DNA from: Sorangium cellulosum
GTDB taxonomy: Bacteria; Myxococcota_A; Polyangia; Polyangiales; Polyangiaceae
Direction: 5' to 3'
Assembly: GCF_001589285.1 (NCBI RefSeq)
Contig: NZ_JEMA01000832.1
Coordinates: forward strand, 1-64,000
DNA length: 64,000 nucleotides
The position numbers and the translations under genes are program-made. The stretch's first letter is position 1, and the number at the start of each line of letters is the position of its first letter. The notes under the pieces are model-generated. The model searched no databases. It had not been told where the DNA came from and saw only the letters and a list, made by a program, of their open reading frames with translations. This document shows, one piece after another, positions 1 to 64,000 of the stretch.

Positions 1-81
1 GGCGTCTCGCGGCCTTCGCGCGGTTGGCGTGCCTCGCGGCCCTCGCGCGGCGTCTCGCGGCCCTCGCGCGGCGTCTCGCGT
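1..81. repeat. 21-bp degenerate tandem repeat inside the RNase E/G gene
   Basis: Units close to ggcgtctcgcggccctcgcgc recur about four times. A unit of 21 bases keeps the frame and encodes seven-residue Arg/Glu/Pro/Thr blocks on the minus strand. The array is cut by the window edge, so its full copy number is unknown. Confidence 0.7.
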
Positions 82-1190
82 GCTTCTGCGGGGGCCGCCC
101 CCTCGGGAGCGGCGTTGCCGCCCTCCAGGTTGGCGCGTCGATCACGCGTTCGCCCCGACCGGCGCACCCGCGCATTTTGCCGCCCGCGCGTGCGCCCGCT
201 GCGCGCCCGTGCCGCCGGTGGCACCTCGTCGCCCGCGGCGTCCGGCGCGACCGCGCCCTCGGCGGCCGCCGGTGCGCTCTCCTCGTGCGCGGCGGGCTCG
301 TCCGAAGCGCTCCCCGCCTGCGCCTCCGCGTCGTCGCTCGGCGCCTCCCGGCGCTCTGCGGCGGCGCTCCACACGTCGGCCGCTTCTTCCGGCTGCGGGG
401 AGGCAGGCTCGACGTCGTAGGCGGGCGCGTCGAGCTCGTCGTCCTCCTCGGAGCTCGCTTCGTCCGGCCCCGCCTCGTCGGCGCTCGCCTCGTCGGCGTC
501 GCTGTCTCCGCCGGGGGCGACGAGCTCCTCGTCGTCGTCCTCTGCGCTGTCCTGCTCGGGCTCGCCGTCGATCCCCGGCTCCGGGGTGTCGTCGGCCTCA
601 TCGAGCGTCACCATCGAGCCGACGCCGGCGAACGCCTCTCCGGAAGGGCTCTCGAGCACGTCGAGCGCCGTGGGCAGGTCGATCGTGACATCGCTGGTCT
701 CTTCCAGCGAGCCGTCCGCCCCGAGCGCGCCCTCGGCCTCGAGCCCTTCCTCGGCCTCGAAGTCCGCGCCCTCGTGCGCCGCGTGGTGTTCGGCGGCCGC
801 GCCGGGGCTCTCGGGCGCAGCCTCCGCGCCGGAGAGCTCGTGCACCTCGCTTTCTTCGGGCCCGGGAGCCTCGCTGGCGCGCGCGGCGCGACCTCGCGAG
901 GAGGCGCGTTCCTCCTCCGCGGGGCGGCGGTGCCCGGCCAGGTACGCCTCGAAGTCGTCGGGCCGGATGAGATCCTCGACGTGCAGGAAGGCTGCTCGCT
1001 CGAGCCCCACGTCGATGAACGCGGCCTGCATTCCGGGTAAAACGCGGCTGACCTTGCCGAGGTAGATGTTTCCGAGCGTCCCCTTGGAGCTCTCCCGCTC
1101 GAGATGCAGCTCAGCGATGATCCCGTTTTCGATCAGCGCGACGCGTGTCTCGCGGATGTCCACATTGATGACGAGAAGGTTCTTTCCCAT
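1..1190 (-). CDS. rng: Ribonuclease E/G (Rne/Rng family), 5' part, runs off the window
   Basis: The frame opens with ATG at 1188-1190 and stays open to base 1, so about 396 N-terminal codons are seen. The first 75 residues are a typical RNase E/G start: a hydrophobic LLVINV strand, then GNIYLGKVSRVLPGMQAAFI and DVGLERAAFLHV, the first half of the S1 RNA-binding domain. At about residue 85 the S1 fold is interrupted by a disordered insertion that lasts to the window edge: roughly 200 residues rich in Glu, Asp, Ala and Ser, then an Arg-rich tail ending in repeats of REGRETP. The catalytic DEAD-like and zinc-link regions lie outside the window. The family processes rRNA and mRNA in the cytoplasm. 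Rne versus Rng cannot be separated from this part. Confidence 0.88.
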   Translation of the reverse strand, partial: MGKNLLVINVDIRETRVALIENGIIAELHLERESSKGTLGNIYLGKVSRVLPGMQAAFIDVGLERAAFLHVEDLIRPDDFEAYLAGHRRPAEEERASSRGRAARASEAPGPEESEVHELSGAEAAPESPGAAAEHHAAHEGADFEAEEGLEAEGALGADGSLEETSDVTIDLPTALDVLESPSGEAFAGVGSMVTLDEADDTPEPGIDGEPEQDSAEDDDEELVAPGGDSDADEASADEAGPDEASSEEDDELDAPAYDVEPASPQPEEAADVWSAAAERREAPSDDAEAQAGSASDEPAAHEESAPAAAEGAVAPDAAGDEVPPAARARSGRTRGRQNARVRRSGRTRDRRANLEGGNAAPEGAAPAEARETPREGRETPREGREARQPREGRET

Positions 1191-1657
1191 GTCGGATGCC
1201 GCACATCGGCGGCGCCGCCAAGCGTTACCACGGGTTGCCCGGGCCATGAAGGCGCAACGCGGCGCGCGCTGCGCGATTGAGGGGGCGGGGCCGGACGTCG
1301 ACGAGCCGGGCCGGCCGGCACCTCGTGAGCTACCTCGCGCGTTCGCCGCGCCGTCCCGAGGAACGGCCGCGCCTGCGCCGGGGCCACCCCGGGGGCGGCC
1401 CGAGCCGCGGCGGGGCAGGGCAAGGGCAGGGACGAGGCGCCTCTCCGTGGAGCTGGCGCTCGCTGCGGAGCCCTCGGCGCCGCCCGGCGACCTGCAGGGG
1501 CACCGCCGAGCGCGCGCGCCCCGAGTGCAGCCACAGCAGATCCCGCGGGGGTCGCGGGGCCCGGACGATAGCCGTCCTGGCAGGGGGCGCACAAAGCGCC
1601 GGAGGGGGCGACGCTCCGTCGCCCCCTCCAGGCATGACCTGCGGTGAGTTCAGCGCC
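1191..1657. other. Intergenic region between the RNase E/G and lipoprotein genes
   Basis: This holds the upstream region of the RNase E/G gene (minus strand) and, at its left-hand end in transcription terms, the terminator of the lipoprotein gene at 1601-1629. The reading frames here have no convincing start sites or protein character. No clear sigma-70-type promoter was picked out by eye. Confidence 0.5.
1601..1629 (-). terminator. Terminator hairpin after the Gly-Gly-Asn lipoprotein gene
   Basis: A perfect 13-bp inverted repeat (1601-1613 against 1617-1629) closes on a 3-base loop. It begins 29 bases beyond the stop of the lipoprotein gene. Reading on the minus strand, the hairpin is followed by a short T-containing stretch, GGCGCTTTGTG, rather than a long T run. 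Confidence 0.75.
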
Positions 1658-2197
1658 TCACTGCTGGCACAGCGGCTCATCGGCCGCACTGCAGCTCTCG
1701 GGGCACTCCTGGCAGACAGTGCACTTGGCGATGGCGTCGTAGGCTTCGACGGCGTCCGCGTTCGCCGTGCGGCACTCCTCGGTGCACGCGGCCGGATCGT
1801 CGTCCTCGGAGCAGCTATCGAGGCAGCTTGCCAGCTTGAAACAGGGGCCATCCTTATCCTTCACGCAGGCATCGAAGATCTCTTTGCAAGGCCCGCTGGT
1901 GGCGCACTTGTAGCAGCCCGTATTCGTGTCGCGGCCGCAGGTATCCTCGGTGTCATCACAGATCGGGGTCCCGGTCGAGGAAGAGCTCGTGGTGCTCGCG
2001 CCACCTTCGCCGCCGTTGCCGCCGTTGCCGCCGTTGCCGCCGTTGCCGCCGTTGCCGCCGTTGCCGCCGTCGCCGCCGGAGCTGGTGCTCCCGCTGGTGG
2101 CGGTCGAGCCGTTGCTCGGCGGGTCGGTGCTGTTGTCACCGCATGCCACGAGGGCGCAACCGGAAATCAAAAACGCAGCGAATACCCAAGATTTCAT
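1658..2197 (-). CDS. Cys-rich lipoprotein with a Gly-Gly-Asn repeat linker
   Basis: The product is a probable lipoprotein of about 179 residues. The chosen ATG (2195-2197) has GGAGG eight bases upstream; an in-frame start 36 bases earlier lacks this. The N-terminus MKSWVFAAFLISGCALVACG is a signal peptide with lipobox LVAC. Next come a Ser/Thr/Gly linker and about six GGN units, then a domain with about 16 cysteines, several as CxxC or CxxxC. Cys-rich lipoproteins with flexible tethers are common on myxobacterial surfaces. I recognise no named family and no function. The gene stands alone, with a terminator directly after it. Confidence 0.8.
   Translation of the reverse strand: MKSWVFAAFLISGCALVACGDNSTDPPSNGSTATSGSTSSGGDGGNGGNGGNGGNGGNGGNGGEGGASTTSSSSTGTPICDDTEDTCGRDTNTGCYKCATSGPCKEIFDACVKDKDGPCFKLASCLDSCSEDDDPAACTEECRTANADAVEAYDAIAKCTVCQECPESCSAADEPLCQQ
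2009..2076. repeat. 9-bp tandem repeat (gccgccgtt), about seven copies
   Basis: Near-perfect units gccgccgtt, the last with a variant base, encode Gly-Gly-Asn on the minus strand. The length is a multiple of three, so copy-number change would alter linker length without a frameshift. Confidence 0.9.
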
Positions 2198-2514
2198 GCT
2201 CAATACCTCCACGGAACCCAACCGACCCTTCATTCGTCTACTCGGCGCCCCCCAACGCTCGGCGTGCCCGCCAAACCACCCGCTTTCCTGTGCCGGCCCC
2301 CGGGTGCACCTGTGCAGATCGTTGGTCAGAGAGAAGCATCGCGCGCGGAGAAGAGAGAAAAACAGCCGCGCAAGTGGTTTCTACACGCTTGGGATCGGCC
2401 GCGCAACGGCGTCGCTCGCCCCGGCACGCTCCTGCGAACGCGCTCTAAGCAGTTTTGCTGGCCGGTCTCTCGCTGCGCATGATTCACGCGGGCGCCGCGC
2501 TGGCCAAAATTCTG
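2198..2514. other. Intergenic region between the lipoprotein and pccB genes
   Basis: It contains the upstream region of the lipoprotein gene, including its GGAGG ribosome binding site, and the 3' flank of pccB. I see no gene in it and no convincing hairpin. Confidence 0.45.
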
Positions 2515-4080
<1,566 letters not shown>

Positions 4081-4687
4081 GCCCGCGCCCTACCACGGAC
4101 CCCCCCGGGGATCGAAACCCCGTCGCGCGCGGCGCCGCGATCCCGAGGCAGGCCGATGTCGCCGCCAGCGGGGTCGGCCAACGACGGCAGCGGGGCGAGG
4201 TCAGCGGAAACGTGCGAGGCGCGACGGCCGCGCGGGCGGTGCGAGGCGCGGCAGGGCGCGCGCATGCCCGGGGGCGCGACGAAAAATGACCGCGCTCCGG
4301 GGCGGCCTCCACCCTACTATCTTGCACACGCGAGGGGACACCACGTACCCTGATCGGCGCTCATTGCCGCTGGTAAATGCAGGAATTTCCGACACGTAGA
4401 CCCTCTGACGACTGGGACGCCGGGGCTGCCTCCGCCGCTGGGGCCCTGCCGTGCCGCGGCTCCGGCGCGGGCAGCTCGAGCCGGTGTGGCAGCAGCGCGG
4501 TCGCCAGTCACGGCACCTGACGTGTGGCGTCTCGTGAGGTGCGCACGGAGCAGCGTCACCGGCAGCCCTGGAGCGCTCGCGGGAGCGCGCTGCCCCTCCG
4601 CCTCGCGCCGCCCCGGGGCGGCGGTCCCAGCGCGGCCTTCCGCCTCGCATCGCAGGGTGAGATCGTTTCGGACGAGAGGTCGCTCGG
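4081..4687. other. Divergent intergenic region between pccB and the kinase gene
   Basis: These 607 bases separate two divergently transcribed genes and must hold both promoters. A loose TTGCAC / TACCCT pair lies near 4321-4350 on the plus strand, which is too weak to call. Open frames here are Arg/Ala-rich and look like noise. A GAGAGG ribosome binding site lies eight bases before the kinase start. Confidence 0.5.
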
Positions 4688-7435
4688 GTGAAGCTCGCTC
4701 AGACTCGTGAGGCTCGTGCCCTGGCCGTCGCCGCCGTGGCGCGAGGGCTGATCGAGCCCAACGCCCTTTGGGACATGGCCTGCCGATGGACCCTCGGCGG
4801 CGCCTCGACGCCCCAGGAGCTGTTCGAGGGGATCCTCACGCCGGAGCAGCTCGCCGCGCTGCCGGAGCTGTTCGCGCAGGAGGCGCGCCCCCCGCACGTC
4901 GCGCGCGCCCTCTCGCCGCAGATCGAGGATCCGGACGCGCTGCGCTTCGACACGCAGCGGGAGATCGACCTGCCCGAAGAGGACGCCGTGGCCGATTTCC
5001 CCACGCTGGCGACCTCCACCACGCGCGCCGTGAACACCGGCGGCAGCCGTTACGAGGTCGGCGAGGCGCTCGGCGCGGGGGGCGCGGGCAAGGTGATGAA
5101 GGCGCGCGACCGGGAGATCGGGCGCGTGGTGGCGCTGAAGACCCTGAAGCCGGGGGCCGAGGCGGACTCCGCTGTCGGCAGCCGCTTCCTGACGGAGGCG
5201 CGCATCACGGCGCAGCTCGAGCACCCGAACATCATCCCGGTCTACGACCTGGGCACGCTGCCGAACGGGCAGCCCTACTACTCGATGCGGGTCGTCAAGC
5301 GGCAGAGCCTGCAGAACGTGCTGACGAACCCCGAGCTCCGCAGGCAGTGGCCCCTCGTCCGGCTCATCGGCGCGTTCGTGCAGATCTCGCGGGCGCTGGC
5401 CTACGCCCACCGGCGCGGCGTCGTGCACCGCGACATCAAGCCGGAGAACGTGCTGCTCGGCGACTACGGCGAGGTGTACCTCGGCGACTGGGGCAACGCG
5501 AAGCTGCTCTCGAGGGCGGAGGTGAGCGAGCCGATCACCATCGATCCGAGCGGGCAGGACTTCGGCCGGAAGCGGCACGAGGCGCTCGCGAGCGCGCTGT
5601 CGGGCACGCCCGGGTACATCGCGCCGGAGCAGATCCGCGGGGATCACAAGCGGATCGACCACCGCGCGGACATCTTCGCGCTCGGCGTGGTGCTCTACGA
5701 GATCCTCACCGGCGAGCACCCGTTCGACGCGCCGACGGTGCTCGCCGTGATCCTCGCGACGCAGACGCGCGACCCCAAGCCGCCGCGCTCGATCGCGCCG
5801 AGCTGCCCGCTGCTGCTCGAGGATCTCTGCCTGGCGATGCTCGCGAAGGACCCGGACCAGCGGCCGCCGACCGCCGACCGCGTCGCGGCGGAGGCCGAGG
5901 CGTTCCTCGAGGGCGCCAAGGAGCGGATGCGCCGGCGCGAGGAGGCGATCAAGCTCTGCGAGCTCGCCAAGGCCCCGCTCGAGCGCGATCGGCGGCTCGA
6001 CAGCGAGCGCGAGCGGCTCGTCGAGGAGGCGCGGCGGCTGCTCAAGGACGTCAAGGAGTACGAGCCGATCGAGCGCAAGCGGGCGGGCTGGCAGCTCGAG
6101 GACAGGGCCGCCGGGGTGGAGCGCGAGCAGGCGCGCGCCGCGGCCGAGGCGATCGACCTCTACACGAAGGCGCTCGCGTACGATCCGGATCTGGTCGAGG
6201 CGCGCTCCGGGCTCGCGGATCTCTACTGGTCGCGCGCGGTGCGGGCGGACCAGGAGCACCAGCACGCGGCGCGCATCTACCACGAGGCGCTCGTGGCGGA
6301 GTTCGACGTGGGGCGCTACGCCGCGCTGCTCACCGCCGACTCGGTCCTCTCGATCGACTCATCGCCGCCCGGCGCGAGCGTCGTCGCCTACCGCTATGTC
6401 GAGAAGGATCGCATCCTCGTGGCCAGCGAGGAGCGCTCGCTCGGCCGCACGCCGCTGCGCGAGGTGCACCTCAAGCCGGGCAGCTACCTCTTCGTCCTGA
6501 AGCGCGCCGGCTACCGGGACGTGCGGTACCCGCTGCTGCTCAAGCGGGGCACCCACCACCGCGCCGAGGTGAACCTCTACACCGACGCGGAGATCGGCGA
6601 GGGGTTCGTCTACATCCCCGGGGGCTCCTTCATCGCGGGCGGCGACGCGCAGTCCTACGATCCGCTCCGGCGCGCCGAGCTCCACGTCCCCGACTTCGCG
6701 ATCGCGAAGTTCCCGGTCACCTTCCGCGAGTACTGCGAGTTCCTGAACGAGCTCGAGGCGCACGATCTCGATCTCGCGCTGAAGCGCGCCCCGCACGGGA
6801 CGCGCGGCTCCGAGGGCTACGTCGCGCGGCCCGCCAGCAGCGGCGGCTGGGAGCCCTTGCCCACCGTTGTCGAGGGCGACGCGCTGAAGCGGTTCCCGGT
6901 GGAGGAGGGGCACCTCTGGAACCTTCCCGTCATCCTCATCGACTGGTTCGACGCCGTGGCCTACTGCCGTTTCCGGAGCGAGCGCGACGGCCTCGATCTC
7001 CGCCTCCCCACCGAGCTGGAGTGGGAGAAGGCGTCGCGCGGGACCGACGGCCGGTTCTACCCGTGGGGGGATCATTTCGACCCGACGTTCTGCCTGATGC
7101 GCTCGTCGCGCCCCTTCCTGGCGCAGCCGGAGCCGGTCGGGACCTTCCCCATCGACACCTCGCCCTATGGCGTGCGCGACATGGCGGGCGGCGTGCGCGA
7201 GTGGGTCGCCGACGTGAACGGCGAGCGCTCGTGGGCGGAGACGTCGCGCGAGCTCGAGTCGGCGGTCGACGCCGGCGGGGACGCGCCGCCGTGGCGCATC
7301 GCCCGCGCGGGGAGCTGGTCTGCGGACTCGCAGCAGTGCAGGAGCGCGTCGCGCACCCGCTTCTTCGGGATCACGCGGGCCCTGAACCTGTCGTTCCGGA
7401 TCGCGAAGCCGCTCTCGCGCGGCCCGGCCCGCTGA
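4688..7435 (+). CDS. Ser/Thr protein kinase fused to PEGA and formylglycine-enzyme (SUMF1/EgtB-like) domains
   Basis: The protein has 915 residues and starts at GTG with GAGAGG upstream. Residues about 121-410 form a Hanks-type kinase: glycine loop LGAGGAGKV, VALKTL lysine, catalytic loop HRDIKPEN near 247, and DWG in place of the usual DFG metal-binding motif. An Arg/Glu-rich coiled segment with a TPR-like stretch (about 415-540) follows, then a PEGA domain (about 555-631), then a FGE-sulfatase/SUMF1-type domain (about 638-911) with LRLPTELEWEKASRG, FYPWGD, YGVRDMAGGVREWV and RAGSWS. No transmembrane segment is seen. Relatives either make formylglycine, act as non-haem iron enzymes, or simply bind ligands. 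Coupling to phospho-signalling is inferred from the fusion. Confidence 0.92.
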   Translation: MKLAQTREARALAVAAVARGLIEPNALWDMACRWTLGGASTPQELFEGILTPEQLAALPELFAQEARPPHVARALSPQIEDPDALRFDTQREIDLPEEDAVADFPTLATSTTRAVNTGGSRYEVGEALGAGGAGKVMKARDREIGRVVALKTLKPGAEADSAVGSRFLTEARITAQLEHPNIIPVYDLGTLPNGQPYYSMRVVKRQSLQNVLTNPELRRQWPLVRLIGAFVQISRALAYAHRRGVVHRDIKPENVLLGDYGEVYLGDWGNAKLLSRAEVSEPITIDPSGQDFGRKRHEALASALSGTPGYIAPEQIRGDHKRIDHRADIFALGVVLYEILTGEHPFDAPTVLAVILATQTRDPKPPRSIAPSCPLLLEDLCLAMLAKDPDQRPPTADRVAAEAEAFLEGAKERMRRREEAIKLCELAKAPLERDRRLDSERERLVEEARRLLKDVKEYEPIERKRAGWQLEDRAAGVEREQARAAAEAIDLYTKALAYDPDLVEARSGLADLYWSRAVRADQEHQHAARIYHEALVAEFDVGRYAALLTADSVLSIDSSPPGASVVAYRYVEKDRILVASEERSLGRTPLREVHLKPGSYLFVLKRAGYRDVRYPLLLKRGTHHRAEVNLYTDAEIGEGFVYIPGGSFIAGGDAQSYDPLRRAELHVPDFAIAKFPVTFREYCEFLNELEAHDLDLALKRAPHGTRGSEGYVARPASSGGWEPLPTVVEGDALKRFPVEEGHLWNLPVILIDWFDAVAYCRFRSERDGLDLRLPTELEWEKASRGTDGRFYPWGDHFDPTFCLMRSSRPFLAQPEPVGTFPIDTSPYGVRDMAGGVREWVADVNGERSWAETSRELESAVDAGGDAPPWRIARAGSWSADSQQCRSASRTRFFGITRALNLSFRIAKPLSRGPAR

Positions 7436-7444
7436 GCCGGAAGA

Positions 7445-8680
7445 TCAGCCGCCGGGCGGCGGCGGGGGGTCAACATACTCGACCTCGACGCCGCGGTGGG
7501 TCCGGAGGACGGTCCGCCCCGGCCGGCGATCGACGATGTACTCGGGGCCGACGGGCACCTTCCCCATCCCTCCGGGCGTATCCACGATCAGCTTCGGCAG
7601 CGCGATGCCGGTGAGCCGGCCCTGGAGCTGCTCCATGAGCGAGACGCCGGTCGCCAGCGGCGTGCGCAGGTGCGCGGTGCCGCGCACCGGGTCCATCTGG
7701 AGCAGGTAGTACGGGCGCACGCGCCAGCGCACGAGCCCCCGGAAGAGGGCCGCCAGCGTCGCGGCGTCGTCGTTGATGCCGCGCAGCAGCACCGTCTGGT
7801 TCATCACGGGGAAGCCGTTGTCCACGAGCCGCTTGCACGCGCGCTCGGCGGCGGGCGTGAGCTCCTTCGGGTGGTTGAAGTGCGTCATCACCCAGAGCGG
7901 GTGGTGCGGCTTCAGCGCGCGCACGAGCTCCGTGGTGATCCGCTGCGGCAGCGTGACCGGCACGCGCGTGGCGATGCGGATCGTCTCGACGCTCGGCACC
8001 TGCCGCAGCCGGGCGATGAGCCGCACGACGCGGTCCGTCGAGACCGCCAGCGGATCGCCGCCGCTCACGATGACGTCGCGCACCTCCGGGTGCGCCTCGA
8101 GGTAGGCCATGGCGGGCGCGAGCCGATCGAGCGCCACAGCGCCGCCGCCGTCGCCGACCATGCGCGAGCGGGTGCAGAAGCGGCAGTAGACGGCACAGCG
8201 GTCGGTCGCGAGCAGCAGCGCGCGATCCGGGTAGCGCTGCACCAGGTGCGGCGCGACCTCGTGCGCGACCTCGCCGAGCGGGTCGACGAGGTCGCCGGGC
8301 ACCTCGGCGGCCTCGTCGGCGAGCGGCACGCACTGCCGTCGGATCGGGCATGCCGGATCGTCCTTGTCGCAGAGGCTCAGGTAGTAGGGGGTGACGCGGA
8401 TGGGCAGCCCGGCCTTCTCGGCGCGCCGCGCGCCTGCGAGCTCCTCCGGCGTCAGCGACAGCGCCCGGTGGAGGTCGTCGGCGCTCGAGAGCGCGCGGCG
8501 AAGCTGCCACGTCCAGTCGCGCTTCCGCGTCGTCACGCGATCCGGCCGCGCCCCCTGCTGCGCGCCGGCGGCGAGCGGCGCCGGGGGCTCCGGCGCCGCG
8601 ACGGCGCGGACCTCCGCGCCCTCCTTGTCGGGCCGGCGAGCGAGACGCGCGGCGGCGACGAGCTCGCTACTTGCCCGCAT
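7445..8680 (-). CDS. kamA: KamA family radical SAM enzyme, lysine 2,3-aminomutase
   Basis: About 411 residues. The radical SAM cluster motif CxxxCxxC is at Cys 162, 166 and 169 (RCAVYCRFCTR). It is followed by IVSGGDPL, HFNHPKEL and, near the C-terminus, DTPGGMGKVPV, whose Lys matches the PLP-binding lysine of lysine 2,3-aminomutase. Two Asp residues, in LLQMDP and IVDTPGG, fit the substrate amine contacts of that family. The reaction converts L-lysine to beta-lysine. The length and C-terminal extension favour KamA over the shorter EpmB of EF-P modification. The start is uncertain: ATG at 8680 or 8701, both overlapping the 3' end of the upstream PPIase gene, so the two are probably translationally coupled. 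Confidence 0.85.
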   Translation of the reverse strand: MRASSELVAAARLARRPDKEGAEVRAVAAPEPPAPLAAGAQQGARPDRVTTRKRDWTWQLRRALSSADDLHRALSLTPEELAGARRAEKAGLPIRVTPYYLSLCDKDDPACPIRRQCVPLADEAAEVPGDLVDPLGEVAHEVAPHLVQRYPDRALLLATDRCAVYCRFCTRSRMVGDGGGAVALDRLAPAMAYLEAHPEVRDVIVSGGDPLAVSTDRVVRLIARLRQVPSVETIRIATRVPVTLPQRITTELVRALKPHHPLWVMTHFNHPKELTPAAERACKRLVDNGFPVMNQTVLLRGINDDAATLAALFRGLVRWRVRPYYLLQMDPVRGTAHLRTPLATGVSLMEQLQGRLTGIALPKLIVDTPGGMGKVPVGPEYIVDRRPGRTVLRTHRGVEVEYVDPPPPPGG

Positions 8681-9743
8681 CGCTCGATGGTGCTGCCGCA
8701 TCGCCGGGCTTCTCCGGCTGCGGCGCGCGGGGCTTCGTGGGATCGGGCTTCGGCGCGCTCGCGGGCGCCGCGAGCTGCTCCGACAGCTTCACCGAGGCGA
8801 GCGCCGCGTCGTTGATTTCGACGGGGAACTTCTTTCGCAGCTCGTCCTCGAGGGCGCGCTCCTGGTCCTGCATCTTCTGCTGGAGGAGCGCGACGCGGAT
8901 GGAGCGCTCGGCCTCGGCGAGCTCGCGCCGGTGTCCGCCTGTCAGCCCGCTCAGGCGGACGATGTAGAACCGGCCGTCGGCCTCGATGAGCGTGTCGCTG
9001 ACCGCGCCGACGCTGCCGATCTGGAACGCGGCCGCGCGGACCGGCTCTGGCACCTGGGGGTGAGCGCCGCGCGGATCGCCGGGAGGGCTGACGATGCCGA
9101 GCTCCCCTGCGAGGTCGAGCGGCGTGCTCGCGCCCTTGTCCCTGGGCGCCGTGAGCGAGTGCTTGAGGAAGAGCTCTCCCCATGCGCTGCTGCTCCCGGC
9201 CTTCTGCGCCTCCTTGAGGACCTTCTCGCCGAGCGCCCTGTCGCCGACGACGATGGCGGCGACGCGCCTCCGCTCGGGCTCGCTGAACTTGTCGGCGTTC
9301 GCCTCGTAGTACGTGCGCACCTCGGACGCGGGGATGTCCGCGGGCGCGGGCAGGCCTTTCCGCGCCTGCGCGATCATCGCCTCGCGGAGGAGCTGCCGGA
9401 TCGCGTCCTCGACCGCGGCGTCCTTGTCGAGGCCCCGGCGCCTGGCCTCCAGCGCGAGCAGCTCCGCGTCGATGATCTCGCTGAGCAGCTCGCGGCGCCG
9501 CTCCTTCGTCTGGTACCGGAGCCGATCGAACTGATCCATCCGCTCCAGCGTCCTGCCGAAGTCCCCGAGCGTGATCACCCGATCGCCGACCTTCGCGAGC
9601 ACGCGCGCCGACTGCTCGGCGGTCAGCCCGAACACCGGGTCGCCCGCGTCGGACGGGACCTGGAGGGCGGGTTCATCGCAGCCCGCGACGAGCGCGACGA
9701 GCGAGATGGCGAGCAGGGGTCGGCGCACCGGAGCTCGGGTCAT
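8667..9743 (-). CDS. Parvulin/SurA-like peptidyl-prolyl isomerase lipoprotein
   Basis: The chosen ATG (9741-9743) begins a signal peptide with lipobox LVAGC, so the mature protein would be lipid-anchored. An earlier in-frame start would add 33 Arg-rich residues ahead of the signal and is unlikely. After a short linker comes a SurA-N-like helical region (VGDRVITLGDFGRTLERMD, then LLSEIIDAELLALEARRRG). A rotamase-like segment with EVRTYYEANADKFSEPERRR and a C-terminal VRLSGL strand follows. The tail is Pro/Ala/Lys-rich. The likely role is a folding helper for outer-membrane proteins. The gene sits between pyrH and kamA on one strand with short gaps, so co-transcription is likely. Confidence 0.82.
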   Translation of the reverse strand: MTRAPVRRPLLAISLVALVAGCDEPALQVPSDAGDPVFGLTAEQSARVLAKVGDRVITLGDFGRTLERMDQFDRLRYQTKERRRELLSEIIDAELLALEARRRGLDKDAAVEDAIRQLLREAMIAQARKGLPAPADIPASEVRTYYEANADKFSEPERRRVAAIVVGDRALGEKVLKEAQKAGSSSAWGELFLKHSLTAPRDKGASTPLDLAGELGIVSPPGDPRGAHPQVPEPVRAAAFQIGSVGAVSDTLIEADGRFYIVRLSGLTGGHRRELAEAERSIRVALLQQKMQDQERALEDELRKKFPVEINDAALASVKLSEQLAAPASAPKPDPTKPRAPQPEKPGDAAAPSSDAGK

Positions 9744-9856
9744 TGCAGGCTCGGGGTGTAGCACGGTTTCCTCGCGGCTCGAGGGCGCGCCGGCCGCGTT
9801 CCTGTCGGCGCGCCGGCGGATGCCTCGCCGCGCCGAGCGCACCGGCGCGCTCGCGC

Positions 9857-10618
9857 TCAGTCGACGATCGTGCCGAGCTCCTCACCCCTGCAGACGCGGA
9901 GGATGTTGCCGCGGGTCATGAGCTTGAACACCCGGATCGGCATCTTGTTCTCGCGGCAGAGCGTGACCGCCGTCGAGTCCATGACGCCGATCCGGTCCGC
10001 GAGGAAGCGGTCGTAGCTCAGGTGCGCGAACATCTGCGCGCCCTCGTGGCGCACCGGATCGCGGTCGTAGATGCCCTCGACCTTCGTCGCCTTGAACAGC
10101 GCCTGCGCCTGGATCTCCATGGCCCGCAGCGCCGCCGCCGTGTCCGTCGAGAAGAACGGGTTGCCGGTGCCCGCGGCGAAGATGACGATGCTGCCCTTCT
10201 CGAGGTGGCGCATCGCCCGGCGGCGGATGTACGGCTCGGCGACCTGCCGGATCTCGATCGCGGTCATCACGCGCGTCGGCACGCCGGTCTTCTCGAGCGC
10301 GTCCTGCAGGGCCAGCGCGTTGATCACCGTGGCGAGCATGCCCATGTAGTCGCTCTGGGAGCGGTCCATCCCCGCGCTGGCGCCCTTCAGCCCGCGGAAG
10401 ATGTTGCCGCCGCCCACGACGATCGCGATCTGCACCCCCATGCGCTGGAGCTCGGCGATCTCGCCGGCCACATGGTGGAGCGTCTCGGGACGTATGCCGA
10501 ACCCGCCCTCCTCGCCGCAGAGCGCCTCACCGCTCAGCTTCAGCACGATGCGGCGGTACTTCAGCCCGGGGGCCGGGCGGGGGGGAGGGGGTAGAAGGGA
10601 GTCCTGCTCAGCGGCCAC
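9857..10618 (-). CDS. pyrH: UMP kinase
   Basis: A 253-residue amino-acid-kinase-fold protein that phosphorylates UMP to UDP. Landmarks are [15 protein letters not shown], the GGGNIFRG phosphate loop, the [15 protein letters not shown] helix, [19 protein letters not shown] and a nucleotide-binding region with VEGIYDRDP. It starts at GTG; a Pro-rich dozen residues precede the usual family start. Elsewhere pyrH commonly sits with tsf and frr; here it leads a row with a PPIase and kamA, and faces rpoZ divergently. Confidence 0.95.
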
Positions 10619-10797
10619 GGTCGCATCTCGTAGTCGGGACGTGCGCGGAGGGCAATGTGCAACGCGTCATGCCGGCCGGATGAAGCGGCAGCGCCGCGCC
10701 CGACGGAACGCCGATCCGACGGCAGACCAACCGGCCCGACCGTCGGGCGGCATGTACCTTGCGGTCCCTGGACGAGGGCGCTACTCTCGGCGCCCCT

Positions 10798-11040
10798 ATG
10801 GCACGTGTAACTGTGGAAGACTGCCTCGAGCGCGAGGAAAACCGGTTCGCTCTCGTCGTGCTTGCGGCCAACCGGACGCGGCAGCTCATGAAGGGCGCGG
10901 ACACCCTCGTGAAGACGAAGAACAAGCCTGCCGTGACGAGCCTTCGAGAGATCGCGGCGGGCAAGGTGCACTTCCACCGGAGCTCCCACGAGGTCGTGTC
11001 CGAGTGGCTCCAGCAGATGAACGCTGGCGGCCAGCGTTGA
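10798..11040 (+). CDS. rpoZ: RNA polymerase omega subunit
   Basis: An 80-residue protein beginning [20 protein letters not shown], then [10 protein letters not shown], the signature helix of omega. It aids RNA polymerase assembly by clamping beta-prime and in many proteobacteria forms part of a ppGpp site. The ATG at 10798 gives the standard family N-terminus. An upstream in-frame ATG at 10759 adds 13 unrelated residues and is rejected. Confidence 0.95.
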
Positions 11041-11154
11041 TGGCGGATGGCGCGCCGGACGAGCGTGCCCCGGCGATGCACGCCTCCGTGAACGCCCCAC
11101 GCCAGCGCTCGCGCTCGTCGTCGTGCCAGCGCTGCGCTTGAGCTGTCGCTTCGC

Positions 11155-12030
11155 ATGAAAGGGGCAGCCTCGACGAGGTCACGGCGCGCTTCGGGCTCCG
11201 TCCAGCGTCGCGATCCGGAGCTCGAAGCGGGGACGTCGGCCCACTACGAGGACCCGGCGTACTACGCAAAGACCTACGCGCGGCGTACGGACGACGTCCG
11301 CTACTACGTCGACCTCGCCGTGGCGTCCGCGGGGCCCGTGCTCGAGTACGGCTGTGGCAACGGGCGCATCACGCTACCCGTCGCGAGGGCGGGGGTCCGG
11401 ATCACGGGCGTGGATCTATCGGCGCCGATGCTCGGCGATCTGCGCGCGCAGCTCGGGCGAGAGCCGCGCGACGTCGCGTCCCGCGTGAGCCTCCGGCGCG
11501 GCGACATGCGATCGCTGCGGCTGGGACGCCGCTTTCCGCTCGTGATCTGCCCGTTCAACGCCTTCCTGCACCTCTACACGCGCGCGGACGTGGAGCGCTT
11601 CTTTGCGCGAGCACACGAGCACCTGACGCCGCGGGGCGAGCTCGTCTTCGACGTCTCCATGCCCGAGCCGGCCGAGCTCGCGCGCGATCCGGATCGCGCC
11701 TACGCCACGCCGCGCTTCCGGTATCCCACGAAGGACGGCCCAGGCGAGGTCGTCCGGTACACGGAGCGGTTCGACTACGACAAGGTCCGGCAGATCCTGT
11801 TCGTTTCCATGGAGTTCTCGCCCGTCGCCGGCGGCGAGCGCTGGATGACGCCGCTCGCCCACCGGCAGTTCTACCCGCAGGAGCTCGAAGCCTTGCTCCA
11901 CTACAACGGCTTCGAGCTCACGGAGCTCCGCAGCGATTTCTCCGCGGCGCCGCCTGACAACCAGACGAGCATGCTGCTCTACCACTGCCGCCCGCGGCGA
12001 TCGGTGCGAGCTGGCCGCCGCCAGGGCTGA
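11155..12030 (+). CDS. Class I SAM-dependent methyltransferase
   Basis: A 291-residue protein with a Rossmann-type methyltransferase core. Motif I is VLEYGCGNGRI, followed by acidic motif II in ITGVDLSAPML, a RGDMRSL segment and VICPFNAFLHL as the motif IV strand. The first 25 residues are basic and poorly ordered. The C-terminal third (RFDYDKVRQILFVSMEF and later QFYPQELEALLHYNGF) resembles bacterial small-molecule methyltransferases of the type 11/25 families. No substrate can be named. It follows rpoZ on the same strand after 114 bases. Confidence 0.85.
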   Translation: MKGAASTRSRRASGSVQRRDPELEAGTSAHYEDPAYYAKTYARRTDDVRYYVDLAVASAGPVLEYGCGNGRITLPVARAGVRITGVDLSAPMLGDLRAQLGREPRDVASRVSLRRGDMRSLRLGRRFPLVICPFNAFLHLYTRADVERFFARAHEHLTPRGELVFDVSMPEPAELARDPDRAYATPRFRYPTKDGPGEVVRYTERFDYDKVRQILFVSMEFSPVAGGERWMTPLAHRQFYPQELEALLHYNGFELTELRSDFSAAPPDNQTSMLLYHCRPRRSVRAGRRQG

Positions 12031-12199
12031 CCGCGCGGCGCCCGGCCGGCTTCGGGGAGCCGCACGACGAACGCACGGCCCCAGGCAAGGCCTCAGGCGA
12101 GCCACGCCGGTCGGCGGCCGCGAAGGAGACGCGGAATCGTTGCCGAAGCCGCGGCGGAACGAGCCGGCCACGCGCTGAGCGCGCCTGCCACGTGGAGGC

Positions 12200-12937
12200 T
12201 CAGACCCCGATGTAGAGCCGGTGGGCGAAGTTGCGCTCGAGCTTGGCGCGCAGCACCTTCTCCGCCGCCGTCTCGATGTCGTACTCGACGCGCTTGAACT
12301 CGAAGCGCTTCGTGTCGCTGTCGTAGATCGTGTAGCTCGCGCGGTTGTCGTAGTCCCGCGGCTGTCCCACCGACCCGACGCTCACGATGTACTTGCGGCC
12401 CTGCTCGAGCTGGAAGTCCACCGCGGGGAGCTCCTCGACGCTGGTCGGCGTCAGGGCGAACACCTTGCAGAGGTGGGAGTGGCCGATCAGCGTGATGTGA
12501 CCGAGCTCATTCCACATGGGGAGGCACTCGCGCGCCTGCTCGGGGGCGAAGATGTACTCGAACTCCTCGAGGCGGACAGGCGAGCCGTGGCAGAGGTCGA
12601 CGTTGATGTCCGTCAACTTCTCCTGGTACGTCAGGCTCCGAAGCCAGGCCGCGTTTTCCGAGGAGAGCATCGCAGCGTGCGTGTCGAGCGCCTGCCGAGC
12701 GGCCTCGTAGTAGTACGAGTAGTCCATCCGCCCTGCGACCGCCGCGTCGTGGTTGCCGAGGATCGTCTTCTTGGCGACCTTGCGGACGAGATCGGCGCAC
12801 TCGTTTGGCGAACCGCCGTAGCCGACCGTGTCCCCGAGGCAGTAGTACACGTCGATGCGTTCGTGGCGGTACGACTCGAGCACAGCGCTAAGCGCCTCGT
12901 AGTTGGCGTGGGTATCGCTGAAGATCCCGAGTCTCAT
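12200..12937 (-). CDS. Calcineurin-like metallophosphoesterase
   Basis: A 245-residue enzyme carrying the full metal-binding set of the calcineurin-like fold: DTH in IFSDTHANYEAL, GDTVGYGGSP, GNHD, a later H in DLCHGSP, and GHSH. The domain is the YfcE/DUF2437-like type that takes phosphodiesters or nucleotides. The last strands end in a short basic helix. It stands alone and converges on the methyltransferase gene. The actual substrate is unknown. Confidence 0.88.
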   Translation of the reverse strand: MRLGIFSDTHANYEALSAVLESYRHERIDVYYCLGDTVGYGGSPNECADLVRKVAKKTILGNHDAAVAGRMDYSYYYEAARQALDTHAAMLSSENAAWLRSLTYQEKLTDINVDLCHGSPVRLEEFEYIFAPEQARECLPMWNELGHITLIGHSHLCKVFALTPTSVEELPAVDFQLEQGRKYIVSVGSVGQPRDYDNRASYTIYDSDTKRFEFKRVEYDIETAAEKVLRAKLERNFAHRLYIGV

Positions 12938-13241
12938 TTCGACGCGAGGGCGGAGGTTAGCACGAAGGCCTCGACTTCCGTTAGGAATTCAAATCCGAAT
13001 CCACAGCCGGGCCGGTCGGGCCGGAGCTGGGGGCTTGTGATCCCGGCTCCTCGGAGAACGTCCGGTGGCCCATACTTCCGCTGCACCCGGGACCTCGTGG
13101 AGGCCCCGAGCCCGGCCGCTCGTCTTGGCGATCTCGTCGACTTTGTCGCGCTGGTCGGTTTTGCCGAGCTTGCCGAGATAGCGGAGACGCTCCCAGCACC
13201 ATCGCGATGACGAGCGGCCACCCGCACCGGAGAAGGATAGC
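12938..13241. other. Divergent intergenic region
   Basis: About 300 bases separate the metallophosphoesterase (minus) and the 230-residue gene (plus). It includes a small AT-richer patch near 12980-13000, probably part of the minus-strand promoter region. No gene was recognised. Confidence 0.4.
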
Positions 13242-13934
13242 GTGGAGCCCATGAATACCAAACAGAACGGTGCAGGGTCCTCTCCGATTTCTGCGGAGCG
13301 GTCGGCCACGTCGGCTCTGTCCGCTGCGGCTGTCGAGCCGCCGCCGCCTGCCGTGGAGGATCTCGCGGAGGGGTGCGTGCGGTTTGTGGAGCGCGCGCTC
13401 GGGGTGCGGCTTGACTATCGGCCGGAGACCTTGCCCCTGCTCGACCACTACCTCGAGCAGGCGCGTAGGGCGACGTCGGAGAAGGTCGAGGCGTTGCCCG
13501 TGGTCGCGCACATGGCGGGCGTCTATTTCGGTGAGGTCATCCGACGCCGCTATGCGTCGTGGTGGCGGATGGACGGCGAAGACCCGACGTACTGGCAGGT
13601 CGAGTTCGGGTCGGTGTACCTCGCGTTCAGCCCCGTGCTCTTCGTTCGCGAGGCGCTCACGCGGGAGCCTGGCGCCTTGGCCGCGCGGGATACGGCGGAA
13701 GATCCCCTGAGCGGCGATCCTGCGGCGCTCGAGCTGGAGGACGAGGATCGCGAGGCGGTCGCGGCCAGGCTCGCCGAGCTGCCGCCGGTCTCGGAGGACG
13801 AGTACTACGCGCCGTCGACGCGGCTCGAGGTGATCGACATCGCCGTGGACGCGATCCGCTCGCGCCGGCTCGCCGCCGGCGACGAGACCGACGCCGCGCT
13901 CGTGCCGGGCGACTACGAGCGCAACGGCGGCTGA
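13242..13934 (+). CDS. Conserved-looking protein of unknown function upstream of tssM
   Basis: A 230-residue soluble protein. GTG at 13242 is preceded by GAAGGA; an ATG at 13251 is an alternative. After a Ser/Pro/Ala-rich 30-residue lead, it has a helical region with RFVERALGVRLDYRPETLPL and a WWRMDGEDPTYWQVEFGSVYLAFSP block rich in aromatic residues, then an acidic helix. Third-base G+C is high as in true genes. I do not recognise the family. It lies 105 bases before tssM on the same strand and may act with it. Confidence 0.7.
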   Translation: MEPMNTKQNGAGSSPISAERSATSALSAAAVEPPPPAVEDLAEGCVRFVERALGVRLDYRPETLPLLDHYLEQARRATSEKVEALPVVAHMAGVYFGEVIRRRYASWWRMDGEDPTYWQVEFGSVYLAFSPVLFVREALTREPGALAARDTAEDPLSGDPAALELEDEDREAVAARLAELPPVSEDEYYAPSTRLEVIDIAVDAIRSRRLAAGDETDAALVPGDYERNGG

Positions 13935-14038
13935 GCCGGGGCCGCTGCGCGCAGGCGCATCGCGCGCGCCACGCGCCAGATCGCGGCGCCGCTCGTGGAC
14001 GTGCTCCGGCGGCGTCGACAGGTGATATCGTCGCCAGC

Positions 14039-16951
14039 GTGTTGTGGGTCCTCTTCGCGCTACTGCTCCTCATCTCGTGGGCGGCGTACTTCACGTTCGA
14101 GCTGTCCACCGCGATCCCGATCGCGGCGAGCGTCGTCGTCGCGCTCGCTGCGGTCGCGCTCTTCGTGTTCCGCCGCATCAAGGCGGGCCGCGCCGCGTCT
14201 GCGCTCGAGCGGGCGATCGTCCAGCAGGGCGTGCAGCAGGCGCTCAACGCGCGGCCCGAGCGCCGCGCCGAGATCCAGGAGCTCCAGCGGCAGGTCCAGG
14301 GCGGCATCAGCGCGCTGAAGACCTCGAAGCTCGGCAAGGGGAAGAAGCACGGCAGCGCGGCGCTCTACTCGCTGCCCTGGTACGTCATCATCGGCCCGCC
14401 CGGGGCGGGGAAGACGACCGCGCTGAAGCACTCGGGCCTGGTCTTCCCGTACGCGCACCCGAGCAACGGCGGCGGTGTGCGCGGCGTCGGCGGCACGCGG
14501 AACTGCGACTGGTGGTTCACGAACGAGGCGATCCTCCTCGACACCGCGGGGCGCTACACGACCGAGCAGGACGACCACGAGGAGTGGATCGCGTTCCTGC
14601 AGATGCTCCTCAGGCATCGCGCCCGCCGCCCGCTCAACGGCATCCTCGTCGCCGTGAGCGTGGCGGATCTCATCGACGCGAGCGAGCAGCAGGTCGAGCA
14701 GATGGGGAAGAAGCTCCGGGCGCGCATCGACGAGGTGATGACGCAGCTCCACATGGTGCTGCCCGTCTACCTCCTGTTCACGAAGTGCGATCTCATCGCG
14801 GGCTTCTCGGAGTTCTTCGGCGACATGCGCAGGAGCGACCGCGCCCAGGCGTGGGGCGCGACGCTCAAGCTGAGCGCGGACAAGAACGACCCGGGCAGGC
14901 TGTTCGACGCCGAGTTCGACGCCCTGGCGAAGCAGATCCACGGCCGCGCGCTGAAGCGGCTCGTGATGGAGCGCAGCCGGGAGGTGCGCGAGCGCGTCTA
15001 CCAGTTCCCGCTCGAGTTCTCGGGCATCCGTCGGAACCTGTCCGATCTCGTCTCGACCGTCTTCATGGTGAACGCGTTCCAGGGGACGCCCATCTTCCGG
15101 GGGTTTTACTTCACGAGCGGCACGCAGGAGGGCAGGCCGCTCGACCGTGTCCTCCAGCGGATGGGCCACGCGATGGGCATCCGCACGCACGAGGCGGTGG
15201 CTCAGCAGAACGTCGAGTCGAAGAGCTACTTCCTCCACGACGTGTTCATGAACGTCGTCTTCCCTGACGGGGACATCGCCGCGAGGAGCGCGAGCGAGAT
15301 CCGGCGCCAGCGGATCATGCGCGGCGCGATCAGCGCAGCGGCCGCGACGCTCGGGGTCATCCTCGCCATCCCGAGCTTCGTGTCGTTCAGCAACAACCGT
15401 GAGTTCCTGCGCGACGCCGAGGCAGACGCGCGCGCCGTCAGCGCGATCCGATGGGAGGACACGCGACCCGTCTCGGACAAGCTCGCGGCGCTGCGACCTG
15501 CGCTGGGCCGGCTCCTCGAGATCGACGAGGCGCGCGACGACGGGCCGCCGGACGGGATGGGCTGGACGATGTTCCAGGGAGAGACGGTCTACCCTCCGCT
15601 GGTGCACGTCTACGTCGCGAGCCTCCAGAACGGCTTCGTGATCCCGTGCAAGCAGCGGCTCGAGGATCGCCTCAAGCTCGCGAAGGGAGATCACTACCTG
15701 CGCGAGCGGAACGAGCTCAAGCTGTACCTGATGCTGAGCGACGTGGAGCACCTCGACGTCGACTGGGCCACGGACAGGTTCACCTCGCTCTGGGCCGAGG
15801 TGCTCCGGCCGACGTCGAACCTCGGCGAGAGCGAGCTGACGAAGCAGCTCGAGCCGCACGTCGCGTACTACCTATCGCTCATCAAGCAGAAGCGGGTCAC
15901 GCCGGTCGGGCGGAAGGATGACCTGGTCACGAGCGTGCGCGCGACGCTCCAGGCGGTGCAGGTGCGGAAGCGCTATTACGACTTCTTCGTCAACTCGATC
16001 ATCGAGGAGAAGTACGACCCGACGGGCGACAACAGCCGCGCGAACCGCAAGTATCCTCCGCTCACGCTGGCCGACATGTTCGCCGACCGCCCCGACGTGC
16101 TGAAGGTCATCGGCAGCAAGCTGTACGCCAAGGAGAAGCGCTGGAAGGAGGTCGACGGCCCGTACACCGAGAAGGGGCATCTCGCCGTGCTCGAGAAGAT
16201 CGAGGAGGGCGCGGAGAGCTTGCTGGCGGAGCGGTGGGTCGTGGATCTCGCGCCCGGCGAGGAGACCTCGATCAACAAGAACCTGGACGGCCTCGCGGCC
16301 GACTACGACGCCCGCTACATCGCCCAGTGGACCGACTGGATGGCGGATCTCACCGTGCGGACCCCGGCCAACCTGAAGGAGGCGAAGGACGTCTACATGG
16401 AGCTCGCCAAGCCGGACTACCCGTACCTTCGGATCATCCGCGCCCTCGAGGACAACACGCAGTGGAAGCGGGATCGCAGCGCGCTCGAGGACTCGGGCCT
16501 GATGAAGCGCGGGAAGGAGCACCTCGAGCGGAAGATCGAGCAGAAGACGAGGTTGAAGGTCCCCCTCAACGTGAAGCTCATCAGAAACCGGCCGAGCTCG
16601 GTCCCGGACGGGTTCAAGCGGACCGTCGAGTTCGGAGTCCCCGCCGCGCCGAGCGGCTCGGCGCCGGTCACGGACACGCCCCTGGCGAGGTACATCTCGC
16701 TGCTCAGCTCCCTGCGCGACGAGATCCAGCGGCTCGAGGACCTGAACCCGAACGTCGACGCGCGCCTCATGGCCGAGCGGCTGATCGAGGCGACACGGCA
16801 GGCCGACGCGCTCCTCCAGCCCTTCGACGAGCGAGCCAAGACGCTGCTCCGGCCGCTCTTGCTGACCCCGCTGCAGGTCGTGGCCGCGCGGCTCCCGCCG
16901 CTCGCGGCGGTCTCCCGCTTCCCCTCCGCGGCCGCCGCTGGCCCGCGCTGA
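14039..16951 (+). CDS. tssM: TssM/IcmF-like type VI secretion membrane protein, C-terminally short
   Basis: From GTG 14039 the protein has 970 residues. Two N-terminal transmembrane helices (residues 1-45) precede a cytoplasmic GTPase-like domain with Walker A GPPGAGKTT at 119-127, LLDTAGRYTTE and LFTKCDL. A third membrane helix lies at about 430-452, and an IcmF-type helical periplasmic domain follows. TssM with TssJ and TssL forms the envelope complex of the type VI secretion system. Full-length members run to about 1,100-1,200 residues and end in a beta-rich TssJ-binding part; this one stops before it, and the opposite-strand rimI begins 15 bases later. No other tss gene is present. The start is chosen by the first hydrophobic residue run. 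Confidence 0.85.
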   Translation: MLWVLFALLLLISWAAYFTFELSTAIPIAASVVVALAAVALFVFRRIKAGRAASALERAIVQQGVQQALNARPERRAEIQELQRQVQGGISALKTSKLGKGKKHGSAALYSLPWYVIIGPPGAGKTTALKHSGLVFPYAHPSNGGGVRGVGGTRNCDWWFTNEAILLDTAGRYTTEQDDHEEWIAFLQMLLRHRARRPLNGILVAVSVADLIDASEQQVEQMGKKLRARIDEVMTQLHMVLPVYLLFTKCDLIAGFSEFFGDMRRSDRAQAWGATLKLSADKNDPGRLFDAEFDALAKQIHGRALKRLVMERSREVRERVYQFPLEFSGIRRNLSDLVSTVFMVNAFQGTPIFRGFYFTSGTQEGRPLDRVLQRMGHAMGIRTHEAVAQQNVESKSYFLHDVFMNVVFPDGDIAARSASEIRRQRIMRGAISAAAATLGVILAIPSFVSFSNNREFLRDAEADARAVSAIRWEDTRPVSDKLAALRPALGRLLEIDEARDDGPPDGMGWTMFQGETVYPPLVHVYVASLQNGFVIPCKQRLEDRLKLAKGDHYLRERNELKLYLMLSDVEHLDVDWATDRFTSLWAEVLRPTSNLGESELTKQLEPHVAYYLSLIKQKRVTPVGRKDDLVTSVRATLQAVQVRKRYYDFFVNSIIEEKYDPTGDNSRANRKYPPLTLADMFADRPDVLKVIGSKLYAKEKRWKEVDGPYTEKGHLAVLEKIEEGAESLLAERWVVDLAPGEETSINKNLDGLAADYDARYIAQWTDWMADLTVRTPANLKEAKDVYMELAKPDYPYLRIIRALEDNTQWKRDRSALEDSGLMKRGKEHLERKIEQKTRLKVPLNVKLIRNRPSSVPDGFKRTVEFGVPAAPSGSAPVTDTPLARYISLLSSLRDEIQRLEDLNPNVDARLMAERLIEATRQADALLQPFDERAKTLLRPLLLTPLQVVAARLPPLAAVSRFPSAAAAGPR

Positions 16952-16966
16952 GCAGCGCGGCGCGGG

Positions 16967-17491
16967 TCAGACCTCGATGCGGATCTCGTCGCGGCCTGGC
17001 TGCACCGCGCCGGTCGTCGGATCGAGCGTGAGCACCATCTCCACCGCATCCTCGCCGTTGTCGCTGTAGTACCGGGGGCGCACGCCCATCGCCGTGAAGC
17101 CGAGCTTCCGGTAGAGCCGGATCGCTGCGCGGTTCGAGCGGCGCACCTCGAGCAGGAGCAGCCGCACCTGCTGCTGCTGCGCGTACTCGAGCGAGCGGCG
17201 CATCAGCGCCGTCGCGAGCCCGCGCCGACGCGCGGTCGGGCAGGTGGCGACGTTGAGCACGTGCAGCTCGTCGGCCACGTGCCACGCGATGAGGAAGGCG
17301 AGCGCCTGCCGTCCCTCGCGCGCGACCCAGCAGCGCGTCCACGGGCGGCGCAGCTCTTCTCGCGCGGAGAACTGCGGTACGTCGAAGGCCGCGGCCGCGA
17401 CCGCGTCGACCTCGTCGAGCGCCGCGTCGTCCGCGGCGTCGGCCGTGAGCTGGATCAGCGAGACCGAGCTCGTCGTCCCTTCTTGCTTCAC
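16967..17491 (-). CDS. rimI: GNAT acetyltransferase, RimI-like
   Basis: A 174-residue GNAT-fold enzyme with the acetyl-CoA pyrophosphate loop TCPTARRRGLATALM and the LLLEVRRSNRAAIRLYRKLGFTAMGVRPRYY signature (quoted in part) of RimI, the N-alpha-acetyltransferase of ribosomal protein bS18. The sequence ends VEMVLTL plus a short tail. It starts at GTG 17491, four bases overlapping (GTGA) the stop of the vWA lipoprotein gene, so translation is coupled. RimI is elsewhere often next to tsaB; that partner is absent here, so another GNAT substrate is possible. Confidence 0.82.
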   Translation of the reverse strand: MKQEGTTSSVSLIQLTADAADDAALDEVDAVAAAAFDVPQFSAREELRRPWTRCWVAREGRQALAFLIAWHVADELHVLNVATCPTARRRGLATALMRRSLEYAQQQQVRLLLLEVRRSNRAAIRLYRKLGFTAMGVRPRYYSDNGEDAVEMVLTLDPTTGAVQPGRDEIRIEV

Positions 17492-18681
17492 CGCGCCTCC
17501 TCCGTCGGGCAGCCGGACACGATCTGGACCTGACCTACCCGTCCGCTCTTCAGCTTCTGGCACGCCTCTCCGAGGAGCTCGACGACAGCGGGAGACTTCC
17601 AGCGCCAGCCGTTCTCCGGGTCGTACGGGACCAGCTGCTCGTCCAGGTAGACGTTGGTCTGCCCGTCCTCCGGCGGCGGGTCGGCGAGAGCGAACTCGCA
17701 CGACACGACGATGCTGGCGATCCTCGAGAGCACGTTCCCCAGCGTGTCGAGGTTGTCCACCTTGAAGTAGAAGGGGCTCACGAACTGCGCTGTGCCGCCG
17801 GCGAGCGCCATCTGGTCGAGGACATCGCCGTAGAACTCGCTCCCGGGGATGCCGACGACATAGACATCGATACCGCTCGCCGCGAGCCGCGCGATCGCGG
17901 CGACCGTGTCGTCGCGGTCGAGGCACCCACCTGGCCCCGAGGGCCCGGAAGGCGCGCAGCAGTTCTCCTCGGGGCATTGCTGCTCGATGTTGGCGATGCA
18001 CTCCTCGGCGCTGCATGTCGCGGAGCTGTTGCAGTTTGGACCCCCGTCGGTCGCGAGCACGACGACCGTCTTGCCCGGGAGCTCCACGAGCTTCGGCGCG
18101 AGCGCGGTGAGCGTCGCCGCGGTCGGCGTCCCGCCTAGCGGCACAACGCGCGTCGCCGAGCGGAACCTCGAGGTGGTCGGGCGCCGCTCCTGGCCGTCCG
18201 AGAAGGGATCTCCCGGCGTGACAGGGAACACCTCGCCGCCGGGCCGGCACGGCGCATCGGCGGTCGCGTCCAGCGGGAACACCGCGGCGCCGACGTTGAT
18301 CAGGGGGCCCAGGTTGCGCACGAGATCGACGGCGGCCTCGTGCACCCGGTCGTAGCGCGTCGCGCCCGACGAGGCGGCGCTGAGCATGCTGCCCGACGCG
18401 TCGAGGACGAAGTAGAGGTTCGGCGCCTCGGCGATCTCTACCTGATGGATCTGGTTGCCGCAGAGCCCGCCTGCGTCCACGGGCGGTGGTCCGCTCGAGC
18501 CTCCGGGGCCCGGGTTGAACCCGTCATCGGGCTCCTGCGCCTCCTGGCCGACGCCGCTTCGTGGACGCTGCTTCAAGCCGTCGTCCGTGCACGCGGACAG
18601 CGCCGCCCCGAGCGCGAGCGCGGCACCGAGGCAGCAGCTCATGCCGCAGACGCCGGCCCGCTGCTTCACGGCCGTCTTCAT
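17488..18681 (-). CDS. vWA-domain lipoprotein
   Basis: A 397-residue secreted protein. Its signal peptide ends at lipobox LSAC (Cys 31), followed by a Pro/Gly linker and a von Willebrand factor A domain. The metal-ion-dependent adhesion site is DASGS at 94-98, with the later T of GGTPT and the D of VVLATDGG completing it. Several Cys residues (CNSSATCSAEEC and CCAPSGPSG) sit in an insertion after the fourth strand. vWA lipoproteins of this kind act in adhesion or protein assembly on the myxobacterial surface. The function is not specific. Its stop overlaps the rimI start. Confidence 0.85.
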   Translation of the reverse strand: MKTAVKQRAGVCGMSCCLGAALALGAALSACTDDGLKQRPRSGVGQEAQEPDDGFNPGPGGSSGPPPVDAGGLCGNQIHQVEIAEAPNLYFVLDASGSMLSAASSGATRYDRVHEAAVDLVRNLGPLINVGAAVFPLDATADAPCRPGGEVFPVTPGDPFSDGQERRPTTSRFRSATRVVPLGGTPTAATLTALAPKLVELPGKTVVVLATDGGPNCNSSATCSAEECIANIEQQCPEENCCAPSGPSGPGGCLDRDDTVAAIARLAASGIDVYVVGIPGSEFYGDVLDQMALAGGTAQFVSPFYFKVDNLDTLGNVLSRIASIVVSCEFALADPPPEDGQTNVYLDEQLVPYDPENGWRWKSPAVVELLGEACQKLKSGRVGQVQIVSGCPTEEAR

Positions 18682-18751
18682 GACGAGCAGCGTACCACGC
18701 TCGTTCGCACCGGCGGCCCAGGCGCTGCCGGCGAGCGCCGCCCGCGCGAGC

Positions 18752-20083
18752 TCAGGGCTCGCGGTAGAACCTGGGCACGCGGCGCGAGATGCTCGTCAGC
18801 ACTTCCCACGCGATCGTGCCCGTGAGCCCGGCGATCTCCTCGACGCTGATCGTCGCGCGCCCGAGCGGCCCGTCCTGTGTTCCAAGGAACACCACCTCGT
18901 CGCCCACGCGCGCTCCCGGGACGTCTGTCACGTCGAGCATCGTGAGATCCATCGACACGGCGCCGGCGATCGGCGCGCGCTGACCGCGCACGAGCCCGGC
19001 CCCGCGGTTCGACAGCTGGCGGCTCAGGCCGTCGGCGTACCCCATCGGCACGGTGGCCACGACGCTCTCCCGCGAGGCCTGCCAGGTGTGGCCGTAGCCG
19101 ATCCTGTCGCCCTTCGCGATCGTGCGCAGCGCGACGATCTCGCTGCGCACGCGGATGACCGGCTTGAGGTCGGGCGCGAGCCCCGCGCACGGCGAGATGC
19201 CGAAGAGCGCGACCCCGGGTCGCACGACGTCGAGCCACGCGGCCGGCAGGCGCAGCATGGCCGCGCTGTTCGAGGCGTGCCGCACCCGCGGCGTGAGGCC
19301 GAAGCACTTCGCCCGCTGCTCGATCTCCTCGAAGCGCTTCATCTGCTCGATCGTCACGCCGAGGTCGTCGGCGTCCGCGCAGGCGAGGTGCGTCATGAGC
19401 CCGTCGAGCCTCACCTCCGGGTGCCTGGCGAGCGCCGCGAACACCGCCTCGAGCTCGGAGCTCGCGGCGCCGAGCCGTCCCATGCCGGTGTCGACCTTCA
19501 GATGGACGCCGACGCGACCGCGGTGCTCGAGCCGCACCACGGTCGCGAGGCGCTCGATCTGTCCGGCGTCGTAGACGACGGGAACGAGATCGCGCGCGAT
19601 GATCTCCTCGAACCCCTCGCGGCGCGGGCCGTAGTAGCCGCCCATGACGAGGATGGGCAGCCGGATGCCGGCGTCCCGCAGCTCGATGGCCTCCTCCAGC
19701 AGCGCGACGCACAGCCCGGGGATGCCGGTCCGCTCGAGCGTCCGCGCGACGGCCGGCGCGCCGTGCCCGTACGCGTCGGCCTTGAGCACACCCCAGATCT
19801 GCGGCCTCTGCGCGCCGGCCATCGCTCGCTCGAGGACGCGCAGGTTGTGCCGCAGGTGCGCGAGGTTCACCTCCGCGCGGGTCGGGCGAACCGCGTCCGC
19901 CGGCGCCGCGCGCCGTGGCCGCAGCACCCGCACCGGGCCGGCGCTCGATCCGAGCCCTTCGACGGCCGACGCCGTGCCGTTGCGATCCGAGACCGTGGTG
20001 CTGAGCTCCGTGGACGCGTGCGAGGCGGACATCGTGTACGCGGATAGCCCTACGCTCGATCGCGGGTCAAGATTCCGGGCCAT
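18752..20083 (-). CDS. alr: Alanine racemase
   Basis: A 443-residue fold-type III PLP enzyme that interconverts L- and D-alanine for peptidoglycan. The Schiff-base lysine is in KADAYGHG. The family regions VDTGMGRLG, HLACAD and NSAAML follow, and the second catalytic residue Tyr is in RIGYGHTW just before VPMGYADG. The core begins near residue 67. The first 60 residues are unusual for Alr and low in conserved character, so an internal start (for example ATG at 20032) may be the real one; neither has a good ribosome binding site. Confidence 0.93.
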   Translation of the reverse strand: MARNLDPRSSVGLSAYTMSASHASTELSTTVSDRNGTASAVEGLGSSAGPVRVLRPRRAAPADAVRPTRAEVNLAHLRHNLRVLERAMAGAQRPQIWGVLKADAYGHGAPAVARTLERTGIPGLCVALLEEAIELRDAGIRLPILVMGGYYGPRREGFEEIIARDLVPVVYDAGQIERLATVVRLEHRGRVGVHLKVDTGMGRLGAASSELEAVFAALARHPEVRLDGLMTHLACADADDLGVTIEQMKRFEEIEQRAKCFGLTPRVRHASNSAAMLRLPAAWLDVVRPGVALFGISPCAGLAPDLKPVIRVRSEIVALRTIAKGDRIGYGHTWQASRESVVATVPMGYADGLSRQLSNRGAGLVRGQRAPIAGAVSMDLTMLDVTDVPGARVGDEVVFLGTQDGPLGRATISVEEIAGLTGTIAWEVLTSISRRVPRFYREP

Positions 20084-20128
20084 GTTGGTGCGACAACGTG
20101 AGGCATGTCCGCGGCGCGCGGACGCCGG

Positions 20129-20683
20129 TCAGAAGCAGCGACGCATGCACCGCGTGTACTTGTCGGAGCACCCTTTTTCGCACACGGCGGACTTGCAGTC
20201 CTGCCGGCACTTGTTCCAGCTCGTCTGGCACGCCGCGCTGCACGCCGAGCCCGGCGGCGCCGCGTCCTCGACGTCGTTCAGCGGCGCGTCGGGGGCCCCC
20301 GCGTCCGCCTCTTCGGCGGGCGCAGGCGCGTCGGCGTTCAGGAGCATGGGCGGCGGCGCGAGCGCGCTCGTCGGCTCCGGCACGGCGGGCGCTCGGCTGC
20401 TGGGCGGGCTCCACTCGCCTTCGTCGAAGTCGCTGGCGCGGCTGAGCTGCCTCTCCCGGAGCGTCGCGTACTCCACGCGGTCGCGCGTCTGGCCGAACGT
20501 GTAGAACTGGAGCCACTCGTCCCAGCACGCGCGCCGCAGCGTCGGCTTGATCTCGGGCATCGAGTCGAGCGCCATGCAGTGCTCGAAGCGTACGTCCCCC
20601 TCGTACACCGCGTTGATGCTCGCGCCGCACGCGGTCGCGGTCACCGAGGCGGCGGCCAGGAAGAGGAGGGGGCTGAACCGCAC
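20129..20683 (-). CDS. Secreted Cys-rich small protein (possible lipoprotein)
   Basis: 184 residues with a hydrophobic leader MRFSPLLFLAAASVTATAC and a possible lipid attachment at that Cys, though the -3 residue is Ala, not Leu or Val. The middle is Pro/Ala/Asp-rich, and the C-terminal 40 residues carry eight cysteines in a CxxxC/CxxxxC pattern (from SACSAACQTSWNKCRQDC onward). The pattern resembles a small disulfide-knotted tail. I recognise no family. It lies downstream of the 39-aa basic protein gene in the divergent direction. Confidence 0.65.
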   Translation of the reverse strand: MRFSPLLFLAAASVTATACGASINAVYEGDVRFEHCMALDSMPEIKPTLRRACWDEWLQFYTFGQTRDRVEYATLRERQLSRASDFDEGEWSPPSSRAPAVPEPTSALAPPPMLLNADAPAPAEEADAGAPDAPLNDVEDAAPPGSACSAACQTSWNKCRQDCKSAVCEKGCSDKYTRCMRRCF

Positions 20684-20782
20684 GAGATACCAACACCGAT
20701 AGCAGAAAAGCTCGCCCCTGGTGCCGTACCCGGCTCACCGTCGCCGGAACCTGCCCGAGCGCCCGGCCGAGATGCTCTCCGG

Positions 20783-20811
20783 TTGAATTTTGCCCTGCGA
20801 TGCCGTAGGTT
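20783..20811 (+). promoter_or_regulatory. Sigma-70-type promoter of the 39-aa basic protein gene
   Basis: The sequence has TTGAAT (20783-20788), a 17-base spacer and TAGGTT (20806-20811), close to a vegetative promoter. The start of transcription would be near 20818, giving a leader of about 60 bases to the ATG. Confidence 0.55.
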
Positions 20812-20878
20812 GCCGCCCCTTCGCACCGACAGCGGCGGCACGACGCCACCGCGTCGGGCGCCTCAACGGAGCCTGTCC

Positions 20879-20998
20879 ATGTTCCTCATGCTGTCGAAAG
20901 GTCCCCGAAAGACCACGCGCTCCAAGTCGAAGCGCCACCGGTCCAAGCTGAAGGCGAAGAACCGCAACCGGCGGAATCGCATCTACCAGCGCACGTGA
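20879..20998 (+). CDS. 39-residue very basic protein, possibly ribosome-associated
   Basis: The ORF MFLMLSKGPRK... is 39 residues long with 16 Lys or Arg, few acidic residues and many Asn. ATG at 20879 has GGAG seven bases upstream, and a TTGAAT-17-TAGGTT promoter lies about 70 bases before. Such size and charge recall small ribosomal proteins (bL34-like) and the AURKAIP1/COX24 family, but no motif match is certain. It is followed by a partly self-complementary G+C-rich stretch that may end the transcript. Its location near mglA reflects convergence, not an operon. Confidence 0.6.
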   Translation: MFLMLSKGPRKTTRSKSKRHRSKLKAKNRNRRNRIYQRT

Positions 20999-21074
20999 GC
21001 GCAGCGGCGAGCGCGGGCGAGTCCTCGGCCTCGCTCGCCTCGCCGCCGTTCGTTTCCGGGGCTGCCCCTTGAAG

Positions 21075-21665
21075 CTAGGGGCCGCCCTTCTTCAGCTCGG
21101 TCAACACCAGCTTGGCGACCGCCTTCAGCGTGTCGAACACACCGACGCCGGTCCGCGCGACGCCCTCGAAGTCGGGGACGTTCGTCGGGTTGAGCAGCGA
21201 CCGGAGCTCCTCGACCGTGCCGATCTCCGGCAGATCCCGCTTGTTGTACTGGATGACGTACGGGATCTTGTCGAGCGAGTAGCCCTGCTCGGCCAGGTTT
21301 GTGCGGAGGTTCTCCACCGACTCCTGGTTCGCCTCGATGCGGCCGAGCTGTGAGTCCGCCACGAAGACGACGCCGTCGACGCCCTTCAGGATGAGCTTGC
21401 GGCTCGCGTCGTAGAAGACCTGCCCCGGCACCGTGTACAGGTGGAACCGCGTCTTGAAGCCGCGGATCTCGCCCAGCGCGAGCGGGAGGAAGTCGAAGAA
21501 GAGTGTCCGGTCGGTTTCCGTGGCGAGGGAGATCATCTTCCCCTTCGCGTCCGGATTGGTGCGCTCATAGATGTACTGCAGGTTCGTCGTCTTCCCGCAG
21601 AGACCCGGGCCGTAATAGACGATCTTGCAGTTGATCTCGCGCGCCATGTAATTGATGAAGCTCAT
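21075..21665 (-). CDS. mglA: MglA, Ras-like GTPase of gliding motility and polarity
   Basis: A 196-residue small GTPase matching Myxococcus MglA in length and sequence. The P-loop is GPGLCGKTT (19-27), Arg53 and Thr54 are present, and the G3 motif reads TVPGQ with Thr78 in place of the usual Asp and Gln82. NKRD forms G4. MglA-GTP marks the leading pole and drives both gliding motors; MglB is its GAP. The gene begins 11 bases after the mglB stop, with GGAG between, so mglB-mglA form an operon. The identical substitutions match known active MglA, so it is expected to be functional. Confidence 0.97.
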
Positions 21666-21676
21666 CGACCGCGCTC

Positions 21677-22159
21677 CTAGTCGTTGAAGAGGTTGTCGAT
21701 GTCCTCGTCGGTGATCTCGGCGAACGGCGAGTCCGCGCCCGGCTCCTGCACCTTCTTGAGCAGCGCCTCGAAGATGTGGTTGAGCTCCTCGCTCGCCTTT
21801 CGCACCCGGAGCCTCACCAACCCGAGGCTCGACTTTGAGTCGAAGATCACCACGAGGATGACGCGGTTCCCGACCAGCTGGATGTGGATGTTCGCCTTCT
21901 CACCCTCGTGGAACTGAGTGGCGAACTCGTTCTCCTTGAGGAGCTTCGCCATCCCGCCCGTGGCGGCGATGTTCCCCGCCGTCAGCGAGGCGAGCGAGGT
22001 GGTGTCGAGGTTGTCGACGTCTCCGCTCGCGGCGATCAATTGCCCGTTCTTGTCAACGATGAAGACGACCTTCGCATTGGCGTCCTTGACGAGGCGATCC
22101 ACCACGCTCTGGATCTGGTTGAATTCCTCCTCGTACATCACCATCTGAGGGTTGACCAT
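21677..22159 (-). CDS. mglB: MglB, roadblock-domain GAP for MglA
   Basis: A 160-residue roadblock/LC7 protein. It reads [47 protein letters not shown] and the C-terminal [13 protein letters not shown], which corresponds to the C-terminal helix of Myxococcus MglB that contacts MglA. MglB dimers stimulate MglA GTP hydrolysis and set the lagging pole. ATG 22159 has a strong GGAGGAACG ribosome binding site. It is the first gene of the mglBA operon. Confidence 0.96.
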
Positions 22160-22974
22160 CGTTCCTCCGCCAGCGCTCTCGCGATGGGGCCCTGGGCATT
22201 GCGGGCTCTGTAGCCCTTGTCATCACCGGGCGCCGCACGTGCGGTCCCCGACCATCATCCAACCGGCTCCCCGCTGGTGCGGGCATGCCGTACCACCGGT
22301 ACCACACGTTCGCGGCGCCACGCTCGCTGCCTGGGGACTTGCATGACCGGTTCGCGGCGCGCAGTGCGACTGCTCCTCGACCGTGCGCCCGTACATCTTG
22401 GGACGTTTCTATCCGAAGCAGGTGCGGCGGAGCAAGGCGGCCCTTTCTGGAAGTTGGAGGATCGCGCTGCCGAGGCCCCTCCGACCCCTGCCTGAGCTCG
22501 ACCGAGGCCGCCTCCCACCCCCGCCCCCATGGGTCTGGCCCCGGTGCTCACCAGGCGCCTCTCCGCGCCCGTCGGTGAACGGGGCGTTTCTGTAAATTAT
22601 TGTATTTGTTCATGGTTTTGAGCTGTTGTCCGTGCGCGATGCGCTCCGGCCGGGCCTCCTTGGGGCGCGCTGCCCGGGAAACGAGGCGAGCAGCGCCGCT
22701 GCGTGCCGGGCAGAAGCTCGAGGAGGGCCTGGATCCTCGCGGGCGACGCGGCGGCCTCATGCAGGAGCTGCTCGACGGGCGAGGCCGGGCACCGTCCCTG
22801 TGCTGCACGTTTCATCGGCGCCGTGGTGTCGCCGCTTGACCTGAGCCGCTGCGCTGATCTTGCGCGCGTGGCTTGCGCTTGACCGAGCGCTTCGGTCACG
22901 GGATAGCGCCTTGGATGCATGACGTGCTCAGCCGGATCGAGCCCCGTGAGGAGATCGAGCGCAACCCGGGGACG
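22160..22974. other. 815-base intergenic region between mglB and the TPR/DUF3857 gene
   Basis: It contains both divergent promoter areas. A small AT-rich patch (gtaaattattgtatttgtt) lies near 22591-22609. A possible weak promoter for the plus gene is TTGACC at 22879-22884 and GATAGC at 22902-22907 with 17-base spacing. Open frames here are Arg/Ala-rich and show no protein family. Confidence 0.45.
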
Positions 22975-25900
22975 ATGAGGAAGCGCTTCGACTGCGTGCT
23001 CACCGCGGCGGCTGCGGCGTTCGTGTGCGCCACGTCGATCGCGTCGGATGCCGGCGCCGAGCTCGGCGCGGTGCACCCCGAGGTGCTCTCCGCGCACGCG
23101 GCGGTCCGTGCGGCGAGAGGTCCAGAGGTCTACGGCGCGCTGCGAGAGCTCTGGCGCACGTGGGACCGCGCGGATCCGGCGCAGGTCGAGGCGGCGATCG
23201 CGGCGGTCGCCGAGGGCAGCGCGACCAGCGCGCCAGCGCGGGTCTACGCGGAGCTCCTCTCGGCGTACGCGCGCAGGCGGCGAGGTGATCTCGACGGAGC
23301 GGTGGCCAAGATCCAGAAGCTCGGGTTCATCGGTCGCTGGGCCACGATCGGCCCGTTCGACAACGAGAACAAGGGGGGCTTCGATCGCGCGTTTGGGCCC
23401 GAGGAGGAGCTCGACCAGCCGATCGCAGCGGGCAGGACGTACGACGGTAAAGCGCGGGCGGTCCGCTGGCGCGTGCCGCCCGAGGCGCCGCAGTACGGGT
23501 GGTTCGACTTCGGCGATTTCGTCCGTCCGGTCGAGGGCGTCTGCGGTTACGCGACGACGTTGGTCCGGGCGAAGGCCGGGACGCGCGCGCCTCGGCCGAT
23601 CTCCCTCTGGGTCGGGGCGGACGGCGCGTTCAAGCTGTTCTGGAACGGCGAGAAGGTCCTGGGCGATCCCGGGTATCGCGAGCTCGACATCGATCGGTTC
23701 GCCGCGACCGTGTCGCTCAGGCCCGGCTACAACCGGCTGACGATCAAGGTCTGCGGAGGTGCATCGGCGCCCAAGTTCGCGCTGCGCATCGGCAACGAGA
23801 AGGGGGCCCCGGATCTCGACCTGGACGTGACGTCCGACATCATCGGGACGCAGGGGGAGGCCGCCGGCGCGAAGCGCGCGGGCGAGGCGCGGGCGCAGGT
23901 CGGGGGGCCAGGCGCAGGCGTGAAGGTGGCCGCGCGCGCGGGAGCCATCGAGGGACCGATGCAGGCGTTCGAGCGCGCCGCGAGCGCCGAGCGGCCATCT
24001 CCAGCCGTCCTGGAGGCGTTCGCGCGCTACCTCGTGCTCACCGGCGGCGATGCGGAGGGCGAACACAGAGCGCGCGATCTCGCGCGTCGCTCCGCGGAGG
24101 CCGAGCCGAGCGTGCGTCGCTACGTGCTCGCAGGCCAGCTCTCCGAGGACAGAAACCAGCAGCGTGCGTGGATCGAGCGCGCCGCTGCGCTCGTGGGCCG
24201 TGGCCGCGAGGACATCGACGTGCTGCTCGCCCAGGCGCGGCTCGCGCAGACGAGCCCGAACTGGCGGGAAGCTGCTCCGATCTACGAGCGCATCCTGGCC
24301 TCCGACCCCGATCACGTCATCGCTGTCCTGGGTCTCGTCGACCTCTACGTGGAGGCGGGGCTGAAGCGCACCGCCCTCGCCACGCTGGAGCGTGCGCTCT
24401 CGAGGCAGCCGAACAGCGTCTCGCTGCTCCGCGCTTCAGCGTCGCAGCTCCGCGCCCTCGGCCGCGACACCGAGGCCGCCGAGATGGAGGCGCGATACGC
24501 GGCGCTGCGCTTCGACGACTCGAGCTTCTTGCACCAGCAGGTCGACCTCGCGGTGGCGCGCCGTGACCCTGCCGGCGCCGAGCGATGGCTCGAGCGCTTC
24601 CTCCGCAGCGAGCCTGACTCCGTCTGGGCCCGCTCCGTCGCGGCGCGCACGTACCGCGCGCTCGGCCATGGCGATCGCGCCCTCGCGGCGCATCAGCGCG
24701 CGCTCGCCATGGCGCCCGAGGACATCGGCACGCTGCGCGCTCTCTCGGATCTCTACGGCGAGGAGGGCAACCGAGAGGCGCAGCTCGAGATGCTGCAGCA
24801 GATCCTGGCGATCAGCCCTCAGGTGAAGGACGTGCGCGAGTACATCGAGCACATCGAGCCGCCGAAGCCGCGCGCGGACGAGGCCTACGCCTGGGCGCCG
24901 GACCGCTTCCTCCCGATGCGGCGCGGCGCTGACCGACAGTATCCCAAGCGCACGCTCCGCAGCTTGACGGTCACCACCGTGTTCCCGAACGGCCTGGCCA
25001 GCCGCTTCCGGCAGGTCGTCTTCCAGCCGCTCACGGACGAGGCCGCGGCGAGCGCCCGGCAGTACGCCTTCGAGTACCAGGCCGATCGCCAGACCGTGAG
25101 CCTCCGGGCCGCGAAGGTCTACCGGGCAGACGGCAAGGTCGACGGGGCGATCGAGAGCGGGGAAGCAGGGGCGAACAACCCAGCGCTCGCGATGTACACC
25201 TCAGGGCGCACGTTCTACGTCAGCTTCCCGCGGCTCAACGCCGGCGACGTCGTCGAGCTGCGGTACCGCGTCGACGACGTCAGCCCGCGCAACGAGATCG
25301 CCGATCACTTCGGCGAGATCGAGTACCTCCAGGGGGATGAGCCGATCGCCAGCAGCGAGTACGTGCTGATCACCCCCAAGGCGAAGCCGTTCCACATCTT
25401 CGCGTCCAATCTCCCTGGCCTCGTGCGCGAGACGAAGGAGGACGCCGACCGGCGCATCTACCGCTTCGTCGCCGCCTCTGTCCCCCCCGTGGCGCCCGAA
25501 CCGGCGATGCCGCCGTGGTCCGAGGTCCTGGCGCATGTCCATGTCTCGACGTTCAAGGGCTGGGACGAGGTTGGCTCCTGGTACTGGGGTCTCGCGCGAG
25601 AGCAGTTCGATGTCGATGACGAGGTACGCAAGCGGGTGCGCGAGATCACGAAGAACCTCACCGACGATCTGAGCAAGGTCCGCGCGATCTACAAGTACGC
25701 GACCGAGACGCGCTACGTGGCGCTCGAGTTCGGCATCGAGGGGATCCGTCCGAGGAGGTGCGCCCAGACGCTCGCGCGCGGCTGGGGCGACTGCAAGGAC
25801 AAGGCGACGCTGATCGTCACGATGCTCCGCGAGCTAGGCATCCCGTCGACGATCGTGCTCGTGCGTACCCGCATGCGCGGCGGCATCGAACCGGAGCCGG

Positions 25901-26718
25901 CCAGCCTCGCGCCGTTCGACCACGCGATCGCGTACGTGCCTTCGCTCGACCTCTACCTCGACGGAACGGCAGAGCACTCGGGCTCGACCGAGCTGCCCAT
26001 CATGGATCGCGGGGCGATGGCGCTTCAGATCAACGAGGGCAAGCCGAAGTTGGTTCGCCTCCCCGAGCCCTCGCCAGAGGATTCCGTCATCCATCGCACC
26101 GTCGACATCGCGCTCGGCGCGGATGGATCAGCTCAGCTCGGGGTCGACACCCAGGTGGCCGGCGCGTTCGCTCCGGAGTGGCGCACCCGCTACATGGCAG
26201 AGGGGACGCGCCGGGACCGAGCGGGTCGGGATCTCGCCGCGGACTTCGGCACGGTCGAGCTGGCTGCCGGCAGAGCGGGGGTCGAAGTGAACGACCTCGA
26301 GGACATCGAGCAGCCGGTGAAGCTGCGGGCTCGAGGGAAGGCCGTCGCGCTCGCCCGCAAGGAGGGCGACAGCCTGTCGATCCCCGCGGTGCCCACGCAG
26401 CGCCTCGCGACCGACTTCGCCTCCCTCTCGACGCGCACCCGCGACGTGATCATCCCCGCGCTCACGACGCGCCGGGAGGAGTGGTCCATCCGCGTCCCGC
26501 AGGGGTGGCGCGTGACCAGGGCGCCGCTTCCGCAGGATCTGGACACCCCGTTCGGCAAGTTCTCCATCTCGGTCGAGCAGTCCGCCGGGAAGGTGGTCGT
26601 CCGCAGCCAGATCGCGCTCACGAGGTCCCGGATCAAGCCGTCCGAGTACGTGGCTTTCAGAACGTTCTGCGAGACGGCGGACCGCGCCTTCGGTCAGCGG
26701 GTCGTGCTCGGCAAGTGA
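22975..26718 (+). CDS. Large secreted TPR protein with DUF3857 and transglutaminase-like domains
   Basis: The 1,247-residue protein starts at ATG 22975 with a signal peptide (RKRFDCVLTAAAAAFVCA). A helical N-terminal region and a beta-sandwich-like segment (around residues 170-320) come first. A TPR stretch with repeats such as YERILASDPDHVIAVLGLVDLY follows at about residues 380-640. Next are DUF3857 and a transglutaminase-like core with catalytic Cys in GWGDCKDKATL, His in DHAIAYV and Asp in LYLDGTA, then a C-terminal beta-domain. The triad suggests a protease, or transglutaminase fold, in the envelope. No substrate is known. It stands alone upstream of rpmI. Confidence 0.88.
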   Translation: MRKRFDCVLTAAAAAFVCATSIASDAGAELGAVHPEVLSAHAAVRAARGPEVYGALRELWRTWDRADPAQVEAAIAAVAEGSATSAPARVYAELLSAYARRRRGDLDGAVAKIQKLGFIGRWATIGPFDNENKGGFDRAFGPEEELDQPIAAGRTYDGKARAVRWRVPPEAPQYGWFDFGDFVRPVEGVCGYATTLVRAKAGTRAPRPISLWVGADGAFKLFWNGEKVLGDPGYRELDIDRFAATVSLRPGYNRLTIKVCGGASAPKFALRIGNEKGAPDLDLDVTSDIIGTQGEAAGAKRAGEARAQVGGPGAGVKVAARAGAIEGPMQAFERAASAERPSPAVLEAFARYLVLTGGDAEGEHRARDLARRSAEAEPSVRRYVLAGQLSEDRNQQRAWIERAAALVGRGREDIDVLLAQARLAQTSPNWREAAPIYERILASDPDHVIAVLGLVDLYVEAGLKRTALATLERALSRQPNSVSLLRASASQLRALGRDTEAAEMEARYAALRFDDSSFLHQQVDLAVARRDPAGAERWLERFLRSEPDSVWARSVAARTYRALGHGDRALAAHQRALAMAPEDIGTLRALSDLYGEEGNREAQLEMLQQILAISPQVKDVREYIEHIEPPKPRADEAYAWAPDRFLPMRRGADRQYPKRTLRSLTVTTVFPNGLASRFRQVVFQPLTDEAAASARQYAFEYQADRQTVSLRAAKVYRADGKVDGAIESGEAGANNPALAMYTSGRTFYVSFPRLNAGDVVELRYRVDDVSPRNEIADHFGEIEYLQGDEPIASSEYVLITPKAKPFHIFASNLPGLVRETKEDADRRIYRFVAASVPPVAPEPAMPPWSEVLAHVHVSTFKGWDEVGSWYWGLAREQFDVDDEVRKRVREITKNLTDDLSKVRAIYKYATETRYVALEFGIEGIRPRRCAQTLARGWGDCKDKATLIVTMLRELGIPSTIVLVRTRMRGGIEPEPASLAPFDHAIAYVPSLDLYLDGTAEHSGSTELPIMDRGAMALQINEGKPKLVRLPEPSPEDSVIHRTVDIALGADGSAQLGVDTQVAGAFAPEWRTRYMAEGTRRDRAGRDLAADFGTVELAAGRAGVEVNDLEDIEQPVKLRARGKAVALARKEGDSLSIPAVPTQRLATDFASLSTRTRDVIIPALTTRREEWSIRVPQGWRVTRAPLPQDLDTPFGKFSISVEQSAGKVVVRSQIALTRSRIKPSEYVAFRTFCETADRAFGQRVVLGK

Positions 26719-26758
26719 GCGAGGACCTGAGCCCTGGCCACCCGGCCCTCCTCTGGCC

Positions 26759-26787
26759 TTGACAACCCTGCGCCGGCTCGCCATAAA
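26759..26787 (+). promoter_or_regulatory. Sigma-70-type promoter of rpmI-rplT
   Basis: A consensus TTGACA (26759-26764) is followed by a 17-base spacer and CATAAA (26782-26787). The start of transcription is expected near 26794, giving a leader of about 90 bases. This separates rpmI-rplT from the preceding gene. Confidence 0.78.
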
Positions 26788-26796
26788 GCGCCCCCT

Positions 26797-26862
26797 CTAC
26801 GCATCCCTGCGGCACAGAACAGCCTCTCCGGTGGTTCGGAGGGTGGCCGCCCGGGAGCGTAG
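26797..26862 (+). promoter_or_regulatory. Structured leader of rpmI-rplT, candidate L20 autoregulatory site
   Basis: Three nested pairings can be drawn: CTACGC (26797-26802) with GCGTAG (26857-26862), GCGGC (26809-26813) with GCCGC (26846-26850), and CTCCG (26826-26830) with CGGAG (26837-26841) around a six-base loop. In other bacteria ribosomal protein L20 represses this operon by binding such leaders. The match to a known leader class is inferred, not tested. Confidence 0.5.
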
Positions 26863-26882
26863 GCACCCGGATCGAGGGCGTC

Positions 26883-27080
26883 ATGCCGAAGATGAAGACC
26901 AACCGCGCCGCGGCCAAGCGGTTCAAGGTGACCGGTTCAGGCCGGATTCGCCGCAGCAAGAGCGGGCTCAACCACTGCATGCAGGAGAAGAGCAAGAAGC
27001 GCCTGCGTCGTCTCCGCAAGAACGACATGGTCGACTCGGCGATGGAGAAGCGCGTCAAGCTGCTTCTTCCTTACGGCTGA
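26883..27080 (+). CDS. rpmI: 50S ribosomal protein L35 (bL35)
   Basis: The 65-residue protein begins MPKMKTNRAAAKRFKVTGSG, the standard L35 opening, followed by a basic RIRRSKSG stretch and the family tail LRKNDMVDSAMEKRVKLLLPYG, all expected for L35. It is 27 bases before rplT. The preceding gene is not infC, unlike the usual infC-rpmI-rplT order. Confidence 0.97.
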   Translation: MPKMKTNRAAAKRFKVTGSGRIRRSKSGLNHCMQEKSKKRLRRLRKNDMVDSAMEKRVKLLLPYG

Positions 27081-27107
27081 CCCTGGAACCGGTGAGGTAA
27101 AGCTCCG

Positions 27108-27470
27108 ATGCCGCGTGTAAAAAGAGGGTTCAAGGCTCGCCGCCGCCGCAACCGCGTCCTCAACCAGACCGAGGGCTACTTCCTCGGCCGAAAGAATCGC
27201 TTCCGCCAGGCGGTCGAGGTTCTGCGCCACGCCTGGGAGTACGGCTACATCAGCCGTAAGCTCAAGAAGCGGGATTTCCGTCGTCTCTGGATTACTCGAA
27301 TCAACGCCGCCGCGCGCCTCAACGGGACGACCTACTCTCGCCTCGTCAGCGGGCTCAAGAAGGCCGGCGTCGCTCTCGACCGGAAGATCCTGTCTGAGAT
27401 CGCCATCCACGACCCCGCGTCCTTCGGCGCCGTGGCGAAGCTCGTCTCCTCCTCCGCCGCAGCGAAGTGA
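27108..27470 (+). CDS. rplT: 50S ribosomal protein L20 (bL20)
   Basis: A 120-residue protein starting MPRVKRGFKARRRRNRVLN, with the AFRDRKNKKR-like conserved run replaced by GRKNRFRQAVEVL, then DFRRLWITRINAAAR and GLKKAGVALDRKILSEIA. L20 is needed early in 50S assembly and often controls its own operon. The last 14 residues are an Ala/Ser tail. It ends the rpmI-rplT pair. Confidence 0.97.
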   Translation: MPRVKRGFKARRRRNRVLNQTEGYFLGRKNRFRQAVEVLRHAWEYGYISRKLKKRDFRRLWITRINAAARLNGTTYSRLVSGLKKAGVALDRKILSEIAIHDPASFGAVAKLVSSSAAAK

Positions 27471-28897
27471 CCGCTCCTGGCGGTCATCACGACCGCCCGG
27501 CCATCAGCTCCCTGGCGCGATGAACGCGGCCGGGGCCGCCCGGTGCATATCGCCTTGGCGAACGACGGTCTCCGTTCGAACCCGCCCCGCTCTGTGTGTA
27601 CAACGGCGCGCCGCGCAGCCAAGCTGCGGCCCTGGGCGTCCGGGTACGTCACTGTGAACAATGTGGGCTGCTGCTCCATCGCTCACCTTGGAAATTTCAT
27701 CGATGTGCCCGGTGAGGCGAATGGGTACGAAACAGATGCGCAGTGTGCACTTCCTGCACGCTCGGAGCCGCATCTTTGATGGCACCCTATGACCTCGACG
27801 CCAGGGTGAGTTCCGACCCAGCCTGAAGAACTCGGTCGTCCGGCCGTTCAGATGGGCCTCTTGTAAGGCACGGGCGCACATCCGAGGCCTGGCGAGCCTA
27901 GGGTCTCTCCTGGCCGGTTTGCACGGACTCGTCCCCCTCCGCGGCTTACGTCGAACCTGAGTTAACGGCTGGAAATACTAACTTTCCAGGCCGATCTCTC
28001 GCGAAAAATAACCTTCTCCGCCTTTGACCGTCGGGTGAGGGCTCGACATCGCCGTCGGGAGGCCCAGGTTCAGGAAACATCGAAGCTCAGTGAGAGAGCG
28101 GCCTCAGCAGTCAGGTTCAGCACCCTATCCGCTGGAAAATATTGCGAATTCCCTTGCCTGCGTCGCGAGGGCGGCTCCACCGAGGCGTGGGGTGCTGGCG
28201 GAATCCAGGTGCTCCCATGGAGGACAGGTTGCCGATGTTGTTGCGTCCCCGAAAGCGTACCCAGCCAAGCAGTTCGGCTCGGTCCCAGCGAAACACTTCG
28301 CTCGACACGACGCGGACCGCGCCTCCCGGTCTACATACCGCACCCAGGTCGAGCTCTCAAACGGGAGAAACCGGAACGCACGCCAAAAAGGGCACTGTTC
28401 TTGCTTCTAGAATTGGGCTGCCACCGGGAGCTGGCTCGAGAACCTTGTTCTGCAAGAGCAAGCCCGCCTCTGGCGGGAAGAGTTCGACCGGAATCAAAAG
28501 AAAGCACCAGCGGTTGCCTATTTCAACGGGGGCTCCTTCGGTCAGCTCCAGCTCCCTGTTTGGCACGAAATCATCTCGCCCGCCGTCAAAAGATGGCGAG
28601 GCATTTCAATCTCGCAAGGTCAGCCGTTTAGAAGTGAACGCCGACACAAAGACCAAGATGAGCACGTCGACCGCCCGCCGTCCAGAAACTGCGCGGAGAA
28701 ACGCCAAAGCCTCCGCTGTGGGTACCTCTGCGCGGCCTGCGGCATCCAAGAGCCCGCAGGGGGTCGAGACAGCATCGGCTTCCCGGCGGGCGGCATCGCA
28801 GACCACCGATTCGGGGGTCTCCGAGGTCGAAGGATTCGGGGACAGCCAGTCGCCGCGCTCGCACTTTCAAGGAGCTACCACCGTGGAGGGAGCCGCC
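27471..28897. other. 1.4-kb gene-free, lower-G+C region before the sigma factor gene
   Basis: G+C falls to about 58-60% by inspection against about 70% around it. Open frames here (for example plus 27543-27779, minus 27504-27881) lack codon bias or family motifs and I treat them as noise, possibly relics. Hairpins are visible: CTGGAAA/TTTCCAG at 27969-27989 with a 7-base loop, and CCCGCC-TCT-GGCGGG at 28463-28477. A -10-like TAGAAT lies near 28405. It likely holds the sigma factor promoter and a long leader or a small RNA. Confidence 0.55.
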
Positions 28898-30382
28898 ATG
28901 AGGTCGACCAAGAGCAACGCCACTGTAGTGAAGGGCGACCCGCTCGCTCAGGGTGGGACGGCCACGCCGGAAATCGCAGCCCTCGGCCTTCTGGAAGACG
29001 ACCAGGCGGAGGAGACCGTCGTGCGACCCCGTCCGGCGGAGATCCTCGACGAGGATCGAGCGCCTGACTTCATCGATCTGGACCTCGGACCGCTCGATCG
29101 GCTGCCGCAGCCCGAGCGGACGAGGAACCAGGATCGGGAGCTGAAGGACGTCGAGGACGGTGGCGGCGATTCGATGCTCGCCCGCTATTTCCGCGACATG
29201 GCGCTGCATCCGGTGATGGGCCCCGACGAGGAGCTCGACACCGCCCGGGCGGTCGAGCGCACGGAGGTGGAGCACTGGGTGGCTTTGCTCTCGTACCTGC
29301 CTGCGGCCGAGCACATCCTCACCGCGCTCGAGGAGGATGTCGCCAAGGCCGGCGAGGATGAGGTGAAGGCTCCGCAGCTCGCGGAGATGCAGAAGCTCGT
29401 CCGCGCGGCGAAGAAGCAGAAGGGGAAGCTGCTGCCCGAGCAGGAAAAGCCGTGGACCCAGTTCTCCGAGGAGCTCGCGGCGGCTGTCCGCCTGCCGGAC
29501 TCGGATCGCCTCTGGATGGCGCGCGCCTTCACCATCGCGCGCGATCTCGTGCGCGAGCCGGACTTCGAGGACGACGTGAGCGATCCCGAGGAGACCCGCC
29601 CCACGCGGCCGAGGCTCCCGATGTCCAGCTCGTATCGCCGCTACCTCGATCGGGTCGAGCGGAGCTTCCAGGCGCAGCACGACGCGAAGAACCGCTTCGT
29701 GAAGGCCAACCTGCGGCTCGTCGTCTCGATCGCGCGTCGCTACAACCGCGGGCGCCTGCCGCTGATCGACCTGATCCAGGAAGGCAACATCGGGCTGATG
29801 AAGGCGGTCGAGCGCTTCGACCACAGCCGTGGCTACCGCTTCTCGACCTACGCGTCCTGGTGGATCCGGCATGCGATCAGCCGCGCCCTGGCGGACAAGG
29901 GGCGGGCGGTTCGCATCCCGGTCCACATGCTCGACACGTACAACCGCGTGGCTCGGGCGACGCAGGCGATCATCGCGCGCACGGGGCACGAGCCGACGAT
30001 CGAGGAGCTCGAGAAGGAGACGGGCGTCCCGCGCGAGAAGCTCGACAAGGTGAAGGACTTCTACGCGGAGACGCCGTTCTCCCTCGATCGGCCGGTCGGC
30101 GACGAGGACGGGCGGAAGTTCATCGACTTCCTCCAGGAGGAGAACGCGCTGTCGCCGTTCGATCACCTGGCGAACAGGAAGTGGAGCGACGAGGTCCGCC
30201 GGCTTCTGACCACCCTCACGCCGATCGAGTCGCGGATCATCCGCTGGCGCTTCGGCCTCGACGATGAGGACGAGCTCACGCTGAAGGAGATCGGCGACAA
30301 GTACAACCTGTCGCGCGAGCGCATCCGTCAGCTCCAGGAGCAGGCGCTCGGCAAGATCCGCAAGCAGATGCGCGATTACTGA
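28898..30382 (+). CDS. Sigma-70 family sigma factor, RpoD/RpoS-like group 2
   Basis: Start ATG 28898 has GGAGGGAG eight bases before it, giving 494 residues. An in-frame ATG at 28658 adds an 80-residue Ser/Ala tail of uncertain coding quality, and the frame is open back to 28142 without a good start. Region 1.2-2.1 begins [17 protein letters not shown]. Region 2.3-2.4 is [36 protein letters not shown] (partial). Region 3 starts [11 protein letters not shown], and region 4.2 is [28 protein letters not shown]. No RpoH box is seen. An acidic insert (around residues 95-190) lies ahead of region 2. Promoter choice is expected to be RpoD-like. It is followed by a strong bidirectional hairpin. Confidence 0.92.
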
Positions 30383-30408
30383 GCGACGGACGCAGCAGAC
30401 GCGATGAT

Positions 30409-30439
30409 GCGGCCGCGCAGCGTAACGCTGCGCGGCCGC
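30409..30439. terminator. Bidirectional terminator between the sigma factor gene and dacB
   Basis: A perfect 14-bp inverted repeat (30409-30422 with 30426-30439) closes on a 3-base loop, TAA. It lies 26 bases after the sigma factor stop and about 95 bases after the end of the convergent dacB gene. Because the genes converge, it can stop transcription from both sides. Confidence 0.85.
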
Positions 30440-30532
30440 GTTGCTTTCGCCTCATGCACTATCTCCTGCGGGGCGCGATCCGGAGGACGCTCATCGCGGG
30501 CGATGGCCGTCGCCCTGGGGCCGCGCGTGTCC

Positions 30533-32104
30533 TCAAGGCGAGCGAGCTCCTTTCCAGAGCTCGTCTGCGAGCGCACCGACGAAGTCGTCGATGGCCCTTC
30601 GCACCGGCTCGATCTTCCCGGGGACGTCGGAGGCCAGCACCGCGAAGGCGATCGGGGATCGGCCGGCCGGAGGGAGGATGTAGCCGGAGAGGGCCGCGAC
30701 GGAGGCGAGTGTTCCTGTCTTGGCGCGAATGGCGCGCTCCTTCGACCAGCCGCGGAAGCGGCCGCGCAAGGTCCCGTCCACGCCGCCGATCGCGAGCTGC
30801 GCGGTGAAGTCGGCGCCGAGCGACGGATCGAGGAGCGCGGCACGGAGCAGCCGGACGATGGCCTCCGGCGACGCGCGAGCCGCGTCGAACAGGCCGGAGC
30901 CGTTCCGCAGGACGACGCCCTCCTGGGTGGCGCCGAGCTCGCGGATGGTCTCACCGACCAGCTCCGCCGCAGCCTCGGCCGTGCCGGGGCGCCCGCGCCT
31001 CTCTGCGGCGAGCGTCTTGAAGATCGTCTCTGCGTAGAAGTTGTCGCTGTCCTTCCCGAGCGCAGGGAGCAGCTCGCCGAGAGGCGCCGAGCGGTGGGCC
31101 ACGAGCAACCGTTTCTGGTGCTCGCCGCCAAGCCGCACCTCACCGGAGATCTCGACGCCGACCTGCTGAAGCATTTCCCTGAGCGCATACGCAGCGACGA
31201 GGCGAGGATCATCGACGCGCCTCGCCACGCTCACGGCGCGGCCACCCTCCGGGATGCTGCCGCTGAGGTGCACGACGAGGCGCTGGCCGCTCGGCTCGAG
31301 TCGGATCCCGATCTTCTCCGGTGTACCGCGCTTCGCGGTGGCCACCTTCCCACGGAGCACCGTCAAGCCCGGGGGATCGATCGCTACGGATGCGGCCTCG
31401 CCCGTCTTCGACGGACGCACCGTGAAGAGCACCGCGTTCGCGTTCAGCGACGCCGCCGCGACAGGAGCGCGGAACGCCGCCCACTCCTCCGGCTGCTGCT
31501 CGAAGGCTGGAGGCACGTAGCGCGCGTCGAAGTAGCCCTGGTCGACCGCGATCGCTGCGACCTTGCGGACGCCACTCGCGCGCAGATCGCGCGCCATCTC
31601 CCAGAGATCGCGCGTCCTGAGCGACGGGTCGCCCGAGCCTCGGAGCACGAGCTCGGCGACGGCTCCGTTCGATGCCTCCCCGTAAAGGCCGGTCAGGTAC
31701 CGGTAGCTCGGCCCGAGCAGGCGCAGCGCGGCCGCTGCCGTGAACAGCTTCGCGTTCGATGCGGGATTGTACAGGCCACGCTCATCGAAGGCGGCGAGCG
31801 TCGCCCCGCTGGCGACGTCGATCGCGAGCACGCCGACCCGCCCCCCCCAGCGATGCACGTCGGCGGTGAGCTTCTCGAGCTGCTTCCGCGCGCGGTCCGG
31901 GGCGACGCGATGAGGTTCGGGAGCGGCGACGGTCGACGGCGTCGCGCTCGCGCCTCCGGGCGATTCCTGCGCCGGTCTCGCGGCGCTGGTCCGCTCGGCG
32001 GCATGCGCATCGCCGTCGCTCGGCTGTGAGCCGCCCGGGCGGGCGAGGGTCGACGAGAGCGCGAGCGCGACCACGGAGACGGTCCAGCGGAAGCTTCGGG
32101 GCAT
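30533..32104 (-). CDS. dacB: D-alanyl-D-alanine carboxypeptidase/endopeptidase, PBP4 (S13) type
   Basis: Start ATG 32104, with GGAG seven bases upstream, gives about 523 residues. The signal peptide covers the first 25, followed by a Pro/Ala-rich tether. Active-site Ser116 and Lys119 are in PASNAKLF. The SDN motif is in KDSDNFYAE and the KTG motif in RAKTGTLASV, with the long S13-specific insertion between SxxK and SDN. The family cleaves D-Ala-D-Ala or peptide cross-bridges in peptidoglycan, in the periplasm. It is monocistronic and ends at a shared terminator. Confidence 0.93.
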   Translation of the reverse strand: MPRSFRWTVSVVALALSSTLARPGGSQPSDGDAHAAERTSAARPAQESPGGASATPSTVAAPEPHRVAPDRARKQLEKLTADVHRWGGRVGVLAIDVASGATLAAFDERGLYNPASNAKLFTAAAALRLLGPSYRYLTGLYGEASNGAVAELVLRGSGDPSLRTRDLWEMARDLRASGVRKVAAIAVDQGYFDARYVPPAFEQQPEEWAAFRAPVAAASLNANAVLFTVRPSKTGEAASVAIDPPGLTVLRGKVATAKRGTPEKIGIRLEPSGQRLVVHLSGSIPEGGRAVSVARRVDDPRLVAAYALREMLQQVGVEISGEVRLGGEHQKRLLVAHRSAPLGELLPALGKDSDNFYAETIFKTLAAERRGRPGTAEAAAELVGETIRELGATQEGVVLRNGSGLFDAARASPEAIVRLLRAALLDPSLGADFTAQLAIGGVDGTLRGRFRGWSKERAIRAKTGTLASVAALSGYILPPAGRSPIAFAVLASDVPGKIEPVRRAIDDFVGALADELWKGARSP

Positions 32105-32273
32105 AACTGCTCTCCGGCTGTACAACGTCTCCGCCGCCGGCGCCTCATCCGGTCGACCGCTCGGCGCCGGTCGGCAGCGCTCCCGGGACGCGCGCTCGGG
32201 GTTGTCCTCGCAAAGGAGAGCTTGCTAGGGTGCGCGCAGACACTTTTCACGCTCTGTTCGAAGGGAGGACTCC

Positions 32274-32792
32274 GTGTCCCAGCAGCACTCGACCCGTGCG
32301 CTCTTGCCGCTCCTCATCCTCGCGGCCGCAGCATGCTCGGGCGCCAAGCCCAAGCAGGCAGGTGAAGACTACAACTTCGAGCAGGCATCCTCCGACGAGG
32401 CGGCGCCCGCGCCCGCCGAGACGGACAGCCCCGAAGCGGAGGCGAGCGCGTCGCAGGACAGCGGCGGCGGTCTCAACGCCGATCAGAAGAAGCAGATGGA
32501 GATCGCGCTGCGGCGCGGGGGAGACAAGGCGTCGAACTGCGCCGAGGTCGTGCCCAGCGCGCCGACCGGCGAGGGAGAGGTCAAGGTCGTCTTCGACGGC
32601 CAGAAGGGGCGCGTGACCGACGTGCTGGTCGGACCGCCATTCGCAGGGACGCCCGCCGAGTCCTGCGTCAAGCGCGCCTTCGTCGGGGAGATCGTGCTGC
32701 CGTTCGATGGCGATCCCCTCGAGGTCCCGTACACCGTGAAGCTACCGGCCAAGAAGGCCGGCTCCGCGTCGTCCAGCACGAAGAAGCCATGA
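32274..32792 (+). CDS. Lipoprotein with TonB-like C-terminal domain
   Basis: 172 residues from GTG 32274. The signal peptide ends AAAACS, so Cys 21 may be lipidated. A Ser/Ala/Glu tether follows (about 40-65), then a compact domain with GEGEVKVVFDGQKGRVTDVLVG and AESCVKRAFVGEIVLPFDGDP (quoted in part). This strand order resembles TonB-like C-terminal domains that myxobacteria also use in AgmX/PglI motility proteins. The two Cys (NCAE, ESCVK) could pair. The gene overlaps the next one, ATGA, at its stop. Confidence 0.68.
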   Translation: MSQQHSTRALLPLLILAAAACSGAKPKQAGEDYNFEQASSDEAAPAPAETDSPEAEASASQDSGGGLNADQKKQMEIALRRGGDKASNCAEVVPSAPTGEGEVKVVFDGQKGRVTDVLVGPPFAGTPAESCVKRAFVGEIVLPFDGDPLEVPYTVKLPAKKAGSASSSTKKP

Positions 32793-33271
32793 AGAGCCCG
32801 GCCCTCGCTCTCGCCGCTGCGCTCGCGTTGGCCGCTCCTTCCGCCGGCGCGGAGGAGCAGACGACACCTCCGCGGTACCCGCCGTCGTCGGTGCGCCCGA
32901 AGCTCATCGTCGGCGGGGTGGCCGTGACGGCGCTCGCTTACGGTGCAGGGTTCCTCGCCGCGACGTCGTGGCCCGAGGTGCCCGGGTCGAGCGAGCTGAA
33001 GATCCCGATCGCCGGCCCCTGGATGGCGCTCGCCAAGAACGGCTGCGCCCCGGACGAGCCGGACTGCGGAGCGAAGCTGTACGTACGTGGAGCGCTCACC
33101 GTCGTGGGTGGGCTCGCGCAGCTCGCTGGCCTCGCGCTCGTCGGCGAGGGCATCTTCATGACCACGGAGGCGCGCCCGGCGCAGCCTCCGAGCACGTCGG
33201 CGCTGACGGTGCTGGCGGCTCCCGTCATCACCGCGACGGGCATGGGCGTCGGCGTCGTCGGCACCTTCTGA
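32789..33271 (+). CDS. Secreted or membrane protein of unknown function
   Basis: 160 residues with a cleavable signal (LALAAALALAAPSAGAEE), one transmembrane-like segment (LIVGGVAVTALAYGAGFLA) near residue 40 and another hydrophobic stretch (GALTVVGGLAQLAGLALVGEG) near 110. Two Cys residues lie in the loop between them. It overlaps the preceding lipoprotein gene by four bases, so they form a two-gene unit. No family was recognised. Confidence 0.6.
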   Translation: MKSPALALAAALALAAPSAGAEEQTTPPRYPPSSVRPKLIVGGVAVTALAYGAGFLAATSWPEVPGSSELKIPIAGPWMALAKNGCAPDEPDCGAKLYVRGALTVVGGLAQLAGLALVGEGIFMTTEARPAQPPSTSALTVLAAPVITATGMGVGVVGTF

Positions 33272-33308
33272 TCCGCCAAGGACCACGCGTCCGGCGCGCT
33301 GCTCACGC

Positions 33309-34208
33309 TCACGGTCGGCGCCACGGCAACGAGGCTGGGCCGCGGACCGGCTTGCCGGTCAGGCGCCCGACGCGCTCGATCATCAGCTCCACGCTGGCGC
33401 CGTACGGCACGTGCCGGCCAGCGCTCCCGCCGAAGACCAGGCCCGCTCCCACGACGTCGCCTGCGCGCAGCTCGATCTGGTTGCTGATGTACGCGATGGA
33501 TTCCGGCAGCGAGAACGTCCACTCGCCGATGCGCGAGCAGGAGCGCGTCTCGGCGTCGACACGGACCTGGGTCCGCAGCACCTCGACGGGGCCGAGCTCG
33601 TCAGGCGTGACGAGCACCGGGCCTAGCTGCGTCGCGAAGTCCTTCGCCTCTGAAGGTGGTAGCCCGCGCGCCAGCGTCCGCGCCTGCAGGCTGCGCGCCG
33701 TCCAGTCGTTCAGCACGGTGTAGCCCGCGATCGCTCGCTCCACTTCCTCCGGGGGAGCGCGCCTCAGATCCTCGCAAAGGAGCGCCGCCAGGTTCAGCTC
33801 GTAGTCGGGTTCGTCCTCGAGCGCAGGGAAGGGGATCGCTGCGGCGTGCCCGAGCAGCGCGCGGCTGTTGCCGAACCGGTACCAGGGGAGCGCTGCGTCG
33901 CGCGCGTAGGGGCCGAGCTGGATGTACGCTGCGCGGTCGGTGGCGCAGGGCGGCAACCACAGGATGGCGTCCGGGTGAAGCTGCGCCGCGGCGGGGCGAT
34001 CTCCGCTGAGCAGCCGGTCATCCAGCGCGTGAAGCCCTGCGCAACGGAGCGCCACCACGCGCGTGTGGAAGTCCGACACGCCGGGGATGTCGGCGAGCTT
34101 CGTTCCGAACTGGCGCTCGAGCTCCGCGACATCGTACAGCGCGCCGTCGCGTTCCAGCGCGACGACCGGGGTGGACGTCGCGAGCTGAAGAACGTGGGCG
34201 ATTCTCAT
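33309..34208 (-). CDS. Fumarylacetoacetate hydrolase (FAH) family protein
   Basis: About 299 residues from ATG 34208; an upstream in-frame start at 34271 adds 21 residues without conserved character. Family motifs include LNDWTARSLQAR, ATQLGPVLVTPDEL and GSAGRHVPYG with the FAH-like acid residues expected for the divalent metal, and LGDVVGAGLVF. Known members hydrolyse fumarylacetoacetate, or acylpyruvates, or isomerise 2-hydroxy-heptadienoates. The N-terminal 100 residues (TPVVALERDGALYDVAEL) are a separate FAH_N-like part. Specificity cannot be assigned. Confidence 0.8.
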   Translation of the reverse strand: MRIAHVLQLATSTPVVALERDGALYDVAELERQFGTKLADIPGVSDFHTRVVALRCAGLHALDDRLLSGDRPAAAQLHPDAILWLPPCATDRAAYIQLGPYARDAALPWYRFGNSRALLGHAAAIPFPALEDEPDYELNLAALLCEDLRRAPPEEVERAIAGYTVLNDWTARSLQARTLARGLPPSEAKDFATQLGPVLVTPDELGPVEVLRTQVRVDAETRSCSRIGEWTFSLPESIAYISNQIELRAGDVVGAGLVFGGSAGRHVPYGASVELMIERVGRLTGKPVRGPASLPWRRP

Positions 34209-36369
<2,161 letters not shown>

Positions 36370-36385
36370 CGTCCCGCGCCAGGAT

Positions 36386-36428
36386 CCTGAGGGATTCCTG
36401 GCGGCCGCCAGAGACCTGAGGGATTCCT
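36386..36428. repeat. 14-bp direct repeat, period 29, downstream of pyrG
   Basis: CCTGAGGGATTCCT occurs exactly at 36386-36399 and 36415-36428, and each is followed by a similar G+C-rich stretch (tggcggccgcc and cgccgccgcc). AGGATCCT and TCCTG give small self-pairing possibilities. It lies between the converging pyrG and desaturase genes. Confidence 0.7.
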
Positions 36429-36561
36429 CGCCGCCGCCTTGACGGCGAGATGTGCGTGGGGTCGTCGCCGGTCGTGGAGCTTGCCTGCTGCAAGCGCCTA
36501 CGGACGAGAGCTGCCCTGCAGCTTCCGTCCGTGGATCATCGCGGCTGAACGCTGCGGGGGG

Positions 36562-37554
36562 TCAGACGTCGCCGAGGCTCGGCCGGCCCAGCGGCGGGGC
36601 GTCGAGGGGCTCGGTGGGCGCGGCTTGAGGGGCGAGGAGCGGCGAACGCTCGCCGACCTCCTTCAGGAGATTCCGCTGGAGGACGTGCGCCGGTGCGGTC
36701 CGGAGGTCCCAGATGAGGCCGAGCTTTTCCATCCCGCGCAGGATGTAGAAGCTGACGTCGATCTCCCACCAGAAGAAGCCCTGGTTCGCGCTGCTCATGT
36801 AGTGGTGGTGGTTGTTGTGCCAGCCCTCGCCGAGGGTGATCAGCGCCAGCCAGAAATTGTTGCGGCTCGTGTCGGTCGTCGCGTAACGCCGCGAGCCAAA
36901 CACGTGCGCGAGGGAGTTGATCGTGAACGTGCCGTGCATGAGCGCGCACGTCGACACGACGTAGCCCCAGAGGAACGCGTCGTAGCCGCCCACCGCGAAG
37001 AGCAGCGCGATCATGCCGAGCGGCCCGACGACGTGGTACCGGTCCAGCCACCGGAGCTCGGGGAACCCGGCGAAGTCAGGGATGCGCTTCAGATCGAGCT
37101 CCTCGTGCTCGCGGCTGAGCCACCAGCCCATGTGCGAGTACCAGAACCCCTTGCGCAGCGGGCTGTGAACGTCGCGCTCCGTGTCCGAGTACCTGTGATG
37201 GATGCGGTGTGTACCCCCCCACCACAGCGGGCCCTTCTGCGTCGCCGTCGTCCCGAGCAACGCGAGCAAAAACTGAAGGCCCCGGCTCGTCTTGTAGCTC
37301 CGGTGCGAGAAGTACCGGTGGTAGACCGCCGTGATCGCGAACATCCGGATGAAGTACGTGGCCGCAGCGAGCGCCGCGAGCTTCCAGGTGGCTCCCCGCA
37401 CGAAAGCGACCACCGTGCCCACGTGGATGGCGGTGATCCCCAGCACGTTGAAGAGCTGACCCAAGCCCGGGCCAGGCTTCGGTACGACGATTCGTGTAGG
37501 GCTCGATGGACGGGCTTGCGTCATGGTTTCCAAGGTGGATGGAGCATCGAGCAT
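36562..37554 (-). CDS. Membrane fatty acid desaturase, acyl-CoA delta-9 type
   Basis: About 330 residues from ATG 37554; a GTG at 37563 and an ATG at 37524 are alternatives. The three histidine boxes of the di-iron family are present: HRYFSH, HRIHH and HNNHH, with TWKLAALAAATYFIRM and VVGPLGMIALLFAVGGYD as hydrophobic spans. The enzyme introduces a double bond into fatty acyl chains at the membrane and affects membrane fluidity. The C-terminal tail is Ala/Pro-rich. It converges with pyrG. Confidence 0.92.
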   Translation of the reverse strand: MLDAPSTLETMTQARPSSPTRIVVPKPGPGLGQLFNVLGITAIHVGTVVAFVRGATWKLAALAAATYFIRMFAITAVYHRYFSHRSYKTSRGLQFLLALLGTTATQKGPLWWGGTHRIHHRYSDTERDVHSPLRKGFWYSHMGWWLSREHEELDLKRIPDFAGFPELRWLDRYHVVGPLGMIALLFAVGGYDAFLWGYVVSTCALMHGTFTINSLAHVFGSRRYATTDTSRNNFWLALITLGEGWHNNHHHYMSSANQGFFWWEIDVSFYILRGMEKLGLIWDLRTAPAHVLQRNLLKEVGERSPLLAPQAAPTEPLDAPPLGRPSLGDV

Positions 37555-37643
37555 GCCCGTCACTGGGGTTCACGACGACCGTCATGATTCGGTCATCCAG
37601 CGCAGCGACGTCCCAGGTGCGCGTGACGCACGAGCGCGCGACG

Positions 37644-38633
37644 TCAGGAGCGCAGGGACAGGACGTCGATGGAAGGCCCGGCGGAGATCCGGATCTCGCT
37701 CGCCCGGAGGGGATCTCCGTCGAGGATATAGGGGCCCTCGCCGGGCGAGGCCGCGCTGGCCTCGGCGCCAAATCGGACGGTGAAAGTGCGGACGAGGTCG
37801 TCGAAGTGGTCCTCGCCGCCGATCCGGCGGCCCGCGAGGACGAGCGGGGCACGCGGCCCCAGGGATCGAGGCGGCAGGGCGCTCGCGACGAGGTGCGGGC
37901 GGTCGAGGTCCTCACCGGCGCGGTAGGTGACCCGCATGTGGAGACCGAGGTCGCGCACCGCGGACGAGCAGATCAGCGACCAGGCGCGAGGAGCGAGCTG
38001 CCGCCCCTCCACCTCGATCGTGCACGGTAGCGGGTCGAGGACGCGACGCGCGCAGGCGCCGCCGTAAAAGGACTCGACGAACACCCGCGCCACGATGCGC
38101 GCCGCGGCGCCGTATCCGTCGCCTCCGCGCTCGTAGTACACATCGAAGAAGCTGGCCACTAGGCCGGTGCCGAAGATGAAGCCGATGCGCTCCTCGACGC
38201 CTGTGCGCGTCGTCGCGCGAGCGCGCAAGGTGGGCCGACGGACCGTTCCACGGCCGGCGGCGCCGCCGTGGAGATCGCGGTGCTCGCGGACGATCCGCGC
38301 GAGGAGCACCGCGGGATCGCCGAGCATGCCCCAGTTGCGCGCGACCGTCGCGACGGTTCCGCCTGGCAACAGGGCAAGCGGGGGCAACGAGCTCTCGCCG
38401 AACGCGCGGGCGAGGGCCGTGACGCCCGCCATGAAGCTGCCGTCCCCGCCGGAGAGCGCGACGAGGCTTGTGCCTCGCTGCGCGATCCGGTTACAGACCT
38501 CCGCGAGCTCCGCGACGCTCGCGGTGGGGTGGAGCTCCGCCGCGCCGGCGCAGGCGGCCGCCATGCGATCGATGAGCGAGGGCCTCGCCCGGTACCGGCG
38601 CGCTGTGGTGTTGACGATGACGTCGATACGCAT
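37644..38633 (-). CDS. Diacylglycerol kinase-like lipid kinase
   Basis: 329 residues from ATG 38633. The NAD kinase/DAGK fold is shown by IVNTTARRYRARP, LVALSGGDGSFM and LALLPGGTVATVARNWGM. The C-terminal beta domain ends with ILDGDPL and SIDVLSL. Family members phosphorylate diacylglycerol or sphingoid bases. The N-terminus follows the usual short lead. It is 89 bases downstream of the desaturase start on the same strand, so the two may be co-transcribed and both act on lipids. Confidence 0.85.
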   Translation of the reverse strand: MRIDVIVNTTARRYRARPSLIDRMAAACAGAAELHPTASVAELAEVCNRIAQRGTSLVALSGGDGSFMAGVTALARAFGESSLPPLALLPGGTVATVARNWGMLGDPAVLLARIVREHRDLHGGAAGRGTVRRPTLRARATTRTGVEERIGFIFGTGLVASFFDVYYERGGDGYGAAARIVARVFVESFYGGACARRVLDPLPCTIEVEGRQLAPRAWSLICSSAVRDLGLHMRVTYRAGEDLDRPHLVASALPPRSLGPRAPLVLAGRRIGGEDHFDDLVRTFTVRFGAEASAASPGEGPYILDGDPLRASEIRISAGPSIDVLSLRS

Positions 38634-38730
38634 GGTGCCGGGACGCGAGCGCGCCGTATAAACCGGATTCCCCGGGTGGTCGAGCCGAAGGGGCTTCGAA
38701 CGCGAACATCGGCGCGCTAAGAGGCGCCCC

Positions 38731-40053
38731 ATGTACCGCGTGCTCTCCGGGTCGATCCTCGCCGGCCTCTTCTCGCTCGCCGCGGTCGCGGGCTGCGCGA
38801 GCTCGGCGTCGGTGCGCGCAGCCGAGGCGGGCAGGTTCGACGAGCTGCGCCGCGCCATGATCGACGAGCTGCGCCGCGGCGCGCTGGACAGCGACGACGC
38901 GCGCGCGATCGCCCGCGCCCTCGCCGAGGGGGAGATCGCCCGCGCGACGCCGCCGTCCGGGGTCGATCGGGTGCGCGAGCTCCGGACATGCGCGCGGCCC
39001 CTGGAGGATGCGCTCGACGAGCGCGCCGCGGGCTCGGATGCCGTCGCGACGGCCGCAGCGATGATCCTCCTCGAGGCAGGGCTCACGGATCCGGAGAGCG
39101 CGAAGCGGTACGCACGCGAGGCGGGGCCGGGGAGAGACCCTGCGAAGAGCGCAGCGCTCCGCGCGCTGGAGACGCGGGCGCTCGTCGCGGCCGAGGACGG
39201 CGCGCTGCGCCGCGCTCGGATGCTGGATGCTGATCAGGAAGTGCGCCTGGCAGCGCTCCGCGCTGCCATCTCGGCAGCAGACCCGAACGACCGGAGCGCG
39301 CTGCTCGAGGCGGCGCGGCTCGACCCGTACCCGCTCGCGCGGACGATCGCGGTCCGCGCCGCCGGCGCGCTCGGCGGGCGAGAGATCGTGCTGGCCTTGC
39401 GAGATCTCTGGGCCCTCTCCGATGAGCCGGGGCGCGAAGCGATCGCCGAGGCGTGGGCCGCCCCGCGCGCGATCGACGCCGGGGGCCGTGCGCAGCTCCT
39501 CTGGGCGATCTCCACTCAGCGCGGCGCGCCCGCGATCGCCGCCGCGCGGGCCCTGGTGCGCGCGGGAGGCGAGGGGGCCGGGGAAGCGGTCTCCGTGCTC
39601 CTCAGCGCCATCCGCACGGGCCAGAGCAGGGATCGCATCTACGCCATCCGCTCCGCGCCGCTCGAGGACCCAGCGGTGCGGACCGCGCTCATCGAGGCGC
39701 AGGGTGATCCCGATGAGGCCGTTGTCTTCGCCGTTCATGCCCGCCACATCGATGCCTCTCCGGGGATCGTCGCGGCGCGCGAGCGCGCCGCCGCTGTCGC
39801 ATGGCTGATGAGGCTCGCGTCAGGGACCTCGACGCGCGCGGTGCTCGCGCGGGGAGCCCTCGCCCGCGCCGGCGTCCGTGCGGCGGCGCCGCTCCTCGAG
39901 CGCGATCTCCGGTCCCGCGAGATCCCGGTGCGCGAGGCGGCCGGGACCGGCCTGGTCGAGCTCGGCGAGCTCCCTCGCGCCGCCTTGCTCCTCGCCGACG
40001 CCGATCCCCGGGTCAGGACCTCGGTGGCCTGCGCCATCCTCGGCGCCTCGTGA
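38731..40053 (+). CDS. HEAT-repeat-like lipoprotein
   Basis: 440 residues. The signal peptide MYRVLSGSILAGLFSLAAVAG has lipobox AVAGC. The rest is almost all alpha-helical, with repeated paired helices such as VRLAALRAAISAADPNDRS, LARTIAVRAAGAL and PVREAAGTGLVELGE (PBS lyase/HEAT type). These scaffold-like repeats usually bind protein partners. It diverges from the DAG-kinase-like gene. No specific role is known. Confidence 0.72.
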   Translation: MYRVLSGSILAGLFSLAAVAGCASSASVRAAEAGRFDELRRAMIDELRRGALDSDDARAIARALAEGEIARATPPSGVDRVRELRTCARPLEDALDERAAGSDAVATAAAMILLEAGLTDPESAKRYAREAGPGRDPAKSAALRALETRALVAAEDGALRRARMLDADQEVRLAALRAAISAADPNDRSALLEAARLDPYPLARTIAVRAAGALGGREIVLALRDLWALSDEPGREAIAEAWAAPRAIDAGGRAQLLWAISTQRGAPAIAAARALVRAGGEGAGEAVSVLLSAIRTGQSRDRIYAIRSAPLEDPAVRTALIEAQGDPDEAVVFAVHARHIDASPGIVAARERAAAVAWLMRLASGTSTRAVLARGALARAGVRAAAPLLERDLRSREIPVREAAGTGLVELGELPRAALLLADADPRVRTSVACAILGAS

Positions 40054-40095
40054 TCGCAGCCGATGACTCGGTCGAATCGAGGCGCGCCCGATCGA

Positions 40096-42111
40096 TCAGA
40101 ATCGTGAGACGAGCTCGAGCCGCGCGCCTTCGAACTGCGGGAAGGAGCGGCACACGCCGGAGACGCACCGCAAGCCCCCGCGCCGCTGGCCGACGAAGAG
40201 ATTCACCGTGTCGACGACCTGGTCGAGCGTCGTCCTCCTCGACCCGGACTTCCACTGCAACCCCCCGTTGAAGAAGTGGCAAAACTCGCGTTCCTTGCCG
40301 GGCCCACACCCGGGCACGGACGTGTACTCGTGGCCGAAAATTGCAGCGAGATGGGGCGACCACTGGAGCGCGAGGTAGTTGTCCCCTTCGAGCCAGGATG
40401 ATTCGAAGTTTTCCGGCCTGTAACGGCGACGGCTGTTGCCCTGGACCTGGAGCGAGAACGCGCCCGTGAGGTGCTTCACGACGTCGTAGCGGACGTAGCC
40501 TTCGCTGTAGAAGACGTTGCCGGAATCGGCCTCATCGGATTGCCGAACTCCAGCCCATGCGCGTACGTGCGAGCGGCGACCGTCGAAGTCGATCTCGGTG
40601 CCCGCCGCGGCGTCCCATGTGTCGGTCCGGTACGCTTCCTCCGTGTTGCATTCGTGGTTCGCCTGGCGCTCAGAGAAGCTCACATAGTGACCGAGCCAGG
40701 CGTAGATGGCCGCGCCCCGGTTGAAGCGGTAGTCGGCCCGCCCGCGCCCCCCTGTCACACAGACGTTGGGGGCCCCGATCGGCTCGACATAGACGGGCTC
40801 TGCCGTCGGAGGCTGGTTGTACGCCACCCCTTCGAACTCCGGCGCGCTGAACCCGGGGTTCGACAGCACCGAGACGTCGATGTTGGCCGACAGGGGGAAG
40901 AATCGCCGGTAGTGCTTGCCTTCGAGGGAGACCGCGAGCGGCCCGCTGCGCCCGTTCGCTGCCACGTAGACCGCATAGCCGGACAGGTCCTTTGTCGGCG
41001 CATTGTCCCGGTCGAGGTGGCCGTCGCGAAGCTGCTGGCCGGCGACCTCGACGTAGAGGTCACCGCGCTGGGCGATGGACGGTATGCTCACCGAGCCGCT
41101 GAACGTCCGGATCGTGTTGTGCTGCCGCGCAGGCGGCGCGCTGACGACGTTGAACTCGGGGAATTGACCGCCGCACAGCCGCGGCGCGGCCTGCGGATCC
41201 GCGCCGCCCTCGCTCAAGCACCGGTTGTACTCCTCGGTGTAAGACTTGCGCAGCAGCAGCGCGCCGTTCGCCGCGAGCTCGACGCCCTTCACGCCTGCCT
41301 CCAAGCGCCCGCCGAGCACGGTGTCCTCCAGGTAGTTCGGCCGTGCCGCCTCCACCACCGCGCGGGTGCGGGGGTTACCCTGCGCATCCAGCGTCGTCTC
41401 GTTCGTGACCAGGTCGTCGGCGGCAGGGAAGCCGAAGAAGAGCGGCGACCCATCTCCGTGGAGCCGCCGGCCGCTCGCGTCGTCCACGCGCAGCGGGTTC
41501 ATCTGCCCGGCAATGGCGGTGGCCTCGAGCCTGAGCGCCCCGAAGTCCTTGTCGAGCACGAGCCTGCCGCCCCTCAGCGTCGTGTCGATGGCCAGCTCGT
41601 CCATCTTGCGCACGCTGAAGACGAGGCCGCGTCCGAGCTGGGCGTAGAAGTCGCCCACCGTGGCCTCGACGCCGGGATAGGTGTAGGTCAGCCACAGCTT
41701 CGCCGGATAGACAGTCGTTCGATACCGCGTGTGGAGCTCCCGCCTGGCGTCTTCCAGCGAGAACGAGACCTCATCGTCCAGGACCTTTTGCTGCAGGTCG
41801 ATGCTCGTCGCCGACGGCCTGGCCACGTAAAAAGACGCGTTGAGCCGCGTGCCGAGCTGCAGGCGCCACCAGTTGATCTGAGCGTCCAGCCGGTCGAGGA
41901 TCTCTCCGTAGTTGTCGTCGAGGTATCGGGAAGGATAACGGGAGTCGTCGTTGCGGTTGTCGAAGTGGTAGGTGGCGGCCGCGGTGTTCACGACGTCGAG
42001 CGAGACCGGCTCACCCCCGACATTCGGGAGCTCGATCGCCCCCGCCGGGCAGGCCGCGAGGACGAGCGCCGCTATCAGGCAAGGACGGACGACGTGGAGC
42101 TGGCTGCGCAC
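40096..42111 (-). CDS. Outer-membrane beta-barrel protein (DUF6029-like)
   Basis: 671 residues from GTG 42111, with AGGA eight bases upstream. The signal peptide (PCLIAALVLAACPAGA) precedes a beta-strand-rich protein with many alternating hydrophobic/polar stretches, and the final residue is Phe (ELVSRF), a common barrel assembly signal. Repeated segments such as LWLTYTYPGVEATVGDF and YAWLGHYVSF fit transmembrane strands. Cys pairs occur in the loops. It begins a three-gene minus-strand row with two thioredoxin-like genes upstream. Substrate unknown. Confidence 0.68.
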   Translation of the reverse strand: MRSQLHVVRPCLIAALVLAACPAGAIELPNVGGEPVSLDVVNTAAATYHFDNRNDDSRYPSRYLDDNYGEILDRLDAQINWWRLQLGTRLNASFYVARPSATSIDLQQKVLDDEVSFSLEDARRELHTRYRTTVYPAKLWLTYTYPGVEATVGDFYAQLGRGLVFSVRKMDELAIDTTLRGGRLVLDKDFGALRLEATAIAGQMNPLRVDDASGRRLHGDGSPLFFGFPAADDLVTNETTLDAQGNPRTRAVVEAARPNYLEDTVLGGRLEAGVKGVELAANGALLLRKSYTEEYNRCLSEGGADPQAAPRLCGGQFPEFNVVSAPPARQHNTIRTFSGSVSIPSIAQRGDLYVEVAGQQLRDGHLDRDNAPTKDLSGYAVYVAANGRSGPLAVSLEGKHYRRFFPLSANIDVSVLSNPGFSAPEFEGVAYNQPPTAEPVYVEPIGAPNVCVTGGRGRADYRFNRGAAIYAWLGHYVSFSERQANHECNTEEAYRTDTWDAAAGTEIDFDGRRSHVRAWAGVRQSDEADSGNVFYSEGYVRYDVVKHLTGAFSLQVQGNSRRRYRPENFESSWLEGDNYLALQWSPHLAAIFGHEYTSVPGCGPGKEREFCHFFNGGLQWKSGSRRTTLDQVVDTVNLFVGQRRGGLRCVSGVCRSFPQFEGARLELVSRF

Positions 42112-42215
42112 CGTCAGGTTCCTACCACGGAGCTCTGGGCCGTGGAGCAGCGATCAAGCAGCCCATCGAGGCGCGAGCGCGCGCCGGGCGGTCGCCCCGG
42201 CGCGACGGCCCGGCG

Positions 42216-42740
42216 TCACTGGACGAGCGCCTTCTCGACCTGCTCGGTCAGGACGGCTTCGTCGCCGGGCTGGTACCCGCCGCGCTTGTGGAGGATCGTG
42301 CCGTCTCGGCCGATGAGCACGGCGAACGGGAGCTCGCGCTTCGGGTTGTACTTGGCGGCCACGGTCGTCTCCTCGTCGAGCAGCACCGGGAAGATCATCT
42401 CCTGGTCGTGGACCGTGCTGCTCACCTGCGCGCGGGACTCCGGCCCATCGAGCGACACGGCGAGCACGACGAACCCCTTTCCCCTGTGCTTCTTGTAGAG
42501 CTCGACGAGGTGGGGCATCTCCGCCAGGCACGGATCGCAGGTGGTCGACCAGAAATCGATCAAGACGACGCTCTTGCCGGCATAGTCCGAGAGCCTGATC
42601 GTCTTGCCGTCGAGGGCGGGGAGAGCGAAGTCTGGCGCCGGGCTCGACGATGAGCCGCCGGAGGCTGCTCCGCACGAGGTGGCCGCGAGGCCGAGGACAG
42701 TGAACGCGAGCGAGAGCGCGCAGCGGGTGGTTCGGTTCAT
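42216..42740 (-). CDS. TlpA/ResA-like thioredoxin lipoprotein
   Basis: From ATG 42740, 174 residues. A signal peptide ends near Cys 23 (AATSC), so lipid anchoring is likely though the lipobox is not canonical. The thioredoxin fold has active-site CDPC at Cys 68 and Cys 71 (FWSTTCDPCLAEMP) and the cis-Pro region LPFAVLIG. This is the TlpA/ResA class that reduces or oxidises extracytoplasmic thiols. It lies 104 bases upstream of the barrel gene and 142 bases after the second thioredoxin gene. Confidence 0.86.
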   Translation of the reverse strand: MNRTTRCALSLAFTVLGLAATSCGAASGGSSSSPAPDFALPALDGKTIRLSDYAGKSVVLIDFWSTTCDPCLAEMPHLVELYKKHRGKGFVVLAVSLDGPESRAQVSSTVHDQEMIFPVLLDEETTVAAKYNPKRELPFAVLIGRDGTILHKRGGYQPGDEAVLTEQVEKALVQ

Positions 42741-42882
42741 CGGGCTTTCCTGGCGAATGGGCCGGCCTGAGCGGCCGACGGATACGAGGCTCAACGTCGC
42801 GGGCGCCTGTCGCGGCGCCCTGGCAGGGGGGGCCACTCGGCGTGTCGTCCGGCGACTCGACGACGCGCGCACGGCGATTCGT

Positions 42883-43590
42883 TCAGATCTCGCCGTTCAT
42901 GATCTTCTCGAAGGTTCGCCAGAAATTGCTGTCCTCAGCGGGCACGCCGGCGACGACCTCGATGACGGTCATGTCCTGGGTCCTGACGAGCATGTTCGCC
43001 GGGAACGCGTCTGACTGGAAGAGCGCCCCGAGCTTGTACGAAGGGTCGATCGCCGATGGGTACTTCACCTCATACTGGGTCGTCCAGCGGCGCAGGTCGA
43101 GCGCCACCGCCGGCTCGCCAGGATTCCTCCCGTCCGCGAGCTGCATCAGGAACTCGCCGCCCAGCGGCTGATACTTCTCGTAGAGCCTGGGCAGGACTGA
43201 CTCCGCCTCGATCCTGCAGGGGCCGCACCACACGGACGAGACGTCGATCAGCAGCACCTTCGGCTTCGGCTCGCCAGCGCCGTACTGCGAGCCCTCGGGA
43301 AATACCTCCGTCCCGGTCGGGTTGTAGAAGTCGGCGAGCTGAATCGGCTGCATCGTGTCGTTGTCCGCGTCGGCGTTGGCGTACCCGACGAACTGATAGT
43401 TCGCGATTACCCGGCCAGGGTTGACCCCGTAGGGACCCGCCGGGTAGCGAGCAGCGTTGGCCGCAGGCTGTCCCGTCCCCTCAGGAAAATCAGGAGCCGG
43501 TATGGGATCCTCTTCTCCCGCGCAGCCGACGAGCCCCAGGGTCGCCACGACGCCAAGGGCCATCCCACCGAGAACTGCGTCCATTCGCAT
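42883..43590 (-). CDS. Thioredoxin-like redoxin lipoprotein
   Basis: 235 residues. The signal peptide carries lipobox LVGC (Cys 23), followed by a 75-residue lead with Asn/Asp and Pro that may be a tether. A thioredoxin-fold domain has active site CGPC at Cys 122 and Cys 125 (VSSVWCGPCRIEAE). The central motif differs from the CDPC neighbour, so the two may have different redox roles. It is the first gene of the barrel/thioredoxin row and diverges from the Cys-rich lipoprotein gene at 43760. Confidence 0.84.
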   Translation of the reverse strand: MRMDAVLGGMALGVVATLGLVGCAGEEDPIPAPDFPEGTGQPAANAARYPAGPYGVNPGRVIANYQFVGYANADADNDTMQPIQLADFYNPTGTEVFPEGSQYGAGEPKPKVLLIDVSSVWCGPCRIEAESVLPRLYEKYQPLGGEFLMQLADGRNPGEPAVALDLRRWTTQYEVKYPSAIDPSYKLGALFQSDAFPANMLVRTQDMTVIEVVAGVPAEDSNFWRTFEKIMNGEI

Positions 43591-43759
43591 GATGCCACCG
43601 CCTGAAGTATGGTGTAGGAGTGCTCATTCTTCTGGGCGGCACGGGGGGCGTCAAGGGCAACCTTGTCGCGCCCGTTTCGCTCGGGGGGTGCTTTCCGCAA
43701 TCTCCGGCCAGGCCCGCCGTGCCTGCCCCATCCGCGGGCGTTTCCCGCGTTGAGGTCCT

Positions 43760-45091
43760 ATGCAGCAGGTTGTCGCCTCTCAGGGCGCCCATCGGCCCCG
43801 CTTCCGTCGTATCCACGCGTTTCTGATGCTGGGCTGCCTGGCGATGGGGGCTGCCAGCGCGGGCGGCGCCTGCTCCTCGTCGAGCACTCCGCGGGATGAA
43901 TGTTTCGGCGGGGTCGTCGTGAACGGCATCTGCGAGGGCAAGTGCGAGCCCGAGCTCTGCCTGGAGGGCAACACCTGCGTGGGCAACCGCTGCGTGCTCA
44001 AGTGCAGCAGCCACCTCGAATGCGTCCCTGGTCTCCAGGACTGTATGCCGGCCGAGGAAGATGACACGAACGCCGAGATTTCCGTTTGTCGGTCGAACGG
44101 GACGCTCGTGGGCTTCGGAGCGCCCTGTCCGTTCGGTCCCGAGTGCGGCCAGTTCGGGCGTTGCCCCGACGACTCGCCGTGCAACCCGATGCAGTGCAAC
44201 GGCAACCCCGGCGAGTGCCAGCGCGACACGGCGGCGTGCGGCGACGACCCCGCCTGCAACGCCGGGAAGTGCGCCGACGGCAGCGACTGCTTCATTCCGA
44301 CGTGCGCTCCCGCCGAGTGCACCTCCCTCGGCCTGGAGTGCCTCGGCAAGGGGGAGGGAGACGCGGAGGCCTACTGCACGCAGCCGCATTGCGCGAGCGA
44401 CGCGGACTGCCCCGGCGGCTACGAGTGCGCGGTGACCCGCGATCCTCACGCGATCTGCGGCACGGAGAAGGGGGATAACAGCTTCTGCGGCGAGACGACC
44501 GAGGAGTGCGTCGACCCCGCCACGTTCGGCGACGGCAACTCCTATGTCGAGGGGTCGTTGTGCCTGCTGCGCACCAACTGCGTCAAGCGCGCCCAGTGCG
44601 CGCCGTGCAGCTCCGATCTCGACTGCTCGCTCGTCCCAGGGCAGCGCTGCGTCACGATCGGCGGCGAGAGCCGGTGCGCCCGGGCGTGCAGCGAGGACTC
44701 CGACTGCGACCTCGACTACCAGTGCGAGGGCGAGGTGTGCACGCCGCGGTTCGGCGCCTGCGTCGGGGAGGGCAACTTCTGCGAGCCGTGCCGCAACGAC
44801 ACCGACTGCGGTGACGCAGGCTCCACCATGGAGTGCGCCACGACGTTGCGCGGCCAGCGCGCGTGCCTCGATGCGGCGTTGCCGGTCCGGTGCACCATGG
44901 ACGACCCGACCACGCTGCTGAACGAGAGCAACGCAGAGGACGTCTGCCCGAAGTCGCCCGGCGGGCTCGCCGGGGAGTGCGTGTGCGTCGAGACGAACTC
45001 GAACAGGGAATGTGTGGACTCGCGCTGCTACCTGCCGTCGCGCCGGGTCGACCCCAGGGATCAGTCCTCCAAGGTCGCCACCTGCTGGTGA
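43760..45091 (+). CDS. Very Cys-rich secreted protein (about 55 Cys)
   Basis: 443 residues with an N-terminal hydrophobic leader and a GGAC site that may be lipidated. The remainder has about 55 cysteines, mostly spaced as CxxxC, CxxxxC or DxDC, in repeats such as CASDADCPGGYEC and CSEDSDCDLDYQC. These resemble the small disulfide-bonded modules of myxobacterial surface proteins. No catalytic motif is seen. It is divergent from two thioredoxin-like lipoproteins and a barrel, which suggests its disulfides may be their client. Many cysteines argue for an oxidising extracytoplasmic home. Confidence 0.75.
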   Translation: MQQVVASQGAHRPRFRRIHAFLMLGCLAMGAASAGGACSSSSTPRDECFGGVVVNGICEGKCEPELCLEGNTCVGNRCVLKCSSHLECVPGLQDCMPAEEDDTNAEISVCRSNGTLVGFGAPCPFGPECGQFGRCPDDSPCNPMQCNGNPGECQRDTAACGDDPACNAGKCADGSDCFIPTCAPAECTSLGLECLGKGEGDAEAYCTQPHCASDADCPGGYECAVTRDPHAICGTEKGDNSFCGETTEECVDPATFGDGNSYVEGSLCLLRTNCVKRAQCAPCSSDLDCSLVPGQRCVTIGGESRCARACSEDSDCDLDYQCEGEVCTPRFGACVGEGNFCEPCRNDTDCGDAGSTMECATTLRGQRACLDAALPVRCTMDDPTTLLNESNAEDVCPKSPGGLAGECVCVETNSNRECVDSRCYLPSRRVDPRDQSSKVATCW

Positions 45092-45235
45092 GGAGACCGG
45101 CCGGAGGCAGGGCAGGGCGCTGGGGACGCGCAGGGACGACCGATGTCGCCCTGCGCCCGGCCCAAGCGAGCGGCCGCGAGCCCGCTGCGCTCGCCGGTTG
45201 ACGGGAATCCGGAGCAGTCCTAACTCCTTCGACCC

Positions 45236-46336
45236 ATGGCCATCACGAAGGACGCCGCGCTCGGTGCGCTGGCAAAGGTCGTCGCTCCGGACCTCCAGCG
45301 CCCGCTCACGGAGCTCGATCGCGTCCGGGATCTCTCGGTCGAGAACGGCGCGGTGTCGCTCACCGTCGAGCTGACCAGCTACTTCAAGCAGCGGCTCGCG
45401 GCGGACATCGAGGCCGCCCTCAAGGGCGCCGGCGCGAAGGACGTCCGGATCGCCTGGGAGGTCAGCATCCCGACGCGCACCATCCTTCCGGACGATCCGT
45501 CGCCGCGCGTGAAGAACATCGTCCTCGTGATGAGCGGCAAGGGCGGGGTCGGCAAGAGCACGGTCGCCGCCAACCTGACCCTGGCGCTCAGCCGCGAGGG
45601 GGCGAAGGTCGGCCTGCTCGACGCGGACATGTACGGGCCGAGCGTGCCGACCATGCTCGGCGTGATGGGTCGCCCGACGTCCGCCGACGGACAGAAGTTC
45701 CTGCCGCTCGAGCGCTTCGGCGTGAAGCTCATGTCCATCGGCTTCCTGCTGGAAGATCCGAGGTCGGCGGTCGTCTGGCGCGGGCCGATGCTCCAGAACG
45801 CCCTCATCCAGTTCATGCGCGACGTGGAATGGGGTGAGCTAGATTACCTCGTGCTGGATCTGCCGCCCGGGACCGGGGACATCGCGCTGACGATCTCCCA
45901 GAAGATGAGGACCACGGGGGCGATCGTCGTGACGACGCCGCAGGAGGTAGCCCTCCAGGACGTGTACAAATCGGTCTCGATGGCCCAGAAAGTCGGGATC
46001 GCCCTGCTCGGCGTGGTCGAGAACGAGAGCTACTTCGTCTGCGACGGGTGCAGCAAGCGGCACGAGCTCTTCGGTGCCGGCGGCGGGCAGAAGATCGCCG
46101 AGTTTGCCGAGGCGCCGCTGCTCGGCCAGATCCCCATGGACGCCGCCATCCGGGAGTGGGGCGACGCCGGCACCCCGGTCGTTCAGGCTGCCCCGGGCAG
46201 CCCGATCGCGCGCGCTTTCGTGGATGTGGCGGAGCGGCTGGCCGCCCAGGTCAGCGCCCACGACCTCGCGAGCGGGGGCGGCCTGCGCATCGACCGGAGC
46301 GGCGGAACGAACAAGCACCTGCCCATCATGCGGTAG
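45236..46336 (+). CDS. mrp: Mrp/NBP35-type P-loop ATPase, iron-sulfur carrier
   Basis: 366 residues. An N-terminal MIP18/DUF59 domain (residues 1-75) precedes a P-loop ATPase with the deviant Walker A SGKGGVGKST at about 100, the LLDADMYGPS motif and DLPPGTGDIAL. Cys residues in CDGCSKRHELF provide the metal site. Members bind and transfer [4Fe-4S] clusters to apoproteins. The start at 45236 has a weak TTGACG/TAACTC promoter-like pair just before it (45198-45226), implying a very short leader. Confidence 0.94.
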   Translation: MAITKDAALGALAKVVAPDLQRPLTELDRVRDLSVENGAVSLTVELTSYFKQRLAADIEAALKGAGAKDVRIAWEVSIPTRTILPDDPSPRVKNIVLVMSGKGGVGKSTVAANLTLALSREGAKVGLLDADMYGPSVPTMLGVMGRPTSADGQKFLPLERFGVKLMSIGFLLEDPRSAVVWRGPMLQNALIQFMRDVEWGELDYLVLDLPPGTGDIALTISQKMRTTGAIVVTTPQEVALQDVYKSVSMAQKVGIALLGVVENESYFVCDGCSKRHELFGAGGGQKIAEFAEAPLLGQIPMDAAIREWGDAGTPVVQAAPGSPIARAFVDVAERLAAQVSAHDLASGGGLRIDRSGGTNKHLPIMR

Positions 46337-46372
46337 GCTCTCGCGTAAACGTCCCGGGTACGTTATGGTTCC

Positions 46373-46405
46373 GGCCCCTTCCCCCCCAATCAAACCGAGG
46401 GGGCC
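46373..46405 (+). terminator. Hairpin between mrp and the S1-domain gene
   Basis: Nine-base arms (46373-46381 with 46397-46405, one G-T pair) surround a 15-base loop. It begins 36 bases after the mrp stop. It may end the mrp transcript or sit in the leader of the next gene. Confidence 0.45.
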
Positions 46406-46465
46406 GCTGGAGAGAACGCGAGCACGTTTCGCCCCCATCGGCATGCGTTGTCGCGCGAGGCGCGG

Positions 46466-48529
46466 ATGAATACCCACGAAAATACCACCACGCCGGCGGA
46501 CGCGCCGGCAGCTCCGGTCGACCAGGGCGGCCCGCTCGAGTCGTCGAACGCTGCGCCCGAGCAGGCAGCCCAAGCTCACGAGGCGGGGTCCACCTCCCCG
46601 CCGGAAGCGAGCGGCGAATCCGGCGGAGAAACATCGCCGCAGGCGAGCCCGACCCAGGACGAGGCAACCCCCGCCGCAGCGGCAGCCGCCGCCCAGGCGA
46701 GCTCTGCCGACGATGACGACGACTGGGAAGAGCAGCCGGGCGACAACATCGGCAACCGCGTTCCGGGTCTGCCGCGGGATGACATCGGCAACCGCAAGCC
46801 GGGTGCTCCGGGCAGGCGGAGCGCTCCGGCGGCCGGGAAGCCCGCGCAAGCCGGGAAGCCCGCGCAGGCAGCGAAGCCGGCGCTGGCCGTCGAGGCTGGC
46901 GCGGCCGCGCCGACGGAGGGGGGCGCTGGAAAAAAGCGCCGCCGTCGCCGCCGTCGCAAGGGCGCGGAGGAAGCGGGCCAGCCCGGGGCCGAGGCCGCCG
47001 AGGCGGTCGGAGCCGCGGCCGAGGCAGGAGACGCGGAGGCGTCCGACGCTGCAGAGGACGAGGGCGAGGAGGAGCAGGCGGCCGACGAGGCAGGGGGGCA
47101 GCCCCAGCCCGGAGGCGAGAAACGCAAGCGGCGCAAGGGTCAAGGCGCGCCGCCGCCGCGCGAGCGCCCGGCCTTCAGCATCGGCGAGGAAGTGTTCGGC
47201 AAGGTCAGCAGGATCACTGACCACGCCATCTGGATCGACATCGCTGGCAAGGCCACGGGGCTGTTCGACCGGCGCGAGATCCTCGATGAGGAGCCGCCTG
47301 TCGACGGCGACCAGTTCATCGCGACGGTGGCGAGCACCGGGGTGCGCGGGGGCATGCTCCTCCTGTCGAGGGCGCCGGTGCAGCTCGATCAGGCGCGCGC
47401 GCGCGCCGAGGCGGCGCTCCAGAGCGGCGAGGCGATCGAAGGGTTCGTGACCGGAGCGGTCAAGGGCGGGCTCGAGGTCGACCTCGGCGGTCTCCGCGCG
47501 TTCGCGCCGGCGTCGCACGTCGACCTGCGCCACGGGGCCGACCTCAACTACCTCGTGGGCCAGCGGCTCGACTTCATCGTGACGCAGTTCGCGAAGAAGG
47601 GGCGCGACATCGTCGTGTCCCGCCGCAAGATGCTCGAGGAGGAGAACCGGAAGGCGCGCACCGAGGCGCTCACGTCGATCGAGCCCGGCTCGCTGCACAA
47701 GGGCGTCGTGCGCAAGGTCGTCGCGTGGGGCGTGTTCGTCGCGCTCCCCGACGCCGGCGGCGTCGAGGGGCTGGTCCACATGAGCGAGGCGAGCCACGAC
47801 CGCGGCGCCAAGCTGGCCGACCTGTTCAAGCCGGGCGCCGAGATCGACGTGAAGGTCCTGCGCGTCGACGACAAGGGCAAGCTCTGGCTGAGCCGCAAGG
47901 CCGCCACGGTCGACCCGTGGGACGCGGTGAAGGACAAGTACGCGGTCGGGACGCGCCACAAGGGCAAGGTCGCTCGCCTGCAGCCGTTCGGCGCCTTCGT
48001 CGAGCTCGAGCCGGGCATCGATGGGCTCATCCACACGGCCGATCTGTCGATGAAGCCGATCCAGCACCCGGACGAGGTCGTGAAGGTCGGCGACGACATC
48101 GACGTGGTGGTCGCGAGCTGCGACGCCGCGGCCCGGCGGATCGGGCTCCACCCCGCCCCGCCCGAGGGCGAGGAGGCCGAGCCGCGCCAGCGCGTGCAGC
48201 AGGGCAGGCCGGTGAAGGTCGCCGTCACGCAGGTGACGGAAGGGGGGCTCGTCGTCCGGGTGCTCGGCGCCACGGGCCGGGCGGCCCGCGGCTTCATCCC
48301 GGCCGGCCACACGGGCACGCAGCGCGGCACCGACCTCCGCAAGGAGTTCCCCATCGGAACCCAGCTCGACGCGAAGGTCATCGAGGTGGATCCGCGCCGG
48401 GGAGAGGCGAAGCTGTCGATCCGCGCCCTCAAGGAGGACGCCGAGAAGCAGGCGTACCAGCAGTACCGCGCCGGCGTCGCGCGCGAAGCCAAGTTCGGCA
48501 CGTTCGCCGACCTGATGAAGAAGAGCTGA
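46466..48529 (+). CDS. S1-domain RNA-binding protein with five S1 repeats
   Basis: 687 residues from ATG 46466 (a TTG at 46448 is an alternative). The first about 230 residues are disordered: Ala/Glu/Ser-rich, a duplicated DNIGNR element, GKPAQ repeats and a KKRRRRRRRKG basic patch. Five S1 folds follow at roughly 238-305, 323-390, 405-475, 490-560 and 575-650, for example GEEVFGKVSRITDHAIWIDI, GVVRKVVAWGVFVALPD and GKVARLQPFGAFVELEPGID. The layout resembles ribosomal protein bS1 but differs in the N-terminus. It may help translation initiation or RNA decay. It lies after mrp. Confidence 0.85.
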   Translation: MNTHENTTTPADAPAAPVDQGGPLESSNAAPEQAAQAHEAGSTSPPEASGESGGETSPQASPTQDEATPAAAAAAAQASSADDDDDWEEQPGDNIGNRVPGLPRDDIGNRKPGAPGRRSAPAAGKPAQAGKPAQAAKPALAVEAGAAAPTEGGAGKKRRRRRRRKGAEEAGQPGAEAAEAVGAAAEAGDAEASDAAEDEGEEEQAADEAGGQPQPGGEKRKRRKGQGAPPPRERPAFSIGEEVFGKVSRITDHAIWIDIAGKATGLFDRREILDEEPPVDGDQFIATVASTGVRGGMLLLSRAPVQLDQARARAEAALQSGEAIEGFVTGAVKGGLEVDLGGLRAFAPASHVDLRHGADLNYLVGQRLDFIVTQFAKKGRDIVVSRRKMLEEENRKARTEALTSIEPGSLHKGVVRKVVAWGVFVALPDAGGVEGLVHMSEASHDRGAKLADLFKPGAEIDVKVLRVDDKGKLWLSRKAATVDPWDAVKDKYAVGTRHKGKVARLQPFGAFVELEPGIDGLIHTADLSMKPIQHPDEVVKVGDDIDVVVASCDAAARRIGLHPAPPEGEEAEPRQRVQQGRPVKVAVTQVTEGGLVVRVLGATGRAARGFIPAGHTGTQRGTDLRKEFPIGTQLDAKVIEVDPRRGEAKLSIRALKEDAEKQAYQQYRAGVAREAKFGTFADLMKKS

Positions 48530-48533
48530 GCCT

Positions 48534-48566
48534 GGAGGCGCGCGCCGCCCGCGCGGCCGCGCCTCC
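48534..48566. terminator. Hairpin between the S1 and ABC permease genes
   Basis: A 9-bp stem (48534-48542 with 48558-48566) starts just after the S1 gene stop. A second G+C-rich inverted repeat, CCCCGG...CCGGGG, follows near 48572-48598. The two genes converge here, so either may work for both strands. Confidence 0.5.
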
Positions 48567-48606
48567 GCCTTCCCCGGGTCGCCGCGGCGGTCCGGGGGAG
48601 CGCGCG

Positions 48607-49835
48607 CTACTCGCGCCCGAGCGCGTTCACCGGATCCATGCGCGCGGCCCGACGCGCCGGGAAGAACCCGAAGACGATCCCGATCGCCGTGCTCACCCCG
48701 AGCGCGACGCCGAGCGCCACGGGCTCGAGCTTCATCGGCCAGCCGAGGGCGCTCGAGAACCCGAGGATGACGCCGTACCCGAGCGCGCTGCCGACCAGGC
48801 CGCCGAGCGTGGCGAGCACGAGCGCCTCGAGCAGAAACTGCAGCAGGATGTCGATCTCCCGGGCGCCGATGGCCATCCGGATGCCGATCTCCCGGGTGCG
48901 CTCCGTGACCGACACCAGCATGATGTTCATCACGCCGATGCCGCCGACGACGAGCGACACCGCCGCGATGCTGACGAGCAATGCGGAGAGCGCCGCGAAG
49001 ATCGCGTCCTGCATGGCCTGGAACTCCGCCTGGCTCCGGACGGCGAAGTCGTCCTCGTCGCCCTCGCCGATGCGGTGCCGCTGCCGGAGGATCGCCTCGG
49101 CCTGCTGCCTGGCGCGCTCGGACGTCTCGGCCGACGTCGAGCTCAGCAGGATCGCGTGCACCTCGCCCGGCCGCGTGGCGACGACGTGCGACCGCATCGT
49201 GGTGATGGGCATCAGCACGATGTCGTCCTGGCTCTGCCCGAAGGGCGACGCCCCCTTCTCCTCGAGCACGCCGAGCACGCGGTAGGCCTGTCGGCCGACC
49301 CGCACCATGCGGCCGATCGGGTCGAGCGATCCGAACAGATCCCGCGCGGTCTGCGCGCCGATCACGACGACCTTCTCGGAGAGGTTCTCCGAGGCGGGGC
49401 TCCACGCCTCTCCCTGGGCCACCTTCCAGCTCCGGATTTCGAAGTAGCTGAGGCGCGTGCCGACGAGCGTCGGGCTCGAGTTCTGGCCCTCGTAGATGAC
49501 CTGGGCGCTCGACCTGAGGAAAGGCGCCGCGAGCCGGATGCTCGTCGACTCGCGCAGGAGCGCCTGGCTGTCGAGCTCCGAGAGCTTCGCGCCCGTGGTG
49601 CTGCGGACGCCCGAGGCGCGGGCGGAGCGCGCGAAGACGATGAGCGAGTTGGAGCCGAGGTTCGAGATCTGCGCGTTGACGTTGGCGCGCGCGCCGCTCG
49701 CCAGCGCCGTGACGGTGACCACGGCCGCGACGCCGATGGTGATCCCGAGGATCGTGAGCCCCGCGCGGAGCTTGTTCCGGCGGACGGCGCGCAGCGCGAT
49801 CACGACCGCCGACAAGACGCGGGTGAGCGCCGCGA

Positions 49836-49839
<4 letters not shown>
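48607..49839 (-). CDS. MacB-type ABC transporter permease (FtsX fold), second copy
   Basis: 410 residues. An N-terminal membrane helix ([23 protein letters not shown]), a periplasmic MacB core domain, and three C-terminal helices including [17 protein letters not shown] and [13 protein letters not shown]. It overlaps the other permease by four bases (ATGA at 49836-49839), so translation is coupled. Both permeases share motifs and are tandem paralogues. With the ATPase and the MacA-like adaptor they form an export or lipoprotein-handling machine driven from the inner membrane. Confidence 0.88.
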
Positions 49840-51052
<1,213 letters not shown>

Positions 51053-51056
<4 letters not shown>

Positions 51057-51850
51057 GGCGCCTGCTCGTGGGCCTCCGCCTCGGGCCGCGGCAGCGCGGC
51101 CAGCGCCTCGGCCGCGTCGACGGGACGGTCGTTCCTGAGATCGCTGCGGACCTCGCCGTCGCGCATCGTGATCACGCGGCTCGCGCAGGCGGCGATGTCC
51201 GGCTCGTGCGTGACGAGGACGATGGTGATCCCGTCCAGGTTGAGCCGCTGCAGAAGCCCGAGCACCTCGAAGCTCGTGCGGGTGTCGAGGTTGCCCGTGG
51301 GCTCATCGGCGAGGAGCAGCGGCGGCGAGGTGACGAGCGCCCTCGCGATGGCGACGCGCTGCTGCTGGCCGCCCGAGAGCTGGTTCGGCGTGTGGTGCAG
51401 GCGCTCGGCCAGCCCCACCGCGCCGAGCGCGTCGAGCGCCCGCTTGCGCCGCTCCGCGGCGCCGATGCCCCGGTAGACGAGCGGCAGCTCCACGTTCTCG
51501 AGCGCCGTGGTCCGCGGCAGCAGGTTGAACCCCTGAAAGACGAACCCGATCAGGCGGTTCCTTACGATGGCGCGCGCGTCGTTGCTGCGCCGGGTGACGT
51601 CGAGCCCGTCGAGCCGGTACGTGCCCCGCGTCGGCCGGTCCAGGCACCCGATGATGTTCATCAAGGTGCTCTTGCCCGAGCCGCTCTGCCCGACGATCGC
51701 GACGAAATCACCGTGCTGGATCGTCAGATCCACGTGGCGAAGCGCCCTCACGACGACGGCCTCGGTCGTGTAGTCCTTGCCGACGCTCGAGAGCTCGATG
51801 AGCGGCTCGTCTCGGAGCACGGCGGCGACGCCCTGGCTCTGCGGCAGCAT
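51053..51850 (-). CDS. ABC transporter ATP-binding protein, MacB/LolD type
   Basis: 265 residues with Walker [11 protein letters not shown]-loop [12 protein letters not shown], signature LSGGQQQR and Walker [11 protein letters not shown], plus the H-loop VTHEPDIAA. In Escherichia coli MacB the ATPase is fused to one permease; here it is a separate gene followed directly by two permeases. Its start is seven bases from the MacA-like stop and its stop overlaps the first permease start. Confidence 0.93.
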
Positions 51851-51856
51851 CGCGCC

Positions 51857-53320
51857 TCAGAACAGCCGGGGGCCGCGCCCCCTGCCGCCCGACGACGGAC
51901 CATCGTTCTCGTCGGTGACGACCTTGACCGGCCCGAGATCGGTCGACAGCGTGGTGAAGATGCCGTCGGTGATCCCGACATCGACGACGCGCGGCTCGAT
52001 CTTCTCCGCGCCCGGCGTCGCGTCGGTCAGCACGTAGACGCGGCCCTTCTTCGGCGGGAGCGGCTCGAGGGGCGGCCCCTTGATCTCCTTGCCGTCCTTG
52101 TCCCGCTCCGGCGCCGGCTTGAATCGGAGCGCCGCGTTCGGCAGCCGCCGCACCCCCCTGGCCTCGGCGGACCGGATGCTCACCGTCGCCGTCATCCCCG
52201 GCCGCAGCTTGATGTCGGGGTTGTCGACCTCGACGACCGCCGCGTACGTCACCACGCCGGACTGGTTCAGGGGGCTGTAGCGCACCTGGCTCACCGTCCC
52301 CCGGAACGTCTCGCCCGGGAACGCGTCGACGCTGACGTCGGCCTCCATGGCCTCGCGGAGCCGCCCGACGTCCGCCTCGTCGATGTCGGCGAGCACGCGC
52401 ATCTTGCGGAGATCCTGGGCGATCACGAAGAGCGTGGGCGCCTGGAAGCTCGCCGCCACGGTCTGCCCGGGATCGATCGCGCGGCTGATGACGACGCCGT
52501 CGATGGGCGAGAAGATGCGCGTGTACTGGAGGTTCGTCGTGGAGGAGCGGAGCACCGCCCTGAGCTGGGCCACCTGCGCCTTCGAGGCCGCGAGATCGGC
52601 GAGCGCCACGTCGTAGGCGCCCTGCGCCGTGTCCAGGTCGGCCTGCGAGCCGACCCCCTCCGCGACCATCTTCTTCGCGCGGTCGAGCCGCTGCTTGGCC
52701 GTCCCGAGCGACGCCTCGGCGCGCACGACGCTCGCGTTCGCCGCCTCGAGCTGCGCCTGGTTCGAGTCGATCTGCGCCCCGAACAGCGTCGGATCGATCT
52801 CGGCGAGCACGTCGCCGGCCTTCACGATGCTGTTGAAGTCCACGTAAACCTTGGTGATTCGCCCGGAGACCTGCGCGCCGACCTGCACCTCGGTGAGCGG
52901 CTTCACCTGTCCCGTCGACTGCACCACCTCGACAACGTCGCCCGTGGTGACGTCGCCCGTGACGTAGCGCGGCGGCGGCGGCGGCCTCGTCTGGATGCGC
53001 CACACCACGATCGCCGCGACGATCGCGGCGATCGCCGCGAGGACGCCGAGCCGCCCGAGCCAGCGCTTCGTGCCCACCCGGGAGAGCTCCTGCTCCAGGC
53101 TCTCTCTCCCGCGTGGGAGGGGCGGCGCCCCCTCGCGGGGGCCCCGGGGCGGCGCGCCGCCGTGGGACCCGTGAGGCGCAGGGGCGGCCGAGGTCGGTCG
53201 CGCCGCGCCCGGCGGCGCATCGCTGGGGCGAGCGCGCTTCGCCTCCGGACCGACCTGCGCGGCCGAGTCCGACGCGTCGAGAGGGTCGCGACCGGTCGCC
53301 CGAGCCATGGAATCGGCCAT
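51857..53320 (-). CDS. macA: MacA-like periplasmic adaptor (HlyD/RND MFP family)
   Basis: 487 residues with GAGG seven bases before ATG 53320. An N-terminal Pro/Ala-rich cytoplasmic 80 residues precede one membrane helix (RLGVLAAIAAIVAAIVVW). Then come a biotinyl-lipoyl-like half (VQVGAQVSGRITKVYVDFN), a coiled hairpin with SLGTAKQRLDRAKKMVAEGV, and beta-barrel and membrane-proximal parts (GMTATVSIRSA). It is the first gene of macA - ATPase - permease - permease. No TolC is nearby. The cytoplasmic lead is longer than usual. Confidence 0.88.
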   Translation of the reverse strand: MADSMARATGRDPLDASDSAAQVGPEAKRARPSDAPPGAARPTSAAPAPHGSHGGAPPRGPREGAPPLPRGRESLEQELSRVGTKRWLGRLGVLAAIAAIVAAIVVWRIQTRPPPPPRYVTGDVTTGDVVEVVQSTGQVKPLTEVQVGAQVSGRITKVYVDFNSIVKAGDVLAEIDPTLFGAQIDSNQAQLEAANASVVRAEASLGTAKQRLDRAKKMVAEGVGSQADLDTAQGAYDVALADLAASKAQVAQLRAVLRSSTTNLQYTRIFSPIDGVVISRAIDPGQTVAASFQAPTLFVIAQDLRKMRVLADIDEADVGRLREAMEADVSVDAFPGETFRGTVSQVRYSPLNQSGVVTYAAVVEVDNPDIKLRPGMTATVSIRSAEARGVRRLPNAALRFKPAPERDKDGKEIKGPPLEPLPPKKGRVYVLTDATPGAEKIEPRVVDVGITDGIFTTLSTDLGPVKVVTDENDGPSSGGRGRGPRLF

Positions 53321-53401
53321 CGGACGTCCTCATAGCATGCCGCCCGCGCCAGCGCGGCTCGCTTGAAACCGCGGAACCGCCGTGGCACACCAACGCCGCC
53401 T

Positions 53402-54001
53402 ATGGAGTCGCTGCCCATCGCAACGGACACGGTCGTCACGCTGTCCTACGTCCTCTTCAACGAGAAAGGCGAGGCGGTCGACCAGGCGCCCGCCGCGGAG
53501 CCGCTCATCTACGTGCACGGATACGCTCAGATCGTGCCCGGTCTGGAGCGCGCCCTCGAGGGGCTGCGCGCCGGCGAGCAGCGCGAGATCACCGTCGCGC
53601 CGGAAGACGCCTTCGGCGAGCGCGAGGACTCCGGCATCTTCGAGGTCGACAAGGCCGACTTCCCGGACGCGGGCGAGGTCGAGGTCGGCGACGAGTTCGT
53701 CGCCCAGGGGCCGGACGGAGAGCCGGTCGCGCTCCGGGTCGTCGACATCCTCCCCGATGGCTTCCGGGTCGACACGAACCACCCCCTGGCGGGCCAGAAG
53801 GTGCGCTTTCAGGTCCAGGTCAGCGACGTGCGCGCCGCCAGCGAGGAGGAGATCGCGCAGGCTCAGGCCGAGCTCGAGGAGCGCATCGAGGAGTCCGAGA
53901 GCGGCGGGTGCTGCGATCACGATCACGATCATGACCACGGGCACAGCCACGATCACGAGCACGGGGAACCGCTCGTGACGCTCTCGAAGAAGTCGTCATA
54001 A
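53402..54001 (+). CDS. slyD: SlyD-type FKBP peptidyl-prolyl isomerase
   Basis: 199 residues from ATG 53402. FKBP domain with TVVTLSYVLFNEKGEAVDQA, IYVHGYAQIVPGLERALEGL, an IF (insert-in-flap) chaperone segment and a second part DTNHPLAGQKVRFQVQV. The C-terminal tail has CCDHDHDHDHGHSHDHEHG, a metal-binding Cys/His cluster that in SlyD handles nickel for hydrogenase maturation. It heads a plus-strand row and diverges from macA. Confidence 0.92.
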   Translation: MESLPIATDTVVTLSYVLFNEKGEAVDQAPAAEPLIYVHGYAQIVPGLERALEGLRAGEQREITVAPEDAFGEREDSGIFEVDKADFPDAGEVEVGDEFVAQGPDGEPVALRVVDILPDGFRVDTNHPLAGQKVRFQVQVSDVRAASEEEIAQAQAELEERIEESESGGCCDHDHDHDHGHSHDHEHGEPLVTLSKKSS

Positions 54002-54042
54002 GCCCGCCGCGAACTGGCGGGTCTGTCCGAGGAGATCACAAC

Positions 54043-54273
54043 ATGACCGTGGGTGAGAAGGGCAAGCTGACGGAGCTGGACCTCGATCGCCGGGTGCGCG
54101 AGCGCCTGCTGGCGAGCGGGACGCTCAGCGCCGCGACCATCGAGTCGCACCTCGCGAGCTTGCAGGACGTGGAGGAGCAATCCGAGATGATCGCCGTCGA
54201 TCAGCCGGCGCTCGGCGCGTCAACGCATGGACCGCGGGTCGAGCCTGAGCTCGACGACGAAGGGACAGAGTGA
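54043..54273 (+). CDS. 76-residue protein of unknown function
   Basis: 76 residues, acidic, start ATG with GAGGAG eight bases upstream. It has a helical hint (TELDLDRRVRERLLASGTLSA) and no known motif. It sits 41 bases after slyD and its stop overlaps the next start (GTGA). It is likely co-translated with the DUF1844 gene. Confidence 0.65.
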   Translation: MTVGEKGKLTELDLDRRVRERLLASGTLSAATIESHLASLQDVEEQSEMIAVDQPALGASTHGPRVEPELDDEGTE

Positions 54274-54572
54274 GCGACGCGACGGATCAGGAGGACCTCC
54301 CTCCGCTCGGGGCTTCACCGGAGCTGCCGACGCTCGACTTCTCGACGTTCGTGCTGTCGATCATCGGCTCCGCCTACGTGCACCTGGGCGACGCGCCCAA
54401 CCCTGAGGGCAGCGAGGAGCGAAACCTGGTCCTCGCACACCAGGACATCGACCTGCTCACCCTGCTCCAGGAGAAGACCAAGGGGAACCTCACGGGCGAC
54501 GAGGAACGGCTGCTCGAAACGGCGCTCTACGATCTGCGGATGCGCTACCTCGAGGTCTCGAAGCGGTCGTGA
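54270..54572 (+). CDS. DUF1844 family protein
   Basis: 100 residues from GTG 54270. It matches the DUF1844 core pattern: LDFSTFVLSIIGSAYVHLG, ERNLVLAHQDIDLLTLLQEKTKGNLT and LYDLRMRYLEV. The family is small, soluble, and widely conserved in delta-proteobacteria-like groups without an assigned role. Its stop overlaps the HtrA start (GTGA), giving a coupled trio with the preceding gene. Confidence 0.85.
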   Translation: MSDATDQEDLPPLGASPELPTLDFSTFVLSIIGSAYVHLGDAPNPEGSEERNLVLAHQDIDLLTLLQEKTKGNLTGDEERLLETALYDLRMRYLEVSKRS

Positions 54573-55717
54573 CCGCCGGCGCCAGGGCTCTCTCGTGGGT
54601 CCTGCTCGCCGGGCTGGTCGCCGCGTGCAGCAAGGCCTCCCCTGGCCACACCTCGAACGCCAGCAGCTCCTCGGTCCCTTCGGGCGCCGTGCCCGTGGTG
54701 GCCACCCCGCCGCCTCCCCCCGCCCCGCCACCTCCTTCCATCGTCCGCTCCGAGGGCATGCCGGGCTCCTTCGCGCCGCTCGCGCGCCGGGCCGACCCGG
54801 CGGTCGCGACGGTCAAGGCCCGCGTCGAGCGGCAGCAGCCGGGCGGCCGTCGCCGCACGGTCGCCGAGGGGCTCGGGACCGCCTTCGTCTACGACCCCGA
54901 GGGCTACCTGCTGACGAACAACCACGTGATCGAGGGCGCGACCGACATCCTCGTGAGCTTCGTCGACGGCCGCGACATCAAGGCGACCGTCGTCGGCCGC
55001 GACAAGCACACGGACGTCGCCGTGCTGAAGGTCGATGAGAAGGGGCTCCCGTCGCTTCCCCTGGGCGACTCGGATTTCATCGAGGTCGGCGACTGGGTCG
55101 TGGCGATCGGCAACCCCTTCGGCCTCTCCCACACGGTCTCGGCGGGCATCCTCTCCGCCAAGGGCCGCACCCGGGACGACGTGAAGGGGCTCGATCCGAG
55201 CGGCTATTTCAATTTCCTCCAGACGGACGCGAGCATCAACCCGGGCAACTCCGGCGGCCCGCTCCTGAACCTCAAGGGCGAGGTTGTCGGCATCAACGCG
55301 GCCGTGCGCGCCAACGCCAACAACATCGGCTTCGCGATCCCGATCAACATGGTGCGGCAGCTCCTGCCGATGCTGCTGCGCGACGGGAAGATCCGGCGGA
55401 GCCAGGTCGGGGTGATCGTCGACGTCCTCAACTCGATCGAGGCGGGGCGGCTCAAGCGTCCCGATCGCAAGGGGGCCTGGGTGAAGACGGTGGTGGCGGG
55501 GGGGCCCGCGGAGCGGGCCGGGATCGCGCCGGACGACGTGATCATCGGCTTCGAGGGCAACGCGATTTCCGACCCGAACGAGCTGCGGTGGATGGCGAGC
55601 ATCGCGGGCGTGAACAAGACCGTTACGCTCCGCGTCGCCCGGCTCGAGCGGGTCTTCGATGTGCGCCTCACGCTCGGCGAGCTCCCCGAGATCAACGAAG
55701 AGCCCGATGAGCCGTGA
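54569..55717 (+). CDS. HtrA/DegP-type serine protease, lipoprotein
   Basis: 382 residues from GTG 54569. Signal peptide with lipobox VAAC, then a Ser/Pro/Ala linker and the trypsin-like S1C domain. The triad is His119 (NNHVIEGA), Asp149 (DKHTDVAVLKV) and Ser228 (GNSGGPLLN). A single PDZ domain follows with GGPAERAGIAPDDVIIGFEG. The family degrades damaged envelope proteins. It is upstream of an ECF sigma factor in a tight row, which suggests a link to envelope stress. Confidence 0.92.
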   Translation: MTAGARALSWVLLAGLVAACSKASPGHTSNASSSSVPSGAVPVVATPPPPPAPPPPSIVRSEGMPGSFAPLARRADPAVATVKARVERQQPGGRRRTVAEGLGTAFVYDPEGYLLTNNHVIEGATDILVSFVDGRDIKATVVGRDKHTDVAVLKVDEKGLPSLPLGDSDFIEVGDWVVAIGNPFGLSHTVSAGILSAKGRTRDDVKGLDPSGYFNFLQTDASINPGNSGGPLLNLKGEVVGINAAVRANANNIGFAIPINMVRQLLPMLLRDGKIRRSQVGVIVDVLNSIEAGRLKRPDRKGAWVKTVVAGGPAERAGIAPDDVIIGFEGNAISDPNELRWMASIAGVNKTVTLRVARLERVFDVRLTLGELPEINEEPDEP

Positions 55718-55830
55718 GCCGGGCGGTCCCTGTCTCCTGTCCGGCGCGCTCGCCAGCCGCCGCAGGTCCCACGAGGCAACCTGCGTCGCGGTGTTCCTTG
55801 TCCCCCGGCCTCCTCAGGTAAGCTGACCCC

Positions 55831-56637
55831 GTGGCCTCTGCACCTGCCCCCCCGGACGAGCTTGAGCGGGTCGCGCCCCCCGGCGACCCCGGCGACAAGC
55901 CGGGAGAACCGGAAGGCGACGACCCGTCCGCGGACGGTGACCGTCGTGACGCAAAGCAGCTTCATGCGCGCCTGAATAGCGCTTCGGCCCGTGCGTCCAA
56001 TCGCGAGGCACGACGGCGAGAGGCGGAGGAGGATCGTGAGCTCATCGAGCGGGCGCAGCAAGGTGACCAGGCGGCATTCCGCTCGCTCGTGGAACGGCAC
56101 CAGCGCAGGGCCTTCGCGATCGCCATGGGGCTCGTGCGCGACGAGAACGACGCGCGCGAGCTGGTGCAGGACGCCTTTCTCCGGGTCTACAAGGGCCTCG
56201 GCTCCTTTCAGGGCGGCTCGTCGTTCTTCACCTGGCTCTACCGGATCGTCACGAACCTGGCGATCGACCTCATGCGGAAGCCGGGACGCCGCGACCTCGA
56301 GTTCCAGGAAAACCAGGCTGCCGAAGATCAGTCCGATTTCCCGCTCGTCGCTCGGATCGATGGCGCCGACCCCCTCAACGTCGTCCGGCGCCGGGAGATC
56401 GCCGGGCGCATTCAGGCCGCGCTCGACGCGCTGCCTCCTTACCATCGGGGGGTCATCCTGATGCGCGAGGTCGAGGGGATGTCCTACGAAGAGATGGCTC
56501 AGGCCATGGGGGTCTCGAAGGGGACGATCATGAGCCGCCTGTTCCATGCTCGTCAGAAGCTTCAGCGTGCCCTCGCTGACTGTTACGCGGAGGAAGAGGG
56601 CAAGGGCCCCGCAGCGGACCCGGAGGAGATCGCGTGA
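55831..56637 (+). CDS. rpoE: ECF sigma factor, RpoE-like
   Basis: 268 residues from GTG 55831. The first 70 residues are charged and variable. Sigma region 2 has ELIERAQQGDQAAFRSLVER and LVQDAFLRVYKGLGSFQG, then FFTWLYRIVTNLAIDLMRKP. Region 4 has LPPYHRGVILMREVEGMSYEEMAQAMGVSKGTIMSRLFHARQKL (quoted in part). Region 3 is missing, as in ECF sigma factors. Its stop overlaps the anti-sigma start (GTGA). It likely controls this envelope cluster and perhaps its own promoter. Confidence 0.93.
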   Translation: MASAPAPPDELERVAPPGDPGDKPGEPEGDDPSADGDRRDAKQLHARLNSASARASNREARRREAEEDRELIERAQQGDQAAFRSLVERHQRRAFAIAMGLVRDENDARELVQDAFLRVYKGLGSFQGGSSFFTWLYRIVTNLAIDLMRKPGRRDLEFQENQAAEDQSDFPLVARIDGADPLNVVRRREIAGRIQAALDALPPYHRGVILMREVEGMSYEEMAQAMGVSKGTIMSRLFHARQKLQRALADCYAEEEGKGPAADPEEIA

Positions 56638-57356
56638 GTACCGCCAACAGCAGCAAGGCGAACCACGGGGAGGCGAGCGCCCCGCCGACGGATCTGGAGC
56701 TGATGCTCTACGTCGACGGTGAGCTCGATGAAGCGCGGCACCGGCAGGTGGAGGACCACGTGCTCCACGACCCGCGCTGCCGCGCGAAGGTCGCAGGGCT
56801 CGTCACGGCGTCCGACATGATCCGGGCCAGCGCGCTGGCCTCCGGCGCGGGGGACAGCATCGCCGACGCGGTGATGGCGAAGATCGGCGAGGGCGCGGTC
56901 GCGAAGATCGGCGAGGGCGCGGTCGCGAAGATCGACGGCGGCGCTGCCGCGCGGCCGCTCGCCGTGTCGCCGTCGGGCGAGCCACCTCGCAGCCCGGCGC
57001 GCCCCCGCGGAGCGCCGGCCAACGACAACGCGCGCGGGATCTTCGCGCTGACGGCGCTCGCGGTAGCCGCGGCCGCCGCGCTGATGGTCTGGGGCCGGAT
57101 GGACGTCGAGGCGCCCACCGCGGCGCTGCCGGCGCGGACGGTCCCCGAGGCGCTCGCCCCTGCGCCCGCGGCGCCGCCGAGCGAGCCCGCCGCCGCGCCG
57201 AGCGCCGAGGGCGAGATCGCGCCCGGCGTCGAGATCGCCGCGGTCGACTTCGGGGCGCGCATGGGCACCATCTTCTACGTTCCGCGGGAGGCCGTGGCCT
57301 CAGGCCCGACGACCACGGTGGTTTGGCTCTCCGATGACGGTCCGGGAGGACAGTGA
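56634..57356 (+). CDS. Probable anti-sigma factor with altered zinc motif
   Basis: 240 residues. The N-terminal 60 residues resemble a zinc-binding anti-sigma (zf-HC2) domain: ELMLYVDGELDEARHRQVEDH. Where the family usually has HxxxCxxC, this protein has His42, then Asp46 in place of the first Cys, then Cys49. A membrane helix (FALTALAVAAAAALMVWG) lies near residue 142, then a Pro/Ala tail and a periplasmic C-terminus. The anti-sigma role is inferred from position and fold. A 24-bp repeat at 56876-56946 encodes three AKIGEGAV-like units. Confidence 0.75.
   Translation: MSTANSSKANHGEASAPPTDLELMLYVDGELDEARHRQVEDHVLHDPRCRAKVAGLVTASDMIRASALASGAGDSIADAVMAKIGEGAVAKIGEGAVAKIDGGAAARPLAVSPSGEPPRSPARPRGAPANDNARGIFALTALAVAAAAALMVWGRMDVEAPTAALPARTVPEALAPAPAAPPSEPAAAPSAEGEIAPGVEIAAVDFGARMGTIFYVPREAVASGPTTTVVWLSDDGPGGQ
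56876..56946. repeat. 24-bp tandem repeat in the anti-sigma gene
   Basis: About three copies of gcgaagatcggcgagggcgcggtc, the last diverged, encode AKIGEGAV-type units in the cytoplasmic linker. The frame is kept. Confidence 0.75.
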
Positions 57357-57874
57357 TGAGATTTCTTGCGAGTGCGATCACCGCGATGATGGTCCTGGCG
57401 CTCGGCGCGAGCCCTTCCCCTGCCGTCGCGCAAGAGAAGGCGCCGGCCCCCGCGCCGCCGGCGCCGTCCGAGGCCGCGGTGACGTCCGAGGTCGTGGTCC
57501 TCCACGCGACGAACGACGGGACCGGCATCGATCCGAAGATCGGCAAGATGCCCGAGCTCGGGAAGCCGCCGTTCTCGGCGTACAACAGCTACAAGCTCCT
57601 CGATCGGCTGAAGATCAGCCTGCAGAAGGGCAAGCCGACGACCACCAAGCTGCCGAACGGCAGCGTCCTCATGGTGTCGCTGAAGGACGTCGTGGCCGCG
57701 AAGAAGCAGGACGAGCCGAAGCGCTTCGTCATCAGCGCGAGCATCCAGAAGCCCGGCGGCAACACGTTCCTGCCGCTGCTCGAGGTGAACGCCAAGGCCG
57801 GCGAGAATTTCTTCGTGGCGGGTCAGCAGCACCTGGGCGGCGTGCTCGTGCTCGGTGTCAAGGTCGCGCCCTGA
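57356..57874 (+). CDS. Secreted protein of unknown function in the stress cluster
   Basis: 172 residues from ATG 57356 (GGGAGGA six bases upstream; it overlaps the anti-sigma stop as TGATG). Signal peptide ending near AVAQE. The mature part is beta-rich with EVVVLHATNDGTGIDPKIG and LPLLEVNAKAGENFFVAG. I do not recognise the family. It is the last gene of the row, so it may be a sensor or a client. Confidence 0.7.
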   Translation: MRFLASAITAMMVLALGASPSPAVAQEKAPAPAPPAPSEAAVTSEVVVLHATNDGTGIDPKIGKMPELGKPPFSAYNSYKLLDRLKISLQKGKPTTTKLPNGSVLMVSLKDVVAAKKQDEPKRFVISASIQKPGGNTFLPLLEVNAKAGENFFVAGQQHLGGVLVLGVKVAP

Positions 57875-57905
57875 GCGCAATCCGAGCCCGAGGAGCGCCC
57901 AGCGC

Positions 57906-59105
57906 TCAGCGGCGCCCCGAGGACGGCAGCGCGATCGGCAGGTCCAGGTAGAAGACCGTCCCGCGCGGCGCGCGCGCCGCCGCGCGGATGGCGCCGCCGT
58001 GCGAGGCGACGATGTTCCGCACGATGCTCAGGCCGAGCCCGGTGCCGGTGCCGTCGATCTTGGTCGTGAAGAACGGGTCGAAGATCCTCGGCAGGTGGTC
58101 GGCCTGGATCCCGTGCCCTTCGTCCTGGAGGGTCACCGTGATGTAGCCGTCGTTCGGTGACATCGCGGTCGCGATGCCAAGGCAACCGCCGCGCTCGTGC
58201 ATCGCGTGCGCCGCGTTCGTGACCAGGTTCACGAACACCTGCGTCAGCGGGTCGATGACGCCGTGCACGGGCGGTATCTCGCCGAAGCGCTTCTCCACGG
58301 TGACGCCCGTCTGATCGAGGAGGTGCTCGCAGAAGACGAGCGCGCGCTCGATGATGTCGTGAAGGGAGACGGCGCCCGGCTTCTCCGCGGAGGGCCGCGA
58401 GTAGGCGATCAGATCGCGCGTGAAGCGGCGGATGCGATCCGCCGCCTCGTTGATCCTCGCGAGCCGCTCGATGTCCGAGGGGTCGAAGCCGCTGCGCTCG
58501 CCCTTGCGGCGCAGGTACTCGGAGTAGGCGAGGATCGAGGTGAGCGGGTTGTTGAGCTCGTGCACGACGCCGGCGGCCATCTTCCCTAGGGAGGCCAGCT
58601 TCTCGGCCTGGATGATCTGGTCGCGCAGCGATTGCTGCGCGCGCGCCTCTCGGATCGTGATCCGCAGCGCGAGCGCGAGCCGGTCGATCAGCGCTCCGAT
58701 CGGGGCGCTGTCGAGGTACCCGGCGTCGTCGGCCGCGATGTGCACGCTCGAGCGACCCTCAGGCTCGATCGCCGCGACGCGCTCGAACGCGAACTCGGGC
58801 AGGAGCCGCGCCGGATCGCGGGCGTCGTCGCGTCGCGCCCGCGGCGACATCCGGATGACCAGCTGCGCGCCGGCCGCGCCGGGGATGCAGACGCCGAACC
58901 CGCAGCCCGTGAGCGCCCTCTCGGCCGCGCCGAGCAGCGCCGAGGCGCGCTGCTCGACGGAGGCGGAGGGATCGAGCTCGCTCGCCGCGAGCAGCAGGTT
59001 GTCGATCCACTCGAGCGGGATGTCTCGGGTGAGCGGCTTCCGGAGCGTGACGGGAGCGTCGGACGACGGCTGCTCCCCCAGGTGCTCCGCGGTCCTTCCG
59101 CTCAC
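57906..59105 (-). CDS. Sensor histidine kinase, intact
   Basis: 399 residues, GTG start overlapping the upstream gene stop (GTGA). A PAS/GAF-like N-terminal part (about 60-175) without membrane helices, then the HisKA helix with the phospho-His in VVHELNNPLTSI, and a complete HATPase_c: N-box VFVNLVTNAAHAM, G1 LQDEGHGI, G2 GTGTGLGLSIVRNIV. A cytoplasmic kinase. No separate response regulator gene is next to it, but the upstream protein has a receiver domain. Confidence 0.9.
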   Translation of the reverse strand: MSGRTAEHLGEQPSSDAPVTLRKPLTRDIPLEWIDNLLLAASELDPSASVEQRASALLGAAERALTGCGFGVCIPGAAGAQLVIRMSPRARRDDARDPARLLPEFAFERVAAIEPEGRSSVHIAADDAGYLDSAPIGALIDRLALALRITIREARAQQSLRDQIIQAEKLASLGKMAAGVVHELNNPLTSILAYSEYLRRKGERSGFDPSDIERLARINEAADRIRRFTRDLIAYSRPSAEKPGAVSLHDIIERALVFCEHLLDQTGVTVEKRFGEIPPVHGVIDPLTQVFVNLVTNAAHAMHERGGCLGIATAMSPNDGYITVTLQDEGHGIQADHLPRIFDPFFTTKIDGTGTGLGLSIVRNIVASHGGAIRAAARAPRGTVFYLDLPIALPSSGRR

Positions 59106-61129
59106 CCGATCACCCTGCTCGGATCGTCGCCGCTCGACCGATCGAGATCGATGATCTTCGCGGCGCCGACGTAGGACTTCGTCTCGTAGCGGGTGATCTT
59201 GCCGATCTTGCGGACGATCTCCGCCATCCGCTCGGCCTCGCTGCGGATCGTCGCCGCCGCGCCCTTGATGGGGGACGCGTCGTCGATCCGACGGCAGATC
59301 AGCTCGGCGTAGCCGAGCACGCTGGTGAGCGGCTGGTTCAGCTCGTGCGCGGCGGCGCCTGCGAGCTCGGCGATGAGGGCCTGCTTCTCGCGAGAGCGCA
59401 GCTCCTCCTGCGCCTCGGTGAGGCGGGCTTCCATCCGCATCCGCTCGCGCAGGTCCGTGAAGATGCCGACGGAGCCGACGGGCACGCCGTTCTCGAAGAT
59501 GAGCGCCGCGGAGAGGTGCACCGGGATGCGCGACCCGTCCTTGGCCAGGACCTCGGTTCGGTAGCCCTCGAGCCGGCCGGGGCCGCCGTGCTCCTTCGCG
59601 TGGATGAGCCTCATGATCTGCTCGGCGTTGTGGTCGGGGTACAGCGCGCGGACGTTCATCGCGCCGACGACCTCCTTTGCGTCGTAGCCGTAGATCCGCT
59701 CGGCGGCGCGGTTGAAGAGCAGGACGATCCCCTCCATGTTGGCCGAGACGATCGCGTCGACGGAGCTCTCGATGACCCGCTCGAGGAACTCCTTCGTCTT
59801 GGTGAGCTCCGCCTCGGTGGCGCGCTCCGTGGTGACGTCGCGGAAGCTGACCAGGACGGCGCCGCTCTCCTCTCGGAGGACGCTGCTGAAGCTGAAGCTC
59901 AGGATGAGCTTCTCCTGCTCGGGGTCGCCGCGCCGCACGGTGAAGTCCACCATGTGCGGGAACGATCCCTTCGCGAAGCCAGCGCGGATCTCCTCGAGGA
60001 GCGGGAGCTCGCGCGCGTCGACCAGGTCGGCGAGGTTGGTCTTCTCGAGGTCCTCGGCCGTGCGCCCGGTGATCGCCTGCGCGCGCGGGTTGCAGAAGAG
60101 GATGTGGCCGTCGGGGTCGACGACGATGATGCCGTCCGCCGTCGAGTGGAAGAAATCGGCGTAGCGCTGGAGCGCCTTCAGCCGGCGCTCCGCCTCGAAC
60201 CGGGCGAAGGTGCTCTGCTGCGTCTGATCGCGCAGCGACTGCAGGATGCGCGCGTTGCGCAGGGCGATCGCGGTGGCGCTCGCGACGGTGCGGGCGAGCG
60301 AGAGCTCGTGCGCGTGGGGGGCCACGGGCTGCCGGCCGCGCAGGAAGAGCACGCCGAGCGGCTTGTCCTCGAACAGGATGGGCAGGAGCGCGAGCGAGCG
60401 GAACGCGTTCTCCGGGAGCTCCGCGCGCACGATGTCGAAGAGCGGGTGCGCCTTCGCGTCGTCGATCACGAGCACGTCGCCCGTGCGCATGACCCGCTGG
60501 ATCTCCGGGTATTTGCCGAGGTCGATCGGCAGATCCCGGAGCTCCTTGTCGTCGCTCGCGGCGACCACGTAGCCGACGTCGCCCTGATCGCGCACGAGCA
60601 CGATGCTGCAGCGGTCGACGCGGGCCACCTCGGCGATGCGCCGCACGACAGTGAAGAGGATGTTCCGGAAGTCGAGCGTCGACGAGAGCGCCTGCGTGAG
60701 CTCGAGGACCACCTTCGCGTCGTGCTCTTTGCGCGCGAGCGCGTCGACGTAGTCGCGGATCCGGAGCTGCCCGCGGATGCGGGCGATGAGCTCCGCCGGG
60801 CGGAACGGCTTGCGGATGAAGTCGTCCGCGCCGAGCTCGAAGGCGCGGGCGACCTCCTCGTCGGCGTCGAGCGCCGTCAGCACGACGACGGGGACGTCCT
60901 TCGTCCGGGGGTCGTCCCGCACGGCGCTGAGGACGACGTACCCGTCCGGGGGCGGCATCACGAGGTCGAGCAGCACGAGCGCGGGGACGCTCGCCTTGAG
61001 CCAGACGAGCGCCTCCGCGCCGGAGGTGACGGCGATGGTCTCGATGCCCGCGTCGGCCAGCGCGCGCAGCAACATCTGCCGACTGACGGCATCGTCATCG
61101 ACGACGAGCACAGGATCGCGGCGCGACAC
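59102..61129 (-). CDS. Receiver-GAF-PAS-PAS-HisKA protein lacking an ATPase domain
   Basis: 675 residues from GTG 61129. An N-terminal response receiver has the phosphoacceptor Asp55 (LVLLDLVMP) and acidic pocket Asp11/Asp12. A GAF domain (about 150-300), two PAS domains (about 325-435 and 450-570) and a HisKA helix with AAHELNQPLTSVLGYAEL come next. The protein then ends in EIVRKIGKITRYETKSYVGA and a 15-residue tail. No HATPase_c follows, so it cannot bind ATP by itself. Translational overlap with the intact kinase makes that the likely ATPase partner. Confidence 0.87.
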   Translation of the reverse strand: MSRRDPVLVVDDDAVSRQMLLRALADAGIETIAVTSGAEALVWLKASVPALVLLDLVMPPPDGYVVLSAVRDDPRTKDVPVVVLTALDADEEVARAFELGADDFIRKPFRPAELIARIRGQLRIRDYVDALARKEHDAKVVLELTQALSSTLDFRNILFTVVRRIAEVARVDRCSIVLVRDQGDVGYVVAASDDKELRDLPIDLGKYPEIQRVMRTGDVLVIDDAKAHPLFDIVRAELPENAFRSLALLPILFEDKPLGVLFLRGRQPVAPHAHELSLARTVASATAIALRNARILQSLRDQTQQSTFARFEAERRLKALQRYADFFHSTADGIIVVDPDGHILFCNPRAQAITGRTAEDLEKTNLADLVDARELPLLEEIRAGFAKGSFPHMVDFTVRRGDPEQEKLILSFSFSSVLREESGAVLVSFRDVTTERATEAELTKTKEFLERVIESSVDAIVSANMEGIVLLFNRAAERIYGYDAKEVVGAMNVRALYPDHNAEQIMRLIHAKEHGGPGRLEGYRTEVLAKDGSRIPVHLSAALIFENGVPVGSVGIFTDLRERMRMEARLTEAQEELRSREKQALIAELAGAAAHELNQPLTSVLGYAELICRRIDDASPIKGAAATIRSEAERMAEIVRKIGKITRYETKSYVGAAKIIDLDRSSGDDPSRVIG

Positions 61130-61239
61130 ACAGCAAGCTTATCGATTCCGCGCTGCGGCGATGAGAGAATTTCCCAGGAGGGCGCGATCGCAGCGCAGAC
61201 GCGCGACCGCGGCGGATCGCGCATCGGCGCCGCGCAGGG

Positions 61240-62262
61240 CTAGGAGAAGAGATCCCCCTGCTTCGCCGCCGGCGCGTCGAGCCCGAGGTGCTCGTACGCG
61301 CGGCGGGTCGCGATCCTGCCCCGCGGCGTGCGGCCGAGGAAGCCCTGCTGCAGCAGGAACGGCTCGTAGACGTCCTCGATGGTGTCGCGCGGCTCACTGA
61401 GCGCCGCCGCGAGCGTGTCGACGCCCACCGGGCCGCCGTCGTAGTGGTCGATGATGACGCGCAGCAGCCTGCGGTCCATTTCATCAAGGCCGGCCGGGTC
61501 GATGTCGAGCCGCTCCGCGGTCTTGCGCGCGATCGCCATCGTGATCGCGCCGTCGCCGAGCACCTCGGCGAAGTCGCGGACGCGGCGCAGGAGGCGGTTG
61601 GCGACGCGCGGGGTGCCCCGCGCGCGCGCCGCGATCTCGCGCGCCCCGCCGGCGTCGATCGGCACCTCGATCAGGGCGGCGCTGCGCTGCACGATGCGCT
61701 CGAGCTCCTCGACCGGGTAGAAGTCGAGGCGGACGACGTGGCCGAAGCGAGACAGCAGCGGCGCGGTGAGCAGCCCGGTGCGGGTCGTCGCACCGACGAG
61801 CGTGAACGGCTTGAGCGCGAGCTGGATCGTGGTCGCGTACGGGCCGTCGCCGGTCATGATGTCGATCTTGAACGACTCGATGGCGGGGTAGAGGCTCTCC
61901 TCGACCGCCGGCGTGAGCCGGTGGATCTCATCGATGAACAGCACGTCGTTGCGCTCCAGCTTCGTCAGCAGCCCGGCCAGCGCGCCCTTGTGCTCGATCG
62001 CCGGCCCGCTCGTCACGTGGAGGGTCACGCCCATCTCGCGGGCGAGGATGTGGGCGAGCGTGGTCTTGCCGAGCCCGGGCGGGCCGCAGAAGAGCATGTG
62101 ATCCAGCGGCTCGCGCCGCCGGCGCGCCGCCTCCACGAAGATCTTGAGGTTCTCCGTGTGCTTGGCCTGCCCGACGTACTCGGCGAGCGAGGCAGGCCGG
62201 AAGAGGCGATCGAAGCGATCGTCGTCGCCTGTCTCGGCAGGAGAGAGCGCCCGTTCAGGCAT
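61240..62262 (-). CDS. ruvB: Holliday junction branch migration ATPase RuvB
   Basis: 340 residues. AAA+ motor with [12 protein letters not shown], Walker [10 protein letters not shown], Walker [10 protein letters not shown], sensor 1 GATTRTG and sensor 2 [13 protein letters not shown], and the C-terminal winged helix ending EHLGLDAP. RuvB drives branch migration with RuvA. Neither ruvA nor ruvC is adjacent, although many genomes group them. Confidence 0.97.
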
Positions 62263-62354
62263 GCCACGGGAGTACCGCGGGGAGACGGGGAAGGGAAGCG
62301 ATGGGAGGCGATCCGCGCGGCGGCGGCGCGCCGTTTCTGCGGCCGCGGGCGGGG

Positions 62355-64000
62355 TCAGCCGAGCGCGGGGACCGACGACAGGCGGGGGCGCCGCGGGGGC
62401 GGGACGCGCGGCAGGCGGGCGCGGCAGAGCGGGCGGCCGTCGGGGGCGCCGTCCACCTCGAGCGAGCCGCCGTGGAGCTCGATGACCGAGCGCGCGTGGC
62501 TGAGGCCGAGCGTCAGGCCGCGCCCGCGCGCCGTGGTCTGCCGGCTGAACAGGGCCTCCAGCTCCTCCGGCGGCACGTCGCGGCTGCCGTACTCGACGTC
62601 GATGCGGACCTCGCTGTTGAACTCACCGGCCATCGTCGCGGTGAGGCGCACGAGGCGCGCGGACGGGTCGGCCGCGCCGGTCCTGAGCGCGTGCGCCACG
62701 ATGACCGCGAGCGCCCGCGTCGCGTACGCCTGATCGACAGGGATCAGCGGCAGCGTGTCGCCGACCTCCACGACGACCTCTCCGTCGGCGTCGCTCGCGA
62801 GCTCGCGCGCCTTGCGGATCGCGCCCGCGATGAGCGAGCCGACGGACGTCGGCTGCGGCTCGAGCGTGAGCTGCCCGGCCTCGACGCGGGCGGCGTCGAG
62901 GATCGACTCGATGAGGCCAAGGAGCTCCCGGCCGCGCGTCGAGATGAGCTCCAGGCTCTCGCGCTGCGCGTCGGTCAGATCCTCCTGGCCCACGAGATCA
63001 GCGAACCCGAGGATCGCGTTCAGCGGGCTCTTGAGGTCGTGGCTCACGCTCGCGAACAGGAGGCCGCGCATGCGCTGCGCGGCCTCGCGGGCCTCGAGCG
63101 CGCGCTCCTGGGCCGCGGCGAAGACGCGGAAGCGCTCGGCGAGATCCTCGATCGCGTGCCCGAGCCGGGCGACGACGGCGAACCGGGCGGGGCGCGCGAT
63201 CTGCGTGGCGCCGCGGAGCACGCTGTCCGTCCCGAGCAGGCGCACCTGCTTCGTGGCGTGCACGAGATCGGCCGCGAGCACGCGGCCGAAGAGGTTGCCG
63301 AGCGCGCCGGCGACGAGCACCGCGAGCAACGCGACGAGCGCGCCCAGGATCGCGGCGGAGGGCTCGAGGTCCGCGGAGAACCGGATGTTGACGCACCCGC
63401 CCTTGTCGAGCGGCGTGATCACCGCGATCTGCCCGTCGGCCTCGCGGCCGAAGGAGGGCTCCGCGTCCCCGCAGTCCTGCTCCACGCGCGCGAGGAACCC
63501 GAACTCCGCGGCGGCGGCCACGACGTCGTTGCGGCCGGCCTCCTCGATGGCCCCGAGCGCCGGGTCGAGCGCCGTGCGCGCGACGAGCGCCGCGGTGGCG
63601 CGGCGGCTCCGCTCGATGAACGTCTGGAGGTGCGCGTTCGCGATGAGCACCGCCCCGACGCCGACGAGCAGCACCGGCGCGGCGACGGACAGGAGCAGCT
63701 TGTAGGTGACCCGCCGGCGCGGCGTCTGGTACAGCTCGGCCGTCTCCAGCAGGGCGCCGATCGCCTCGGCCGGGCTGATCTCGAAGAGGCTGAACGTCGT
63801 GGCGCGCGTCAGCACGTAGTGCGGGATCGCGGAGGCGCTGAGGATCGTGATCGCGAGGATGAGCAGGCTGACCGCGCGGCCGTCGTCGAGCTTCTCCGGC
63901 CTGATCCCCGGGATCATCATGAGGCTCGAGATCGTCGAGCTCGCCAGCACGAAGCGCACCGCCAGCGACGGCGGCAGCTCGGCGAAGCGCTCGAGCTCCT
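62355..64000 (-). CDS. Membrane sensor kinase with degenerate ATPase domain, 5' end outside the window
   Basis: The frame is open from 64000 down to its stop at 62355 (about 548 codons seen); an internal GTG at 63959 is probably not the start. Membrane helices near the N-terminus ([17 protein letters not shown] and [19 protein letters not shown]), an extracytoplasmic loop with a Cys pair, a third helix ([18 protein letters not shown]), a HAMP-like region and a normal HisKA helix ([16 protein letters not shown]). The ATPase part departs from consensus: the N-box Asn is His (IVAHALRTG), and the G1 box reads [11 protein letters not shown] instead of DxGxGI. The G2 region is GRGLTLGL. Likely a weak or inactive kinase. 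Confidence 0.82.

Follow-up and report, generated by a model that had tools for sequence, protein, structure and literature searches.

A conserved 39-residue basic protein of Polyangiales-type myxobacteria, a candidate lineage-specific ribosomal protein

Does a strongly basic reading frame of 39 codons, standing by itself in the genome of Sorangium cellulosum, encode a protein and, if so, what might that protein do? The frame lies within a window of 64,000 nucleotides (the whole stretch of DNA that was analysed) from an 11.9-Mb draft genome, and a preliminary description had taken it for a real gene that annotators would skip. The signals listed there, TTGAAT-17-TAGGTT, a leader of about 60 bases, GGAG, the ATG and 39 codons with 16 Lys or Arg, are all at the positions claimed (Table 1). 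We conclude that the frame is very likely a real, conserved and undescribed gene and, judged by its sequence and that of its relatives, it is a separately transcribed, single-copy gene. A search of the window for the exact promoter string finds it a single time, and none of 100 shuffles contains it. A generic sigma-70 scan of the promoter region did not call it, because the -10 hexamer matches that of E. coli poorly. The elements TTGA...TA...T are aligned at the same place in six Sorangium loci and in Polyangium- and Minicystis-type relatives, and TTGNNN-N16-18-TANNNT is found upstream of the gene in 24 of 102 relatives, against 1.4 expected. The stem-loop that follows the stop codon has a folding energy of -42.2 kcal/mol (z = -3.95 against shuffles), and the sequence GCGAGCG...CGCTCGC is seen downstream of the gene in Sorangium relatives as well; this structure could end both transcripts, that of the small basic gene and that of the convergent mglA. 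Rfam and tRNA scans of the window gave no match.

Table 1. Layout of the small basic gene in the window
Feature	Position	Strand	Basis
Promoter: -35 TTGAAT (20783-20788), 17-base spacer, -10 TAGGTT (20806-20811)	20783..20811	+	Sequence and alignment
5' leader, about 60 nt	20818..20878	+	Transcription start inferred from the distance between -10 and ATG; leader kept within the genus
Shine-Dalgarno GGAG, 7 bases before ATG	20868..20871	+	Sequence; motif also in relatives
Gene for the 39-aa basic protein MFLMLSKGPRKTTRSKSKRHRSKLKAKNRNRRNRIYQRT; ATG 20879, stop TGA 20996-20998	20879..20998	+	Conservation, dN/dS
Stable stem-loop right after the stop, in the intergenic space before the convergent mglA; probable terminator, no T tract	20996..21052	+	Folding energy

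The frame of this strain stays open well beyond the ATG in the upstream direction (297 aa, 20105-20998, in the list of open reading frames), and it is therefore only comparison that proves the start. The aligned relatives start at the same ATG, and an in-frame stop lies at most 20 codons upstream of it in 46 of the 102 distinct relatives. Moreover, a Shine-Dalgarno-like motif is found at the right distance in 77 of the 102, against 9.4 expected from the same DNA. Third codon positions are the most variable in the alignment, and the median dN/dS of 0.22 over 296 pairs, which are not independent of one another, indicates purifying selection. Frame, start and amino acids are thus kept over synonymous change in relatives, as is characteristic of a protein-coding sequence. 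Loss of the frame in relatives would have spoken against the gene according to the preliminary description; the frame is kept, and the proposal of a real but skipped gene is strongly supported by the conserved frame, start, Shine-Dalgarno motif and promoter, by the single copy and by purifying selection.

Of 59 related genomes searched at the protein level, 55 have a relative, with identities down to 40-60% in other families of the order; as an internal control, no non-orthologous second match in these genomes was better than E ~0.08. We then searched Myxococcota genomes at least 90% complete, most of them metagenome assemblies, with a profile of 82 sequences and with one extended by outlying groups. 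At E <= 0.001, the family was found in 127 of the 132 genomes of the window's order (both this number and that of the 5 lacking the family come from a hand count of rows), nearly always in one copy, and in 194 of the 371 genomes of Myxococcota overall. Near-universal, single-copy presence in its clade is a property of a bacterial ribosomal protein, and the 127 of 132 genomes, with one match per genome, display it. A homologue is present in 27 of 30 genomes of family f66; two copies of the f66-type protein were seen in each of G419 and G434, maybe from mixed bins or by duplication. The weakest members, with E between 1e-4 and 1e-3 (for example, those of f43, f44 and f47), are less certain. The profile search covered Myxococcota, and beyond the phylum the family was sought by a pattern scan alone, with a degenerate DNA pattern that requires M-[FY]-[LI] and a CG codon for arginine. 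Over 84,980 species the pattern gave 84 matching stretches and, among those listed, the record titles read Myxococcota, Myxococcales, Polyangiaceae and similar, Deltaproteobacteria, Proteobacteria and uncultured bacterium. Eighty of the 84 loci were inspected, and all 80 encode clean members of 34-50 aa starting with M-[FY]-[LI]. A tblastn search of plasmids with one outlying f66 member gave no match. On these sequence comparisons, the family is nearly universal in its order, the Polyangiales-type myxobacteria, and several further Myxococcota lineages have it in a diverged form.

Among 82 diverse members R14, R19, K27 and R31 are invariant, and A22 and K23 are nearly so. The core R-x-[KR]-[STC]-x-R-x-x-A-K-L-K-A-K-x-[RK] is common to the window's class and the outlying groups; outside the class the N-terminus differs (MKKGTNNRNRNKSSRYRAKLKQKNRRARKRVSPDGRKYHR; MARTQAPRKRNKTARHRAKLKAKHTKQ...; MKKAKPLPHRNRGKSSRHRAKLKAKHRRVRARRSRGERKTYR). 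Compared with the main profile by hhalign, the outlying groups reach 96.7% and 95.2%, and their scores are 25-27 bits with the true profile, whereas none of 40 column-shuffled profiles gives more than about 3 bits. The profile-profile scores, together with the shuffled-profile control, therefore support homology and not a mere likeness of composition.

The genes around this conserved frame are not conserved with it. Within the window it is a solitary gene, flanked by a divergent lipoprotein-like frame and an alanine racemase gene on one side and by the convergent mglA/mglB on the other. The convergent neighbour, which we take to be mglA from its P-loop and from what is generally known of the family, had no Pfam match at 1e-5. 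Other lineages have different genes next to the small basic one: a gene for a PPDK regulator (PF03618), one that is QueD-like, or RNase G-like and PilZ genes (RNase G and QueD were named by eye), and in f66 the order is constant: pyrE (named by eye), acyl-CoA dehydrogenase, the small basic gene, pyrF and tgt. In three loci (L119, L127 and L107) the RNase G/PilZ and mglA neighbourhoods occur together, which links the lineages. No ribosomal-protein gene adjoins the small gene in the loci examined. Since there is no constant partner, a role specific to one operon, as a leader peptide or an Mgl accessory protein, is unlikely; a leader peptide for mglA or any other gene can be discarded, because mglA is convergent and the neighbours vary. 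That neighbours change while the gene stays is as for a stand-alone housekeeping protein.

What, then, does the protein look like? With 7 Lys and 9 Arg, no Asp or Glu and a pI of about 12, it stands out among the 224 ATG-started frames of 30-60 aa in the window. Apart from the frame itself (and its internal Met start), only two reach at least 40% Lys plus Arg; both are Arg-rich with no lysine, and look like probable reading-frame artefacts of GC-rich DNA. AlphaFold predicts an extended arm (residues 1-15) and a single, confident helix (residues 16-36; pLDDT 84), and for the diverged f66 form also a single helix, at the lower confidence of 71. Several of the conserved residues are 3-5 positions apart on the predicted helix, so that one helical face would be conserved. 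The helix carries Lys or Arg on most faces, as well as the conserved Ala22, and hardly any hydrophobic residues (L24 and I35). Without a hydrophobic face the helix is expected neither to act as a membrane peptide nor to form a folded core, and the scarcity of hydrophobic residues in the predicted helix speaks for RNA over membrane as the partner. A cationic antimicrobial or toxin-like peptide was also considered and rejected, for want of a hydrophobic helix face and because the gene is near-universal and single-copy. A Foldseek search of the model against the PDB found nothing similar, which is unsurprising when the query is a single helix.

The combination of an arm with a basic helix is the look of bS22, bL37, bTHX and other small ribosomal proteins that are specific to a lineage. 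Because the 39-residue protein shares this look, and is near-universal, single-copy and under its own promoter as such proteins are, we take it to be ribosomal, and our analysis makes a stand-alone, lineage-specific, rRNA-binding protein of a new family its probable, though by no means assured, identity. Binding to RNA is suggested by the composition, the pattern of conservation and the predicted helix; the further step, to rRNA as the target and to membership of the ribosome, is less certain. In that case the extended basic N-terminus and the Lys/Arg/Ala-rich helix would occupy an rRNA groove or pocket and stabilise the fold of the rRNA, a part played in other phyla by bS22, bL37 and bTHX; the site would differ from that of bS22. 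Whether the family further represents a new ribosomal protein of Myxococcota, at an rRNA site free of the small proteins described in bacteria and beside bS22 in some lineages, we regard as evenly poised. Neither codon usage nor the structure search lent support to the ribosomal assignment. In four genomes, the codon usage of the gene falls between that of ribosomal-protein genes and the background, a comparison of 39 codons with only 6-7 genes of the ribosomal-protein region per genome; in one of the four it differs from the background (P 0.02), and in three it fits ribosomal-protein usage poorly (P 0.016-0.055). In the S10 operon region of the four genomes (L205-L208), the conserved order was followed over about six genes, which by size and order are tuf, rpsJ, rplC, rplD, rplW and rplB.

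The preliminary description had also proposed that the product is an undescribed small ribosomal or nucleic-acid-binding protein. Undescribed it is, in that neither single proteins nor profiles matched any family in Pfam, NCBIfam, PHROGs or the PDB sequences. Among PDB chains of at least 20 residues, including bL37, bL38, eL41, bL34 and bL36, there was no match up to E = 10, and among the papers searched there was none on the protein, nor any structural or proteomic study of polyangial ribosomes. The binding role fits all that was observed, and the preliminary interpretation as a whole is partly supported. The known proteins which the family most recalls are small as well. Like it, bL37 is small, basic, helical and limited to one bacterial lineage, being confined to actinobacteria in the case of the mycobacterial protein (PMC5876184); the difference is that the 39-residue family has the longer helix, and that no PDB chain matches its profile. 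Thx, or bTHX (PF17070), is also a very small, basic, stand-alone ribosomal protein of patchy distribution, but it is a different sequence family; the 39-residue protein does not match its profile, and no genome of the order has PF17070 over cut-off. Identity with bTHX is rejected, as that family is missing from the genome. The sole bTHX over cut-off among the 371 Myxococcota genomes (G308:C284:16678-16755) was perhaps acquired by transfer. The eukaryotic and archaeal eL41, a single helix of about 25 aa, is likewise one basic helix, and bound to rRNA, but is shorter, lacks the extended N-terminus and shows no sequence relation in PDB sequence searches.

Basic composition alone equally fits a nucleoid or an mRNA-binding protein. 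A small nucleoid-associated or general nucleic-acid-binding protein (a DNA or mRNA chaperone), with its basic helix coating DNA or RNA, would account for the 16 Lys or Arg of 39 residues, the lack of acidic residues, the pI of 12 and the single basic helix predicted. We nevertheless find this a rather unlikely reading, even if the foremost of the alternatives, because the strongly position-specific conservation of R14, R19, A22, K23, K27 and R31 and the nearly constant length of 34-50 aa exceed the needs of a coat protein; the protein is also without the AKP-type repeats of histone-H1-like proteins and absent from Pfam and NCBIfam. Still less probable is a ribosome-associated but non-permanent factor of assembly, hibernation or stress, acting on rRNA from a regulated promoter of its own. 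The conserved promoter and leader of this stand-alone gene, outside any operon, are in keeping with such a factor, but near-universality and a single copy are equally expected of a structural component, and searches of the Pfam/NCBIfam type found no hibernation-factor domain.

It is very improbable that the protein itself belongs to the bS22/mS38 (COX24-type) ribosomal proteins or, as their displaced equivalent, occupies the h27/h44/h45 pocket. The bS22 family (of actinobacteria, Bacteroidota and Borrelia; COX24_C, PF08213; mitochondrial mS38) is of the same size class and composition, being 28-33 aa long, extremely basic and mainly helical, and the Borrelia protein, too, was unannotated until it appeared in a ribosome structure. 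Both Borrelia proteins, bS22 (61% Lys/Arg) and bL38, were unannotated small ribosomal proteins, and bS22 is expected by the authors in further bacteria (PMC10618245). PF08213 does not pass its cut-off in any genome of the order, where the 39-residue protein is present (a contrast drawn from few independent lineages), and it was this absence of bS22, and of bTHX, from the order that first suggested that the protein fills the bS22 pocket. However, there is no sequence or profile similarity: the 39-residue protein does not match PF08213, hhalign to bS22 gives 6-7%, and, scored with the small-protein profile, bS22 sequences stay under 0 bits. PF08213 is over cut-off in 59 of the 371 Myxococcota genomes, all outside the window's order, and is nearly universal in f61-f67; its pattern (G348-G433, families f51-f68) is one of lineage-level loss or gain within the phylum. 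Genomes of f66 (for example, G402-G405, G409 and G413-G422) carry both bS22 and a homologue of the 39-residue protein, which speaks against the 16S h27/h44/h45 pocket. Displacement of bS22 was for that reason rejected as the main reading; a ribosomal 39-residue protein would probably bind elsewhere than bS22. A chance frame, a leader peptide or a conserved RNA or DNA element read as protein, which the long open frame in a GC-rich genome might have suggested, is already refuted at the level of sequence, by variation mostly at third positions, by the median dN/dS, by a start and Shine-Dalgarno motif kept across families, and by the lack of an Rfam family at the locus and of a constant downstream gene to lead.

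What is new is a gene near-universal in its order yet absent from the libraries searched. In Borrelia, annotation had overlooked small basic ribosomal proteins such as bS22 and bL38, which first came to light in cryo-EM maps; here, comparative sequence alone yields a candidate, across much of one phylum, together with its promoter, start site and invariant residues. Should the protein turn out not to be ribosomal, there would still be a near-universal gene of an order outside those libraries. If the ribosomal assignment is true, an extra component would be added to the ribosome of the Myxococcota, a phylum of predatory and social bacteria whose genomes include some of the largest in bacteria, and the family would help in reading unassigned densities in maps of Myxococcota ribosomes.
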